Shown one piece after another: positions 1-64,000 of a DNA stretch of 64,000 nt (the first letter of the stretch is position 1; the number at the start of each line of letters is the position of its first letter). This DNA is from Tilletiopsis washingtonensis (lineage: Eukaryota; Basidiomycota; Exobasidiomycetes; Entylomatales), in assembly GCF_003144115.1 (NCBI RefSeq), contig NW_020312012.1:570754-634753 (forward strand), given 5' to 3'. The notes below the pieces were generated by a model that was given only the letters and a program-made list of their open reading frames with translations, had not been told where the DNA came from and made no database searches. The position numbers and the translations under genes are program-made.

Positions 1-2255
1 TCGCTGGGCATGAGCACGTCGTGGGCGTCTCAGGTCGACGGGCGCTCGCACGTCGTGGTGCAGCTCGACGGCGCCACTGTGGGCTACGCCACGCCGTCGC
101 TGGCGCGCCACATGGCCACTGTGCTGCGGTTGTGGAAGACGGAGGGTCTCAACGATGTGCCGCTTGACCTCGAGATCGGCTTTGTGCCGACGAGCAAGGG
201 CGGCCAGTACCCGGGCCTGTACCTCTTCTCCGGCCGCTCGCGCATGATGCGCCCGGTGCGCCACCTCGCCAACAACCGGCTCGACATGGTGGGCCCCTTT
301 GAGCAGGTGTACCTCGACGTGGCATGCCTGCCCGACGAGATCGAGAAGGGCCTCTCGACGCACGCAGAGCTCAGCCCGACGAACGTGCTCAGTGTCATTG
401 CGAACCTGACGCCGTTCTCCGACTACAACCAGTCTCCGCGTAACATGTGAGTGTCGCTGCGCGCAGGCGCGTGAGCCGTTCGCTGACGCCGTCGCTCCTC
501 TACAGGTACCAGGTCCGTCGCGTGCCAGCGTCACGCATCCTCTGAGCGCCTTTGCTGACCCGCTTCCCTTCAGTGCCAGATGGGCAAGCAGACGATGGGC
601 ACACCCAGCACGGCGCTGAACCACCGCACGGACAACAAGCTGTACCGGATACAGAGCCCCCAGACGCCCGTCGTGCGTCCGGCGCTGCACAACCGCTACG
701 GCTTCGACGAGGCACCCAACGGCGCCAACGCCATCGTCGCCGTCATCTCGTACACCGGCTACGACATGGAGGACGCGATGATCCTGAACAAGAGCGCGCA
801 CGAGCGCGGCTTCGGCTACGGCACGATCTACAAGAGCGAGATCATCGACCTCAAGGACATCAAGGGCGCGACGTCGAGCAAGGCCGGCGCCGCGACGCTC
901 CATTTCGGCTTCGCCAACGACGTGCGGAGAGACCACCCGAACCGCGAGCTGCTGGACATTGACGGGCTGCCGTTCCCCGGCGCGCGCCTGAAGCAGGGCT
1001 CGCCGTTGGCGGCCTACTGGGACGAGACAACGGGGCGCACCGACTTCAAGAAGTACAAGGGCGACGAGGTGGCCTACGTCGACACGGTGCGCCTCATCGG
1101 CTCCGACACGGGCGACCACGAGCTGCAGAAGCTGCAGATCGTGCTGCGCGTGCCGCGCTCGCCCGTCATCGGCGACAAGTTCAGCTCGCGCCACGGCCAG
1201 AAGGGCGTGTGCAGTCAGAAGTGGCCCGCCGTCGACATGCCGTTCAGCGAGAGCGGCATGCAGCCGGACGTTATCATCAACCCGCACGCCTTTCCGTCGC
1301 GCATGACCATCGGCATGCTCATCGAGAGCATGGCGGGCAAGGCGGGCGCCATGCACGGCATCGCGCAGGACTCGACGCCGTTTACGTGAGTAGCGCAGGT
1401 GCTGCCCTGTTCGGAGCGTTGCTGACCCGCGTCGTGCAGCTTCTCGGAGGACGACACGCCGATCGAGTACTTTGGCGAGCAGCTGCGGCGAGCAGGCTAC
1501 AACCACGTCGGGCACGAGCCGATGTACTCGGGCATCACCGGGCAGGAGTTCCGCGCCGACATCTACCTCGGCGTCGTGTACTACCAGCGCCTGCGTCACA
1601 TGGTCAACGACAAGTTCCAGGTCCGCACGACGGGCCCGGTGCACCAGCTGACGCGGCAGCCGATCAAGGTGCGTCCCATGTTTCTCAGCTGGCGTGTCAG
1701 ACGCTGATCACGCTTCATCCACAGGGCCGCAAGCGCGCCGGTGGCATCCGTTTCGGCGAGATGGAGCGCGACGCGCTGCTCGCGCACGGCACGTCGTTCC
1801 TGCTGCAGGACCGCCTGATGAACTGCTCCGACTACTCGACGTCGTACGTGTGCCGGACATGCGGCTCGATCATCTCGCTCGGCTACGACGACGCGGCGCT
1901 GGCGGGCGTGCAGACCATCGACGCCAGCACGGGCGCCACGGCGGCGCCGGCGCAGCTCGGCCCCAACGGCGAGTACTGCCGCATCTGCCGTGCCGAGGAC
2001 GAGCTGCGGCGCGAGCAGGGCCAGGAGCCGCTCACGGGCCGCCGCATGGCCAAGGGCGGCCAGGTCGTGCGCCTTGGCCCGGAGAGCCTCATCAAGCGCG
2101 GCTCGGGCGGCCTCGATGTCATCGTGAGTATGGCGTGCTGTCTTGTGCATGTGCGATGCTCATCCGTGCTCTTCCAGGCCGTGCCATATGTGCTCAAGTA
2201 CCTCGCTGCGGAGCTCGCGTCCGCCGGCATGCGCATCTCGTTTGAGATCGCCTGA
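1..2255 (+). CDS. RPA135: RNA polymerase I second-largest subunit, 5'-truncated by the window edge
   Basis: Second-largest (beta-like) catalytic subunit of nucleolar Pol I, which makes the rRNA precursor. The reading frame is open from base 1, so the start lies outside the window. Exons are 1-446, 506-512, 574-1385, 1440-1668, 1725-2123 and 2178-2255; every junction keeps frame. The conserved block around [18 protein letters not shown], the [13 protein letters not shown] switch region, and the C-terminal zinc ribbon with two CxxC pairs (YVCRTCGS and EYCRICRA) identify the family. The stretch [20 protein letters not shown] is of the Pol I type rather than Rpb2. Exon 2 is only 7 nt long (g-tac-cag) and is needed to rebuild the conserved R-N-M-Y-Q-C-Q-M-G run. 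The gene is convergent with the next gene, with 96 bp between stop codons. Confidence 0.96.
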
Positions 2256-2351
2256 GCCAGTCTGCCCCTCATTATCTCGCTCCGCCCATCCCATGCTGCA
2301 TCCTCGCAATGTCATCGCTGTAATCATCTGTGGCATTGCAGTGCGCCTGCC

Positions 2352-3572
2352 TCAGAGCTTCGCCGGCGCGGCCTCGACACGAACGAGCGCCGAGCCGCCG
2401 CCGAGGCTCTTCTTGCCGCCCTTGACGCTCTGCTCGAACGCGACCTTGACGGTGCCGTCGGCCTGCTTGTCCGTCCACACCTGCGTGACGAGCGTGTCGC
2501 CGGGCATGACTGGGCTCGTGAAGCGCGCAGCGATGGACAGAAGCGACGTGACGGGCGCGTCGGCCTTGCCGTCCTGCGGGTTGACGCTGCGCAGCACGGC
2601 GCGTGCGGCGTGGCCGTCTGAGCGGGCAGGATGAGCATGTAGAAGTGCGGCTCGCAGCGACGGTACTCACAAGAGCAGAGGCCGTGCAGGATCGCACCGG
2701 GCAGGCCGCCGCGCTTGCCGATGCTCTCGTCGATGTGCAGGGGGTTGTAGTCGCCGCTCAGGCGGTACAGCGCCGCCTGTGTGAGGTGGTCAGCGGCTGC
2801 GCCATATCTGATGCCGCACCACACGCACCTGTGCCGGCGACGTCTTCTCCTCGAGCTCAAAGTCGGGCTTGCGCGCCGGCGGCTTGACGGCGGCCGGCTT
2901 CTCGACGATGAGCTTGCTGAAGCCCGTGCCCTGCGAGCCGCCGCGGTAGAATGCCGAGCCTGTGGGAAGTGAGCACATGCACGCGGCAGAAGCACACCGG
3001 GCGGCTCACCGATCATGATGGCGTGCGTGTGGCCCGTGGGGCTGACGAGGCGCACCTCGGTCTCGAGCACGAGGCCCTTGCCCTTCTCGGGCGCGTCGCG
3101 CACGCCGACGATGCGCTTGCGCAGCTTCCAGCCGGGCTCGGCGACGGGCGGGATGGGCGCCAGCACCTGGATCGACTGCTCGCCGTGCACTGCGTGGTCG
3201 TGTGAGCGGCATCACAGAGGGGCTGCGCGGCATACATCGCACGTATGCTGCCAGACATGTGTCGCCTCTACATGACCAGGCATGCGACTCACCGATGGTG
3301 TTGGGGTCCAGCTTCGGGAAGCCCGGCGTGGCGCTGCGCCCGCCCACCATGTCGGCGAAGACGTTGGTGTCGTTGCCGTCGCCCTTGAGGCCGAGCACGA
3401 GCGGGTAGGTGCCAACGGCGCGGAAGCCGCGCGTGCCCTCGTACACGTAGGCCAGGTCATCAGGCCCGGCGCCGATGCCGAGGGCGTAGAGGATGAGGTC
3501 GCGGCGGTTCCACGCCACGGGCTGCGGCGGCTCGGCGTGCCCGATGCAGAGGTTGAAGTCGACGGCGGCCAT
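2352..3572 (-). CDS. Peroxisomal 2-enoyl-CoA hydratase 2 (MaoC-like), stand-alone
   Basis: Hydrates trans-2-enoyl-CoA to (3R)-hydroxyacyl-CoA in peroxisomal beta-oxidation. Exons on the minus strand are 3572-3293, 3189-3010, 2959-2829, 2776-2671 and 2617-2352, giving about 320 residues. The C-terminal hotdog half carries the hydratase-2 signature [14 protein letters not shown] (Asp and His catalytic pair), and the N-terminal half is the substrate-binding hotdog with the VHGEQ motif. The last three residues are AKL, an accepted PTS1 peroxisome signal. In many fungi this activity is the C-terminal domain of the multifunctional Fox2 protein; here no dehydrogenase domain is attached. The start is the first Met after stop-free upstream sequence that lacks family similarity (MAAVDFN). 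Family assignment is secure; substrate range is not visible. Confidence 0.93.
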
Positions 3573-4460
3573 GTCTTCAGCGTGTGCGGGCGGGTAGAGG
3601 TGGAGGATGGGCTGTGTGCGAGGGATGGAGGAGCTGAAGAGCCGCGAGGAGGGTGCTGCGAGCGATGCTGGTGGAGCTGAGCGAAGGCAGAGCAGCGGCA
3701 CGCCCGCAGTACGGAGAGGCGGATGCCTACCCCGCGCCGCTCCGGCACATCCGGCCCGGCGCACAGACGCCCCAGCAGCCGGTCGCCCGGCCGCCTGCGC
3801 GCCGCACGCTCCTCGCCCGGCAGCCACACGTGCAGCGCTGGGCAGGCGCAGCTGCGGCAGGACGAGTGCTGGGTCCATCCGCCTCGCCGCGAGTACTGGA
3901 CTTGGGCGCAGCAGCGACATGGCGACAGCGGCAGATGGGGTGCGAGGAGAGCGGAGGCAGGAGCTGCGGGCGCCGCCGCGTGCCGAGAGATGCGCGGCGC
4001 GCGCGCGGCGGCGTTTTGCAGGGCTCGCGCTTTCTGTGCCGCCGCTGCATGCAGCGGGCGCTAGACGCAGCGCCGACGGCAGCAGCATCTCGCAGACCCA
4101 GATGGCAGCTGAGCATCACACGACCGGTCGAGTCAACGAGCCGCTGCAGCAGGTCATTGACCAGGTGGGACTATGGGAGACACGGCAGGATGGCGAGGAG
4201 CGAGAGTGGCGGCGCGCCGAGGCGTGGGAACAGAGACATGCGTGTCATTGTCGGCGACAGGGAGGCGTCGCGCATCGACGCAGAAGCGGAGCGGTCGGCT
4301 GGGGTACAGAGGGAGAGACTACTAAGTGAATGAAGAGGTAAGACGATTGCGAAAGTGAAGCGCAGCGGGTAGTGGCGGCAGAGAGCAAGCGGGACGGAGG
4401 CGATGCGGTGTGCGCCACCTCGGAGGCCCCCCGATGGCGACGGAGCATGCTGCTGGACGC
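3573..4460. other. Intergenic: hydratase promoter and 3' side of the cysteine-rich gene
   Basis: 888 bp between two minus-strand genes. It must hold the promoter of the hydratase gene and the 3' UTR of the cysteine-rich gene. Open frames here (for example 3607-4329 on the plus strand) show only Arg/Ala/Gly-rich composition expected from GC-rich non-coding DNA. I see no RNA gene or repeat. Confidence 0.5.
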
Positions 4461-5200
4461 TTAGTACAGCGTGCAGCGCTTGTTGCGGCAGTGCGACGTC
4501 TCGCACCCGACCGACTTGTAACAAACGTGTCCGACGGGCTTCTTGACGTCGCAGCGGCCGCGGCGGCAGTAGCCGGAGTCGCACTGGATCGACTGCGTGC
4601 ACGTCGTGCCGTCGGGCGCGTTGTCCTTGGCAGCGCAGCGCCGGTTGATGCAGAAACCACTCGAACAGCCCTGTGGCTTATAACATCTGGATCCGTCGGC
4701 CGCCTTGTCGGCGCACACGCGGTTCTGGCAGTAGCCGCTGGAGCACTGCACGCTCGCGTTGCAGCCGATGCCGTTCGTCGCCTCGCCCGGCGCGGCGACG
4801 CAGCGGTTGTTGCGGCAGAAGTTCGAGGCGCAGTTCTGAGCCTTGTAGCAGTAGCTCTGCAGCGCCTGCTTGTCGGCGCAGCGGTTGCGGTTGCAGTTGT
4901 CGCTGGCGCACTGCGACTGAGGCGGGAGAGACGCGTCAGGATGGAGTCTGGGCGACGCGCAGCCATGGGCGCACTCACGCTGGCCGTGCACTGCGAGTTG
5001 TTGGGCTGGCCCGGGGCCGCCGGCGTCGACGTCGACGAGGGGGCATTCTGGCGCTGCAGCAGCGTGGGCACGGGGCTCAGGAGCTGGCGCACGGCGAACT
5101 CGCCGCCCGAGCGGGCGAGGTTGGCCTGGGGCTGGGCGAGCTGCGCAAAGGCACCGAGGACGGGCAGAGCGAGCAGGAGGGCCGTGGAAGTGAAACGCAT
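4461..5200 (-). CDS. Secreted cysteine-rich protein with six four-cysteine repeats
   Basis: Two exons, 5200-4979 and 4916-4461, encode 225 residues. The N-terminus MRFTSTALLLALPVLGAFA is a clear signal peptide. A linker rich in Gln, Pro, Ser and Thr follows, then six consecutive units of pattern C-x5-C-x4-C-x4-C, 24 cysteines in all, ending four residues from the C-terminus. The units alternate in type: 1, 3 and 5 begin with C-T/N-x-S-x-Q-C, while 2, 4 and 6 begin with C-Y-K-x3-C, so the array looks like three copies of a two-unit block. The intron falls inside unit 1, between its first two cysteines. I do not recognise a named family; a secreted, disulfide-bonded cell-wall or host-interaction role is inference only. 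Confidence 0.88.
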
Positions 5201-5400
5201 CTTGAAGTGGTGTGAAGAGGTTGGAAGGGGATGAAGGAGATGGAGTGGTAGACTGGAACGAGGAGGGATGCTGATTGAGGATTGGGGGCAGCGCTGTCCG
5301 GCTTATGTATGGCGGCTGAGTGATCGCTCCTCTTCGCAATGTCCGTCCGATCGTACCACAGGCTGCCATAGCCGGGCTGCCATAGCCAGAGCAGACTGCC
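5201..5400 (-). promoter_or_regulatory. Upstream region of the cysteine-rich secreted gene
   Basis: Read on the minus strand, a TATA-like CATACATAAG lies about 105 bp before the start codon (5301-5310). Two direct copies of GGCTGCCATAGCC (5361-5373 and 5375-5387) lie about 160-185 bp upstream. The arrangement resembles a TATA element plus a doubled activator site. This is position-based inference; no factor is known. Confidence 0.3.
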
Positions 5401-8400
5401 ATGTCGCTTCGTGGACATTCGACGGATTCGGCCCTCTGGCATGTCGGGTGCGTCTGCTCGCGTGACCTCATCTTTGCTCCGCCCGGCGGCCTGCGAACCT
5501 ATGGATGCCGTGTCTCTCCCACGGCAGCAGCGCGAGGTGCGCTGCTCGGGGCAGAGACACGGGTCATCGGTCCGGACGGACTATCTTGGGGCCTGCTCGG
5601 GGGCGCTGATCAGCCGATCATACCGAGGCTGCTCATTCGATGCGGCAGCGCGGGAATGTCCAGCGCCGATGGAAGAATCTTGGCGCTCGAGCCACAGATG
5701 TGGGCCTGCTCTCGAGGAGGACCAACACGCTAGAAGCCGCATGGGCGGCCGCCAGCTCCTCTCGCAACTCGCATGCGGACGGTCGCTTGAAGCGGGCATG
5801 ATCAACGCCTCTGCGGTTCCCGCATCACTCGGCACTACCTCGAGCAGCTCGCTGAACAAGTGTGGCGTGAGATGCAGCGGGTGCGCCAGAGCAGTTGCCA
5901 GCAAGCGGCACCTCGCGGGCGCCTTGACGGGAAGGGCCGCTCGAGCAACTTGCTGATTGCGCCCCGTGTGGCGGCATGCGTTCATGGGTGTGCAGGGTCG
6001 CAGCACAGCGCTTGGGAGCCGGGAGCCGAGCAACACCGAGCGACAGGGTCGCTGTGCGTGACCAACACGATGTGTGTGCCACGGACGGCAGGGCATGAGC
6101 GTCGCACCTTCGGGCAGATCATGAGGGCAAACGGCCTACAGATCCCCACGCAGCGGAGGCTCGGGACGCTTGCAGCATGCCGGCGACAACGGAGTACGAG
6201 TGTAGGTGCCGTCTACGATTGCTTCCCGTTTGCACTCCGAAGGCCTGCTCGATGTGCTGCAGCTCCTCACACCTCATGCCTGGGTACTGCCCTCCGGGCT
6301 GTGTCCAGAGGGCAGCAAGCAGCCGGCCTTGGCGAGCTGACGGAGCAGAGATCCTTGGCCGAGACTGAGACGGCGCTGCTGCAGCGGCGCTCGCTCCGCC
6401 GATGCCTCCGCAGACCCTCCGTCAGATCCCAGATGCAGATGCGTGACGGTCTGTGCCCGCCCGGCATGTGGGTGCCACAGGACTCGTCGCTGATGTCCAG
6501 GCGCTGCAGGAGCAGGCGAATTGCTCGAAACTTGCAGGAGCGCGAGGTTGGAGCGTCGAGACGCGGAGGCAGCCCAGCCTCCGAGAATCTCGCAGCGCGG
6601 ATCAATCAATCGAATGTCACTAGCGCCAGGGCCCGTCCATCCCAGCCCACCCGCGGCCCTCTCCGGTCCGAGCACGCACACACGCCAGTCTGCTGATCGC
6701 CTGCGGCCCCTCGAGCAGCGATGACAAGGTGCAGGAGCGCCACATCCGGACCCCGGCGGCGCCTTTGAAAGATGTGCTCGTCAGCCGTGGCCAGAGCGCA
6801 GGTTGCCGCGGCTACGCGCAGCGCCCGCTGCCAAGAACGCCGCCGCACGCCCGCGCCTTGCTGCTGCCATCAAATGCTCGATTTGCACTCAGACATAGCT
6901 CAGAGGCTACAGCTGCAGGTGCAGCTGCAGCAGGTTGGCCGTCCGCTGCTCATGCAGGCTGCGCTCTGCCCGGCGCATGACCGCTGGCTGCTGTCACGCG
7001 ATCGACCGCGGGGCCAGGCCGCAAGACGCCCGAGGCGCGGCAGCAGCAGCGCAGGGCGGTGTGGAGCGCCGGCCCCGCCATGGGCGGAGGCAGAAAAGAA
7101 TGTGGCGAGCAGAGCAGGCGCAGGAGGAGCAGAGCAGCAGCAACATGCAATGACAGCCGCCGCTGGTGGCGTTGGGCCGTGTGCTCCGTGCGCATGGGTC
7201 CCGAACTCCCGACGCGCGCCGAGCGGGCGTGGAATGTTGGGAGCTGACTGCGGAGGAAAGGGAGCGAGCAAGAGCAATGGGAGCATCAGCATGCAGCGGC
7301 CCTGGCGGCGCTCGCAGCCGCCCGCATGGAGATGCCTGCGGCTGGTGCTGCACCCGTCCGAGCCGGATCAGCGCCAGAAGCCAGCTGCTTCCATGCTAGC
7401 GACGCCGGCGGCTCATGCGGGCTGCGTCTGCCAAGGGCCCGCCTGCGGCTGCCGCGGCTGCTGCCTGCTGTGTCTGCGGCTACAGGACGCCGTGCTCTGC
7501 CCGTTGACAGGCCATTACTTCCCAGGCTCGAGCTGCGTCGCCGCATGTGGCCGCTGGATGTACCGCCGGCGCCCGGCGCGCGTCAGGGTCGCGGGGAATA
7601 ATCGCGCGTCGATCGCGATCCAACAGACGATGTCGCAGCCGGCGCCGGCGCCGCGCTGCATCAGGTAGCACCGGAGATGGCCGCAGCGGTGCCGTCCCCG
7701 CGTGACCGCTGCGCCCGGCGAGTTCATGAGACAGCATCGTGCAGCGGGCGGTCGCGTTGCAGCGTGGAGCGGAGATGCTGCGCGCGACGGCGCAGCCACC
7801 GCCTGCCGCATGCCGAGCACCGCTGTCCAGCGGATCAGCCCCAAGAAATCGCGTTGACCCGCTCCGGCGTCCGCACCCGGCTGACGCTGCGGCATCTTGA
7901 TGCTTTGCAGCGCGTCAGCGTGCGACGATGCATCTGCCTGCGCTGCCTCCTCAGCTGCCCGGCACCTGCTGCTGCCTGTCCGAATTGCGTTTTCGGGGCT
8001 GAACAAGCCTGCAGCCACCTCTGCTCTCATGCCCCCGGCTACTGGCGCATGACAGCATCGTGCGGCAGCCGCCGCCGCACAGGCAGCAGGACGCAGGCCG
8101 CCGGTCCCGCACCTGCATCTGCACAGCGCCCGCCTTCTGGCGCGCCACCGGGCCTTGGCGCGCCGCGCTCGTCGCGTGACCCGGACCCCCTGAAATGCTG
8201 CACGGCACCTCGCTCTCACAGCGTCATCATCGCCAGCCAGGCCCCGCCTTGCGGCCAGATTGCAGCGCAATTCTCTGAGCATAGGACCACAGCAGGACCC
8301 TTTGGCAGTGCAGAGCACGACTGTCAGGGTACCCGGCTCTACGAGCTGCGGCTCGGTCCCGCGTCGGCTGCTGCACGCGCGCGCGCCGCTTCGCACGCCG

Positions 8401-8700
8401 GCGCCACAGTGCCTTCGCGATTCCTGCTGCCTGCACAGACGTCCTGCCTTGTCGAAGCAGCTATGATCAGCAGAAGGGCCACCCCTTCCTGCGTCTGGCT
8501 CGGACCTGCCGCCGTGCGGGCCCACTAGCAAGTTGCAGCCCTGGCGAGCTGCTCGCGGGCACCGATCTCTGCGGGACAAGTTCTGAGACTCACCGGGCAT
8601 CTGTGATCGCTCATGGGTGATGGCTTACGCATTATGAAGACCAAGAGGAGCTAGGAGATCTTGTCGCCACGTCTCGTACCACACAAAGCTGACTAATCTG
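5401..8700. other. Long gene-free stretch
   Basis: About 3.3 kb without a recognisable gene. Six-frame reading gives several 250-360 codon frames (for example 7515-8600 minus, 6772-7668 and 7677-8528 plus), but their translations are Arg/Ala/Cys/Ser-rich with no family motif. None joins through consensus introns into a plausible protein. The sequence is GC-rich and full of CTGC/GCAG words. No RNA gene, terminal inverted repeat or transposase fragment was seen. Confidence 0.5.
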
Positions 8701-8723
8701 CCCTTGAAAGTGGCGACAGCCGC

Positions 8724-8820
8724 CCGTCCCCCTCCGACATCCCTCATCTGCTCGCCCGCCACCTGCCTCTCCTCACCGGTTCCTCTCCCTTCGTACTTTC
8801 TCCAACCTCGGTAGCGCTTC
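8724..8820 (+). promoter_or_regulatory. Pyrimidine-rich leader before the nucleotide-sugar transporter
   Basis: A strongly C/T-biased tract sits directly upstream of the ATG at 8830. Such CT-rich leaders commonly mark the core promoter or 5' UTR of fungal genes, which supports the chosen start. The exact transcription start cannot be seen. Confidence 0.45.
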
Positions 8821-8829
8821 ACCTGCAAA

Positions 8830-9966
8830 ATGCCGGTCACTCTCTCGCAACTCTCGGTGCTGGGCACGCTCAGCTTGCAGAACGGCGCCCTTGCCTTCGT
8901 GCTGCATCGGAGCCGGCGTCCCGATGCTTCGGGCGGCGTGTACAGCACCAGCACCGCAGTCCTGCTCGCGGAGGTCGGCAAGGTCATCATCGCCCTTGTG
9001 GCGCTCAAGTTCTTCTCCTCCTCTACGAACACCGTCAAGGGCTACCAGGCGCTGCCGCAAGCGCCGCCGAGTCCGCGAGCCGAGAAGTACTTCGAGCACC
9101 AGTCCGACTCAGTCGCCGAGGTCGAAGCGCCCACAAAGAGTGCAAGCCGGACGCTCGCTCGCATGGCAGTGCCAGCGCTGCTCTACGTGTGCCAGAACCA
9201 CCTGCAGCTCATCGCCGTCTCCTACCTCGGTGAGGCGATCCGACCGCTCGACGTCGCTGTGCTATCCGCTGACTCTTCTGCAGACCCCGCCACCTTCCAG
9301 ATCCTTGCTCAGCTCAAGATCGCCGCAACTGCCCTCTTTGCGATGCTGCTGCAGGGCCGCAACTTCTCCTGCGCACAGCTCAGCGCCCTCGGGTGCCTCA
9401 TGCTTGGTGTCTTCGCCGTGCAAGCCAGTGTCGGTCGCGGTGCCTCCACCGCCTCCGCGGCGGAATGGGCTGCAGTTCTGCGCGGCGTCTCCGCTATCTT
9501 CGTGGCGACGCTGCTCTCGGGCTTCGCCGGCGTGTACCTGGAGGTCACGCTGAAGGACGCATCAAGCGACTTCTGGACGTGCAACCTGCAACTGGCGGCT
9601 CTCAGCCTCATTCCGGCTCTCGTGCCGGTCATCACGGACGCAGCATCGCAAGACACGTGGGCGCCTCTCGATCACTTTGGCGCATGGGCTTGGGCCGCAG
9701 TCACCATGTCGGTCGGCGGAGGTGAGTGCAAGCGCGACTGCCCTGCGTAGCTTCCATCGGCTGACACACACCCTCCGACAGGCCTCCTCGTGTCCTTTGC
9801 CATCAAGAAGGCCGACAGCGTCCTCAAGGGCTTCGCTACTAGCATCTCGGTCGTGCTCAGCGTCATCCTCAGCGTCGCCTTCCTGGGCTCGCAGATCGAT
9901 CTTCTGTTCTTCCTGGGCACTGCCTGCGTCTTGTGCAGCACCATCGCCTACAGCCGGGCGAGCTGA
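8830..9966 (+). CDS. Golgi nucleotide-sugar transporter (SLC35A / UDP-galactose transporter type)
   Basis: Multi-pass antiporter moving nucleotide sugars into the Golgi or ER lumen. Exons 8830-9229, 9284-9721 and 9782-9966 give about 322 residues with roughly eight to ten hydrophobic segments. Family marks include the N-terminal QNGALAFVLHRSR start, AVSYLDPATFQILAQLKI (rebuilt only after removing intron 1), and the C-terminal GGLLVSFAIKKADSVLKGFA block followed by TSISVVLS. UDP-galactose, UDP-GlcNAc and CMP-sialic acid carriers share these motifs, so the substrate is unsettled. Intron 1 is 54 nt, a multiple of three and free of stops, so an unspliced message would encode an 18-residue insertion. 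The gene faces the Stealth gene tail to tail. Confidence 0.93.
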
Positions 9967-10724
9967 TTGAGCGTTCTCCGGATCTCGTCATTCTGTCACC
10001 ATTGCCCTTGTCGCTCCCTTCGTGTATCTGCTCCCAGCTGAAAACATGCAATGAAGCCGGTCGAGCGCAGTCAGGCAAGTCGTGATGCATGAGCTGGCAG
10101 CCTTCTCACTGAGCCGTGCTCAAGTGCAGTAGAGCGAGACTCACACAGTGCATCTTTTGCTGCTGTGCTTCTGCCACGCTTCTTGACTCCGGCAGTGCCA
10201 CCAAGTGGAGTAGCGCGAGAGGATGCATCCTGCAAGGGCGGCCAAGGCTTGCGCATGATGCATCACTCCCGAGGCTGCGCTTCCGACACGGGACAGCCAT
10301 CGAGCGCAAGCTGAGTCCTCTCATGCGAATGACCCTTCTTTCAGCACGAAGGCTCGACCCATTCCGACGGCTGCCGCGGGCGCTCTGAGCGCCCATGCGA
10401 GTCCCGCCGGAAACACACAGGCTCGGCGCAAGCCACTGCTCGACCAGTGTACAGAGCAGAAATTGCCGATGGAGAGCCAGAAGCGCACAGCAACGACCTT
10501 TTCCGGCTGTGACGATCGCCACGAGTTGGGAGACAAGTCTTGTGCGAGCGTGTACTTTCCAGGGTACCGAACATCAAGACTGCGCTTCAGCGATATGAGC
10601 AACAGAGTTCCAAAGACTAATAGGTCGTGAAAGTGACATGCGTACAGAGAGAGGCCAAGGCAGGGCAACGGTGAGGTAACAGGGGCAGGGTGTAGAGAAG
10701 TAACGGAGCAACGCGTCAAGCTGC
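9967..10724. other. Intergenic between two convergent genes
   Basis: 758 bp between the transporter stop and the Stealth copy 1 stop. Both genes should terminate here. I see no coding potential, no clear polyadenylation signal beyond scattered short A/T runs, and no RNA gene. Confidence 0.45.
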
Positions 10725-13489
10725 TCAAGCAGAGTCTGTGCGCTCAAACGAGAGTGGCAGCGGCCACATAGAGAGGTAGAAGCGCTTGATGTACGCCATC
10801 GTCTCCGACCGGGTGCCGCTGTCGGAGTCTGCGATCTCACTGGAGGGGATAGCGTCAGCGAGCGGTCTCAGGCTGCTGGACAGTGCAATGCTCACTCATT
10901 GATGCAGCTGTGATGCCGAGTGCGGGATGCGTCAGCGGCAGCGCAATTGACCGGCCAGATAAGTACTCACATCAGGGTGACGGCCGAGGTGCTGAGCTCT
11001 TCGACCAGCGCGCCGGCGCTTGTCTGGTCTTGCACTCGTCCGAAGATGCGCGACATCCCGCCTAGACTTCGTGTAAGCGGCGCGTTCTCGCAAAAGCTAC
11101 GACCGGTGCGACTCACTGATGCTGTACTGGTAGCGCAGAAGCAGCCGCATTGCAAAGGTGCGCTGCGAAAGGCCGTGCCAGCCGGTACGGCCCATGACGC
11201 TCGCGACACTAAAGTACGTCGCGCGCCAGTCCGACGTGACTGGCAGGCGAGGTGTGCTTGCCTTCGTGCTGGACTCGCCTTCCGACCGAGAAGGGAATAC
11301 TTCTCCCTCCTCCGGCAAGAAGGCTTCCAGGCCCCGCGCGCTCGAGGCCGCCAGGAGGCGGATGATTGCTGGAGGGCATGTGTCAGCGAGCTGAGACGAG
11401 GCACATTGCTACGCGTTCCGGCTCACCGCAGTCGCCGCAGGCTGGCTTCTCAAATGCGAAGAGCTTGAAGACATCCTCTGTGCTCGATCCGGGCCGCACG
11501 GCGGCGATGCACTCCTGGCTGAGCTTGCAGGCAACGCGCCCAGCACCCTTGTTTCGCAGGAAACGCGGCCAGCTCGAAGAGTGCACGCCCTCGTAGCTCC
11601 CGCCCACGTAACCGTTTGCACTAGTGTGGCGGATGACAGCGGCTTGCGGAGGCGCGAGACCTGCGTGCAGGAAGTTCTCGCCGGAGAAGGGCGCTTGACG
11701 CAGGGGGAACTCGATGGGAACCTCGCCGTCGGCATCCCAGTGCTCCGGGCGGATGCCGAGGTCCTCAGTCATCGACGAGACCTCCTCCTCGTCGAGCACA
11801 CCGTCCAAGTTGCTGTCAGAGCGAAGAGTGAAGAAGGACCACAGCATGGCCTCGCGGTGTCGCTCCATGATGGTGTGATAGAGCAGGAACCAGACATTTG
11901 TGTCGTGGCCGGTGGCTCGGAAGCGGCGCACCGACGGCTCGAGCTCCTCGGCAAACATGCCGACCGTCTCAAGGAGCAGCGGCTTCGAGACGACTTTCTG
12001 CGTGTGCACCACATACGTGCGATTGCGCGTGCCGAAGCGGTCCGAGAGCATGGCGCTGGCAAAGTGCAAGCCAGCATTGTAGCCCAGATTGAGTGGCGCC
12101 TCACGCCAAGGACCGACAGTCTCGGAGCGACGAAGAACCAGGTTTGGACCGTGCAGCGGCGAGAAGAAGTCGGACGCCGAAACGTCTGTGCCGAGATATG
12201 TGTCGTCGTTCGAGTAGTAGAAGTGCTCGGAGATGGAGGGCTGGAAGGCCATCATCATCTCAATGGCGATGCTGTTGAAGGTCGGCAGGTGCGTGTTCTT
12301 CCAGGCCACCAGCGCGTCGGCGCCGGAGGAGCGCGTGACGACCTGTGCCGAGGCAGCCAGCGGCGTGAAGGACTGCCAGTTGTGGTGCACGGCCAGCTTG
12401 GTGCCGGGCGCCAGAGAGACTGCCTGGGCTGCGTCGTCGGTGACCACTCCGGGTGTCGAGATGTTGAGCCACTGAGGCAGCTGGCCGCTGCGCTGTTGGC
12501 CGTCCTCGGCAGTGAAGCGGGTGCTGCCTGGAGTCCACTGGTCGTCGGCAAAGTCGGGCGTCAGGATGTGCATCACGCCGAGGTGCTCGCGCAGATGCGC
12601 CTGTGCCGAACGCAGGGAGAAGAGGAGCTCGTTGTTGTCTTCGAAGCGGCTGGCGGTATTGCCGTATCCCTCGACAAGCACTTCTCCCACCGGCCGCGTC
12701 CATGCCTTATGCTCGCTCTCCTCCACCTCGGCAGGGGCCACACCTCCGACGGCGGTGGGCACGAGCGGCCGCTCAGCAATGATCTCCAGCTCGTCGTCTG
12801 TGCCGACGATCACCTCCGTAGTCTCGTCGTTTGCCTCCGGCAGGCCATCGTCGAGCAGCTGTGGCGCGTCGCGGGTGACCTTTGCTGCCGCCGTCTGCGG
12901 TGTGGCTGCATCCGGTAGCGCACGCTTGAGCGGCGTCGAGCCGTCGGTCCAGTAGAGCGCCCTTGCAGCTTTGTGGCGGGCCTCGCTGAAGGACTCGGGC
13001 CATGAGCAACTACACAGCGCGCCGTGCGTCTCGCACTCACGTTCCATTGGCCCAAGTCCAGACGCCGTCGATTTTGCGGTGCTGAGAAAAGTCGATGCCG
13101 GCGCACAGCTCGCCGCGGGCGATCCACATCTCGAGGCAGGACTTGCCATTCTCGGTGTCGCGGGCCTGGAAGGGCGCGTAGGCGGCGATCGGTGCGATGT
13201 ACGAGCCTTCGCGCGAGGCACGCAGTGCGGCTGTGGCAGGGGCCTCCGAAGCTGCGAAGGCGTCGGTCCAGTGCTGTGCATCCAGGTGGGCGTCGCGCAG
13301 ATTGCTGTCGTACTGCGCCTGGCGCTGCGCTGCGCTGCGGAATGCATCTGTGCGTTGCGAGGTTGTGTAGAGCATCCACGTCGCCAGCAGGCCGACGACG
13401 GCGATCAAGAGGCGCAGCAGCTTGGCGAGACGCGTGGTCACGCGGACGCGGGGCGCTGCCACGACGGGCCGGCTGCGATACTGGGCCAT
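10725..13489 (-). CDS. Stealth-family sugar-phosphate phosphotransferase, copy 1 (with EF-hand loop)
   Basis: Member of the Stealth family, relatives of GlcNAc-1-phosphotransferase that transfer sugar-1-phosphate to glycans. Six exons (13489-13041, 12985-11427, 11368-11117, 11061-10971, 10907-10896, 10839-10725) give 825 residues. A signal-anchor lies near residues 24-41, predicting a type II Golgi protein. Conserved regions in order: CR1 KIDGVWTWANGT (about 139-150), CR2 LPTFNSIAIE through HFYYSNDD (about 383-420), CR3 including FLLYHTIMERHREA, then CGDC (about 666-670), and CR4 ICINDEI (about 784-790). CR4 is formed only by including a 12-nt micro-exon. A textbook EF-hand loop, DSNLDGVLDEEE, occupies residues 540-551, as in animal GNPTAB. 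The glycan acceptor is unknown. Confidence 0.93.
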
Positions 13490-15655
13490 GTTGGGAGTGA
13501 GTGATTGAGGTGAGATGGCGGACGTCGAGACACAGCGCGCCGCTGGTACTTGAGGCTAGCCAGTACCGCTGCTGTCGCCACTCGGGTGCCTAGTACCTGC
13601 CCGGAGGAAAGCTGGTGGCTTTGGTGCGCCTCGGCGGAGGGGCATGCACCCGCGCTTGCTCTGCTTGTTCGGCCAAGGTCGGCGAGCCCGGCGCGGCCCC
13701 GAGCCGGGACATTGTGATGGCGCCGTCATGTCGGGCGGCTCGGAGGCCTGCGATGCGGACGAGCGTCAGCGCCAGCAGCAACCTCGGGAGCGAGCGGCGG
13801 CAACTTGATGCTGCGGCTGGGGCCCGGCGGATGCAGCGCTTCCGCATGAGGCGGGCACTTGCACCGCACGGCGCGCGCCGCGTTGCAGCGCTCTGCGCAA
13901 GACAGGGTCCGGCGCCGGCCCAAGGCCCGTCTGCCCGCTCCCGCACCTACGTCGATAGACAAGCTGCTGCACGGCGGCGAGCTTCTGCAGGAGGAGAAGC
14001 AAAGTCTCAGAATGCAGGACGCTTACTCCTGCAGGCGCGCGCAGAACGCCGGGACGACACACATCACGCGACCAGGGCCGGCCTCGAGATGGAGCGGCTC
14101 GCGCCAGCATCCGAGCGGCTCTCTCTCGACTCGGAGGGTGGCGTGCTGCGTCTGCGCTACATTCACGGCCAGCAGCCAGCCACCAGCCGCCACCGCGAGA
14201 GGATGCAGCCACAGGTGTAGCTGCGAATGGTAGGCAGGATGGCAGAGCAGCAGGCGTCTGCGCAGACTGCAGATGGCGTCGAGCCGTGAGCGGTACTCGG
14301 TGCGAGTGGCATTCCCGCCTCCGCGACGGATCCGCCTCAGCCGCTGCGCAGCAGTCCGTAGCAGCAGCACCCACATGGGCAGCCGTTGCGCAGCTGCCGA
14401 GCGGGCCGCGTGCAGAGGCGAGTCTGGACGCCCAGCGGGCTCCGCGAGCAGATGGCAGCGGGGGCGTGAGAAGGCTGATGACGGCGGCGCGCCGTGGGAA
14501 GACGCGGAGCTCGGCATCGGCGTCGGGAGCGGGCGTCGCGCCACCGCATGAAGCGTTGAAGCGACCTCGAGGTGTTCGCCGTCATCCTTTGCCGCCGCAA
14601 GGCGCAGCAACCAGCGCTCACGCATCTTCGCCTTTTGCATGTCAGCAGGATCTCAGGATCTCAGCTGACAGCAAGATGGGGTGCAGCATGCAGACCTTCT
14701 GGCGCCGCGATGCGCTCGCATCTCCGCTCGGGCCCGGATGTCGAGCAGCGAGTTGACCCGCCGCTGCCATCCGCTCTGGCCGCAAGGCGCGGCGCGACGC
14801 TCGCAAATTCAGCGCCAAGCGCCGCGCGGCCGCTCGTCCGCAGTCCTCCGCACGGCAAGGGGCGACGCTGGGTCGAGACCATCGCTGTCCAGCTCAACGA
14901 TGCCGCTGCATGCTGCGCTGACGCCACTCGCAAGCCGCACGCCAAGTGGTGCTGTCATCGGCAGCCGCAGCTGGCCGATGTGCCGCATCACGTGCCAGAG
15001 CTCGAGCATAGCCTCAGCGAGCGTCGACCTCGCATCTATCGGAGGTCAGAGCCCGCTGATCCGGCGGCGTTGGGCAGGGAAGTATGGCTCAAAATGTCGC
15101 TTGATCATGCTCTTATTGGAAAGGAACGAGATGGCCTTGAATGTGAGCCGAGCGGCGCCGGACGATGACGGATGGTCTTCTGGGTGGACGAGCAAATGCA
15201 TCGCCCAGGTCCCGTGGGCGCTGTTCAAAGCTTCACTCGCCTGGCCTGCATTACTGTCAGCGCTGAGGTACTCTCTCCAGCATGACTCAGACCATTCTTC
15301 GTACGTCCACCAAGAGGCAGAAGAGTGCCTCTGAGGAAGCGAGAGACAAAGAGCAGCGCGAGAGGAGGCGGAGGTGGCAAGCCGCGGTGCTGCCAGGGTG
15401 CGGCGTGTGCTGACTAAGCATCGCGGGGCCTGCCCAGTTCCGCGGCTCTGCTGCGCTCCGCGGCGCCCCGCGGCACGGCACAGCCTCCTCTTCCGAGGCT
15501 CCCATCATCAACCATATCAAGCACCGCCGGCAGACGCAGCCGCGAGTGCACGCAGCGGCGGGTACAAGAACAGCTGGGCTCGACACTGCAGCTCAGGACA
15601 ACCCACCTCTCGTTCTTCAACTTGGCCTCGACGTAGGACCCTCTGAGCACCAGCC
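13490..15655. other. Gene-free stretch between divergent genes
   Basis: 2166 bp between the starts of Stealth copy 1 and the AATase-like gene. It must contain both promoters. Open frames (13615-14220, 14286-14756, 14572-15168 and antisense 14023-14640) are compositionally biased and lack motifs. No RNA gene, repeat array or mobile-element remnant is visible. Confidence 0.45.
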
Positions 15656-17324
15656 ATGACGCCCACCGACTCCGCCGCTGTTCGCCCGCTCGGTACGTAG
15701 GGCTCGGACGTCTGCGCCGCACACGCCAGCTGACGCTGTCCACGTCTGCGCAGGCTTTCACGAGCGCTTCTGTCTCGCTCGCGACAACGCCGGACTGCCT
15801 CCTGTCATCATCACGGCGGCGAAGGTCTCGAGGAGCTCCTTCGGCGCGCCGCTGGATGTCCACCTGCGCCGTCGCATCGCTGAGCTCCTCGCCGGCGTGC
15901 CCCTGCTCAGCGCTTCAGTTGCAGATGCACGTGCACGCGTGCCGCGCTGGCAGCTCGGACGATGCACAGTCGATGAGGTGCTCGAGGAGCGAGACGGCGG
16001 GGCATCGCACTCGGGCACAACGCTCGAGACGCTGCTCAGTGCCGAGCACGATCGCTGGGATGCCCAGCGCCTCGCCGGCCCGTACTGGCGCGTGACTCTC
16101 GTCACTGCACCTGGCTCGGACGATGCATACGTGGTGCTGGCCGTCAACCACGTCATCTGCGACGGACGAGGCATGGCCAACCTCTTCGAAGTTCTGCTCG
16201 CGCCTACACTGCCCGACCTCGGTGCCGTCGCGCCGCTCGCAGCGCCGTCAGACGAGGTCGAGAGCACCCGTCCAGGGCTGCTGTACCTGCTGCCTGTCGT
16301 CTGGAGCGATCTGGTGCTTCCGAAGCTGCTGCGCATCCTGCCCGGCTTCCTGGCGCGCAAGCTCGACAGCGGCCGCACGTGGCCGTACGACGGCACCCTC
16401 CCGGCGCCGCCTCACACGCTGCCGAAGCGCCTGCGCTACAGCCACATCGATGCAGAGAGCACCTCGGCGCTGCGTACGGTTGCTCGCTCGACCGGGCTGC
16501 GCACAGTGCAGCCGATGGTGCATCTCGCCTCGACGCTGGCATGCTACGTTGTGGCAGGCCGGCAGGCGCTGCCTCTGGAGAGCACGACACCCATGTCGGT
16601 GCGCCGTCCAGAGCGCGACGGGCTCGTGTGCGGCAACTTCGTCGGTGATGTGAGTCGCCTCTGCCACCCTCGCGACGCAACGAGCTGACCAGCGACCGTG
16701 CGCAGTGGTACTGGAGCGGCAAGCTCGACGCGAGCACCAAGATCTGGGATGTGGGTCGCGACTACGCCGACGGACGTGAGTACCGGCCCGTCGACGCCTG
16801 AGTCGCCTGCGCTGATGGCACCGGCCGCAGTTTCTTCGCCGCGCGCCCGGAAGCTCGGGCTGCAGACCATCGGCATGCTCGCCTACATCCCGGACAAGCC
16901 TGCGTACGAGCCGACCGAGGCGGCGCCGACTGGCTGGGAGGCCTACCTGCTCGACAAGGCGCACAGCGCCACGCCTGCACGTGGCACCGTGTCCATCTCG
17001 AACCTCGGACTGCTGCGGCTGCCCGCGGCGGTTCGCAGCGTGGCGTGGGCGCAGAGCAGCTCGCGCCTCGGAATCGACGCGTGCGGCCTGGCGCCACTCG
17101 GCGCAGAGGATGCGAGCAAGCCGGGCGTAGCGCAGAGGGCGGAGGGAATCGCGCTCTGCACCTCGTGGCGGGAGGGCCTCGTCGACGGCGACGCGTTCGT
17201 CGATGCGCTGGAGGCCGCCATCGACCTGATGGTGTCGGGTGAGCTGGCCTCGCAGCAGCTCGACTTTGCACACGCGGCGCAGCTCATCCGTGCGCACTCT
17301 GAGAAGCTCCGCTGCGCCGCATGA
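15656..17324 (+). CDS. Alcohol O-acetyltransferase-like (AATase family) acyltransferase
   Basis: CoA-dependent acyltransferase of the fungal AATase (Atf/condensation-like) fold. Exons 15656-15692, 15754-16649, 16706-16775 and 16831-17324 give 498 residues. The N-terminus splices to RPLGFHERFCLARDNAG, typical of the family start. The catalytic HxxxD motif is present as NHVICDGRGMANLF, around residue 145. Near the C-terminus TVSISNLGLL corresponds to the conserved strand lining the second half of the tunnel. Volatile-ester formation is the best-known family role, but many relatives have unknown acceptors. Exon 1 is only 37 nt. No signal peptide or membrane segment is evident. The gene is convergent with GAL7, with 108 bp between stops. 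Confidence 0.88.
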
Positions 17325-17432
17325 GCAGCCCGTGCTTCGCCTGCCACCCCTTTACATGTGCGTCTCCCGTCATTCTCGTCGTCACCTATAATCAGGGCCG
17401 TCGCCTGTCCGCTCACTGTGTGACATTAGAGG

Positions 17433-18759
17433 CTAGGCATTGGACTTTGCGAGGTAGTGCGTGGTGTCGCAATCGCGGATGCGCGCCGCTGCCTGCTCGG
17501 CGGTGAGGTCGCGCTGCGGCTCTCCGAGCATCTCGAATCTGCACAAGAGCATCAGCCTCAGGTCACCGCGCTCAAGCTCTCCACTCACCCGACGAGGAAC
17601 TTGCGCACGGTGGCAGAGCGCAGGAGCGGCGGGTAGAAGTGAATGTGGAAGTGCGCAAAGTCGCCGAGCTCGGCGTCGGCACCCTTGTGCCCTCGCGGTG
17701 CGGGGCGCTGGTGGATGCCCATCGAGTATGGGAACGAGCAGCCGAAGATGTTGTCGAGCCGGCACGCCGTCTCGCCGAGCAGCTCCGCAAGTGCCAACTG
17801 CTCCTCGTCCGTCATGTCCTCGAGCGATGAGATGTGACGCTTGTAGGGTAGCAGCATCGTCTCGAACGGCCAGAGCGCCCAGTACGGCACGACGGTGACA
17901 AAGTGCGCGTTCTGCGCGACAACGCGCGGCGTGCCGGGCGTGTTGAGCTCGAGGTGGGCGTAGGTGAGCAGCAGCGAGGCGCGGCCCTGCTCGTCGAGCG
18001 GTGCGCCGCGCAGCACGTCGGGTGCGGCATTGCGGGCGTCGAGGGCGTAGGCCTGCATGTTGAGCAGCTCGGTGCGCGGCTCCTCGGGCACGTAGTCGAG
18101 CGACCAGATCTGGCCGTGCGGGTGCGGGTTGGAGCAGCCCATGGCCGAGCCCTTGTTCTCGAAGATCTGCACGTACGAGACGAATGGGTTCTCCTGCGGG
18201 ATGGAGAGGTAGAGACGGCGCCAGGCATGCACGATGGGCAGAATGGAGCTGCGCGCCGAGTAGGGCGCCGTGGTGAGCTGCGCGATGGTGAGGTTGTGCT
18301 TGGGATGGAAGCAGAGCACGTAGCAGCGGCCGCGTGCCGGCGTCGAGCGCAGCAGCGGGTGGCTCGATGCTTCGTCGCCCTCGACGGCCTCGGGCTTCAG
18401 CGCCGCATAGTCGTTCTCGAACACCTGGCGCCGGGGAAGTGAGCAGTGGCCGCGAGCACGGCGACGCCCATGTGTGCTCACAAAGGTGCCGTCGTACTGG
18501 TCGTTGCGCCCGCCCGTGGCACGCTCGTTGCCCGGGCAGAGGTAGCACTTGTCGTCGAACGCGGGCAGCTGCGGGCCGTCGCCCTTCTCCTGCGCGCCCT
18601 GCCACGGGCGCTGCGTCCGGTGTGCTGTGGACAGGAGCGGGTTAGTGCGGTGCAGGCAGCGGCGTGCCGGCGCGACGCACGCGAGCAGAGCACGTGGCTG
18701 TTGGTGAGCGGGTTCCAACGGCGGTGCGGGTGCGCGCTGGGGTCGAAGGGTGCGGCCAT
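17433..18759 (-). CDS. GAL7: Galactose-1-phosphate uridylyltransferase
   Basis: Leloir-pathway enzyme exchanging UMP between UDP-glucose and galactose-1-phosphate. Exons 18759-18681, 18624-18482, 18424-17589 and 17538-17433 give 387 residues, the usual fungal length. Visible marks: zinc-binding CYLC at about 53-56, the active-site GCSNPHPHGQIW with the nucleophilic His of HPH at about 175-177, and the FAHFHIHFYPP metal/phosphate motif. The spliced N-terminus reads PHRRWNPLTNSHVLCSPHRT, as in other GalT enzymes, which fixes the start. Neither GAL1 nor GAL10 lies beside it. A (GGT)n microsatellite sits just upstream of the ATG. Confidence 0.97.
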
Positions 18760-19084
18760 GGCGACGACGAGGCGGTGGTGGTGGTGGTGGGAGATACACG
18801 ACAACGTGCGCCCGAACTCGGCCATGAGGGGCGGCGGGTGGAGGTTCCGCTAGCCTCGGCATTCTCGCCGGCGCCGCGCACCCGAGTCCCGCAGAGTGCA
18901 CTACAAGAATGGGCATTACACGGCGCCCCAGATGCTGTTCAGCTGCTTGTATTGCGCACGACGCGTCGTGTTGCTCTCGCGCCTCCGTCGCGCGCCGACG
19001 GCAACACCGCAAGCGCGGCGCACGGCCGAGCGCGCCGCTCCTTCCCGCCCCACCCATCCCTGCCCCCGCTCCACGTCCGCCAGC
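18760..19084. promoter_or_regulatory. Divergent promoter between GAL7 and ASK1, with a GGT microsatellite
   Basis: 325 bp between two start codons transcribed away from each other. A (GGT)n tract at 18774-18790 lies 15 bp upstream of the GAL7 ATG, probably in its leader. A C-rich tract precedes the ASK1 ATG. I see no convincing CGG-N11-CCG Gal4-type site. Confidence 0.4.
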
Positions 19085-21537
19085 ATGCCGTACGCGCCGC
19101 GCGCCACGACCGTCGGCGGCAGCATCGGAAGCGCCGCCACCGGCGCGCCGCAAGCGCCCGCCGAGACGCTGCCCATCGGCGAGCAGCTCATGCACGTCGA
19201 CCAAGCCATCACCCTCACGCTGCAGGAGATCGACGCCAACTTTGCACGCGCACACCAGTGTGTCACCGGCCGCATCCTGCCCGCCGTCAAGCACTACGGC
19301 GTCGCCAGCGCGCGCACATGGCAGGGCGCTCGCGTGAGTAGCGAGAGGCAGGAGCGGTCACGCTGGCACGAGGCGTGCGCACCCGCAGATGCACACGCCC
19401 TGCCTGCGCCTCGCGGCGGCCCGCATGTATGCTGACACTGTTCCACAGTTCTGGAAGCACTTCTTCGAGGTCAGCGCCAATGTCTCTCTCACGACGCCCT
19501 CGGGCGATGCAGACGCCGAGACCGCTGCTGCGGGCGAGGCGTCCGCGCTCGGCACGTCAACCTACGACGTCGACACGTCGCGCGACTACGCCGACGAGTC
19601 TGCCGCAGGCGCTACGCCGCGCGCTGCTCCACGCTCTGCGGGCGCAAAGGCAGGCGATGCCGGCGGCGCTGGCGATGAAACGTCGCAGCTGGAGGACATC
19701 GGCGATGACTCCGATGATCTCGATCACTCGGGCTTCTTCCAGTCGCTGCGCCACGCCAAGGCCTCCTCGCCCGCAGCACGCGGCAGTAACGCACGGCAAG
19801 GCGGTGCAGATGACACCGGCGCCTCGTGGGCGCCCGTCGAGAGCCCCTTCGAGCGGCTTAAGAAAGATGTCGAGTCGCAGCTCGGCTCGCGAGGCGACGT
19901 GACGGAGAGCAGCGTCATTCTCGAGTCGCACCGAGCCCAGCGCGAACGTGCCATGCGCGGCGAGACAGAGCAGGTGCGGCGCGGCATCGAGGCGCTGCAC
20001 ACCGGCATTGAAGGCAGCAGCTCGCTGGCAGAGCCGCCAGAGATGTCGGCGCGTCCCTCTGCCGCCGCGGCGCCTGAGGCTGCCCGGCGGACGCCGAAGA
20101 AGAGCACGCCGCTGCTGCGCAGGGTGCTTGCCAACGAACAGCGGCGTGCCAGCCCCGGCGGCCCCATTCCGCGCGTCACTGCGACGCCTCGCGGCGCGGC
20201 CAAGCGCGGCAACCCCTTCGGCCCGGCAAGCGCGCGTGCGCAGGCTTCGTCGCCTGCGATGGAGCCGCCCATGTCTGTGCGCCGGTGGGACGGCATCGCC
20301 GATCTGCGCAAGACGCCCCTGGCATCAGCGCGCAAGATTCGCAGCAAGGCTGCGGGCACCGCCAAGGGCGACAAGGCGCAGAAGGGCGCCAAGCCGGACG
20401 ACTGGGACGACAGCGATTCTGATGATGAGGCGAGCCTTGCCTGGCCCGCGGGCATGAGTCCGCCTGTCACTATGCGCTTCAGCGTGCCGCAGAGCCGCTA
20501 CCACAAGGTGAGATGGCGCGACAGCTGCGCGTCTGTACTCGCTGACGCATAGCATGATCAAGACACCGGCAAAGGAGGCGGCACGTCTGGTAGTTGACGA
20601 CCTCCTTCGGACCGTCGGAGCTGGCTCGCCCGCGCAATTCGACCTTGGTGTTGCGCCGAGCGTGACGCGGACCGCGACGGCTAAGGGCGGCCGGCCGTCG
20701 CTGGTCGGGACGCCGCTGCGCAAGGGCCCTGTCGCCAAGGCACGCGGCTCGCACGCCAACAAGCGGCGCGACTCGTTGCCCACGCCGCCGACGCTCACGC
20801 GCAGCCACCAGCCGCCGCCGGGTGCTGCTGCATCGTCGACCACGCCCTCTGCGCCGCCGCGTGCCGGCTCGAATGTGCCGGGAAGCGCGTCCACAGCTGG
20901 CGGAAGTGCAGGCAAGGGCAAGCCGAGCAGCGCGGCGCGGCTGATGGACGAAGACGAGGGACTGGAGGACGATGATGTGCCCCAGGACCTCGGCACTGGT
21001 CTGAGCCGTGTGGCACTGCAGAAGACGCCGGCCGAGATGGATGCGCTGCTGGCTGTGCAAGACGTGAGTGCCTCTGCAGTGCCAAGACTGAGACGATTGC
21101 TCAAGCCTGCTCCGAAACAGGACGACTCTGAGAGCGACGACTCATCCTCGGACGACGACGATGACGACGAGGCAGGCGTCGGCAGCGCGCTTGGCAGCTC
21201 TGCGCGCGGCGAGGCGTCGGGCGCCTACTCCATCTCGCAGGGATGGACGGCCAGCTCGATCTCCTCTGCGGCCTCCGCCTCCGCGTCTGGCGCATCCTCG
21301 CGCGCTCGCACCATTGACCAGGACACACTCTTCGGCATCCGACCGCCGGCACCGCGCGCCCCTGCGGCGCCGGCACCTGCTGCTGCCAGCGGCGCTGCTG
21401 CCGGCGCGGGCAAGGATGGCTTCCGGCCCTGGGGCCACGTCGACGAGATGGGCACCGTTCACGGCGGCCGTCCGCTGCTCGACGAGCGCGACAACACCTA
21501 CAGCGCCCCGTCGCCGACGCCTGCGACTCGCGAGTAG
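19085..21537 (+). CDS. ASK1: DASH/DAM complex subunit Ask1, long form
   Basis: Kinetochore DASH-ring subunit coupling chromosomes to spindle microtubules. Exons 19085-19333, 19449-20507, 20563-21063 and 21121-21537 give 741 residues. The conserved N-terminal domain is clear: QLMHVDQAITLTLQEIDANF, then RILPAVKHYG, then across intron 1 FWKHFFEVSANVSLT. The rest is disordered, rich in Ser, Ala, Pro and acidic residues, with a second conserved patch joining as HKTPAKEAARLVVDDLL. That junction needs an AAG acceptor (20562), because the nearer TAG would break frame. Budding yeast Ask1 is far shorter. The last intron (57 nt) is in frame and stop-free, so exon 3/4 fusion by retention cannot be excluded. 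Confidence 0.9.
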
Positions 21538-22695
21538 CGATCGGCCAGTCCTGTCCTGCCTCGCCAGCGGGCCCGACCTCGGCGCATTCTCCCTGCCGCG
21601 CGGGCCCTTTCTCCTTCGCAGCTGCCCCTTAGAGAGCGCCGAGCATTGCCCGTACCCTCTCTGCGCTCTGCTCTCTGCCATGTACGATCAGCTCCTTCTC
21701 CTGCTCGCAGTGCTATGTATGTGCCTCGTGTGCGTGGCAGCGGCGCTGCTGTGCGCCAAAGATGTGCGCTAACGGCGAGCAGGAGGCTACAGCAGCTACG
21801 CCGCGATCGCGAGCAAGACGCGTCGGAGGTGGCGCGGCGGACGTGAGGGACGAGAAGGACGCTTGCGTGGAGGAGCAGCGCCCCAGAGGGATGCTAGTCG
21901 AGTGCGCTTGAGGGCCTGGAAGCTGCCTGCCGCGCATCGCCATGCTGCTCCGGGCCCACGCTGCGGCTCCAGCACAGCTGCCGCAGCTGGGCAGCTGCGA
22001 GCTGCAGCATGAGACAGATGACGCAGCCGAGGCAGCATGTTCCTGGCGCCGATGCAGCACGGAGGCGCAAGCCTCACTCTATGTACGCACGCCTCGCCCT
22101 GCCATGGGGGCACACACGAGGATGCAGCGGCAGCAGGCGCGAAGTGTTGGTGTGTTGCTCTCGCGCGAGGCGCGAATGCGGGGAGCGAGCGGTGCGGCCG
22201 CGACGCGCGTCCATCCCGCGCGCCTCGTCACCCCGTCCGCCAGGTGCTGGCGCTACCGCTGCGGATGCCTCTTGCACAGGACTGCCGCCGCAGCCGAGCT
22301 GCTCTCGCGCGTACACTCTCACTGGCTCGCGACTCTGACTGCAGCTGCGGTACCGGCGCTGTGGACGGCGGCCACACCGGCCTCGTGCGCGCGCCGCTGA
22401 ACATCCAAGCCTGCCGCCGAAGCGCGGTCACGCGCTGCGCCCTGATGCCGCATCCCCGCCCCCTCGAAGCGGCAGGTGGCACGCCCGACGCACTGCCCGC
22501 CCGCTCGCCCTGCGCCCAGCTTTGCCGCTGCACCAGCCAGTGCTGCGGTGCATGCAGCGCAGGATGGATCAGCCGCTGCCCGGCGTGGCGTGGGCGCCGA
22601 TGTGATGGATGACGGCCGCGACGGCACTCCGCCGCGCTGGACAGCGAGTCGAGCCTGACGCTCACGACTCGGGCTGTCGAGCCGGCCTGCTTGTC
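21538..22695. other. Intergenic, no gene recognised
   Basis: About 1.2 kb holding the ASK1 3' end and the distal promoter of the membrane-protein gene. Open frames such as 22037-22612 plus and 22228-22797 minus are GC-driven and without motifs. No RNA gene or repeat was seen. Confidence 0.45.
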
Positions 22696-22910
22696 GCGCC
22701 CGTGCCTTTGCTTCCCACCGCCATCCCTCTTCCTCCCTTTGCTTCGTGTGGTCCCTGTCCCTCTTCTTTCTACTTCCGGCCCGGTGCCGCTTTTCATCTC
22801 TTCTCTTCACGACACAGACCTCGACGGTCTGGCCTCTTTTTCCCCTTCTCTTACTCTCTCTATCACACGCCCGCGCGCACGACGGCGCGCAGGCCTCTTC
22901 CGCAAGAGCC
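22696..22910 (+). promoter_or_regulatory. CT-rich leader of the single-pass membrane protein gene
   Basis: About 200 bp of strongly pyrimidine-rich sequence with many CTTC and TCTC runs ends 5 bp before the ATG at 22915. It lies inside an upstream extension of the same open frame. Its composition marks it as promoter or 5' UTR rather than coding sequence, which is why the start at 22915 was preferred over 22609. Confidence 0.55.
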
Positions 22911-22914
22911 CGCC

Positions 22915-25900
22915 ATGCCACATGCGCCTCCACAGCTGTCCGGCGCCGTGCGGCGCGGCGGCGTGAAGCATGCCGAGGCACAGCGCCGCTGGGGCGCGCT
23001 GCGGCACGACGGCCGCCGCACCGAGATGCTGGGCGGCGAGGCGAGCGCGGCGGCGGGTGCCGGACGGGCGTCTGCCGCAGACAAGGGCAAGGGCCGTGCG
23101 TATGACGACGAGGTGCGGCCGTACTACGAGCTCCTCGCGCGCCAGGCCGAGGCGCAGGCGCCGCCGCAGCAGCCGCAGGGCGAGGTGTGGTCGGCGTCGT
23201 CCCAGGCCGGCGCGTCGGGCTCGAGCACGCCGGCTGCTGCGGCGGCAGCAGCGTCCGTGTCTTCGTCGCCCGTCGCCTGGCCCGCCGTGTCGTCGTCGTC
23301 GGCGGCGGCAGCCTGGTCTGCCTCGTCCGCGCCCGCGGCGGCGGCAAGCTCTGCAGCCACGACCTTCTCGCTCGGCAGCAGCTCGGCAGTGCAGCTCGTG
23401 CACGCGGCCTCATCGACCGCTCCGTCGTGGACCTCTGCTGCTCCCTCATCGAGCTACTCGTCGGCAGCCGCTCTGTCTGCCTCTGCGACTGCGGCGACGA
23501 CAGCCGCGGTCGCGAGTCTCTCGCCAGCCTCGTTCCCGCCGCTGCTCAGCGCGGCCGAGCCGGCGCAAAGCTCCGGCACGCCGCCCCACGCGACGCTGAA
23601 GAACAACCTGCCGCTCCAGCTGCTTCTGGTCATCGGCGCCGTTGTGGTCTTTGCCTCGCTTCTCGCGGGGCTGGCATGGCTCTGCCGCTCGTCACTGCCG
23701 TGCTTTGCCGCCTCGCGCAGGCGCAAGGCCCGGCGCAAGCTCGCATGGAGCCCTGGCGCCTCCGGAGACGACGACGGCAGCGAGGCCACCTTTGTCGGCG
23801 ACGACACCAAGAGCGTTGATGCGAAGAAGTGGGCGGCGGCGGCGGCCCCACTCACGCCTGTGCCGCAGCTGCTGCACTCGACGCCTCCGGCGCTGCCCGC
23901 TCTGGCGCTCCACCGCGAGCCGGTGCCGAGCGGCAGAGGCTGGGAGCTGTTCGACGAGCCCGTGTCGATCGGGACCGACTCGCGACGGAACACCACGCCG
24001 CCCATCGCTCTGGCCTCGGCGAGCACACAGGGTGGCAACTACGCCGTCGGTGCTGCTCTTGGCGCCTCCGGTGGGCGCATTCCAGACGTGACCGAGATGG
24101 ACGGCCTGGCGCACAACGGCTGGGTGCCGCCAGTGCGGCAGCCGAGCTTCATCGAGCGTCTGCTGCAGACCCGCCCCGGAGGCGTGAGCCTCCCCAACGG
24201 CGTCACACCAGGCGCCACGCGTGCCAGTGCCTCCGATCCCGAGGCAGGACGAATCGCCGACCCCTACACTGCCGCACCTGCGTCCGCAAGGCGTAACACA
24301 GCGCACGGAGCCCGGGCCACGCTCTTCACCTCTGTCATGTCCGGCCTGCGCGGCGGCGCGGCCGGGGGTGCAGCGCGAGCGGGGCGCCGCGGCTCTATGC
24401 TCGACTCAGACTTCGAAGGCACCATCGGAGGCCGCGATGCCGAGCTGCCGATGGCACGTCGCCTTGGCAAGAAGGACGAGCGCTTCGTGTGCGATGCAAG
24501 CACCACTGAGGGTGGAGACAAGACCTCGAATCCAGGCACGCTGGATGGGCCTGCTCTATCTGAGCTCGGCACTCCTATGCCTCGCCATCTCGGCACCCCC
24601 AGGACCCCTGGCCTCGCCGGTGTCGGCTCGGCATGGGCTCGCGGACTCGTCATGCCGCCATTGCCAACACGCTTGCCGCCCGTGGCGCAGCAAGCCACAG
24701 CCGGAAAGCCGTCGCTCGCCGAGCTCAAGCGCCAACAGGCGGAGATGGAGCTGCAGCTCGTCCTTGCCTCGCCCGAGAACGCACGGCACAAGCTGGAGGC
24801 GAGCATCGGGCGCTGGATGGAGGCGAGCGTGAGCAGCGGCGGTGCGGCGGCACCGTCTTCGCTCCCGAGCTCGCCCGGCAGCACCGTGCTCCTCGATGCC
24901 GATGCCGTCGTCGCTGCCCGGGCGCTGCCACGCAAGCTGCGCCGCGCCGACACGCTCATCAGCTTGACCCAGTCGAGCGTCTCGAGCTACTCTGCAGCGT
25001 CGTCAGAGCGCTACGCACACCCTGCAAACGGTCTCTCGCGCATGCCTAGCATCGTGCCGCGCTTTGCCGCGACCACGACGCTTGAAAGCTGGCTCATCGA
25101 GGAGGAGCGCAAGGAGGACGAAGCACTCGAGGACGCATCCCTTGTGAGCATCTTTGGCAAGTACGAGGCAGGCCCGCAAACCCCACGAGGCGTGTACCGC
25201 GAGACGCTCTCGATGCGCACCGGCGACAGCACTCTGCCGCCCTCTTACCGCAGTCAAGGCACTGTTACGCCAATGAACGAGGTAGCCGATGACTGGCGCG
25301 CCTTGCCCACCTCGTCGACTGAGGCATCGCTCGCCTCCCGCGGCATGCTACTGTACGATGCATCGTCGTCGACGACCGGCCGCACTCGCTCGTCGCGGAC
25401 TCGTGCCTCGTCGCCGGGCACGTCGCCGTGCGAGACTTCGATTCCGTCTGCCCAGTCGCACAAGGCGACGCGCAGCGAACGCGCTGCAGCTGCCAATGTG
25501 GCCTGGGGCGTCGGCGAGGAGCAGGCCGAGGAGGACAAACGCCAGGTCGACCGCCGGCAGAAGCTGCAGCGGCGCGAGCAACGACAGGCGGCACGCATTC
25601 TGGCGCTGCAGCAGGCGCGTGCGTTTGGGCAGCAGGAGGAGCGGGACACGCTGCCGGCTGTGCAGCGCCACGCGCACCGGCACACTGTGCTTGACATGGC
25701 CGCAGGCGAGCGCTCTGAAGACCTGCCCGGCGTCGACTCTGGCGCCAAGGCGCTCGACCGCTCGCGCAGCATGGCCAGCAGCGTGTACTCGACGCTCAGC
25801 GGCGACTCGGCGTATTGTGCGCCGCTGCTGGCGCGCGAGCAGTCGCAGGAGCAACGCCCATTGCCAGCGCTCCCCACCGGCGCGCCAGTGGGCCGTCACT

Positions 25901-26181
25901 CGTCCGCAACAGACGCCAAAGCGAAGCATGTGCCCAAGGCCTTCCTGCTGCGTGCCGACGCAGCGCTGCCCTCGCTGCCTTACGAGTACGCAGCGCCTTC
26001 GACTGCCGCCCTTCGCATCGCGAAGCACCGCCGTCCGTCGGCGCCTGCGCTCAGCCCGCCTGACTCGCCCTGGACGTCCGACTCCGAGGTCGGCATCGGC
26101 CGCTGGCAGGGCACGGCTCGGCGCCCGCCTGGTACCTTCATCGTCGCCCCGCGCGCCGTCTCGCACGCGCAGCGCAGGTAG
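22915..26181 (+). CDS. Large single-pass membrane protein with Ser/Ala-rich ectodomain, unknown function
   Basis: Intron-free frame of 1088 residues. Residues about 80-225 are Ser/Ala/Thr-rich, likely O-mannosylated if lumenal. One hydrophobic segment, LQLLLVIGAVVVFASLLAGL, spans about 233-254. It is followed by CRSSLPC and a basic cluster RRRKARRK, which predicts N-out/C-in topology. The long tail is disordered, with many SP/TP sites and a coiled region rich in Arg, Gln and Glu near 870-905. No cleavable signal peptide is visible at MPHAPPQLSG. The layout (Ser/Thr-rich outside, one TM, long tail) recalls fungal wall sensors such as Wsc/Mid2, but no WSC cysteine domain is present, so this is only an architectural analogy. 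Confidence 0.72.
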   Translation: MPHAPPQLSGAVRRGGVKHAEAQRRWGALRHDGRRTEMLGGEASAAAGAGRASAADKGKGRAYDDEVRPYYELLARQAEAQAPPQQPQGEVWSASSQAGASGSSTPAAAAAAASVSSSPVAWPAVSSSSAAAAWSASSAPAAAASSAATTFSLGSSSAVQLVHAASSTAPSWTSAAPSSSYSSAAALSASATAATTAAVASLSPASFPPLLSAAEPAQSSGTPPHATLKNNLPLQLLLVIGAVVVFASLLAGLAWLCRSSLPCFAASRRRKARRKLAWSPGASGDDDGSEATFVGDDTKSVDAKKWAAAAAPLTPVPQLLHSTPPALPALALHREPVPSGRGWELFDEPVSIGTDSRRNTTPPIALASASTQGGNYAVGAALGASGGRIPDVTEMDGLAHNGWVPPVRQPSFIERLLQTRPGGVSLPNGVTPGATRASASDPEAGRIADPYTAAPASARRNTAHGARATLFTSVMSGLRGGAAGGAARAGRRGSMLDSDFEGTIGGRDAELPMARRLGKKDERFVCDASTTEGGDKTSNPGTLDGPALSELGTPMPRHLGTPRTPGLAGVGSAWARGLVMPPLPTRLPPVAQQATAGKPSLAELKRQQAEMELQLVLASPENARHKLEASIGRWMEASVSSGGAAAPSSLPSSPGSTVLLDADAVVAARALPRKLRRADTLISLTQSSVSSYSAASSERYAHPANGLSRMPSIVPRFAATTTLESWLIEEERKEDEALEDASLVSIFGKYEAGPQTPRGVYRETLSMRTGDSTLPPSYRSQGTVTPMNEVADDWRALPTSSTEASLASRGMLLYDASSSTTGRTRSSRTRASSPGTSPCETSIPSAQSHKATRSERAAAANVAWGVGEEQAEEDKRQVDRRQKLQRREQRQAARILALQQARAFGQQEERDTLPAVQRHAHRHTVLDMAAGERSEDLPGVDSGAKALDRSRSMASSVYSTLSGDSAYCAPLLAREQSQEQRPLPALPTGAPVGRHSSATDAKAKHVPKAFLLRADAALPSLPYEYAAPSTAALRIAKHRRPSAPALSPPDSPWTSDSEVGIGRWQGTARRPPGTFIVAPRAVSHAQRR

Positions 26182-26315
26182 CGCCGCCTGCAGGCCACCC
26201 CCGTCCGGCCGACAGCGTTCCGTGACCCCTGCGCCGGCATCATCTATATCTCTCTAGCTCAATCACACATCTCTTTCTCACAACCGTGCAGCGTGTCTCC
26301 CTGCGTAGCACGATG

Positions 26316-29300
26316 TCATTGCTGGGCGTCGCCCGTGGCGCCCCCTGCCGCGCTTCTCAGCAGCGCCCACGCCGGCCCTTGGGTGTCCACGTGGACGCCG
26401 ACGGTGGCCAGGTCGTGCACATCGCGCTCCAGCGCCGCAACGTCTGCGTGCATCTGCGCGTGCATGCGCTGCGCATCGGCGTCTGCGGCGCTCTCACCGC
26501 TGGCGGCGGTGGCGGCACTGCTGCTGCGCCCGAACAGCGAGCCAAGCCCCAGCGTCTGATTGCCGCGCTTGAGACGCCGCAGACTCTCGTAGTTGAGGTT
26601 CATGGCGTGCAAGGCAGCGGTGTAGCTGTTCGAACGGGGCACGCTGCGTCAGCACTGAGTTCCGAGCGTGCCGGCTGTCCGATGCGACTCACCGGCCCAC
26701 GACATCGTCGATAACCTCTGCGGCCCATGCGCTCTTGGTCTGCTCGTCCAGATGGCTCGCCGGGGTGAGGGCATTCGTGTCGCCTTTCCGCTCGCCCTTG
26801 CCCAGGAAGACGCGCAGTGGACGCAAGATCTGGGGCACGAAGGCGCTCGCCTCCACAGCCCGGGCTGCGGGGCCGCTGGCGGTGCTGCCGCCACGGTACT
26901 GCATGCTGATGCTGCGCACCAGGCGGAGCGGCTCGGCACAGCGCACCTTGAGCACGCCAAGCACGCGCGCGGCGAGCGGAGGCACGAGCGTGGAATCGAA
27001 GGACGTCGCTTGATGTAGCGTCTCTGGGGTGAGGCGGGCGGTCTCCGTCAGTCTGGCCTGCTTTGAGCACGCAACGCAAGACTCACCTCGGAGGGCTTCG
27101 ACTATTGCCTGCGTCTGTGGCTCCTCACCGCGCGCCACGCTCCTGGCATCCTCAAGCGCGGGTACGATGCGCGCCTCAAACTCGGCGCGCAGCTCACGCT
27201 GCAACCAAAGCGCGTCGGCCGACAGAACAGTGAGGGCACGGACGGCCACCTCGTCGGCTGCCGCTGCCGCCTCTGAGTCGGCAGTGGAAACGGGTGTGCC
27301 AGTGCGCGAAGGCACGCGCGGGCTGCCCTGCAGAGAGTGTCGCGCGTCAACGGCCTCGCCACCGTACGAACACACGAGGCGTACTCACAGCGCGGCTCTC
27401 TCCTGCTACAGCCTGTGCTTGTTGTTGTTGCTGCTGCTGCAGAAAGCCCTTGGCACCGCGTCTGTCGTGTCGGGCTGCCGGATCTTGTGGCACTTCCGCG
27501 TCAAGCCAGCTTTTGTACCGGCTCACGACCTGCAGGCTCAGCTTCCACTGTCGATGGACCAGCTCTGGAAGCGCAACACCCTTGCGCCAAGGGGCCGAGA
27601 ACGCGTCACGCGTGGCGTCGGCCGCCACGACCAGCGGGAGTGTGCCGCTGATAGAGCCGCCTGCTGCAACGCCGGCGGAGAGGGAAAGCAGCGGCTCGAG
27701 GCGTGCCACGATCTCGCGGTAGCGCAGCTGGAAGTACACCGGCAGCTGGAAGCGCTTCAGCAGCGCAGACCACGCCGGATGTTGTTGCAGCGCGAGAGCA
27801 GCGCGCGGCGAAGGAGCGAGGGCGAGAAAGGCGGATAGAAAGGAGGTCGTGAGGGAGAAGTTCTGTAGCACAGCCGGCGTGAGCGTTGCCACAGCCGCGG
27901 CGGCACGAACCATTGACTCACCCGGTGGAACGCCTCGGGCCGTCCCACGACGAAGAGCTGACCGCCGAGCTCCTCCATCAGGCCTCGGCCGACCTCCGCC
28001 CAAAGCACATTGACGAAGAGATCCGTGCGCCGAACATCTGCATCCGCGTCGCCAGTCTCGCGCTCCTTGCTTTCGCCGGCACGCTCGACAATGACACACG
28101 CGCGCTGAGCATCGCGCGCAGCGAAGGCGAGGATGCGGCAGTACAATGCGCGCAGAGGATTGGGCGATGCGGAGGAGTCGCTGCTGTCTGGCGCCGGCAG
28201 TAGAGCGCTCACCGCTGGGTCCAGCGGCGCAGAGTGCGAGAGTGCTTGGGCGTGGATTGTCTGACACGTGTCGTCAATCGAAGCTCGCAATAGACGATGG
28301 GCAAACTTTGGTACTTACTTCTCTAGCCCACGGGCGCACGAGCACATCGGCCAGCGTTGTCTGCACGTCCTCCGCCTCGTCTGCGCCCTCGTCTTCCTGC
28401 TCCAGCTGCACAGACGTCGCGACAGCAAGGGCTAGCCATTGCTCTTCCTCCTCGCGTCTGGCCTGCCAGTAAGCAGCTTTGCCGCTTTCGTCGCCCGGCG
28501 CTGGCACGTGCGTCCAGCGCTCATGCCCGGCGCCTGTCTCGTCGCCCGCTTGCCGACGCATCAAGCCACCCCCTTCGCGTGCAAGCAGCGCGCGGACCAG
28601 ACGGCGGACGTCGTTCCTGAGCGCGAGGCGCGCACGGCGTGTACGTGCGGCATGCGAAGCAACGAAGACGTTGAGCCTTTGGGCCAGTGCTCGGGACTGT
28701 AGGAAGCGCAGCGTGCCCGCCTCGGCGGATGCCCGCGCGATGCGCAGCGGCAAGTCGCCTGATGCCGCTTCTGCAAGCGGTGCCTCTTCGCTGCCGAGCG
28801 AGAGGGACGCTCGCGAGGCGCGGCGCTTTGCGTGCGAGGCGGTCCGCACCGGTGATGCGGGCCGCAGTCGGCCGGTCCCGGCGACCTTTATTTCCTCGTC
28901 CGAATCTGAGCCCGAGAGCGAGGCAGCCTCATCGCTAGTGTCCGCTCGCTCGTCGCTGAGGAGAGCATCCCACGACACGGGCGCGGCGAAACTGTCAAGC
29001 TGCACGGCCGAGGACGACGCGGTGGCAGTGCTGGCCTCGTGCGCCGAGCTCGAGGGCAGATGGAGCAGGTCCTCGAGACGCGCCAGCGAGTCGTGCAGCG
29101 AGAGCAGGAGCGAGAGCTGGGCCTGTGTGAGACGAGCCGGCGTCAGCAGGCTGTTCGTCAGCTGAAACGGATTGCTGACAGCACGCCCGAGATTTGCTGC
29201 CGCCGACCGTGCCCGGGCACAGTGTCCCCCAGCTCGGCGTGCGACACCCCCAGGGCAACGCATGCCCGCGTCCGCTGCTACGCACCTGCTGCTCGGCGAC

Positions 29301-29729
29301 CTGCTCGCGCTCGCGCATCACCGCCTGCACCTCGTGCCGCACGTCCTCGAGGTCGTCCTTGGCGCGCGCGACGAGCTCGCGCACCTCGCCGACGCGCAGG
29401 CCGCCCTCCTGCTCCTCGTCGCGCCAGCCGAGGCGGGCGATGCGCGCCTTCTCGGCGCTGAGGGCGCCGGCGAGGGCGACAAAGGCGCGGAAGTCGCGGT
29501 CGACGACGCTGGCGAGCTCGGCGCGCAGCGCACCGGCGTACGCGGCCAGCGACGCACTGATCTCGGAGAGCGACATGCCAGGCGTGCGCGAGAGCAGGAA
29601 GGCCGACGGCGAGAAGACGGCGGCCTGCAGGTGCGGATCGGCGTGCGAGAGCGGCGGCGGCGCCGGCAGCGCGCGCGGCGTGCCGGCGTCGGACAGCGCC
29701 GAGGAGGAGGCATCGTCCGCGGACGGCAT
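26316..29729 (-). CDS. COG2: Conserved oligomeric Golgi complex subunit 2
   Basis: Subunit of the COG vesicle tether for retrograde intra-Golgi transport. Exons 29729-29286, 29122-28319, 28260-27922, 27862-27389, 27327-27087, 27023-26693 and 26625-26316 give about 980 residues. The N-terminal coiled region (FSPSAFLLSRTPGMSLSEIS through VDRDFRAFVALAGALS) matches the COG2 N-domain. The C-terminal block FQLPVYFQLRYREI is diagnostic. A polyglutamine run lies near the exon 4 end. Intron 1 is 162 nt, longer than its neighbours; the chosen acceptor has the best branch site, but nearby in-frame acceptors would change a few residues. The gene shares a 226-bp divergent promoter with TAF6. Confidence 0.9.
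27418..27442 (-). repeat. CAA/CAG polyglutamine tract in COG2
   Basis: A short trinucleotide run (three CAG-type then CAA-type codons on the minus strand) encodes seven consecutive Gln just before the end of COG2 exon 4. It lies in a linker between helical blocks and is likely length-variable. Confidence 0.7.
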
Positions 29730-29955
29730 GGTGCGTGTGCAGCGATGCACTGGCACGGCGGGATGATGTGGCAGGAAGGCAAGCGGAGGAGCGCGGCAGC
29801 GAGCAACGAGTCTGGAGCGCGGCCGCACGTGCCACGGCACGCCGCGCACCAAGGCGCGGCGGCGGCCGCGCGCGCCCAGGCCGCGGCGCTGCGGCGAGCG
29901 GGATGCGCCTCTCGCCCTCACCCCCACACCCCCTCTGCCACGCCCGTCCGCTGCC
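29730..29955. promoter_or_regulatory. Divergent promoter between COG2 and TAF6
   Basis: 226 bp between the two start codons with genes reading outward. It is GC-rich with no evident TATA box. Shared or bidirectional regulation is likely from spacing alone. Confidence 0.45.
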
Positions 29956-31931
29956 ATGGCGCCGCCGCTGCCGCCCTCGATCTACTCGCCCTCGTCGGTG
30001 CAGAGCGCGTGCGACGCGCTTGGCCTGCCGCCGCCGCCCGCACACGTCGCCGCCGCACTGGCGGCCGACGTCGAGTACCGCATCCGCGACCTCGTGCAGG
30101 GCGCCGCCGCCTACATGCGCCACGCCAAGCGCAGCCAGCTCACCACTGCCGACGTGGACCGGGCGATGCGCGAGAAGAATGTCGAGGTGAGTGGCCGGCC
30201 TGCGGCGTGTGCGCGGCGCAGTCAAACGGAGCGCTCTAGAGCAGCGCAGGCGCCTTGCGCGTTGGAGCGCCGCAAGCTCCATGAGGCAGACATCGCGATG
30301 CTTGCATCCTCTAGGCTGTCGGCGCATCACTGGCATGCTCTCCGTCTCTTGTGTCTCACGCTGCTGCGCCACACAGCCCATCTACGGCTTCCTCTCGCCG
30401 TCGCGCGGCCACTCCTCCACTTCTGCGCTTGCCTCGCCCTCCTTCCGGCGCGTGCAGACGCCCAGCGGGCCCATGCACGTACTCAACGACGTTGAGATCG
30501 ATCTCGAAACGCTACCGTCGCGCGTTGTGCCCGAGCGCGGCGCGGGGGTCGGGTGGGCCGCGCACTGGCTGGCCATCGAGGGCGTGCAGCCGGCCATCCC
30601 GCAGAACCCGGTGCGCCCCAGCGCCGGCATGCGCCCTGGCGCCTTCGCCGCGCCCGCACCTGCGCAATCGGCCGGCGCAGAGCAGGGCTCGGCCACAGGC
30701 AAGAGCGCCAGCGTCAAGCCGCTCATCAAGCATGTCCTGTCGCGCGAGCTGCAGCTCTACTTTGAGCGCATCGTCTCCAGTCTCCTCGCTGCGCCGCTGC
30801 CGCCGGCGCCCGACACGGCAGCGGCCTCGACCTCTGCAGACGCGCAGTCTGCGCCTACCAACTCGGCCCGCGAGGCGGCGCTTGCGGCACTGAGAGGCGA
30901 CGCCGGCCTGGCGCAGCTGTTGCCTTACCTCGTGCAGTGGGTGGGCGAGCAGACGACGGCACACCTCACCGATGCGCAGGCACTGAGTGTTGTGCTGCGT
31001 GCGGCCGAGGCCCTGCTGCACAACTCGACGTTGGTCATCGAGCCATACGTGAGTACACCCACCGTTGGGCTAAGGCAGCACCGCGACGCGCACTGACCCC
31101 GGCCCCTTCCGTGCCGCAGCTGCATCAACTCCTTCCTTCGCTTCTCTCCGTTCTACTTTCCTCGACACTGCCGGCGTCTCCGCTTCTGCGCACGCACGCC
31201 GCCGCGCTGCTGCGGCACATTGTCGTGCAGCACTCCTCCTCCTATCCGTCACTGCGGCCGCGGCTGCTGCGCACGCTGCGTGCCGCGCTGCAGGCGCGCT
31301 CGACGCCAGCGGGACAGAGCGCTGCGACGAAGACGGGAGCCGTGCTTGGCGTTCGCGGCCTGGGCAAGGAGGCGATCAAGAAGGTGCTCGTGCAACAGGA
31401 CACAATGGAGGCACTAGGCCAGTGGTGCAGCGAGAAGGAAGAGGAGGCTGGGGAGGTCCAACGAGTCGTTTTGGTGAGTCTGCAGTGCCTGAGTGGGGCC
31501 GTGCTCCGACCTCTGCAAGCGACGTTGCGCTGCCAGCGGCCAGGGCAGAGCGTCTCGCCGCAGAGCGCTGCCCTTGCGACCCCGCAGAGCCGCAAAGCCC
31601 AAAGAAGCAAGGTCGCCTTCCTGACTCTCCCCCTTCTCCACAGGAAGCGCTCTCCGACCTTGCACCCAGCTACTCCTCTCGCCGCAGACCCGCCAACGGC
31701 ACCGCATCCTCTGCGCTATCGGCGCGTGTGGGCGACTTTTGGGCGGAGCAGTTGATGCGCGCGGATGCCGCGACCGCGCGGGAAGCGCTTCTTGCACTGC
31801 TGGCGGACGAGACAGAGGAGGCGCGCCACGTCGAGAGTACACACGAGCACCTCGAGACCGAAGGGCAACGCGGCGAGCGGCCACAGGAGCAGGAGGCGGA
31901 TGGAGACGACACGGAGATGGCGCTACTATAG
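29956..31931 (+). CDS. TAF6: TFIID/SAGA subunit TAF6
   Basis: Histone-fold subunit pairing with TAF9 in TFIID and SAGA-type complexes. Exons 29956-30186, 30377-31048, 31120-31473 and 31644-31931 give 514 residues. The histone fold spans about residues 10-77 (SPSSVQSACDALGL to TTADVDRAMREKNVE) and continues across intron 1 into PIYGF, as in all TAF6 proteins. HWLAIEGVQPAIPQNP and LIKHVLSRELQLYFERI are signature strings before the C-terminal HEAT-repeat domain. The tail is acidic and poorly conserved. Introns 1 and 3 (190 and 170 nt) are about three times the local norm. Confidence 0.95.
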
Positions 31932-32035
31932 GAAGCCATGCTCATTGATGCAGTGAAGGCGAGTGATGCGTGATGAAGCGTAGCGTGAGGGCGAGGCTAC
32001 GGACGGCGCCGAGACGGGTTGGAGGGCGCCGAGAG

Positions 32036-35000
32036 CTAGCCAAGGCGCAGCTCCGCGAGCTGCTGCTCGACGGATGCTTCTTGTCCCAGCTCCGGCGACG
32101 GCGCGGCGCTACGCTCGGCCTCGCGCCCTGTGAGCGCCGATCGCAGGCTCTTGGTGGCGCGGTTGACAGGCGGCGGCCGGCGCGGCGTGGCGAGCGGGGC
32201 GATGAGTGCGGGTGCAGCACTACTGCTGCCTGGTGGCGGCGGCGGAGCACGGCGCCGCGACGACGGATTCGGCGAGGCTGTGCCGGAGCCATACGATGGA
32301 GCGGGGCTGGCGCGACCATCGAACTCGTCGTCCGCAGACGGCAGCAGCGCATGCGCTACGGCAGCATCCGAAGGGCTCTGCAGCATTTCGCGCCGGCCGG
32401 CGCGCGTCGCTTCCTCGGCGCTTGCAGCGCGCAGCGCCACCAGAGCTGGGCTGCCAGGGCCTCCGCTACTTGGCAGACCAGAGACGCCGGCACTCCCGCT
32501 CCTCCCGCCGCTGCTGCTGCGCCGGGTGGCCACGAATCCAGCAGCAGGGATGGAGGAGACATCCCAAGCGGGCGGAGCGGGCGGGCGTCGCCTCTGCTGT
32601 GCGCCATTGGCTCCGCTGCCGTTGCCGCGTCCGGCGCGCAGAGCACTGGCCGTGGGCGTAATGTCCTCATCCTGAGCGCCTTCATCGACGTCAGAGGCCG
32701 CACGAACGTGAAGCTTGAGTGCGGGAGACGGCAGAATGTCTGACCGCGTTTGGCGTGGCGCGGAGCCATCGCTTGAACGGGAGCGCTGCATACTCATGCC
32801 GACATCTTCGCTACCCAGCCCTGCAGGCCAGAGCGAGGCGTATGCCTCTGTCGCCTCGTGGGCCAAAGGCGAGCCGAACCTGGGCAACGCGTCGAGTTGG
32901 TGCGCAAGAAAGACCGACTGGCCCGGCGATGAGGCGCCGAACGAGGCCGTCGTGCTGCTTGCACCACTGCTGTCTGCGCGCGACTTTGGTGGGCGTGGCG
33001 GTCCCGGGCCGCGCGAAGTGGAAGAAGGCACATCGATCATGTGGCTGTGCCAGGACGAATGCATGGACGAGGGCGCATCACCTGCATCGTCGACGCCCTC
33101 GGGACTCGCCGGACTGGCCGTGCGCGGCGGTGTGGGCGGCATAGAATGCGACGAAAAGACGCGCCGCGTGGTGCTGGCGCCAGCCTGACCGCGAGCCGAC
33201 GCGGAAGAGCTGGCAGCTGCCTCGTCATCGCGAGATGCGTCCGGCGAGCGAAGATTCGAGAGAGAGTGGACGCGCTTGTCGCGTGTGCGGGGGACGTCCA
33301 GACGCAGGGAGCCTGAGCTCGCCTCTGGCTCTGCAGCCGCAGCAGCTTCCAGCTCGGGCGGTGCCTCCGCGATTGGCGACACGGCGGGCTCGACGAGCAC
33401 GTCAAGAGCGCTGCTGCTGGCGATAGGCGGCACGTGCGGATCCTCCTGCGCACAGGCAATCTCCACGTCGCGCTTCCGGCTTGCGGAGTCTTCCGACGCA
33501 ATCACCTCTTCGCCCCGCTCGATGCGCGTCTCGACCACAATCTCGTGCGTCGGACCGCCCATGATGGGCTGCACCGATGCGACAGCCATGTGCGGCGCGT
33601 CTGCGCCTGCCAACTGGGCGAGTGGAGATGTGGCCGAGGCATCGAGCTCGACGCACCACTCCGCCTTGAGGCAGCGCTCGACGAGGCGCCGGGTCGTAGC
33701 GCTGATGTCGCGCAGATGGGCGTGCGAAAGCAGCCCGAGCAAAAGACGCCGCACCTCGCTGCGCTTGTAGGGATGCGTGAGCAGCTGCGTGCTGGTCAGA
33801 AGGGGATGCAGCACACGAAGATACGTGTGGCGCAGCTGCGAGACGAGGTTCAGCGAGGCGCAATGCACAGGGCCGCCGCGCAGTAGCGCACCGATTCTGA
33901 CTCGTCCGGCAAGTCCGAGAGCTCGCGCACAAAGATGTCGACGAGCACTTTGAGGTCGTTTGTGTAGAAGTAGTGCGCCGTCTCCTTGGTCGTGAAGAGG
34001 AGGTACAGCAGCTTGAGGACGAGCAGCTGCATGCACAGATCCTCGGCGTCGGAGCTCGATGCGCGGTTGAGCATGAAGATGAGATTCTCGCCAAATGTCT
34101 TGCTCTCGTTGAGGCGCGCCTGCAGCACTTGCATGACCAAATTCGTCGGCCGCATGCTTGTCGGCGACGTGCGCCCCGTGCTCAGAGGGGCGCCCGAGGC
34201 GGCGGCCAGCCCGGAAACCATGAACTGCTCGTTCAGCGCGACCTGTGCGTTGCTGCGTCAGCGTTTTGCACGCTCAGCGAAGAGAAAGAGTGGCGCACGA
34301 TGAGCTTGATCAGCTGGTAGTTGAACGCCTCGTCTGCGTTGTGCCGAGTCTCTTCCACCAAGTCGAAGAGATGGTCGATGAACTTGACGTCACACGCACC
34401 TGCGTGGGCGCAGACAGCGCATCGCCGCTTCAGCTCAGATAGCGCAACATCAACGCTGTGCCAGGGCCACTCACGCATGTCTGCCACGTCTAGCCGCTGC
34501 ACCCGGCACACCTCGTACGCCAGGCGTACAGCCTTTTCCCTCAGCGCAATCTGCATGCCGACGTCGCCGCTGGCAGCAGCACTGGCGCCGGCAGCCTCGA
34601 GCCGGCGCTGTGCCTGGCCGGCATAATGTGCAGCCCAGACCTGGTGCACCAGGCGAGGGAGCATGTGTGCGGCGCGCGACTGCAGTGCGCGAAAGACACG
34701 CGCATCGTGTGCGCCGTACTGCAGCAGAATCTCGTAGCTGAGCAGGAGCGTGGGCAGCGTCTTTGCCTGCGTGCGAGTCGCGCATCAGCAGAGTACGCAG
34801 GCAAGTCAGCGGCCGCCAGCAGACGCACATGTCGAGCGATGTCGACGAGCAAGTCGGCAGTGAAGGCGTGGTGCTGCACAAAGAGCGGCGAATCAAAGAA
34901 GCGCGCGACGAGCTGCTCCTGCTCCTGCGGCGTAGAGAGGTGGCGAGCTGAGACCGCAACAGGATGAGCCATGGGTTCAGGGGAGCAGCAATCGTACTGT

Positions 35001-35359
35001 CTGCCGGCTGCAGTGCCAGCGTTGCGCTCGCCCTACTCACCAAAGCCGCCATCGGCGAGCTTCAAGACGCGCGAGACACTGGCGCGCACCTGGTCCTGCC
35101 CGATGGCCTCTTCGGGGTCCGCCCGTTGAGCCCTCGACAAGGACTCTGCATCGCTGCCGTCGGCATTGGTTGTGCGGCGGCGCGGAGGGAGCGGATGCAG
35201 CAGCGCATGTACGGCGCCCCAGAAGGCCGCAGGCGCAGCCGGAGCTGCGCCAGAGCCGGAGCCCGAGCTGGAGGCCGAAGTGGACAAGCCGGACGACAGG
35301 GGTCCTTCAGCGGGCGCCAGAGCAACGAACGAGGCCGCTGAGCTGGAGCGCGCACTCAT
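32036..35359 (-). CDS. LDB17: Actin-patch protein Ldb17 / SPIN90 homologue
   Basis: SPIN90-family protein that binds Arp2/3 and controls endocytic actin patches. Exons 35359-35041, 34947-34829, 34766-34475, 34399-34299, 34242-33892 and 33835-32036 give 993 residues. The leucine-rich core is assembled across five introns: TLPTLLLSYEILLQYG, FNYQLIKLIVALNEQFMVSG, FGENLIFMLNRAS, LQLLVLKLLYLLFTTKET and LRHTYLRVLHPLL. The last exon (600 codons) is a disordered tail with several SH3-ligand stretches such as PPTPPRTASP, PPRPPKS and RRRPPAPPAW, fitting binding to SH3 proteins of the patch. Exon 1 is disordered, and its start is the only Met of that frame, so it is less certain. Confidence 0.9.
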
Positions 35360-36329
35360 CGCCGCTCACGCGGCCAGCTGCAGGTCCTGGCACAGCACGA
35401 GTGCGCCGTAGTCGCTGCGGCGCGGGGCAGGCTCGGCTCGGCTCCGCCGGCGGCGGCGCGCTGCGAGCTGGGCCGCGAGAGGCGAGCAGTGCCGCTGATG
35501 GGAAAGAGGTGTGAAGCGGGCGGCGTATGAGCTGGGACGGCAGCGAGCGAGCGGCTCTCTGCGGCGCTTGGTGGAGGTGGGCGCGCCGGGGAGGATGCGG
35601 GGATCGTTAGGGGCGGGTGCGGCAAGCGAGGGCCGGAACGACGGGCGCAGAGCGGCGCAGGGTACTGGAGGCTGGAGTGCGGGTAGCGTGACGGAGAAGC
35701 GTGCGTACTGGGCTGGAGCGGGACGGCGACGAGGCTGGAGGCGAGAAGGAAGGTGGGCACAGCGATGCGAGGGCTGGGCGAGGCAGGCCACTCCAGGCCA
35801 GCAGGCCCAGCAGGCCGGCGCACGGCTCGCGGCGCGCCTCGAGCTCACGCGAGCTGCATCCTGCCTGGCGCTGCGCGCGTGCAGCCGTGCCTCTCTGTGC
35901 CTGTGCTGCCAAGCCTGGCCGCATGCAGCGGCGCCCTCAATACGCCTGCCACTCAATGCCTCGGCCGCGTTTGTATTGCCTGACCTGGGCCGGCAATACA
36001 GCCTCTGTGTTGCTTGCGCGCTTGCAGCTCCGCGCGCTGAGCTTGCGCACGGCCTTCCGCAGCCTGTCTCCCGACGACGACGACCCACCTGCCGCGCTGC
36101 CTTTTGCTATCCCGCTCGCGCACAGCCTGCCACCCCTCCACAGCGTGCTCGCTGGCTTCGCTCTACTCGCCTGCACCATCCTCCCTCGGCACTCGTCGAA
36201 GCTCCATCTCGCTGAAGCCGCCTCGCTCCACGCCTGGCGCTCTGTGTGGCGCTCTCGCGTGCTCTCGAGCCGCCTCTCCAGCACATCCCGTCCTTCTCTC
36301 GCTGCACCACTCTCTCAAACTGCCTCGCC
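35360..36329. other. Intergenic between divergent LDB17 and BolA genes
   Basis: 970 bp holding two promoters. The 3' 200 bp before the BolA ATG are pyrimidine-rich (ctctcactcgcc-type runs), as expected for its leader. Open frames on both strands are compositional only. Confidence 0.45.
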
Positions 36330-37774
36330 ATGGTCTCTCAGGCACAGCTCGAGCAGGCCATCCGTGCCAAGGTGGAGGGCGTCACGTCGCTGGTGCGTGT
36401 GGCCGGCCCGCTCGGGCCCCGAGCAGGTCCGCGGCCGCGTGCCGCTGCCATGGCGTCAAAGGCTGACCTGGACGACGATACAGGTCGTGTCTGACGTGTC
36501 CGGCGGCTGTGGCCAGGTACGTAGCGCTGGTCGGCGCGCACGGCGTGTGCTGACAGCGGCACGGTCGCTGCGCAGGCGTACGACGTGATCATCGTCTCGC
36601 CCATTTTTGAAGGGTGCGTCTGCTGTGCGCGTGTCACAAGCTCGCCATGCTCACCACGCCGTCTTCCTGCGCTTCAGCCTGCCCACCCTCAAGCGTCACC
36701 GTCTGGTGAACGAGCTCCTCAAGGAGCAGATCGCCGAGCTGCACGCCTTCTCGCAGAAGACCTTCACGCCCAAGGTGCGCCCGTCTGAGTGGCTCCCAGG
36801 GACAGCATGCTGACGACTCGGCCACGATCACAGCAATACGAGGTCAGTCTGTCCATCACGCATGCGTCGCTTCACCCTGTGCCGCGTTTGTGATGCTGGG
36901 CAGGCGAGGCGGCGCATGCCGCGAGCGTCCGGCTCAGCTACAGTCTTTCTTCGTAAAGACTCTGGACGGCTGGCTGACGTGACCCCAGGCGCAGGGAAGC
37001 AAGACGGCCCCGCTCGCTCCGGTGACGCCGCCAGTGTCCGCAGGCTCTCTCTCTGCCACCTCGCCCGCGCCACGCAGCCACCACCGCAGCACGTCGTCCG
37101 TCTCCGTGCCCGAGCTCACGCTCACCACCGACGGCGACACGCTGTCCGGCATGGCCGCGCAGTCGGCCGGCCGTCCGCTCACACCCGGCGCCCAGCCCGG
37201 CGGCACGACGAGCACACTGCAGGACGTCGGCGGCAGCCCTGACGGGCGCTCGAGCCACTCGCCGAGCATCTCCAACCTGCACTTCAACAAGATCAGCAGG
37301 TGCGTCTGGCCCGCTTCCCGCAAACGAACTGCGAATGCTGACGTGTGCCGGCCCCTCTCCCTCCTCTTGGCCTGACAGTGTCGGTGAGTGCCGCCTGCCT
37401 CGCTTCGCACAGCGTCACACAGGCTGAGTGCTCCTGCTGCAGAGTTCTGGGAGCACCTGCGTGCCTTCCTGGAGGGAGAGTTCATGGGCCCGGCTGTCGA
37501 CGCCGGCTCGGCCAGCCCGAACACATCCGGCCGACCTCGCGGCGAGGCAGAGCTCGTCCGGTGCGTCGCGGCATCCTCGCGCTGCTTGCCCCAGCCCGCT
37601 GACACCGGCGTTGTACAGCGTCTTCGAGGAGATGCTCTCGTCGCAGCGTGGCTTCCTGTCAGGTCCGTCATCTGGCCGTGCGTCTCTCGCCCAGCCAGCA
37701 CTGACCCCATCACAGCCAGCGACATCGCTCGCATCCGCGACGGGACGGGCATGACGGGCCAGGGCGGTGTCTGA
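36330..37774 (+). CDS. BolA-domain protein, probably fused to an unknown C-terminal region
   Basis: BolA proteins partner monothiol glutaredoxins in cytosolic or nuclear iron-sulfur signalling. The domain is spliced from exons 36330-36392, 36484-36516, 36576-36613 and 36678-36774, then QYE at 36834-36842. Marks: VVSDVSGGCGQ with the metal-ligand Cys, VIIVSPIFEG, and the invariant His in LKRHRLVNELLKEQIAELHA. A GTCAGT donor after QYE and an acceptor at 36988 join in frame to 36989-37299, then a 5-nt exon 37379-37383, 37443-37560, 37619-37662 and 37716-37774, for about 258 residues. The added part is a Ser/Pro linker plus a short helical piece (VEFWEHLRAFLEGEF, VFEEMLSSQRGFL). Alternative: no splice after QYE, ending at 36893, with a separate downstream gene. 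Confidence 0.72.
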
Positions 37775-38841
37775 CGCGTTTGAATGCACTTGTTCCCCGC
37801 CTCGTCTGTGGTGCCGCGTGTGTCTCTCGCTGCGCCCCTCTGACGCTGCTGCGCGTACCGCATGCTGTTGCACACGTCGCACGATGACATTCGCATCAGG
37901 CGCGGCTGGGCAGCGTATGACACGATTCATGGCCGACGGCGGGAAGGCACTGTCGGTATGAGGCTTGCTGGGCCATGAGTACGCATCGACGGCTCCCCGG
38001 CACCGACCGAGCATGGCTTGCGGGGCGAGTCTGAAGCTCGCAAGTCCTAGCGAGCAGCCGCCAGTCGCACATGGCGTGCGATCTACAGACGCATGCCTAG
38101 CCTTCGAGCGTGCGATGCTTCTGGCGCCGACCGGTCGAGGCGCGGCACGCGCGGCAGGCGCAGAGCATGAAAACTGACCGTATTCGGCACGCAGAAAAGG
38201 CAGGCTTTGGCAGGCGCGCACCGCGCGTTGTAGACGCCCATTATCTGCCGATCGTGCGCGGTCCAACCAGCGCCTTGCCCCCTTCATCGTTCTGCATTCC
38301 GTCTCGAAGCGCATAGTGGAGGCGTCAACGACGCGGCAGAGTCGTCATGAATGCACTGAGGGCCGATTGTGGCCCTAGCTGCGCGGCCGCAGCATCTAGT
38401 CGGTATGCCTGGCGTACTACGCCCAGCGAATGACCTCTATGCGACGCTTCGGCCGTCACGCGATCAGATGGCTCCTTCGGATACTCTGTACACTCCTTCA
38501 GGAGTACTGCTGCAGCAGTGAAGACCGGCGCGACAGAGCAAGCATTGATGCCGAAGGCGCGAGCTGCAGCGCAGACTGTGCTGCCGCAGAGGCAGGGTAT
38601 CGCGCAGCGCAGCTCGCCGGCATGAGTCGGCCCATCTCTCGCTCGCATGGCCGAGGCTCAAGCAGGGGCACACAGGTCTCGGAATGGCCATGTACGACTG
38701 GTATGATGATTAGGACAGGTCTATGTGATCCGGGGTACCAGGACTGCGGACAGCGTTGTCCCTCCGCCCGTGAGGGCGTACGAAGGCACCTGTCGCCGCG
38801 ACGCGCGACCACGTTTGCTTGCGGCGACGCGAAGTGGCTGC
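37775..38841. other. Intergenic between convergent genes, nothing recognised
   Basis: 1067 bp between the end of the BolA-fusion gene and the stop of the disordered-protein gene. Local GC is a little lower than average. Open frames on both strands (37415-38314 minus, 38430-39023 plus) have no motif. No RNA gene seen. Confidence 0.45.
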
Positions 38842-39738
38842 TCAGGGCGACGGCGAAGAGCTTGGCCGCGCATCCGCACCTGCAGCGAGCACCAGGCTCA
38901 GACGGCCACCAGTCCCCTTGCGGCCGGCAGTCTTGCCTGCTGCCTCGCATGCGGCCGACGAGCGCCATGGGTCGACGTTCTCGTCGCCGAGGTCTTCCTC
39001 GCCTGTCGTGTCGTCAGGAGTGAGCGGTGCCGGCAGAGCAGCGGCCGCAGCGATGTCCTCCTCCGTGTCGGGGCGCACCTCCCAGTCGACGTCTGGGTGT
39101 GAGTGTCGTGGTTGCTGGACCTTGGCCTCGCTCGCAGCCAGCTTCAGGGCCTTCTCGCGCGTCGGGCGCTGCGGGCTGGGGCTCGTCTCCCTCGCGCGCG
39201 TCTCCCAAGTCGCGACCCGCTGCGCCTTGCGCGGCAAGGAGGCGAGTGACGGCGACGACTGGGCACGGCGAGCCGTGCGGCTGAGAGAGCCGTCATCTTG
39301 ACGCCGCGCCCCGCCGGACCCGAGCAGTCCGTCTGGGCCTGACCGATGTCCGCTCGGGGATGAAGAGGACTGGCGCTGCGAGGACGCGCCTGGCTGCAGA
39401 CCCGCTGCCGCTGTGTCGATATGAAGACGGTGCGGCGAGTAAGCAGCGTTCTCCGAGCGCGGCGACGACGACGATGCCGGGTGCGTCTCGAGCCGGGCAG
39501 AGCGCTGCTCGCGAGTCCGGCGGTGCGTCGCGCTGAGCAGCAGAGGCGAGGCCGCCGGCCGCTTGCTGGGCGAGCGTGGAGGGCTCAGCGTGCGCTGCAC
39601 CGAGTGAGAGACGCCTGAGGAGGACGCCGAGGCTGACGGCCGCGGCGCTGCGGCTTCTGTGCCGTTGTGCGCATGCGAGGTGTTGGCCGCGTGCTCGAGC
39701 GAGATGGGCGCCAGCGGCTGGCGCAGGCGGCGCGACAT
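38842..39738 (-). CDS. Disordered Ser/Arg-rich protein of unknown function
   Basis: Single frame of 298 residues, start chosen at MSRRLRQPLAPIS because upstream translation loses any protein-like character. The protein is rich in Ser, Arg, Ala and Pro, with many SP/TP sites (for example LSPPRSPSKRP and TSPSPQRP), so phosphorylation by CDK-type kinases is plausible. A conserved-looking acidic motif, EEDLGDENVDPWR, sits near the C-terminus, and RRLRQPL at the N-terminus fits a D-box-like RxxL. A cell-cycle regulator is one guess; I do not recognise a family. The coding call rests on length, start context and phosphosite-type composition. Confidence 0.55.
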   Translation of the reverse strand: MSRRLRQPLAPISLEHAANTSHAHNGTEAAAPRPSASASSSGVSHSVQRTLSPPRSPSKRPAASPLLLSATHRRTREQRSARLETHPASSSSPRSENAAYSPHRLHIDTAAAGLQPGASSQRQSSSSPSGHRSGPDGLLGSGGARRQDDGSLSRTARRAQSSPSLASLPRKAQRVATWETRARETSPSPQRPTREKALKLAASEAKVQQPRHSHPDVDWEVRPDTEEDIAAAAALPAPLTPDDTTGEEDLGDENVDPWRSSAACEAAGKTAGRKGTGGRLSLVLAAGADARPSSSPSP

Positions 39739-40660
39739 GGCGGTGCCGGATGATGATGCAGTCGCTGCGGAAGCCAGCGATGGTGCCTGATGGCGGTGAG
39801 CTCCGCGGCGGCAGAAGGAGCGGGTATGATGGCACCGGGCGCGAGGAGGATGTGGTGCGGAGCGAAGCTGCGGCGCGCGCCGCCAGAGCAACACACCGCG
39901 ACGCGCGACGCGTCCTCGCCGTGCAGCTCCGCCGTGGCCGCCAGAGGTGTGTGGAGGCGCCGGCGCCGCATGCGATGCATAGCATGACTTCGCACTCGCT
40001 CTAGCTGCCATCATCGCTAGCCGCGGGTGCAGTGCTCAGTGTCGTGCTACTGAGCAGCGAGTTCCGCTGCTCACGGTCTGCCGCTGAAACAGGCGCGAGT
40101 CTCGGCGCAGATCTGCCAGCGACCGTGTGGGGCGCGCCGCAGGTCAGCCTGAGTGGACGATCTGCTCCTTCTGCGCGCGTGTGCCGTTGCACGAGCGAGC
40201 GGGCGCCGTACGCAGCAGCTCAGCCTCGTTGGTTCTCACTAGGTGGCCGAGCACCGCAGAGAGCAAGGCGATCTGGGCAGCACGACAGGTGCAGCGACGG
40301 GCTGGCTAGAAGGCAGCGAGCAGGAGGACTGCCTCAGAGTAGCGCCGCGCGCGGCGCGGGATCTGGGCCCGTGCGCGCTGCGCCGCGGCGATGGTGTGCA
40401 GATGCGCTCTGCACCCCGCGCTGCCTGTCGCTCTTCCCGACTCCCACCTCCCGTCGATCAGCCGCACCCTCACCGCTCATAGCCCTCGTCGCTCATCACA
40501 GGCGGTCGCATCCTTCTGCTCACTCGCACTTCATCGCCTGCCTCGCCCACCTCGCGCCGCTGGGTTCACCGCGCCGCTCTTCGCGACCGACGCTCGCTCC
40601 ATCAGGCCAGCGGCTCATTCCCGCCGGCTCAGCCTGCAGCACTCGCGTGTGCGCACAGTC
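39739..40660. other. Intergenic between divergent genes
   Basis: 922 bp with the promoters of the disordered-protein gene and GLC8. A pyrimidine-rich stretch (about 40435-40600) precedes the GLC8 ATG and probably marks its leader. No other feature seen. Confidence 0.45.
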
Positions 40661-41917
40661 ATGGCATCGTCACCACGACACTCGCCGCCGCCCTCGGCGG
40701 CCGCACCCCGTCCGCGCGGCATCCTGAAGAACGCACCGCCAGGCGAGGGTCTGCCCTCGCAGCCTGAGCGCGTCGATGAGCATGGCAACAGGTGAGTGGC
40801 CGTCATGATGCGCCCCCTGCGTACAGCATGTGCGGGCTCTCGACATGCGTGCTGCGGCAGAGGAGATGGCGAGGCACTGTAACGCACGGCCTGTGCCAGC
40901 GCACAGTCCTGCGGTCCTCGCTCGGCACGACTCCGGCACTCCCGCACGCGCAGCCTTGCGTGAGCACGCTTCAAGCGTAGGCTTGTTGCGCAAGGACGAC
41001 CTCACTGTCCATTGATGCTGCCTGCAGACGCTGACCACGCACCAGGCTTGCGTGGGACGAGACGAACCTCACGTTGCACGAGATCGAGCGCGAGAACACG
41101 GCTGCGCGCATGAAGATCGACGAGCCAAAGACGCCTTTCGTACGCGCTGGCAGCTTTGGTTCTGACGGCGACGAGGTCGGCGGTGAGTGGCGCGAACACC
41201 TGACTGCGACCCGACACTCTGACGCCCGAGACAGGCTTCGATCTCGACGGCGATGCCGGCAAGCAGGGCGACAGCTCTTCGTCCGTTCAGGACGCGCCGG
41301 CCGCGCGTCGCAGCAGCTTCGCTGAGCAGCTCGCTGCGAACACTGCCTCGAACGCGGCGCTCGGTCGCGCTGCCAGCAGCGGCAGCGATGCTCCGTCTGC
41401 ACGCACTACGTCGCGGTCGCCCAGCTTCACGCTGCCGCCGGGCAGTAGGCGGAGCTCGAGTGCGAGCAACCGCGCCGAGGGACGCGGCGCCGTGCGCGAC
41501 GAGATGGCCGCGCGCGACCGCATGGACGTCGACGGCGAGGAGGCCATGGACGACGATGACGACGACGAGGAGCTCGACCCCGAGGGTCAGTCGCCGCTGT
41601 GCCTCCCACGCTGCCGCAGGCTGACGTCGGCCCATGACAGAGCGAGCGCAGCGCCAGGCCTTTGCGCAGAAGCGCAACCAGGTGTGTGGCTCGGCTGCCT
41701 CTGCGCGCTCCAGACGTTGCTGACGCCTCTCACAGCACTATGGCAACGAAGCCGAGGCGTGAGTCATTCAGTCAGCACGCTGTCGGCTCTCGGCCAGTCT
41801 GACGCCTGTCCCGCCAGCATGAAGGTCGCAGCTGCGCTGGCAAGCCGTGACGAGGAGGACGAGGACAGCGACGATGACGATGACGACGTCGGCGCAGGGC
41901 CAAACGGGCAGGTCTGA
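40661..41917 (+). CDS. GLC8: Protein phosphatase inhibitor 2 (Glc8-like)
   Basis: Modulator of type 1 protein phosphatase (Glc7). Exons 40661-40791, 41046-41182, 41235-41585, 41641-41681, 41736-41758 and 41818-41917 give 260 residues. The three PP1-contact elements are present in order: RGILKN near residue 20, LAWDETNLTLHEIERE then MKIDEPKTPFVR (with the GSK3-site Thr in KTP) at about 44-77, and the C-terminal helix ERAQRQAFAQKRNQHYGNEA. The tail is acidic. Intron 1 is 254 nt, about four times the local norm, and exon 5 is only 23 nt. One donor is GTCAGT, which shows that this variant is used in this genome. Confidence 0.93.
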
Positions 41918-42114
41918 GCGGCATGCAGGTGTCGCACGCGCATCTCGTCATAGCTCGTCATCAATGAACATTCACACGTCACGGAGCGGAGAGAGGAGGA
42001 GCGGAGAGAGGGACAGAGGCTGGTGTCGCAAGGGAAGCGCAGAGAGTGTGCAGCTGCAGAGGAGTGAGTCAGGAGGGCAACGTGGTAGCAGTGCCCGCGG
42101 CGCGGCACTCACAG

Positions 42115-43266
42115 CTACTCGTCGTCGTCGTCGCCGTCGCTGTCGGCGCTGAGATCAATGGAGAGCGTCACAGCGTTCTTCTTAGCCGCAGCCACTTCGG
42201 GCTTGATCTCGGGCTTGACGTCGTTGTTGCGCAGCTCGTTGCGCAGCGCAGCAATGCGAGCAGACGCTGCCATTGCGCGTTCAAGCAAGGCAGCTTCGTC
42301 GGCTTCCAGTTCTGCAAGCTGCGGGTGGACTGAGTCAGGTGGTGTGCCTTGCCGCAGCTCTGAGCTGTTCGCACCTCCTTTGCTGCGGCAGTTGCCTGCT
42401 GCGAGCTGCCATGCAGGCCCTTGTTGGCTGCACGTTTGTTGCTCTTGACCACCTCGGGGATGACCTCCGGGACAAATGCTGCCGCAAGGTAGCGGAAGCG
42501 GACTGTCAGCTCTGCCTCGCCTGTAGACACGCTTTTGTAGGAAGAAATGCGGATGGGGCTGCTTGGTTCTGCATTGCCGACGCTGCACAGAGTCAGCAAG
42601 GCGTTGTCTGACTGCATAGCAACGCAACGCACCCTGCAATGACACCATTGATGCCTGCCTTTGAGTTTGCAGCAGCAGCCGTCGGTGCGAGCGGAATGAA
42701 CGGCGGCTGAGCTTTGCAGCTGGTGCGAGCCTCCTCGCTACGCAGCGTGATGGCAACCTTGATGAATGTCACCTCAATGCAGCCAGGCTTGGAGATCAGC
42801 TTGCCGTGGCCTGCAGCACCCTCGTCGTCTGTGCAGCGGTCAGCATTGCTGGTTGCGCAGGCACCAGTCACCACGCATCAACAATTGCCAGCTCGGCAAA
42901 CTCAAAAGGCAGCCTCGTGACACCCTGCTCGTAGCCGCGGCACACGAAGGTTGAAGGGCCAGCAGGCTGAAGCATGTTGCACGCTGGCGTGCCATCGACG
43001 TTCATGAGCACCTGCCACGGGCCCGTGCCACATGTGTAGCTGATGGTGAAGGCCTGGCCAGGCTCGGCAACGATGTCTGCAGGCGTGGTCAATCAGCATG
43101 CGTGCAACAAGCCGCTTCTGACAGCCCCACTGCTGCACTCAGCACCTCACTCACCGACGTTCTGCACCGTGCCGGCTCCAACTTGCACGTCCTCACGCGC
43201 GTACTCAGTGACGGCCAGACCGGCCATCAGAACGCGCGCGTCGCAGCCGTGCGCAAGTGCAGGCAT
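42115..43266 (-). CDS. DUF7918-like basidiomycete protein with a non-GT intron donor
   Basis: Conserved-type fungal protein of unknown function. Exons 43266-43155, 43076-42879, 42828-42633, 42582-42375 and 42318-42115 give 305 residues. The layout fits DUF7918: an N-terminal beta-rich half (EPGQAFTISYTC, then FEFAELAIVDDEG), GCIEVTFIKVAI, VRFRYLAAAFVPEVIPE, and a C-terminal coiled coil LAELEADEAALLERAMAASA followed by an acidic end. To keep frame and the FEFAELAIV-DDE continuity, intron 2 (42878-42829) must start with AT (ATGCGT), one base from the common GTGCGT. A GTGTCA donor upstream would also keep frame but deletes 15 conserved-looking residues. The family match is from memory of motif order and is moderate. 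Start is the first ATG in frame. Confidence 0.68.
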
Positions 43267-43769
43267 GATGGCGCAGAGGGGCGCGCTGCTGAGGGGCAGG
43301 AAGGCGCAGAGGGAGGCGAGCGCCGAAGGGCGCTTGACGGCGCGGCGGCAGCGGGACAGGGGGTGATGTGGTGGAGAAGCAGGCGCCGCATCCCGCTCCA
43401 GTCGCACCCTCGCAGTCCGGGTAGAGTGCTGATGCTGGCCTGCGATCAAAGCGTTCCTTCGCTCGATGTGGCAGGCAACGAGTCAGGCACAGCAGGGGGC
43501 CCGCGCGCGGCGCGCGCTGGCAGCAGCGCCGCCGCCCGCCGCGCGACGCGTGCACGCAGCGCGACCGCCGTTGAATAGCAACGCGCCGCCAGCGCCATGC
43601 CACCGCCGCCGCACGCCCCCTCCGTCCTGCCGCTGGTCCTCAGACCGCCTGCTGCTGAGCTCGCCCAGAGATATCACCGCCTGTCTTCGCGCAAGCTGGA
43701 TGGTCAGCACAGCGCCGTTTGTCTCACTCTAGTGGATGCGAGCACTTGAACTGCATTGCTCGAGCTGCG
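43267..43769. other. Intergenic between two minus-strand genes
   Basis: 503 bp carrying the promoter of the DUF7918-like gene and the 3' end of the 991-residue gene. The frame of the DUF7918-like exon 1 stays open upstream to about 43449 but has no ATG there. Nothing else seen. Confidence 0.4.
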
Positions 43770-46745
43770 CTAGAGTATGTTGGGCTGGGACGCGCACGGC
43801 GCTGCAGCTCCTGCGTCTGCGTCTGCGATGTCGTCGGCTTGGGGCGTGTGCACATCGAGAGGCGTACCAAGGCTGGCGCTGACTGCTTCGGCGGCTCGGG
43901 CGAGCAGGTTGAGTGCAGCGAGCTCGCACCGTGCAGCGTGGATCTGGCTGCGCAGAAGTGCCTGCGACGCGGACGCCGGTGGGCCGGTGGCGTCGGGCGC
44001 AGCGCCGAGCGCCTCGGGCGCGCTGAGAGGCACGGAGCCGCGTGCTGAGGAGGATCGCGAGAGCGGCAGAGCGAGGCGGAAGGGCGCCGGGCCGGCGGAC
44101 GATGCGCGCCAGAAGGCTCCGCGTCGAGGCGTTGCCGCACCTGCCGGGCCTGGCGACGTGGGCTTGCTGTCGGCGTCGCAAGCAGGGGCGAGAACGGGCG
44201 ACTTGTCCGGCGACGGTGCAGTAGACAACGGCGCGGAAGCGTCGTGCGCTCGTGCGGATGCGCCCTGGAACTGCCCGAGGCGAGAGCGGCGCAGCAGTGC
44301 CCAGCGCTTCTTTGCGACGGGCGAGCCGGACGGCTGAAGCTCTGAAGGACCGTCCTCGCCGTCGTCGGCCGCGGGTGCGAGGGCCTGGTCAGAGCCGTCG
44401 AGCGTCGGCAGCGACTGGGTCATGCTGTCGGGCAGCGCCTCGTGCTCGCTGACACTTGACCTGCGGCTGAGCGTCGACTTCGGACGGGCGGGCAGCTCGT
44501 CTGCGGGAGAAGGGTCGCTTGGCCGAAGAGCCGTGTCGTCGGACGGTGCTGCCCTGGCACTCTCGGCGCTCGCCTCCTCGTTCTCGAGCTCCTCGTTCAG
44601 GTTCTTAAGATTCGCATGCACCTCGCTCCAGGCCAGCTCGATCCCTTCCGACCATCCGCGCGCGCAGGCGAGAGCCCACGCATCCCCGCTGGCGAAGCCT
44701 GCAAGCGAGCGAGAGTAGTCGGGCCACGTCAGGCCGAAGAGCGCCGGAGGCGAGGGCACGCGCGCCCTCGGCGGTTCGGCATCGCCAGGCGAGGTGCCGA
44801 CGACCTGGAAGATTGGACTCTGAGGCGCCCGAGCGTAGACGAGGTGCAGCAGCAGAAGCGGCGGGATTGCTCGCAGAGCGCGCGCGACATCCGAGCCGAG
44901 TGCCGACGAGCCAGCTGCCTCGCGGCTCTTGCCCTCTCGCAGCAGGCGCAGGCCCAGTAGCACGGCCTGCGGGTTCTTGTCGAGATGCGCCGCTACGACG
45001 GAGGTGTGTCGGATGGCCTGCAAGGCCTCTTCCAGCGCAGCGCGGGCCAGCTCGTCGGCGTCGGAGTCGTCCGTCTCCTCGGCCTCTGCATGCGGCGCGC
45101 CCTTGGGCCTGAAGCCCTCGGCGAAGCGTACCATCTGCTTCTCGAACAAGCCGAGCTCAAAGGCCTGGCACTGCGAGGCGCGCAAGTGAGCGCTGATGCT
45201 GGAGCTGTCGCCGGCTGTGCCGACTGCCGGCAGGGACGGCGATCGAGGCGTGGAGCTCGAGCCGTCGTGGTTGCCTTGGCGCGAAGCAGGCCGAGACTCT
45301 TCGCCTTTGCGCCGCGGCCGAGTCACGCCAGCGACGGCCTTCAGTGCGTTGCTTAGCTGGGCCGGCGTCGGACTGCGCGCCTTCTGTCGCACGTCGCAGT
45401 CGACGTCGACGTGCGCAGCGGCACTCGCGTCAACAAGCGCGAGAGGCAGAGGCATCGGCTTGGCCGTCAGGCGCAGCAGGCCCTTCCAGATGGTGTGGAC
45501 TGCGATGCCAACGTACCAGCCCTCGCCGTCGATGCCGCAGCGACTCTCGAGTCGGGGCAGCAGCAGGCGCCGAGCACCCTCTGCACGGCCCTCAAACTCG
45601 CGGAACCAGGCCGGGACGGCAGCGTTCGTCTTTGTCGCCGCTGAAGCGGGCGTCGCGAGGCCGTCGGCGCACAGAAGCAGCGCGTCGGACGCCTCGAAGG
45701 GCACGGGTACGGCGCCGCCGAGAGAGAGCACGAGGCCGAGCTTGATCGCCACCAGAATTGGCTGCACAATGTGCAGAATCGAGCGGTCCATGCGCTGCCG
45801 CACAGAGGCCAAGATCTCGGCGACGAAGTGCGGCATGGGCTCTGAGCCGGCGTCGTCGCCCTCGACACACTTCTCCAAGGCGTCCTCGACGGTCCAAAGA
45901 ATGGCTACGAGTCCGAGGTTGTACTCGAGCGCAGCAGGAGGCGAGGCGCCGTCCTTTGCCGCGAGCGGGACAAACGCGGCGGCACCGTCTCGCTGAGGAG
46001 CGATGAGCAAGGCATCCATGCGCTCGGCGAAGAGGCTGAGCGCCTTGACGGCGGCGCGTGACACTGCACGGAGCAGATAGTCGTCCAGATGCGCGGCATA
46101 GCGCAGCTCCGTCGTGACCGTCTCGGCCAGCTCGGTCGCACGGGCGGCAGAGGGCAGCGCATGGCCTTGATAGGTGACGGCGTGCAGTGCGGGTGCCTGC
46201 GGCACGGCGGGCAGAGCGGCGGCCGATGGAACGATGCGCGCAGCGACACTTCCATTTGTCAGCGTGCTAGAAGCCCCGTTCGAGCCGGTGGACGTCGCGA
46301 TGCAGGGCTGAAAGGCACGGTTGACAAGCTCGCTGAGCCGCAGACTGAAGTGCGCCAGGTGACTGGGATCGGGAGTCGCGGGCGGGCCCATGAGGCCGTC
46401 GCGCGCCTTGGCAGAGGAGTCCGAGGTCGTCCTGGGCGTGCCGCCCTGCGCCGGCGGCGTCTTGCTGCCGTCGGCACTGCGCTTCGCGAATGCCGGCAGC
46501 GACACCGAGTCGCCAGCGCGGCCGAGCGTCATGCTGCTCAGTGCGTGCAGGCCCAGACCGCGGCCAAAGGAGCCCGTGCGCCGGGGAGCGGGCGGCTCGG
46601 CGTCCTCGCTCTGCAGCGGCGGATGCTCGTCGACGTGCGGCGCCTTTGCGGCTGCGCCTTCGCGCAGCGGCGATGGCAGCGGCGCCGGCTTCGTGCCGGG
46701 CGAGTCGCGCCTGGCCGGCAGGAGGACAGTGCTCTTCGGCGCCAT
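43770..46745 (-). CDS. 991-residue protein of unknown function, intron-free
   Basis: Uninterrupted frame starting at MAPKSTVLLPARRD. Residues 1-140 are disordered. Residues about 140-450 look folded and mostly helical, with Leu/Ala-rich helices such as DYLLRAVSRAAVKALSLFAE and ILHIVQPILVAIKLGLVL. A second folded part covers about 510-690 (FELGLFEKQMVRFAEGF, AIPPLLLLHLVYA, LFGLTWPDYSRSLAGFA). The rest is disordered apart from a final short helix. No catalytic motif or signal peptide is evident, and the hydrophobic helices are probably too polar for membrane segments. I do not recognise the family. Confidence 0.72.
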   Translation of the reverse strand: MAPKSTVLLPARRDSPGTKPAPLPSPLREGAAAKAPHVDEHPPLQSEDAEPPAPRRTGSFGRGLGLHALSSMTLGRAGDSVSLPAFAKRSADGSKTPPAQGGTPRTTSDSSAKARDGLMGPPATPDPSHLAHFSLRLSELVNRAFQPCIATSTGSNGASSTLTNGSVAARIVPSAAALPAVPQAPALHAVTYQGHALPSAARATELAETVTTELRYAAHLDDYLLRAVSRAAVKALSLFAERMDALLIAPQRDGAAAFVPLAAKDGASPPAALEYNLGLVAILWTVEDALEKCVEGDDAGSEPMPHFVAEILASVRQRMDRSILHIVQPILVAIKLGLVLSLGGAVPVPFEASDALLLCADGLATPASAATKTNAAVPAWFREFEGRAEGARRLLLPRLESRCGIDGEGWYVGIAVHTIWKGLLRLTAKPMPLPLALVDASAAAHVDVDCDVRQKARSPTPAQLSNALKAVAGVTRPRRKGEESRPASRQGNHDGSSSTPRSPSLPAVGTAGDSSSISAHLRASQCQAFELGLFEKQMVRFAEGFRPKGAPHAEAEETDDSDADELARAALEEALQAIRHTSVVAAHLDKNPQAVLLGLRLLREGKSREAAGSSALGSDVARALRAIPPLLLLHLVYARAPQSPIFQVVGTSPGDAEPPRARVPSPPALFGLTWPDYSRSLAGFASGDAWALACARGWSEGIELAWSEVHANLKNLNEELENEEASAESARAAPSDDTALRPSDPSPADELPARPKSTLSRRSSVSEHEALPDSMTQSLPTLDGSDQALAPAADDGEDGPSELQPSGSPVAKKRWALLRRSRLGQFQGASARAHDASAPLSTAPSPDKSPVLAPACDADSKPTSPGPAGAATPRRGAFWRASSAGPAPFRLALPLSRSSSARGSVPLSAPEALGAAPDATGPPASASQALLRSQIHAARCELAALNLLARAAEAVSASLGTPLDVHTPQADDIADADAGAAAPCASQPNIL

Positions 46746-48154
46746 GACGAACTGCGCTCAGCGGCGCTTGCTTGATCTGGCGCGGCGAGAGACTGGCGTC
46801 GAGATGGGGCGAGCAGCAACGGCGGGCGGCGGGACGGAGCTCGTCTTAAGGAGGCCGGTCGCTGCTGTCGAGGAAGAGAATCAGGAGGTCCACGTTGTGG
46901 CGGAGCGAGGCTGCCGACGATGCGGCAGCGCTGTGCAGCAGGGCGGTGAGGCGCAGAGCCGAGCGGGCGAGTGTGCTGACTGCACTCACGGAGGACAAGA
47001 CAGGTGGGAGTAGGCACTACAATCCGGGTCGACCATAAGCTGCAGCGCACTCGGCGTCAGCGGCAGCACAGCAGGCCGGCGGGTGCGGCGCGCCTGCGCT
47101 CTCGGAGCGAGACGCACTTGGCTGAGGTGTGGCTGCGCGAGAGGGCAGGCCGGGGGTTGCGCGGGTGCGTAGGCGGAGCAGCGGCCAGCAGGAGGCACAG
47201 ACGGGCGAGAGGTTGCAGCGGCGGAGAGCGGCGCTGCGAGGTAACGGCGGCGGGTGAGGCAGGGCAGGGGGCAGGGGTGATGGCGAGAGGAGAACGTGGG
47301 CGCGGCGTCGGCGCGTCTGCCGTGCTGCGCCCACAGCAGCAGCAGCAGCAGCCCGCCGCCCGCAAAAGTTTGCCGCGCGCCGTGAGGCGGGGGCGGTGCA
47401 TGCCGCGCATGACGCGCCGCTGCTGCGCGGTGAGGCATGCGCCGCTCATCGCGGTATCGCGAGCGCCGCTGCAGCGGCCACACACGGCCGCATGCGAGCG
47501 ACAACGAGAGCAGCCGCGACCCACGGCCCTGCCTTGTCCCTGCCCGCATCTCTGGCTAGCACGAGCTCGGACAGAGGTCACTCAGACACGTTGCTTAGCA
47601 CAAACGTGCTTTGTCGAGGCTGTGGCCGACGACCGGCAGCGATAGCGCTGCGCCAGATGACTCGCGTCCGTTGCAGGGCAAGCGAGCGGGAGACAGAGAA
47701 GCGAGCACACAATAGCTACTGATACTCTGATGGAGCTGGAATGAGCTCAAATAGCAGAAGCAGGCGTCTCTGAGCATTATGAGCTCAACCGCCTTTCCCT
47801 TCGGCCTCGTTGGACTAGGCGAGAGTGCGATGCTGCTTTTGAGGAAGCGAGTCTGAGTCGGCGTGCTCTGACGCGCGGCCGCGGCGCACGGATGCCGCGC
47901 AAGGCGCTGCACGCTCCTCTGCCCACAACCACGATCGCATCTGCAAGCCCTGCCACACTTGGACTGCGCGCTCGGCCCGCTCACAAGGTAGAGCCTTTCC
48001 ACGGCGGCTCGCGCGGTAGCACGAGCGACGCCGGCAGCCGCTGTCTGAACTCGTGTCTCTGCGAGCTGCGCGTCCTGCCCCAGCGCCAAGGAAGCGGCTC
48101 GCCCGCGACTCCGCTCGGCGCTCGCTGCGCAGCAGGCACTGCGGCCGGCCCAGC
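46746..48154. other. Intergenic between divergent genes
   Basis: 1409 bp containing the promoters of the 991-residue gene and the thioesterase gene. Open frames on both strands (46986-47549 minus, 47004-47645 plus) are Arg/Ala/Cys-rich without motif. No RNA gene or repeat array seen. Confidence 0.45.
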
Positions 48155-50076
48155 ATGCCTGCCTTGACGGCCGAGCGTGCATACAGCGCTGCCATCCTGG
48201 CAGTCGCAACGGCGCTCTTCGTCCGTGCTGCCTGGACGCAGTTCGCTGCGCACCTGGCGAGCAGCAACGCCTCGCGCTCGCAAGCCCCTGCACCGGCGCC
48301 GGCGCCGAAGCCGAGCCACGCATCAGCCATCAATGTGCAGCATGCGGCCACTCTGGATATGTGCGACGTGCACCCAGCTCAGCCGAACCGCTTCTACGTG
48401 CGTGCCGGCGCGCTGCTGAAGCTCGTCGATGTTGTCGCCGGAGTCGCCGCACGCCGCCATGCCGCGCTCAGCTGCGTCACCGTCAGCGTCGATGCGGTCC
48501 TCCGTGCGTGTGTGCGGCCTCGGGCCACCGGCCGCGCACCGCTCACATCGGCCGTCCGCACCGCTCACATCGGCCGTCCCACAGTGCTGGCGCCGATTCC
48601 GCTCTCGTCGCTCATCCACTTGTCTGCGTCCGTCAACCGCGCCTGGGGCTCGAGCATGGAAGTCGGCGTCCGCGTCCTGTGCGAGATCGACGGATGCAAG
48701 ACGTACGTCTCCCACGGTAAGCTGCATATGCTGTGCCAGCTCCCCTCTCAGCTCATCCACTCACCCTGGCGCAGCCTACCTGACCTTTGTGGCCTTGCCG
48801 CCGGTGACTGGCGGACCCCGGCCGAGCCTTGCGCCGCTCGAGCCTCGCACAACCCTCGAAGCGCGACGACACCTGCTGGCCGGTCGCCGGCGAGCGAAGC
48901 GCATGGAGGACTCAAGGCGTGGCGACACGCGAGATGGCGTCAGTCAGGCGATCAAGCGCCAACTGAGGGACGAGGTCGCAGCGCTTCAGGCGCCGGGCGA
49001 GGAGCCGCAGCTCGGAGAGCAGCTCACTGCGGGTGGAGAAGGGCAGGCTGAGCGCATCGAGCTCGAATGGGTTGTCAGAGCCTGGGCCGCGCACGATCCT
49101 GCTGTGCGCGTCACAGCATCCGACGTGTTCGTCTCTCTGCCCGGCGACGAGACGTTCCGCCACTCGCTCGCGGCGGTGACGACACTGGCCGCAGAGCTCG
49201 GCCTGGTGCGCCCCGCCGTGCCCTCAGTCACTGGGCCGCCAGGCTGGAGCATCACCCGGCCGCGTGCTCTGAGCGAAGCACGCCTCTCTGAGGCCGACGT
49301 AGAGAGCGAAAGTCACACGGAGCTGGGCGAGTGGGTCACCGAAGCGCGGCTGCTTGCGGCCGAGCTCCCGGGCAGCCAGACGCTCAGTCGATCGCTGCAC
49401 CTGGTCTTCCCGTGAGTGTCCCAGTGCTACAGCCGCAGCGTCAATCGCTCACCATCCGTGCCTGCCAGCGAGCACACGAACTCGCAGCAACGGCTCTTCG
49501 GAGGACAGACCGTGAGTGCCATCACGCATCGCCGTCAGCGTCGCACTGAGCCTCGTTGCGCCCTCAGATGGCCTGGATGGAGGCCTGCGCGCTCAATGCA
49601 GCCCGCTGTCTGGGCCCTGCGTGGAGCACCGTGGCTGTCGACGGCCTCGAGTTTGCGCATCCGGTGCTGGTGGGCGAGTGAGTCTACGGGGCCTGGAGCG
49701 CGACGGATGCGCACGCTGAGCACCACGGACTGCAGAATCCTGATGCTACGCGCCATCGTCGTCCGCACCTTTGCCTCGTCCGTCGAGGTCTTTGTGCAGG
49801 CTCAAGCGGAAGACCACGCCGGCGCGCTGCGCTGGACGAACGACGCCCTGTTCACGCTGACGTGCGGCCCGACGAGCGACGCACACCGCAAGCTGCCGCG
49901 CATCATCCACGCGCCGGGCTCAGGTTCGTGCAAAGGCCCGTCGGCGAGCCCCAGTGCCATGCTCACACCTCTATCGCGCCCGCACGTCAGCACTGGAGGC
50001 GTTCGCAGCGCCTGCGCCACAGCGGCGCGCGGCGAGACTCGAGATGCGCGACATGCTGCGGCGCGTCTACAGCTGA
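48155..50076 (+). CDS. Acyl-CoA thioesterase with two hotdog domains (ACOT7/ACOT11-like)
   Basis: Hydrolyses fatty acyl-CoA to free acid and CoA. Exons 48155-48503, 48585-48716, 48775-49411, 49469-49511, 49568-49677, 49736-49923 and 49991-50076 give 514 residues. Hotdog 1 (about 75-175) shows RAGALLKLVDVVAGVAA, SCVTVSVDAV and SVNRAWGSSMEVGVRV. Hotdog 2 (about 375-490) shows NSQQRLFGGQTMAWMEACAL, STVAVDGLEFAHPVLVG and VVRTFASSVEVFVQA, the characteristic pair for this family. The ending MRDMLRRVYS is also typical. An N-terminal hydrophobic segment (about 9-25) suggests membrane anchoring, unlike soluble relatives. Intron 1 carries a perfect 22-bp tandem duplication. The gene is convergent with the PPR gene, 71 bp between stops. 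Confidence 0.92.
48536..48579 (+). repeat. Perfect 22-bp tandem duplication inside thioesterase intron 1
   Basis: Two identical back-to-back 22-bp copies (48536-48557 and 48558-48579), each beginning GCACCGCTCACATCGG, end 5 bp before the acceptor. Each copy contains a CTCAC branch-like element, so the duplication doubles the potential branch site. Confidence 0.85.
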
Positions 50077-50147
50077 GCATCCCGGGAGCAGCAATCTGAA
50101 TGCGATCAATTCGAGCACGGCCGCTACAGGCTGCATCCGCTCGCTGC

Positions 50148-53100
50148 TCATTCCTCGAGGCGCGCGGCGCGCGCGGCCTCTGCTGCCCAGGCGGCACGCT
50201 TCTCGTTGTTCGCGTAACTCTGCTCGATGCGCTGCACTCGCAGGCCGTGCTCGGCGAGCTGGTCGGCAGCACGCGGGTACGTCTGCATGAGACGTCGATA
50301 CCTGGTGCGCGGATCCTGCTCGACGACACTGCTCTCGTCGCTGCTGGCGCGCGTCGGCACGCTTCGGCGCATCTCGTCGAGGCCGCCGGCGAGGGCCTGC
50401 ATGGTGTCGAAGTGGGGGTACCAGTACGACGGAGCGCGCTCCAGCAGAGATTCCGCCATCTCGGAGAGCTCGCCCGGCGGATCCGGATCTTCCTTGGGCT
50501 CGGCTGACTCCTCGTGCTGGGACGCGTCGTAGGAATCGACTGCGCCGTCATGTGCGCCGCGCCCTTGGTGGCGACGACTAGGTGGCCGACTCGGCGTCGC
50601 CACGCCCTCGGCCTGGCTGACCGCTGCGATGTCGGGACGTCCCAGACCCAAGAGCATCCCGTCTTGCCCGCCCGCGGAGTCCAGCTGCTGAGGTCGACGG
50701 GCCCTCGCCGGGTGCCGGTCGTGCGGACCTGCCTCGGCGAGCACGTCGTTGATCACGCGCATCGCCTCCTCGTAGCGCCCGGCGCGGACGAGCGCCACGC
50801 ACAAGTGGTTCCAATTGTGCGGATCGAAGCCGAAGCCGTCGCGCTGGAGCTGCGCCCACAGCTGCACGACTTCGACGTGGCGCCCGCTGCGCGAGAGGAC
50901 GTCGAGCATGATCGAGAGCGGCAGACACAGCAAATTGCGCCGCGCCGGCTCGCGATGATCGCTGCTGCTCGGGGGCTCGGCGCCCATCAGCTCGAAGCCA
51001 GTGACTGCACGAGTGGCCTTGGCTAGTCCCTTGCTGGGCGGACCAAAGACGACGCTGAGGTTCGCGCTCGTCATGTCCAGCGCCTGCTGGTAGATGTGCG
51101 CCCAGACGCGGTCGCAGCCGGCAAAGTCGCCGCCAGAGCGGTGCGCATCCAGCAGCATGGTCCAGAACGGGATCGAGACGGCCGTGCCGGCGTTGACGAG
51201 CAGCAGGATGATCCGCTGAGCTTCCTGCGCATCGCCTCGGCGAGCGGCAGCCGCGAGCAGCGGACCGTAGATTGGCTCGAGAGGCTGGCCCTCCTGGATG
51301 GACGGCCGCTGCCAGACCGGGCGCTGCGCCGCTGGAGTCTCGGCCTCGTCTGCGAGCCGATTCGCGAGCTCGGCGGCGACCAGCAGGCCGTCCTCGTCGT
51401 CGGCCCTGATGTACGTCTCGATCAGGATGCTCCACGTCACGGCGTTGGGCTCGATGCCGCGCTGCCGCATTTCCTCGTAGTACGAGCGCGCGGTGTCGAC
51501 TTCGCCGCGGCGCAGGTAGGTGTGCATCATGATGGTGAAGTGATGCATCTCGGCGCCGCCCGGCTGCGAGTCGGGGTCGTGGGGCAGCACTCGCTCCAGC
51601 TCGGTGAAGATGTCCTCTGCCTGCTCAATGTCGCCGGCATCGGCTGCGCTTTGCAGCAGAAGCGAGTAGGTCCGTGCGTCGGGCTGGATGCCGGTGAGCC
51701 GCATCTCGTCAAACAGAGCCAAGACCGTCTGCAGCGGCGACGCTCGCAGCACGTGCGACTTGAGCAGCGCATTCGCAGCACCCGCCATCGGCCGGAGCTC
51801 CGGGCTGGGCTGCGACGCCAGCCAGTTGTACAGCTCGACGACCCGGTCCCACGCGGCAGACTCGACGAAGGCGTCGAGCAGAGCGCCGTATGCCACGCGG
51901 TCTGCACGCAGCCCGGCGGCGCGCATGGCACGCATCGCGCGGCTGGCGCTCTCGGCATCCTTGCGCACGCCGAAGAGCACAATCAGGGCAGTGTAGGAGG
52001 CCTTGTCCGGCACTGTCCCGGCAGCCGTCATGTCTTCGAAGAGCGAGATCGCAGACGTGACGTCTCCGCGCCTTGCATAGGCAGTCAGCAGGCCGTTGAA
52101 GGCGGGTCTGCTCGGCCTGATGCCCAGGGCCGCATGCCGCTCAAGCCACTCTTCGGCGCCGACAATGTCGCCTTTGCGGAGGGTCGCTCGCAGCAGGTCT
52201 CCCGCCACCTCCTGCGTGAGCGCGAGGAGTCCGGGCTTCGGAGGAAGACCGGGCTGTGGGTCCAAGTCGTAGCGTGTTGCCGCCACACGCTGGCACTCTG
52301 CGACGTCGCCGCTCCGCACGGCGCAGAGCATGCGGACGTGAAAGGCATAGGCGGCGAGATCTCTATCTTCGTGCGTAGCGAGGACGGCGAGAATGGCCGA
52401 GACCCTGCTCGACTGGGTGTGCCTTGCGTAGTGCGTGCCGAGAGCGCGCAATGTGCCCTGCTCTAGGCGCTCGAGAGCGCCCGAGGGTGCTCGTCGCTCA
52501 ATCTCCCTGGTCATCTGCCAGGCGAGCGTGTCTTCCTTTGCAAAAGACATGCGCTGCAACATGCGCCTGCGTACGAGCTCGGGCAGCACTGCCTCTGCGC
52601 GCGGCCGGTCTGGGTCGACGAGGAGCTTGTCCGACGCGAGAAAGTAGAGATCCACCGCCGGCCCGTAGACTTTGCGCGCGCACAGGCCGAGCACGACGAC
52701 GAGCAGAGTCGCATGGCCAAACAAGGCGCGCCACTGGGCGGTCTGTGCCTGCCAAGCGCGCTCTGTGGCGCCGACGGGATCGCGGAGCATCGCGATGAGA
52801 TCGTTGAGAGGACGCACGGCCCACGCAAAGTCGTTGCCGGCCGCAAAGATCAGCGCGGAGGGATGCGCAAAGAGCCAGTCCAGCATGCGCACGGCCACTC
52901 TATTGTTGCGCTGCGACATTGCCTCGCCAGGCTGCCGCGTGGAGAAGACGTGGGCGTCGTAGAGCGCACCCACCGCCACGGCGAGGGGTTTCAGCTGCGG
53001 CACGGATGCGTTGAAGCCGGGCGGAGGCCGCGGGCCTATGCGTTGCAGGAGCGCGGCATTGTCGCGCAGAAGCCCCTCGACGCGCTCGTGGAGCTCATCG

Positions 53101-54050
53101 AAGTTGCCGTGCAGTGCGGCAGCGCGGGCGCGCAGGGACTCGAGACTCAGCCGGCTTCCGACGAGCTGGGTGCGCAGCAGCCTGCAGGAGCGAGACGAGG
53201 GCGACTGTCTCGCCCAGAGCCGGCACTCGAGTGCCCGGCGCTGCTCTCCAACGCGCCGCTCGTGCTGCTGCCGATCGAAGAACTCGTCGTCGGCGTCGGC
53301 ACGCTTCAAGATGACGTCCATCCTGCGAGCTGCCTTCTGCCGGGCACGCTGAGCGGCCTGCCAGTCCCTGACCCCGAGCCATCTGCTCGCGATGCGCGCC
53401 CAGATGTACAGGCGCTCTGCGACGCGGTCGTGGAGCCCGGGATCGAGGAAGCCTGTGGCACTCGCTGCCCTCCAGTGCTCGTACAGCGCATTCGATGTTC
53501 CGAGAAACTTTTCGACGGGGAAACGCCGATGGTCCTGAGCGACGAGATGGTTGAGAGCCTGCGTGTGCCTCTGAAGCGCCTCTTCGAGTGCGCGTCGGAG
53601 CTTGGGCGCCGCCGACGACCGGCGCTGAAGATCGGCGCCAGCATGATTATTGCCTGCTCTTGCCACGAGCTGCACCTCTGACGAGCTGGGCTCACCGGGC
53701 GCCTGGGCCTGGGTGGGCAAAGGCGCGAGGGGCACTGCAGGCGATGCCCGTGCCGCGGCCGACGTGAAGATGGATCGGTGCTGCGCCGAAGGTCTGGTGC
53801 CGCTGCCGCGTCGCGACGAGCCTTGCGCGACTCGTGGTCCGTGGGCGATGGCAGGCTGCACTGAGCGAGGCAGCCCCGTGGCGAGCGTAGGACACAGAAA
53901 GAGCGGCCAGGCATCGCCGCCGCAGTCTGCCGCTGCGGCGCTGCCGGCTATCGGCCGAGCGGCAGACGCGGACTCAGCCAGCACATCACGCAGGTAGCGC
54001 CGCAGAAACGACCGAAGCAGCTGCCGCTGAGCTGGCAGACTTGTGGCCAT
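50148..54050 (-). CDS. Mitochondrial-type pentatricopeptide repeat (PPR) protein
   Basis: Intron-free frame of 1300 residues. The Arg-rich, acid-free N-terminus MATSLPAQRQLLRSFLRRYL is a good mitochondrial presequence. PPR units are visible from about residue 645 to 960, for example AFNGLLTAYARRGDVTSAIS, SYTALIVLFGVRKDAESASR, AYGALLDAFVESAAWDRVVE, TYSLLLQSAADAGDIEQAED and TWSILIETYIRADDEDG, each with the 35-residue helix-turn-helix spacing. Another near 1110 (NHLCVALVRAGRYEEAMRVI) closes the array. Fungal PPR proteins bind organelle transcripts and govern their maturation or translation; the RNA target here is unknown. A highly charged C-terminus (KRAAWAAEAARAARLEE) ends the protein. Confidence 0.9.
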   Translation of the reverse strand: MATSLPAQRQLLRSFLRRYLRDVLAESASAARPIAGSAAAADCGGDAWPLFLCPTLATGLPRSVQPAIAHGPRVAQGSSRRGSGTRPSAQHRSIFTSAAARASPAVPLAPLPTQAQAPGEPSSSEVQLVARAGNNHAGADLQRRSSAAPKLRRALEEALQRHTQALNHLVAQDHRRFPVEKFLGTSNALYEHWRAASATGFLDPGLHDRVAERLYIWARIASRWLGVRDWQAAQRARQKAARRMDVILKRADADDEFFDRQQHERRVGEQRRALECRLWARQSPSSRSCRLLRTQLVGSRLSLESLRARAAALHGNFDELHERVEGLLRDNAALLQRIGPRPPPGFNASVPQLKPLAVAVGALYDAHVFSTRQPGEAMSQRNNRVAVRMLDWLFAHPSALIFAAGNDFAWAVRPLNDLIAMLRDPVGATERAWQAQTAQWRALFGHATLLVVVLGLCARKVYGPAVDLYFLASDKLLVDPDRPRAEAVLPELVRRRMLQRMSFAKEDTLAWQMTREIERRAPSGALERLEQGTLRALGTHYARHTQSSRVSAILAVLATHEDRDLAAYAFHVRMLCAVRSGDVAECQRVAATRYDLDPQPGLPPKPGLLALTQEVAGDLLRATLRKGDIVGAEEWLERHAALGIRPSRPAFNGLLTAYARRGDVTSAISLFEDMTAAGTVPDKASYTALIVLFGVRKDAESASRAMRAMRAAGLRADRVAYGALLDAFVESAAWDRVVELYNWLASQPSPELRPMAGAANALLKSHVLRASPLQTVLALFDEMRLTGIQPDARTYSLLLQSAADAGDIEQAEDIFTELERVLPHDPDSQPGGAEMHHFTIMMHTYLRRGEVDTARSYYEEMRQRGIEPNAVTWSILIETYIRADDEDGLLVAAELANRLADEAETPAAQRPVWQRPSIQEGQPLEPIYGPLLAAAARRGDAQEAQRIILLLVNAGTAVSIPFWTMLLDAHRSGGDFAGCDRVWAHIYQQALDMTSANLSVVFGPPSKGLAKATRAVTGFELMGAEPPSSSDHREPARRNLLCLPLSIMLDVLSRSGRHVEVVQLWAQLQRDGFGFDPHNWNHLCVALVRAGRYEEAMRVINDVLAEAGPHDRHPARARRPQQLDSAGGQDGMLLGLGRPDIAAVSQAEGVATPSRPPSRRHQGRGAHDGAVDSYDASQHEESAEPKEDPDPPGELSEMAESLLERAPSYWYPHFDTMQALAGGLDEMRRSVPTRASSDESSVVEQDPRTRYRRLMQTYPRAADQLAEHGLRVQRIEQSYANNEKRAAWAAEAARAARLEE

Positions 54051-55680
54051 GTCCCGCCAGCCGGCACGTCCCGTCGCCGAGGAGCGTCGCGTGCCCCGGT
54101 CACGCGAGCAGTCGCCGAGAAGGAAGCGGCACGATTAGACGAGACTGCCAGCAGGACGCGGTGAGCCTGGAGGATGCTCAGGCGCGAATGTGGCTAGCAC
54201 AGGCACGATGCGACTCACGAGACGTGGTTGCTTGTGCACGAGGGCATAAAGAGCACCGACGCTGCGTGCCAGTCGAAGGTGCGCAGCGCCGCGGGCACGG
54301 TGGCGCACGAATCGGCCGGCGCTGCGGCGCGGGATCGATGCAGCAGCGGCAAGACTGCACGGCTGTGCAGATGCTCCTCTGCACGACAGCCGGCAGCGCC
54401 CGGCCGAGGGCAGTGCACGGACGCTTCGAGGCTGCTCGAGCTCGGCTCGGGCGCGCGCAGGAAGAAGCGGGCGGCAGGACCCGCAGCGGCGCGGCGCGGC
54501 CGAGCTGGGCGGCGAGAGAGGGAGAGGAAGCGCCGCGGACGCCAGGAGGCAGCGAGAGAAGGCGGAGCGGCAGACGCCGTGGCGTGGGGGGTGATGGGGC
54601 GGGAGCGAGGGGGCGAGCGTCGGGTCGTGAGGCGCCTCTTACCAATCTTCTCGCGCCGCGCAGCAAGAGCAGCAGCAACCGCGGATCTGCCGGCGCGGCG
54701 CCAGACCCTAAGCGGCGCACGTGACGCACCCTCGCCGCTGCCCCTTCCGCCGCCTCCACCTCGAGTCGCGCCCGCCTCGCCTCCGCCTGGAGGGAGGCCA
54801 GCTTGAGCTGCGACGGAGACCGGCAGAGCACAGCGAGAGGCAGGGCTGCAGCGATCGTGCTGCAGGGCCTTCACAAAGCTGCACCCCGCAGCGAGACGAG
54901 CTGGATGCCGGGCGTGCCTGGCGTGCGCTGATGCGCAGCACCGCGAATGCACCCACCAGTCTCGAAGACGCCTCTGCAGCGACGACCCTTGAGCGGCTGC
55001 AGCGAGAGAGTCACAGAGTCAGAGTCAGAGTCGGATGTCGGAGGGAACGCGTCAGAGCTCTTCCGTGCGGACCACCGCACCCGACGAGGCATCAGCACCA
55101 GGCAGGCGCTGCAAGAGCGCACACTGCGATGCTGTTCGCTGATCACGCTCGCGATGCAAGATCGCCGGAGGCTCGCGCACGAACAGGAAGACGCACGCCG
55201 CGTCCGCGAGCTCGCGCGCATGCTGTGCACCCGCGCTCGCGCCGCGCCAAGCTCTCATGTGTGCCCCTGTGCTGCGCCGTGCGGGCAGCGATCGAGGCGG
55301 ACGAGTCTAAATGGATGGTACCTGGGGGTTCTCGAGCAAGACAGGAGCAACAGGAGACGGCGAGGGCGAGCCCCCCAGGTGCAGCGACGCTCGGCCACGC
55401 GAACAGCACTCGACTGGGGCGTGGACCGCAGCGGCTGCGGCGATGCTGCGGCTGCGGCCTTTAGCGCTTGGCCTTGGCGGCTCGCCGTGCCCTGCAACGC
55501 TCCTCTTCTACCAACCACCACGTGCTCCGCCGCGTCCTTCTCTTCAAGCCCGGATCCTCTTCAGCGCCGTTGCGGCCTGAAGCACTGCACGGCAAGCTGC
55601 GACAGCCCCACCGTCTCGACGCAGCCGTCGGACAGCGCACGCCCAGCCCGCCTCCGACCGCACCGGCGCGCTCGGGCACC
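54051..55680. other. Intergenic between divergent PPR and SMP-30-like genes
   Basis: 1630 bp holding two promoters. Open frames (54041-54724, 54721-55464, 54947-56134 plus; 54178-54952 minus) are compositional. A short run of GAGTCA-type direct repeats occurs near 55010-55035. No RNA gene or mobile element seen. Confidence 0.45.
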
Positions 55681-57392
55681 ATGGCGCTCACGCTGCGACG
55701 CACGCTTGCGGCTGCCTCGGCTGCCGCCGTCGCCCTGCTGGCGGCCGCTGTCTTCAGCCTCGCGCGCGAGACGGCCGGCGCTGGCTGCGCGGAGCAGGCG
55801 GCGCTGCCGCCGAGCTTCGTCTCGCGCAACATCTCGGACATCTTCGACGCCCCGGCCGCACCGACGTTCCAGCTGCAGCACACGAGCGGCAAGGCTCTTT
55901 TGGGCGGCGCACCGAAATCGCTGCTGCTCATCGAGAAGAGCGGCTATGCCTTTGCGCACGAAGCGCCCGTGTGGTGTGCAGAGTGCGTCGACGCGACGAG
56001 CGGGCGCAAGTAGAGTGCCGAGACTGACTGCCCGGCGCTCAGCTCCGACGACGTGTACTTTGCGTCCAACGCCGGCGCTCCATTGGGCAGGAGCAATCTC
56101 ACAACGAACAAGTGCGTGCTGCACGCTGCTCTAGTGCTCCGGCCGCCGCTGATGCCTGTCACAGCGTCGTCTTCAAGGTCAACCTCCGCAACCTGACGGA
56201 GCGCGCGGCAGCGGGCATTGCCAGCTTTGCAAGCGATGTGCACGCTGTGAGTTGCGTGCGGCTTGGACCTCAGCAAGGGCTGACCGGGAGTGCGCAGGTG
56301 CCCATCGACTCGGACTCTGTGCAGATGACCAACGGCGGCACCTCGTATGCCGGGGAGCTCCTCCTCATCAACACGGGCAGAGGCTCTCTGCCAGGCTCGA
56401 TTGCACTTGTGCCTCGCGCGACGCCGCAGCAGCCGCAGGTGCTGCTGAACAACTTCCGCGGCCGAGGCTTCAAGAGCCTCAATGACGTCGTCGTCCATCC
56501 TGATGGGCGCATTCTCTTCACCGACGCCGAGTGAGTGCTGCCTGCGCCGAGAACCAGGCTGCCGTGCTGACGCTGCTCAAGCTACGGCGTGCTGCAGGAC
56601 TTCAAGGACGAGACGGGCATGTGGAAGGCAGTGTGGAGCTTTGACCCGCTCAGCGGCGATCTCGCTGTCCTTGACGCCTCGCTTACCACGCCGAACGGCC
56701 TGACGGTGCGGCATCTCAGCGTCCCTCCCCGCGCATCGCTGACCCGCGAACCTGCTCAGCTCTCGCCGGACGCCAAGACGCTATATGTGTGCGTCCGGCG
56801 GCTGCATCAGCTGTGCGCTGGAAACTGACTCGCCCTGCAGCACAGAGACTGGCTTTGCACGCGGCTTCTACCCAAGTGACCCCTCCGTCGCGCCGTTGAT
56901 GTCAGTCGGGATGCTCGGGCTGTCGACGTTGGCTCACGTCGCGCTTGCACAGCTACGCTTTCGATCTGGCCGCCTCCGCACGCCACGCCACAAATCGCCG
57001 GGTCTTTGCCGTGGCAGAGAGCGGCATCTCGGACGGGCTCAAGGTCGACACGGAGGGCAACGTGGCGAGTAGCGCATGTGCTGGTCCTCTGACGTGCGTG
57101 CGCTGACCGACCACTGCAGTACTCGTGCGACGGCGCGGGCCTCCAGTTAGTCACGTCGCGCTGCTGGGCTCCAAGACGCTGCTGACCGCCTTCTTGCAGA
57201 GTGTACTCGCCGTCGGGCACGCAGCTGTGGCGCTTTGTGCTGCCGCCGATCGGCTGCACGCAGGTCGTGCTGGCCAGCGGCGGGCGCATTGTCCTGCTGG
57301 CCGAGGAGCGCCTGTATCTGCTGCAGGTGGCCGCAGCCGAGCCTGTGCCTCTGGCCGAGCTGCCCCGCCACAACAGGATCGCCCGCAGCTGA
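55681..57392 (+). CDS. SMP-30/gluconolactonase-like beta-propeller, membrane-anchored or secreted
   Basis: Six-bladed propeller of the SMP-30/lactonase type. Ten exons (55681-55982, 56043-56111, 56165-56246, 56298-56530, 56582-56705, 56760-56788, 56841-56900, 56953-57064, 57120-57145, 57200-57392) give 409 residues. The N-terminus RRTLAAASAAAVALLAAAVF is a signal anchor or signal peptide. Family marks: HEAPVW metal-ligand region, DVYFASNAGAPLG, LNDVVVHPDGRILFTDAEYG (metal-binding Asn/Asp), TTPNGLTLSPDAKTLYV, TGFARGFYPSDP and DGLKVDTEGNVYSCDGAG. Intron 4 uses an AAG acceptor and intron 8 most likely a GC donor (GCGAGT), both required or favoured by frame. Substrate unknown; a hydrolytic lactonase is likely. 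Confidence 0.88.
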
Positions 57393-57542
57393 ACGCTGCT
57401 GCCTTCGACTAGACACACCTCTAGAAGCATCCGCCCCTTCTGCTCTCTCTGCTCCCTCCCTAAATATCGTGCCTCGACCTTATCCTAGACGCTCCGCTAG
57501 ACCTTAGCCTAGACACGCTCCGCTAGAGACGTCCCACCACAT
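57393..57542. terminator. Shared 3' region of convergent SMP-30-like and ALG13 genes with a doubled motif
   Basis: 150 bp between two stop codons. It contains two imperfect copies of CCTAGAC(AC)GCTCCGCTAGA at 57484-57501 and 57508-57527, plus TAAATATC near 57460. Both transcripts must end here or overlap. A role in 3' processing is inferred from position only. Confidence 0.35.
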
Positions 57543-58656
57543 CTATGCTGCCGCAAAGCCGGCAATGCCATCTACAAGTGCTCGTACTCGCGACGGCGAG
57601 AACGGCGGAAAGGGCGTGAAGGAGTCCGCGCTGCGCGTGAGGACCCTAGCGAGGTCGTCTGGCAGGGTGCTGTCGCGCGGCAGTCAGCGATCGGGACAGG
57701 CACGACACGAGAAAGACGCACGCGACATCGCCCGTGGCGCAGTAGTCGTGCTGTGCCATGGCCGCAGCCAGCTCGGCCTGGTGGTCGTCCATGAGTGTCC
57801 TGTTGGGCACGATCAGGAGCTTCGGGCGCTTTGGCGCCTCGACGGCGCCGCCGCGCTTCTGCTCCGTGTCTGAGCGCTCGCGGAGTGCGTCGAGCAACGT
57901 GCCGGCTCCTGGTGCACGCAGCAAGCGTCAGCGGGGAAGCACTGGCTGCCGAGCGCGAGACGCACCCGCATGGCAGCACACGACATCCGCCTGCGCGATC
58001 TCGACGCTGAGATCGGCGACGTAGTCGACGAACGTGACTTTGATGCCCTCGGGCGTCACGAGCGTGAGCCGATGCCCGTCGTCTGACCCTGCCGCACCGG
58101 CTAGAGCTGGCCCCGACGGTCGTGCGTCCATCTGCCAGTCCATCGGACCAGCAGACTCTTCCGAGCTAGACGTGCCTTCGTCATCGTCCGATGCAGCTGG
58201 CGAATGCGACTCGTCTGCGGCAGGGATGCCCACCGAGTCCGCCGTCTCCTCGTCCACGCCGACGGCCCTCGCCGCGCGGCGTCTGCGCACCGCCTGCCGC
58301 ACCGCCCGGCCGCTGGGCCGCACGGCGCCGGCGCCCTGCGGCTGCGGCGACTCGAAGGCGGCGCGCAGACTGCCCTGCTCGCCCGGGTCGATGCGTGCGC
58401 GTGTGGCGCCGTCGTAGCCGATGCGGCCGGGCAGGCGATGCAGGCCCCAGGCGACGTCGGGCCCCGGCTGCGTGCCGGCGAGGAACGGCTCGAGGAGCAC
58501 GCGCAGCGGCGTCGCGCCGTGCTGCACCACGATGCGCGACGCCGGCGGCAGCACGGCCAGGCAGGCGGGCGCCAGCAGCGCGAGCGGTAGTGCTGGGAAG
58601 GATGTCGAGCCGACGGAGCAGAGCAGCGTGACAGGCGCCGTGTCGGCGCTGGCCAT
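57543..58656 (-). CDS. ALG13: UDP-GlcNAc transferase catalytic subunit Alg13
   Basis: Cytosolic catalytic half of the Alg13/Alg14 enzyme that adds the second GlcNAc to dolichol-PP-GlcNAc at the ER. Exons 58656-57966, 57908-57722 and 57669-57543 give 334 residues, longer than yeast Alg13 (about 200). Start region TLLCSVGSTSFPAL and IVVQHGATPL fit the GT-B C-domain fold. IKVTFVDYVADLSVEIAQAD then VVCCHAGAGTLLDALR is the donor-binding block, followed by KLLIVPNRTLMDDHQAELA and the FPPF end. The extra length is a disordered acidic/Ser-rich insertion (about residues 85-180) between the strands. The partner Alg14 is not in this window. Confidence 0.9.
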
Positions 58657-59064
58657 CGTGGCGCGCGGTCCTATCGGCGGCGAGCCGGCAGCGAGATGCG
58701 AGGCGCTTTGCTGCAGCGCAGCACCGGCATCTGCCGGCCGCGAGCGGCGCGCGGGTGCAGCGGGATGCGCGAGGTGCACGGCTCGGTGCGCTGAGCACGA
58801 GCTGATTGAGGGGAGGTGGGTGTCGGGGGCGGGAGGCAACCCAGCGAGCCGTTCGCACGCGCGCCGCACCTCCACGTTCGCGCGCCTCGTGCGGCGGCTG
58901 CTCCGCCGGCATGCCAAAGGGGCGGGAGGATGCTCTCTGCCGGACAGTCTTCGCTGCGTAGGAGCAGCATGCTTCACACTCCAAGGCATCATGCAGTCAC
59001 CGGGCAGACGACTGCAGGTCACACGCGGCAGGTCAAGACTTGGTGCATTGCACCCGGATCGCCT
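58657..59064. other. Intergenic between ALG13 start and GCD7 stop
   Basis: 408 bp between two minus-strand genes; holds the ALG13 promoter and the GCD7 3' end. No coding signal or structured element noticed. Confidence 0.4.
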
Positions 59065-60364
59065 CTATGGCTCGACGTAGTAGTTCTCCTTGATCAGGCG
59101 GGGCACGAAGCTCGGCGCGTGCTCGCCGACGTTTGTGATGAGCCCGTCGCACGTCTCGACGCAGTCCCATGTGGCGCTGACCACATCGGCCTCCTCGCTG
59201 AGCTTGCTGTGCTCGCGCGGCAGCACCAGCGCCGGGTCGCCCTCGGTGGCCGTCTGCGAGCCCGCGGCGACGAGCGCCCAGTCGGGCGAGATGCGGTGCA
59301 GCCCGGCAAGCGCAATGACCGGCGTGTGGTGGGCGCGCGCAGCCGAGGCGAGCAGCGCAGAGCCGGCCGGCGCCAGGAGCGCGCCGTTGGGCAGCACGCA
59401 GTGCGGCGCGAGCACGAGCTTGGACACTCGCGGCATGAGCGCGTAGACTGCCGCGTCCGGGACGAGCAGCACGGAGATGGACGGATGTGCTGCGAGCGCG
59501 CGGGCAAGGGCGTGGCCTGCGTATCTACGGGCCGGGCGTTAGCGAGCAGACAGCGGGCACGGCGTGTCGACGCACGAGGGCGCCGTCTCTGCCACGATGA
59601 CGGTGAAGCTGCGCTGCTTGGCGGCCGCCTTGAGGAACACCTCGGTCGTCTGAGAGTAGCCGAGCGTCATGATGATCTCGCTGCGGGGAGGCGGTCAGAT
59701 GCGTGGTGCGGCGCGCAGCCGGCGAGCTCACCCCGAGTAGATGTGTTCTCGCGCGTCCTTGGCGATGATGCCGTCGATGCCGTCGAGCTCGTCGACGAGC
59801 TCCTGGATGGCCTGCACCAGCAGCGCCTGCAGGCTCTCTTCGCCGTCTGCCTCTTCGCCGCTGAGCTCGCCCTCGGCGTCGTCGCTATCGTCGTCGTCGT
59901 CGTCGTCCTCGTCCGGATCAGCGGTCGCCGCAGCTGAGCCGTTGACGGCGCTGCCAGATGGGCCTCCTGAGGACTGCGCAGCCGACGTCGAAGCGGCGCC
60001 CGCACCTCCCGACGCGAGAATGTGCGCCTCCTCGTGCAGCAGATGCAGCACCCGCATCGTCGTCGCCATGATGGCCGGCTCTGGGAGCGCAGGTCAGCCT
60101 CGTGCGCTGGTCAGGTGGGCGCAGGAGCGCCGTGCGCCACGGCCACTCACCTCCGCGCTGCGCCTCGCTCAGCAGGCGGCCGGCGGCCAGGATCTCGGCG
60201 TGCAGCTCCTCGACGCTCGCCGCGCGGCTGGCGTGCACCACGGCACGCAGCGCGCGCCCCACGGCGACGGCGACGGCGTCGGGCCCGCACACGGCGCGCT
60301 CGCGCAGCGATGCGGCGAGCGCCGCGATGAGGCGCGCGGCCGGGCCCGCTCGTGCGCGGGTCAT
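59065..60364 (-). CDS. GCD7: Translation initiation factor eIF2B subunit beta
   Basis: Regulatory subunit of the eIF2 guanine-nucleotide exchange factor. Exons 60364-60151, 60080-59732, 59680-59576 and 59524-59065 give 375 residues. Family strings: [86 protein letters not shown] and the C-terminal [19 protein letters not shown]. An unusual disordered and acidic insert of about 60 residues, including seven consecutive Asp, follows the HEEAHI helix. The gene is divergent from Stealth copy 2, with 511 bp between starts. Confidence 0.95.
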
Positions 60365-60875
60365 GGCTGCGCGAGACGAGTGGAGGGACGGTGCAGGAGG
60401 AATCCGCGAGCGCGGCGCAGTGGATGTGCAGAGTGTGGGACGCTGCGCAGAAGTAGGCGGTGGACGTGGGCCAGCGCAAGACGCAGGCGAGGATCCGGGG
60501 TGACGAAGCGAGAGAGGAAGGAAGCAGCGTGCTCGCGTCGCAGCTTTGCGTTTTTGGCGCGCGGCGCGAAGGCGGCGCGCGTGGCGCATGCAGAGAGTGC
60601 CGTTGGACCCCATCGCGCCTCCTTCTGCGTCCGCTCCACCACCACCGCCCCCGGGCGCCGCTCCTGCACATCAACAAGCACCTCGCTGCGCGCCTCGGCC
60701 CGCAAGCTCCTCCTCTCGGCGCTGTCGCACGGAGTGTGCATGCCATGCGTCCGTGTCTTCTCCTGCGCGCCACCTAGCCGCGCTGCTCCGGGCTCCGGCC
60801 CCACGTCGCACGTCCGAGGCCTGCTGCAGAGGCGCCTCGCCGCTGCCCGCACTGGAAGCGACGTCGTCGTCCAGC
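60365..60875. promoter_or_regulatory. Divergent promoter region between GCD7 and Stealth copy 2
   Basis: 511 bp between outward-reading start codons. A C-rich tract (about 60608-60670) lies mid-way. The frame of Stealth copy 2 exon 1 stays open upstream to about 60546 but has lost protein-like character, so the start at 60876 is preferred. Confidence 0.4.
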
Positions 60876-63668
60876 ATGTCACAGCCAGATGCGGCGGCGG
60901 CGCCTCGGCGCGCGGCACGCGGCTGGTCGGCCCGCGCCATGCTCGCTGCCGCAGCTGCGGTGGTCCTCGCCGCTGCCCTGCTGGCGCCGGCGGGACGCTA
61001 TGCGGCAGTTCGCTCCGTGGACGCCAAGCTTGCGATGCGTCCTGTCGCGGCATACGCGGCGCTCGCCAGCGAGCATGCGGACTCGTCGGCTGATGCGCTC
61101 GACGTCTGGCTCGCCCAGGGCGAGCTGCCGTTCGGGCTCTCGCTCGACCCCGCGGCCGCGCGCATCGACGGCCTCTGGTTCTGGATCAACGGCAGCGACG
61201 TGCGGCACCGCCTGGCGCGCGCCTACTACGCTGCGCAGCCGGAACACCACGCTGCCGTGCCCCATGCGCACGCCGCCGGCCTCGCCGCCGAGCCCGAGGC
61301 GGCCGTGTGGGTGCCGTCTGCGGCAGAGCGTGACGATGACGTGAAGCGCGAGCTCGGCATCGAGCAGGGCGAGGAGTCCAGCGAGCAATTCTTTGATGCC
61401 GAGGCGCCTGACGAGGGTGCTCAAGTGTCCGACGACGGCAGCGGCGAGGACGCCGCGGCGCTGAGCCTGCAGAACACTGCGAACCGCTTCAGGGACAGCG
61501 ACGAGGTGAGCCAGGCGGCCAGATAGTGTTTGTCACTGCTGACGCTGCAGCAGCTGCGCTTTTCTCTGCGCAGTGCGCGGGCGGCATTCGGCGATGCGCT
61601 CGGCACGCAGCACGTCGTGTCGACGGACTTTTGGCCCGGCGGCCTGCCGCACGCCGACGTCGCCGACGGCCTCGAGCTGTGCGACTCGGACGCGTACCAG
61701 CAGGCGTTTCTCGAGTGGGCCGAGGCCGCGCCAGACGAGGCGCTCCCGGGCGCATCGCTGCAGAAGGTCGTCTTTCGCGACTCGAACGGCCTTGCCCGCC
61801 ACGGCCAGGTCCCGCAGTGGCTCAATCTGTCGGCGAGCGGGGTCCACGCGCAGCCAGAGCGCCAGTCTGGCGACGTGCCGCTCCTGCGGCTCCACTTTGG
61901 TGAGCTGTGACGATGTGCTATGGGGGTTTGCCACTGACGAGCGCTGCAGACTGGATGCAGGCGCGCCCGCTGTCCAAGGCCCTCGCGCGGCTCACCGCCG
62001 CCGGCAGAGAGGCGCTCCTGCAGCGCTGGCGGCTCGCGACGCTGCCGACGTTCAACTCGATGAGCGCAGAGGCGGGTGAGTCCATCGCGAGCTGGCGCAG
62101 TGATGGGCATCGGCGTCGACCACCCTGACGCGCGCAGTGATGGGCATCGCTGACGCGCGCAGTGATGGGCATCGCTGACGCGCGCAGTGATGGGCATCGG
62201 CGTCGACGGACTGTCGGAGTTTTTCTTCTACAGCAACGACGACCAGTTCTTCCAGCGCACCCTCACCGCGTCGGACTTCTTTACGCCGCTGTACGGGCCG
62301 GTGCTCCGCCTGGACCCGCGCACGCTGGTGGAGGGCGATGCGCAGCCGGCCGCCGCCGCTGGGGTGAGTCGCGCGGTGTGCCAACAGCGCGCAGTGCTGA
62401 CACGCAGCGCAGGAGGGCCCGTCGTTGTTCTGGTCCAACCACCTCATCTCGCAGCGCTTCGGCACGCGCCCGCGCCACTGGTTCCACCACTTTCAGAAGG
62501 CCTACTCGCTGCCGCACATCGTCGAGAGCCGGCGCATGTTTGCCGCCGAGTTCGACACGGCCGCCGCCTCGCGCTTCCGCGGCAGCGGCATCCTCGCCAA
62601 CTCGCACTTTCTCACGTACCACACCATCATCGAGCGGCACCGCGAGGCGCTGCTGTGGAGCTTTCTCGTGCTGCGCGCGTGCTCGTCGGCGGCCGGCCGC
62701 TACTCGCGCGCCGACCTGGCGCGCGTCTGGCAGGAGCTTGGCGCCACGGACGGCCGGGCCACGATCGAGGTGCCGATGCCGCGCCGCGCGACGCTGCGCG
62801 GCATGGCCCGCAACCTCGAGCGCTACGGCTCTGCGCCGGCGCACTCGGCCCGCACGCACTTTTCCTCGATGGACGGCTCGGCGAGCGCGCGCCTGCCTGC
62901 CGACGAGCCCGACTATCCGTGGCCGCGCTTTACAGGCGGGCGCGCCGTGCCGGCCTGTCGTCTCGACCTCGCGCTCTGCTGGCCCGCCGACGCCGACGCC
63001 GCCGCGGTGTTCAAGCGTTTCGCCTTTGAGCGTCCGGCCGAGTGCGGCGACTGCCTCGTTGCGCTGCTCGTCGGCAAGAGCGGGCTGCGCGGCCTCTCCG
63101 CCTTTCTGCCGGAGAGCACGCCCTACAGCGGGGTGTCGTCGGTGCTCCAAGACTTGCGCATCGGCGCGCTCCTCGGCCGCTTCCAGAGCTCGAGCCCGCT
63201 GCAGCGCACGGCCGTGCACCTCCCGCTCGACGCCGACTGGCGCGTGCCCGCGTTTGGCCTCCGCGCCGTCGCCGCCCTCAACGGCTGGCAGCTCGACGGC
63301 ATGTGCGCGCGCCGCCGCTTCGCGCTCGGCCTCATCCACCGCTACTCGTACACGGTTGCCAACGACCACGCCTTTTTCTGGAGCTGCCAGGACCCGGACA
63401 ATGTTGCCGACGCCGTGAATGGCCTGCGCGACGTGAGTGCCCAAGGTGTTCGTTTGAGCGTCCAGCTGATGCACCGCCACCGCAGCTGCGCGACCAGGGC
63501 GCCGCTCCGAGCATGGTGTGTCTCAACGACGACCTCACGGGGAACGCAAGCGCCGTGCAAACGTCGCAGGCGCTGCTGCACGACTGGATGCGCGAGGCGT
63601 TCCCGCACCCGCTGCCGTACGAGCAGGCGTACGAGCAGGCGTACGAGCAGGCGTACGAGCAGGCGTAG
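60876..63668 (+). CDS. Stealth-family sugar-phosphate phosphotransferase, copy 2
   Basis: Paralogue of the protein encoded at 10725-13489 (827 versus 825 residues). Exons 60876-61505, 61551-61899, 61950-62075, 62188-62363, 62413-63432 and 63486-63668. A signal anchor lies near residues 24-40. CR1 is RIDGLWFWINGSD (about 96-108), CR2 LPTFNSMSAEA followed across intron 3 by VMGIGVDGLSEFFFYSNDD (from about 358), CR3 includes FLTYHTIIERHREALLWSF, CGDC follows AFERPAE, and CR4 is MVCLNDDLTG (about 777-786). The EF-hand loop of copy 1 is replaced by CSSAAGRYSRAD, which lacks the Ca ligands. The protein ends in four YEQA repeats. The Golgi location is inferred from the anchor; the acceptor is unknown. 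Confidence 0.92.
62095..62199 (+). repeat. Four tandem copies of an intron-acceptor/exon-start unit in Stealth copy 2
   Basis: The 18-nt string GCGCAGTGATGGGCATCG occurs at 62095-62112, 62132-62149, 62157-62174 and 62182-62199, spaced 37, 25 and 25 nt. Copies 2-4 are preceded by CTGACGC, so each repeat carries its own branch site and AG. Only the last AG (62187) gives a productive protein. Confidence 0.9.
63618..63665 (+). repeat. Four perfect 12-nt repeats encoding YEQA at the Stealth copy 2 C-terminus
   Basis: TACGAGCAGGCG is repeated four times without mismatch immediately before the TAG stop. Perfect identity indicates recent expansion, and length is probably variable between strains. 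Confidence 0.95.
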
Positions 63669-64000
63669 CATCGCAACAGGTAAAGCATCATCGCAATAGA
63701 GCAAATAGAGCGTATCGCGGCAGGTGTGCAGCGTGAGCAGATCTCTCCGTGCGGAGAGATCTGCAGGCCGCCCTTGCCTGATGCGGCGCAGCGGCGGCGG
63801 CAGGCCAGCCTCTCGCAAGCTGGCGCAAGCAAGAGGGCTGGCGCTCAGGCGCACCCTGCATGTCAGGCCAGGGGGCAGCAGCAGAGCACCAGGCAGCAGC
63901 AGAGCGTTAGAAGGGGTTCCCCGGCAGGGGTTGGAAGTTTTTTTCATGTCAAAATGTAGCCAGTATCCCAATGCACATGTTCCTTGAAAAGAAGTGCAGA
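63669..64000. other. 3' flank of Stealth copy 2 with a perfect hairpin; no gene seen
   Basis: 332 bp to the window end. A perfect 13-bp inverted repeat (see separate entry) lies 68 bp after the stop. CAG-rich sequence follows. The last 70 bp are clearly more A/T-rich than the rest of the window. No gene recognised. Confidence 0.45.
63737..63764. repeat. Perfect 13-bp inverted repeat with 2-nt centre
   Basis: Arm GCAGATCTCTCCG (63737-63749), centre TG, and its exact reverse complement (63752-63764). It could form a hairpin in the Stealth copy 2 3' UTR or be a symmetric protein-binding site. No U-tract follows, so a bacterial-type terminator is not implied. Confidence 0.85.

Follow-up and report, generated by a model that had tools for sequence, protein, structure and literature searches.

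Within the 64,000-nucleotide stretch of Tilletiopsis washingtonensis DNA that we analyzed (here called the window), positions 36330 to 37774 of the plus strand are best read as one spliced gene for a cytosolic or nuclear BolA2 protein (Bol2/Fra2) with a C-terminal tail of ~178 residues. We give this reading, in which the BolA part would act as it does in yeasts and the tail would serve as a tether, a probability of about three in four. That the locus holds one spliced gene at all, counting also the case in which intron 5 is sometimes retained, is highly probable, and a single gene extended at its C terminus should be regarded as likely rather than proven.

The window lies at the end of contig 15 and has a G+C content of 68%; the genome comprises 18.7 million bases in 32 contigs. 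The gene has 10 exons, separated by introns of 53 to 146 nt that all run from GT to AG, and the joined exons form 777 nt in one frame, encoding 258 residues and a stop. The features of the locus, with the basis for each where it applies, are as follows.

36330..36392, plus strand: exon 1, start codon and BolA residues 1-21 (frame reading and gene finder)
36484..36516, plus strand: exon 2, Cys30 (GGCG), a likely [2Fe-2S] ligand (alignment, and spacing compared with PMC10704371, in excerpt)
36576..36613, plus strand: exon 3, BolA core (frame reading and gene finder)
36678..36774, plus strand: exon 4, BolA core up to TFTPK; contains the likely [2Fe-2S] ligand His67 (alignment and gene finder)
36834..36842, plus strand: exon 5, 9 nt, QYE, the end of the BolA domain at the TP-x-Q-W/Y position (alignments and gene finder)
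36843..36988, plus strand: intron 5, 146 nt; if retained, BolA2 stops at 36891-36893 after 96 residues
36989..37299, plus strand: exon 6, Ser/Pro/Thr/Gly-rich linker, acceptor at 36989 or 36995 (frame reading and gene finder)
37151..37153, plus strand: ATG, the sole ATG between 36843 and 37200 in the frame of the tail that is open into the tail, and the likeliest start of a separate gene
37379..37383, plus strand: exon 7, 5-nt microexon TGTCG (frame reading and gene finder)
37443..37560, plus strand: exon 8, EFWEHLRAFLEGEF segment, short helix predicted (gene finder and fold model)
37619..37662, plus strand: exon 9, VFEEMLSSQRGFLS segment, amphipathic (frame reading and gene finder)
37716..37774, plus strand: exon 10, C terminus and stop codon (frame reading and gene finder)

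An earlier note on this DNA had proposed a splice path from the BolA domain into the tail through a 9-nt and a 5-nt exon, ending at the stop at 37774, and we found this path to be present and in frame. The 5-nt exon TGTCG, to which it had ascribed a frame repair, is among the exons that read in frame. Omission of this exon from the gene model cost 18.8 nats; loss of the donor at 37300 cost 27.6 nats. One correction concerns the acceptor of exon 6, which is uncertain by 6 nt (36989 or 36995) between gene-finder runs. Very short exons are known in a basidiomycete, the P450 genes of Phanerochaete having exons of 6 bp (PMC1184071, in excerpt). When the finder was trained without the window, the 182 to 185 internal exons included only 1 to 3 with a length of at most 9 nt, and the run with window positions 30001-40000 held out gave 2 of 228. 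A 5-nt exon is rare, and two such short exons (exons 5 and 7) in one gene are unusual because internal exons of this size were so few in training, which weighs against the one-gene reading.

The gene structure was obtained with a two-strand gene finder written for this task and trained on this genome. In a first run, the splice seeds came partly from the BolA2 gene itself; this run returned the exons of the earlier note but was biased and was replaced. A second, overfitted run also fused the BolA domain to the tail but extended the gene to 18 exons ending at 38399; it was discarded, having drifted into many tiny exons because it lacked an exon-length term. The final training used 19 of the 20 loci that we fetched, all outside the window (L023, with at least 200 N, was dropped), and the finder trained in this way, without any sequence from the window, recovered 10 of 10 exons exactly under all four gene penalties (−2, −6, −12, and −20). 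A self-trained run with window positions 30001-40000 held out agreed on the gene but for the start of exon 6, which it placed at 36995 and not at 36989. Our conclusions rest on these two runs. The single fused gene was the best-scoring reading in every run, including the discarded one, and the exons of the note appeared in three of the runs, one of them with exon 6 shifted by 6 nt. The interpretation put forward in the note is partly supported. Three of four neighboring proteins predicted by the finder matched Pfam families (TAF6, SPIN90/Ldb17, and phosphatase inhibitor 2) and one matched none, which supports the finder in general.

In a shuffle control, the locus was kept through exon 5 and the following 1158 nt were replaced. 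The real sequence scored 80.2, against a mean of 23.3 and a maximum of 40.1 for 200 dinucleotide shuffles, none of which reached it. Likewise, none of 64 finder-called noncoding stretches reached that score when used as the replacement (maximum, 51.0), these being pieces taken in both orientations and so not all independent. For the tail, the proportion of G+C at the third codon position was 0.866; for the BolA part, it was 0.863. The sequence observation on which the earlier note was built is correct, and it stands well above chance.

Residues 1-80 form a BolA2/Fra2 domain, as judged by Pfam and by a PDB sequence search. The Pfam BolA family (PF01722) matched residues 28-78 with 54.4 bits, compared with a curated cutoff of 25.7 (E value, 1.6e-14). 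The top three PDB matches, with E values of 2.7e-15 to 8.7e-15, were named BolA2 or BolA-like protein 2, the best being Arabidopsis BolA2 (2.7e-15), and weaker matches were found to BolA-like protein 3 (1.9e-11) and BolA-like protein 1 (3.3e-5). By sequence, the domain is of the BolA2 class. The alignment with Arabidopsis BolA2 begins at residue 1, which suggests that the protein lacks a long leader. In the PDB alignments, the QYE encoded by the 9-nt exon sits where BolA2 chains show TP-x-Q-W, and because of this fit the exon is backed by homology, independently of the splice model. BolA2 chains usually end shortly past TP-x-Q-Y/W, which is a usual feature of such chains and not their defining function; in the preferred model ~178 more residues follow.

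Cys30 and His67 lie 37 residues apart in the 258-residue protein. The same distance separates Cys29 and His66 of Schizosaccharomyces pombe Fra2 and Cys66 and His103 of the Saccharomyces cerevisiae protein, residues described as binding the shared [2Fe-2S] cluster or as important to it (PMC10704371, in excerpt), and by this spacing Cys30 and His67 are likely to be [2Fe-2S] ligands here. In S. pombe, Bol2/Fra2 shares its cluster with Grx3/4 and conveys iron status to transcription factors, as described in the same excerpt (PMC10704371). Iron homeostasis in Cryptococcus neoformans, a basidiomycete, is under the control of Grx4; a BolA-like protein had been predicted there but was unstudied at that time, according to the excerpted account (PMC6282196). 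A CGFS glutaredoxin exon is present on contig 14 of the Tilletiopsis genome, where the glutaredoxin domain alone was matched by Pfam (69.1 bits). We infer that, most likely, the BolA part and a CGFS glutaredoxin of the Grx3/4 kind would have one [2Fe-2S] cluster between them, bound through Cys30 and His67, and that the Bol2-Grx complex would pass cellular iron status to iron-responsive transcription factors. The extension departs from the domain directly after TP-x-Q-Y, and its most likely role would be that of a flexible tether by which the Bol2-Grx complex docks onto a partner.

Several related genes were seen elsewhere in the genome. Before the glutaredoxin exon on contig 14 lies a thioredoxin-like stretch, recognized by eye and without a Pfam match. 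Contig 10 carries the second CGFS glutaredoxin (L007, 328200-328298), whose N-terminal stretch is long; judged by eye, we take it to be of the mitochondrial Grx5 type. A second, separate BolA gene lies on contig 9 (L001, 486733-486936) and is, again by eye, presumably of the BolA1 type. An exon-wise genome search, which can miss split genes, found no third BolA of the Bol3 type.

The tail consists of a linker followed by two short amphipathic segments. In the ~100 residues encoded by exon 6, Ser, Pro, Thr, and Gly abound, and from its appearance this linker looks disordered. Within the last ~75 residues lie the amphipathic stretches EFWEHLRAFLE and ELVRVFEEMLS, with hydrophobic moments of 0.57 and 0.69, respectively. 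A fold model of the 38 residues of exon 8, made without an alignment and with a mean pLDDT of 66.6 overall, placed a single 11-residue helix at residues 2-12; the first ten residues average 90 and those beyond range from 55 to 64, so that most of the model is of low confidence. Together, the amphipathic stretches and this fold lend weak support to a helical module in the tail.

Pfam gave no family for the 178-residue tail up to an E value of 10, a search in which the HMMER filters drop most weak matches, and the PDB gave no chain for its last 88 residues up to the same E value. In the organism's own genome, those 88 residues matched only the locus itself, with no second copy. Scans in which only close relatives are detectable found no relative of the last 88 residues among 428 pattern matches in the prokaryotic GTDB contigs and none of the whole protein among 25 pattern matches in the viral IMG/VR contigs; these viral and prokaryotic negatives say little about fungi. 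As far as sequence searches of Pfam, the PDB, GTDB, and IMG/VR go, the tail matches no family, which does not imply that it is new. Among the literature matches listed for BolA or Fra2 with basidiomycete, Cryptococcus, Ustilago, or domain fusion, no title or opening of an abstract reports a BolA2 with a long C-terminal tail.

A split into two tandem genes is also grammatical: in its best version, a 96-residue BolA2 ends at 36893, within intron 5, and a second, 124-residue gene restarts at ATG 37151. This tandem pair trailed the single gene by just 4.0 to 4.4 nats before the gene penalty, and splice grammar alone is therefore insufficient against two genes. Loss of the donor at 36843 cost only 5.9 nats and still left one gene, because exon 4 then joins exon 6 in frame. 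The claim in the earlier note that there is no room for a promoter outside the BolA gene proved weaker than it was put, since with intron 5 retained 257 nt lie between 36893 and ATG 37151. The start context of this ATG is good (67th percentile of 86 predicted starts), but the 80 nt before it rank only at the 30th percentile for pyrimidine and the 14th for T among the same starts; for the DNA before 36330, these values are the 91st and 88th percentiles. Out-of-frame ATGs at 36862 and 36916 open frames that extend beyond 37151 and terminate at 37242; a message starting ahead of either position would encounter them. The in-frame ATG at 36893 runs into a stop at 36982. Moreover, two genes would leave 36989-37150 coding-like yet without a start: these 162 nt scored +7.0 nats as coding in the frame of the tail and −14.0 and −28.8 in the other frames, a score that 33 of 3625 open noncoding frames attain and that is at the low end for coding DNA, since 7% of the coding stretches used in training fell as low. 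Of 14 cases of predicted tandem neighbors in the training chunks, 1 had the two genes separated by at most 257 nt. We consider the tandem pair unlikely.

The single gene might also yield two products. If intron 5 were retained, translation would end in frame shortly past the intact BolA domain and give an ordinary BolA2 of 96 residues, and splicing would then set the share of protein that carries the tail. Two proteins arise from one fungal gene by alternative splicing at SKI7/HBS1 (PMC3597508, in excerpt). At the 88th percentile of 310 introns, intron 5 is on the long side, and its donor is below the median (23rd percentile), but its splice scores lie within the ordinary range; the donors of introns 2 and 9 are weaker, and therefore nothing singles out intron 5 as regulated. 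It scored as noncoding in all three frames, and a transcript retaining it may be just a substrate for nonsense-mediated decay. On the sequence, such a switch seems about as improbable as the tandem pair. A little more doubtful still is that the locus holds one gene whose far C terminus has been mismodeled, with other small exons or another end, a case that may overlap the readings above. Exon 10 ranks last among the ten in codon score (−2.5, negative as coding), the overfitted run placed other small exons in the tail on its way to 38399, and the exon 6 acceptor moved by 6 nt between runs; against this, both later runs concurred on all exons after exon 6.

The surroundings of the gene were annotated from the same models. 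A TAF6 gene with Pfam TAF and TAF6_C matches lies at 29956-31931 on the plus strand, followed at 32036-35859 on the minus strand by a SPIN90/Ldb17 gene (Pfam SPIN90_LRD) that is divergent from the BolA2 gene and whose 5′ exons are weak in the model. Downstream, the trained model placed no gene in the ~2.9 kb from 37775 to 40660, where early finder runs had put minus-strand exons near 38880-39738; past this stretch lies a phosphatase inhibitor 2 gene (IPP-2) at 40661-41917. Elsewhere in the window, two genes lie 7.5 kb apart, at 17433-18759 on the minus strand and 8830-9966 on the plus strand. Judged by eye from motifs alone, we take the former to be galactose-1-phosphate uridylyltransferase-like and the latter nucleotide-sugar-transporter-like.

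Returning to the reading that we prefer, a single spliced gene for a tailed BolA2, we note that BolA2 proteins of the cytosol are small and occur widely. To our knowledge, how the Bol2-glutaredoxin complex chooses its targets is unsettled. A tailed BolA2 would offer a physical handle on that choice, and the natural test is the function of the domain without the tail. It is conceivable, if improbable, that in one fungal lineage a cytosolic BolA2 gained a C-terminal interaction module that physically links the Bol2-Grx3/4 cluster complex to a client, with splicing of intron 5 tuning the tailed share; if true, iron-sulfur signaling would have a new architecture here, together with an arm tunable by splicing. 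In practical terms, a gene model that ends with the BolA domain could overlook the 5-nt exon and everything downstream of it.

Among known systems, Bol3 of Aspergillus fumigatus is dual localized, closer to Bol2, and made as more than one product (PMC11285713, in excerpt). Its forms differ by an N-terminal targeting sequence through alternative translation starts, according to that excerpt (PMC11285713), whereas any second form here would differ C-terminally, through splicing. SKI7/HBS1, one fungal gene giving two proteins by splicing, serves as a model for retention of intron 5, but its proteins are unrelated to ours and its two products are documented by transcripts, where here a second product is merely possible (PMC3597508, in excerpt). 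The plant SufE-BolA chain (PDB 4pui, a weak match) likewise has a BolA domain, in a chain named for another function; in the protein described here, the domain is joined to an unmatched tail. The name of 4pui is all that the search gave, and we take it to mean that BolA is joined there to an established enzyme of sulfur transfer. With Bol2/Fra2 of S. pombe and S. cerevisiae, the protein shares a BolA2-class domain, a Cys and a His 37 residues apart, and a CGFS glutaredoxin gene in the genome. The three PDB chains named BolA2 or BolA-like protein 2 are 92 to 93 residues long, being constructs that were perhaps trimmed, and we know of no such tail in yeast Bol2/Fra2. In the preferred model, the Tilletiopsis protein continues for ~178 residues past the domain.
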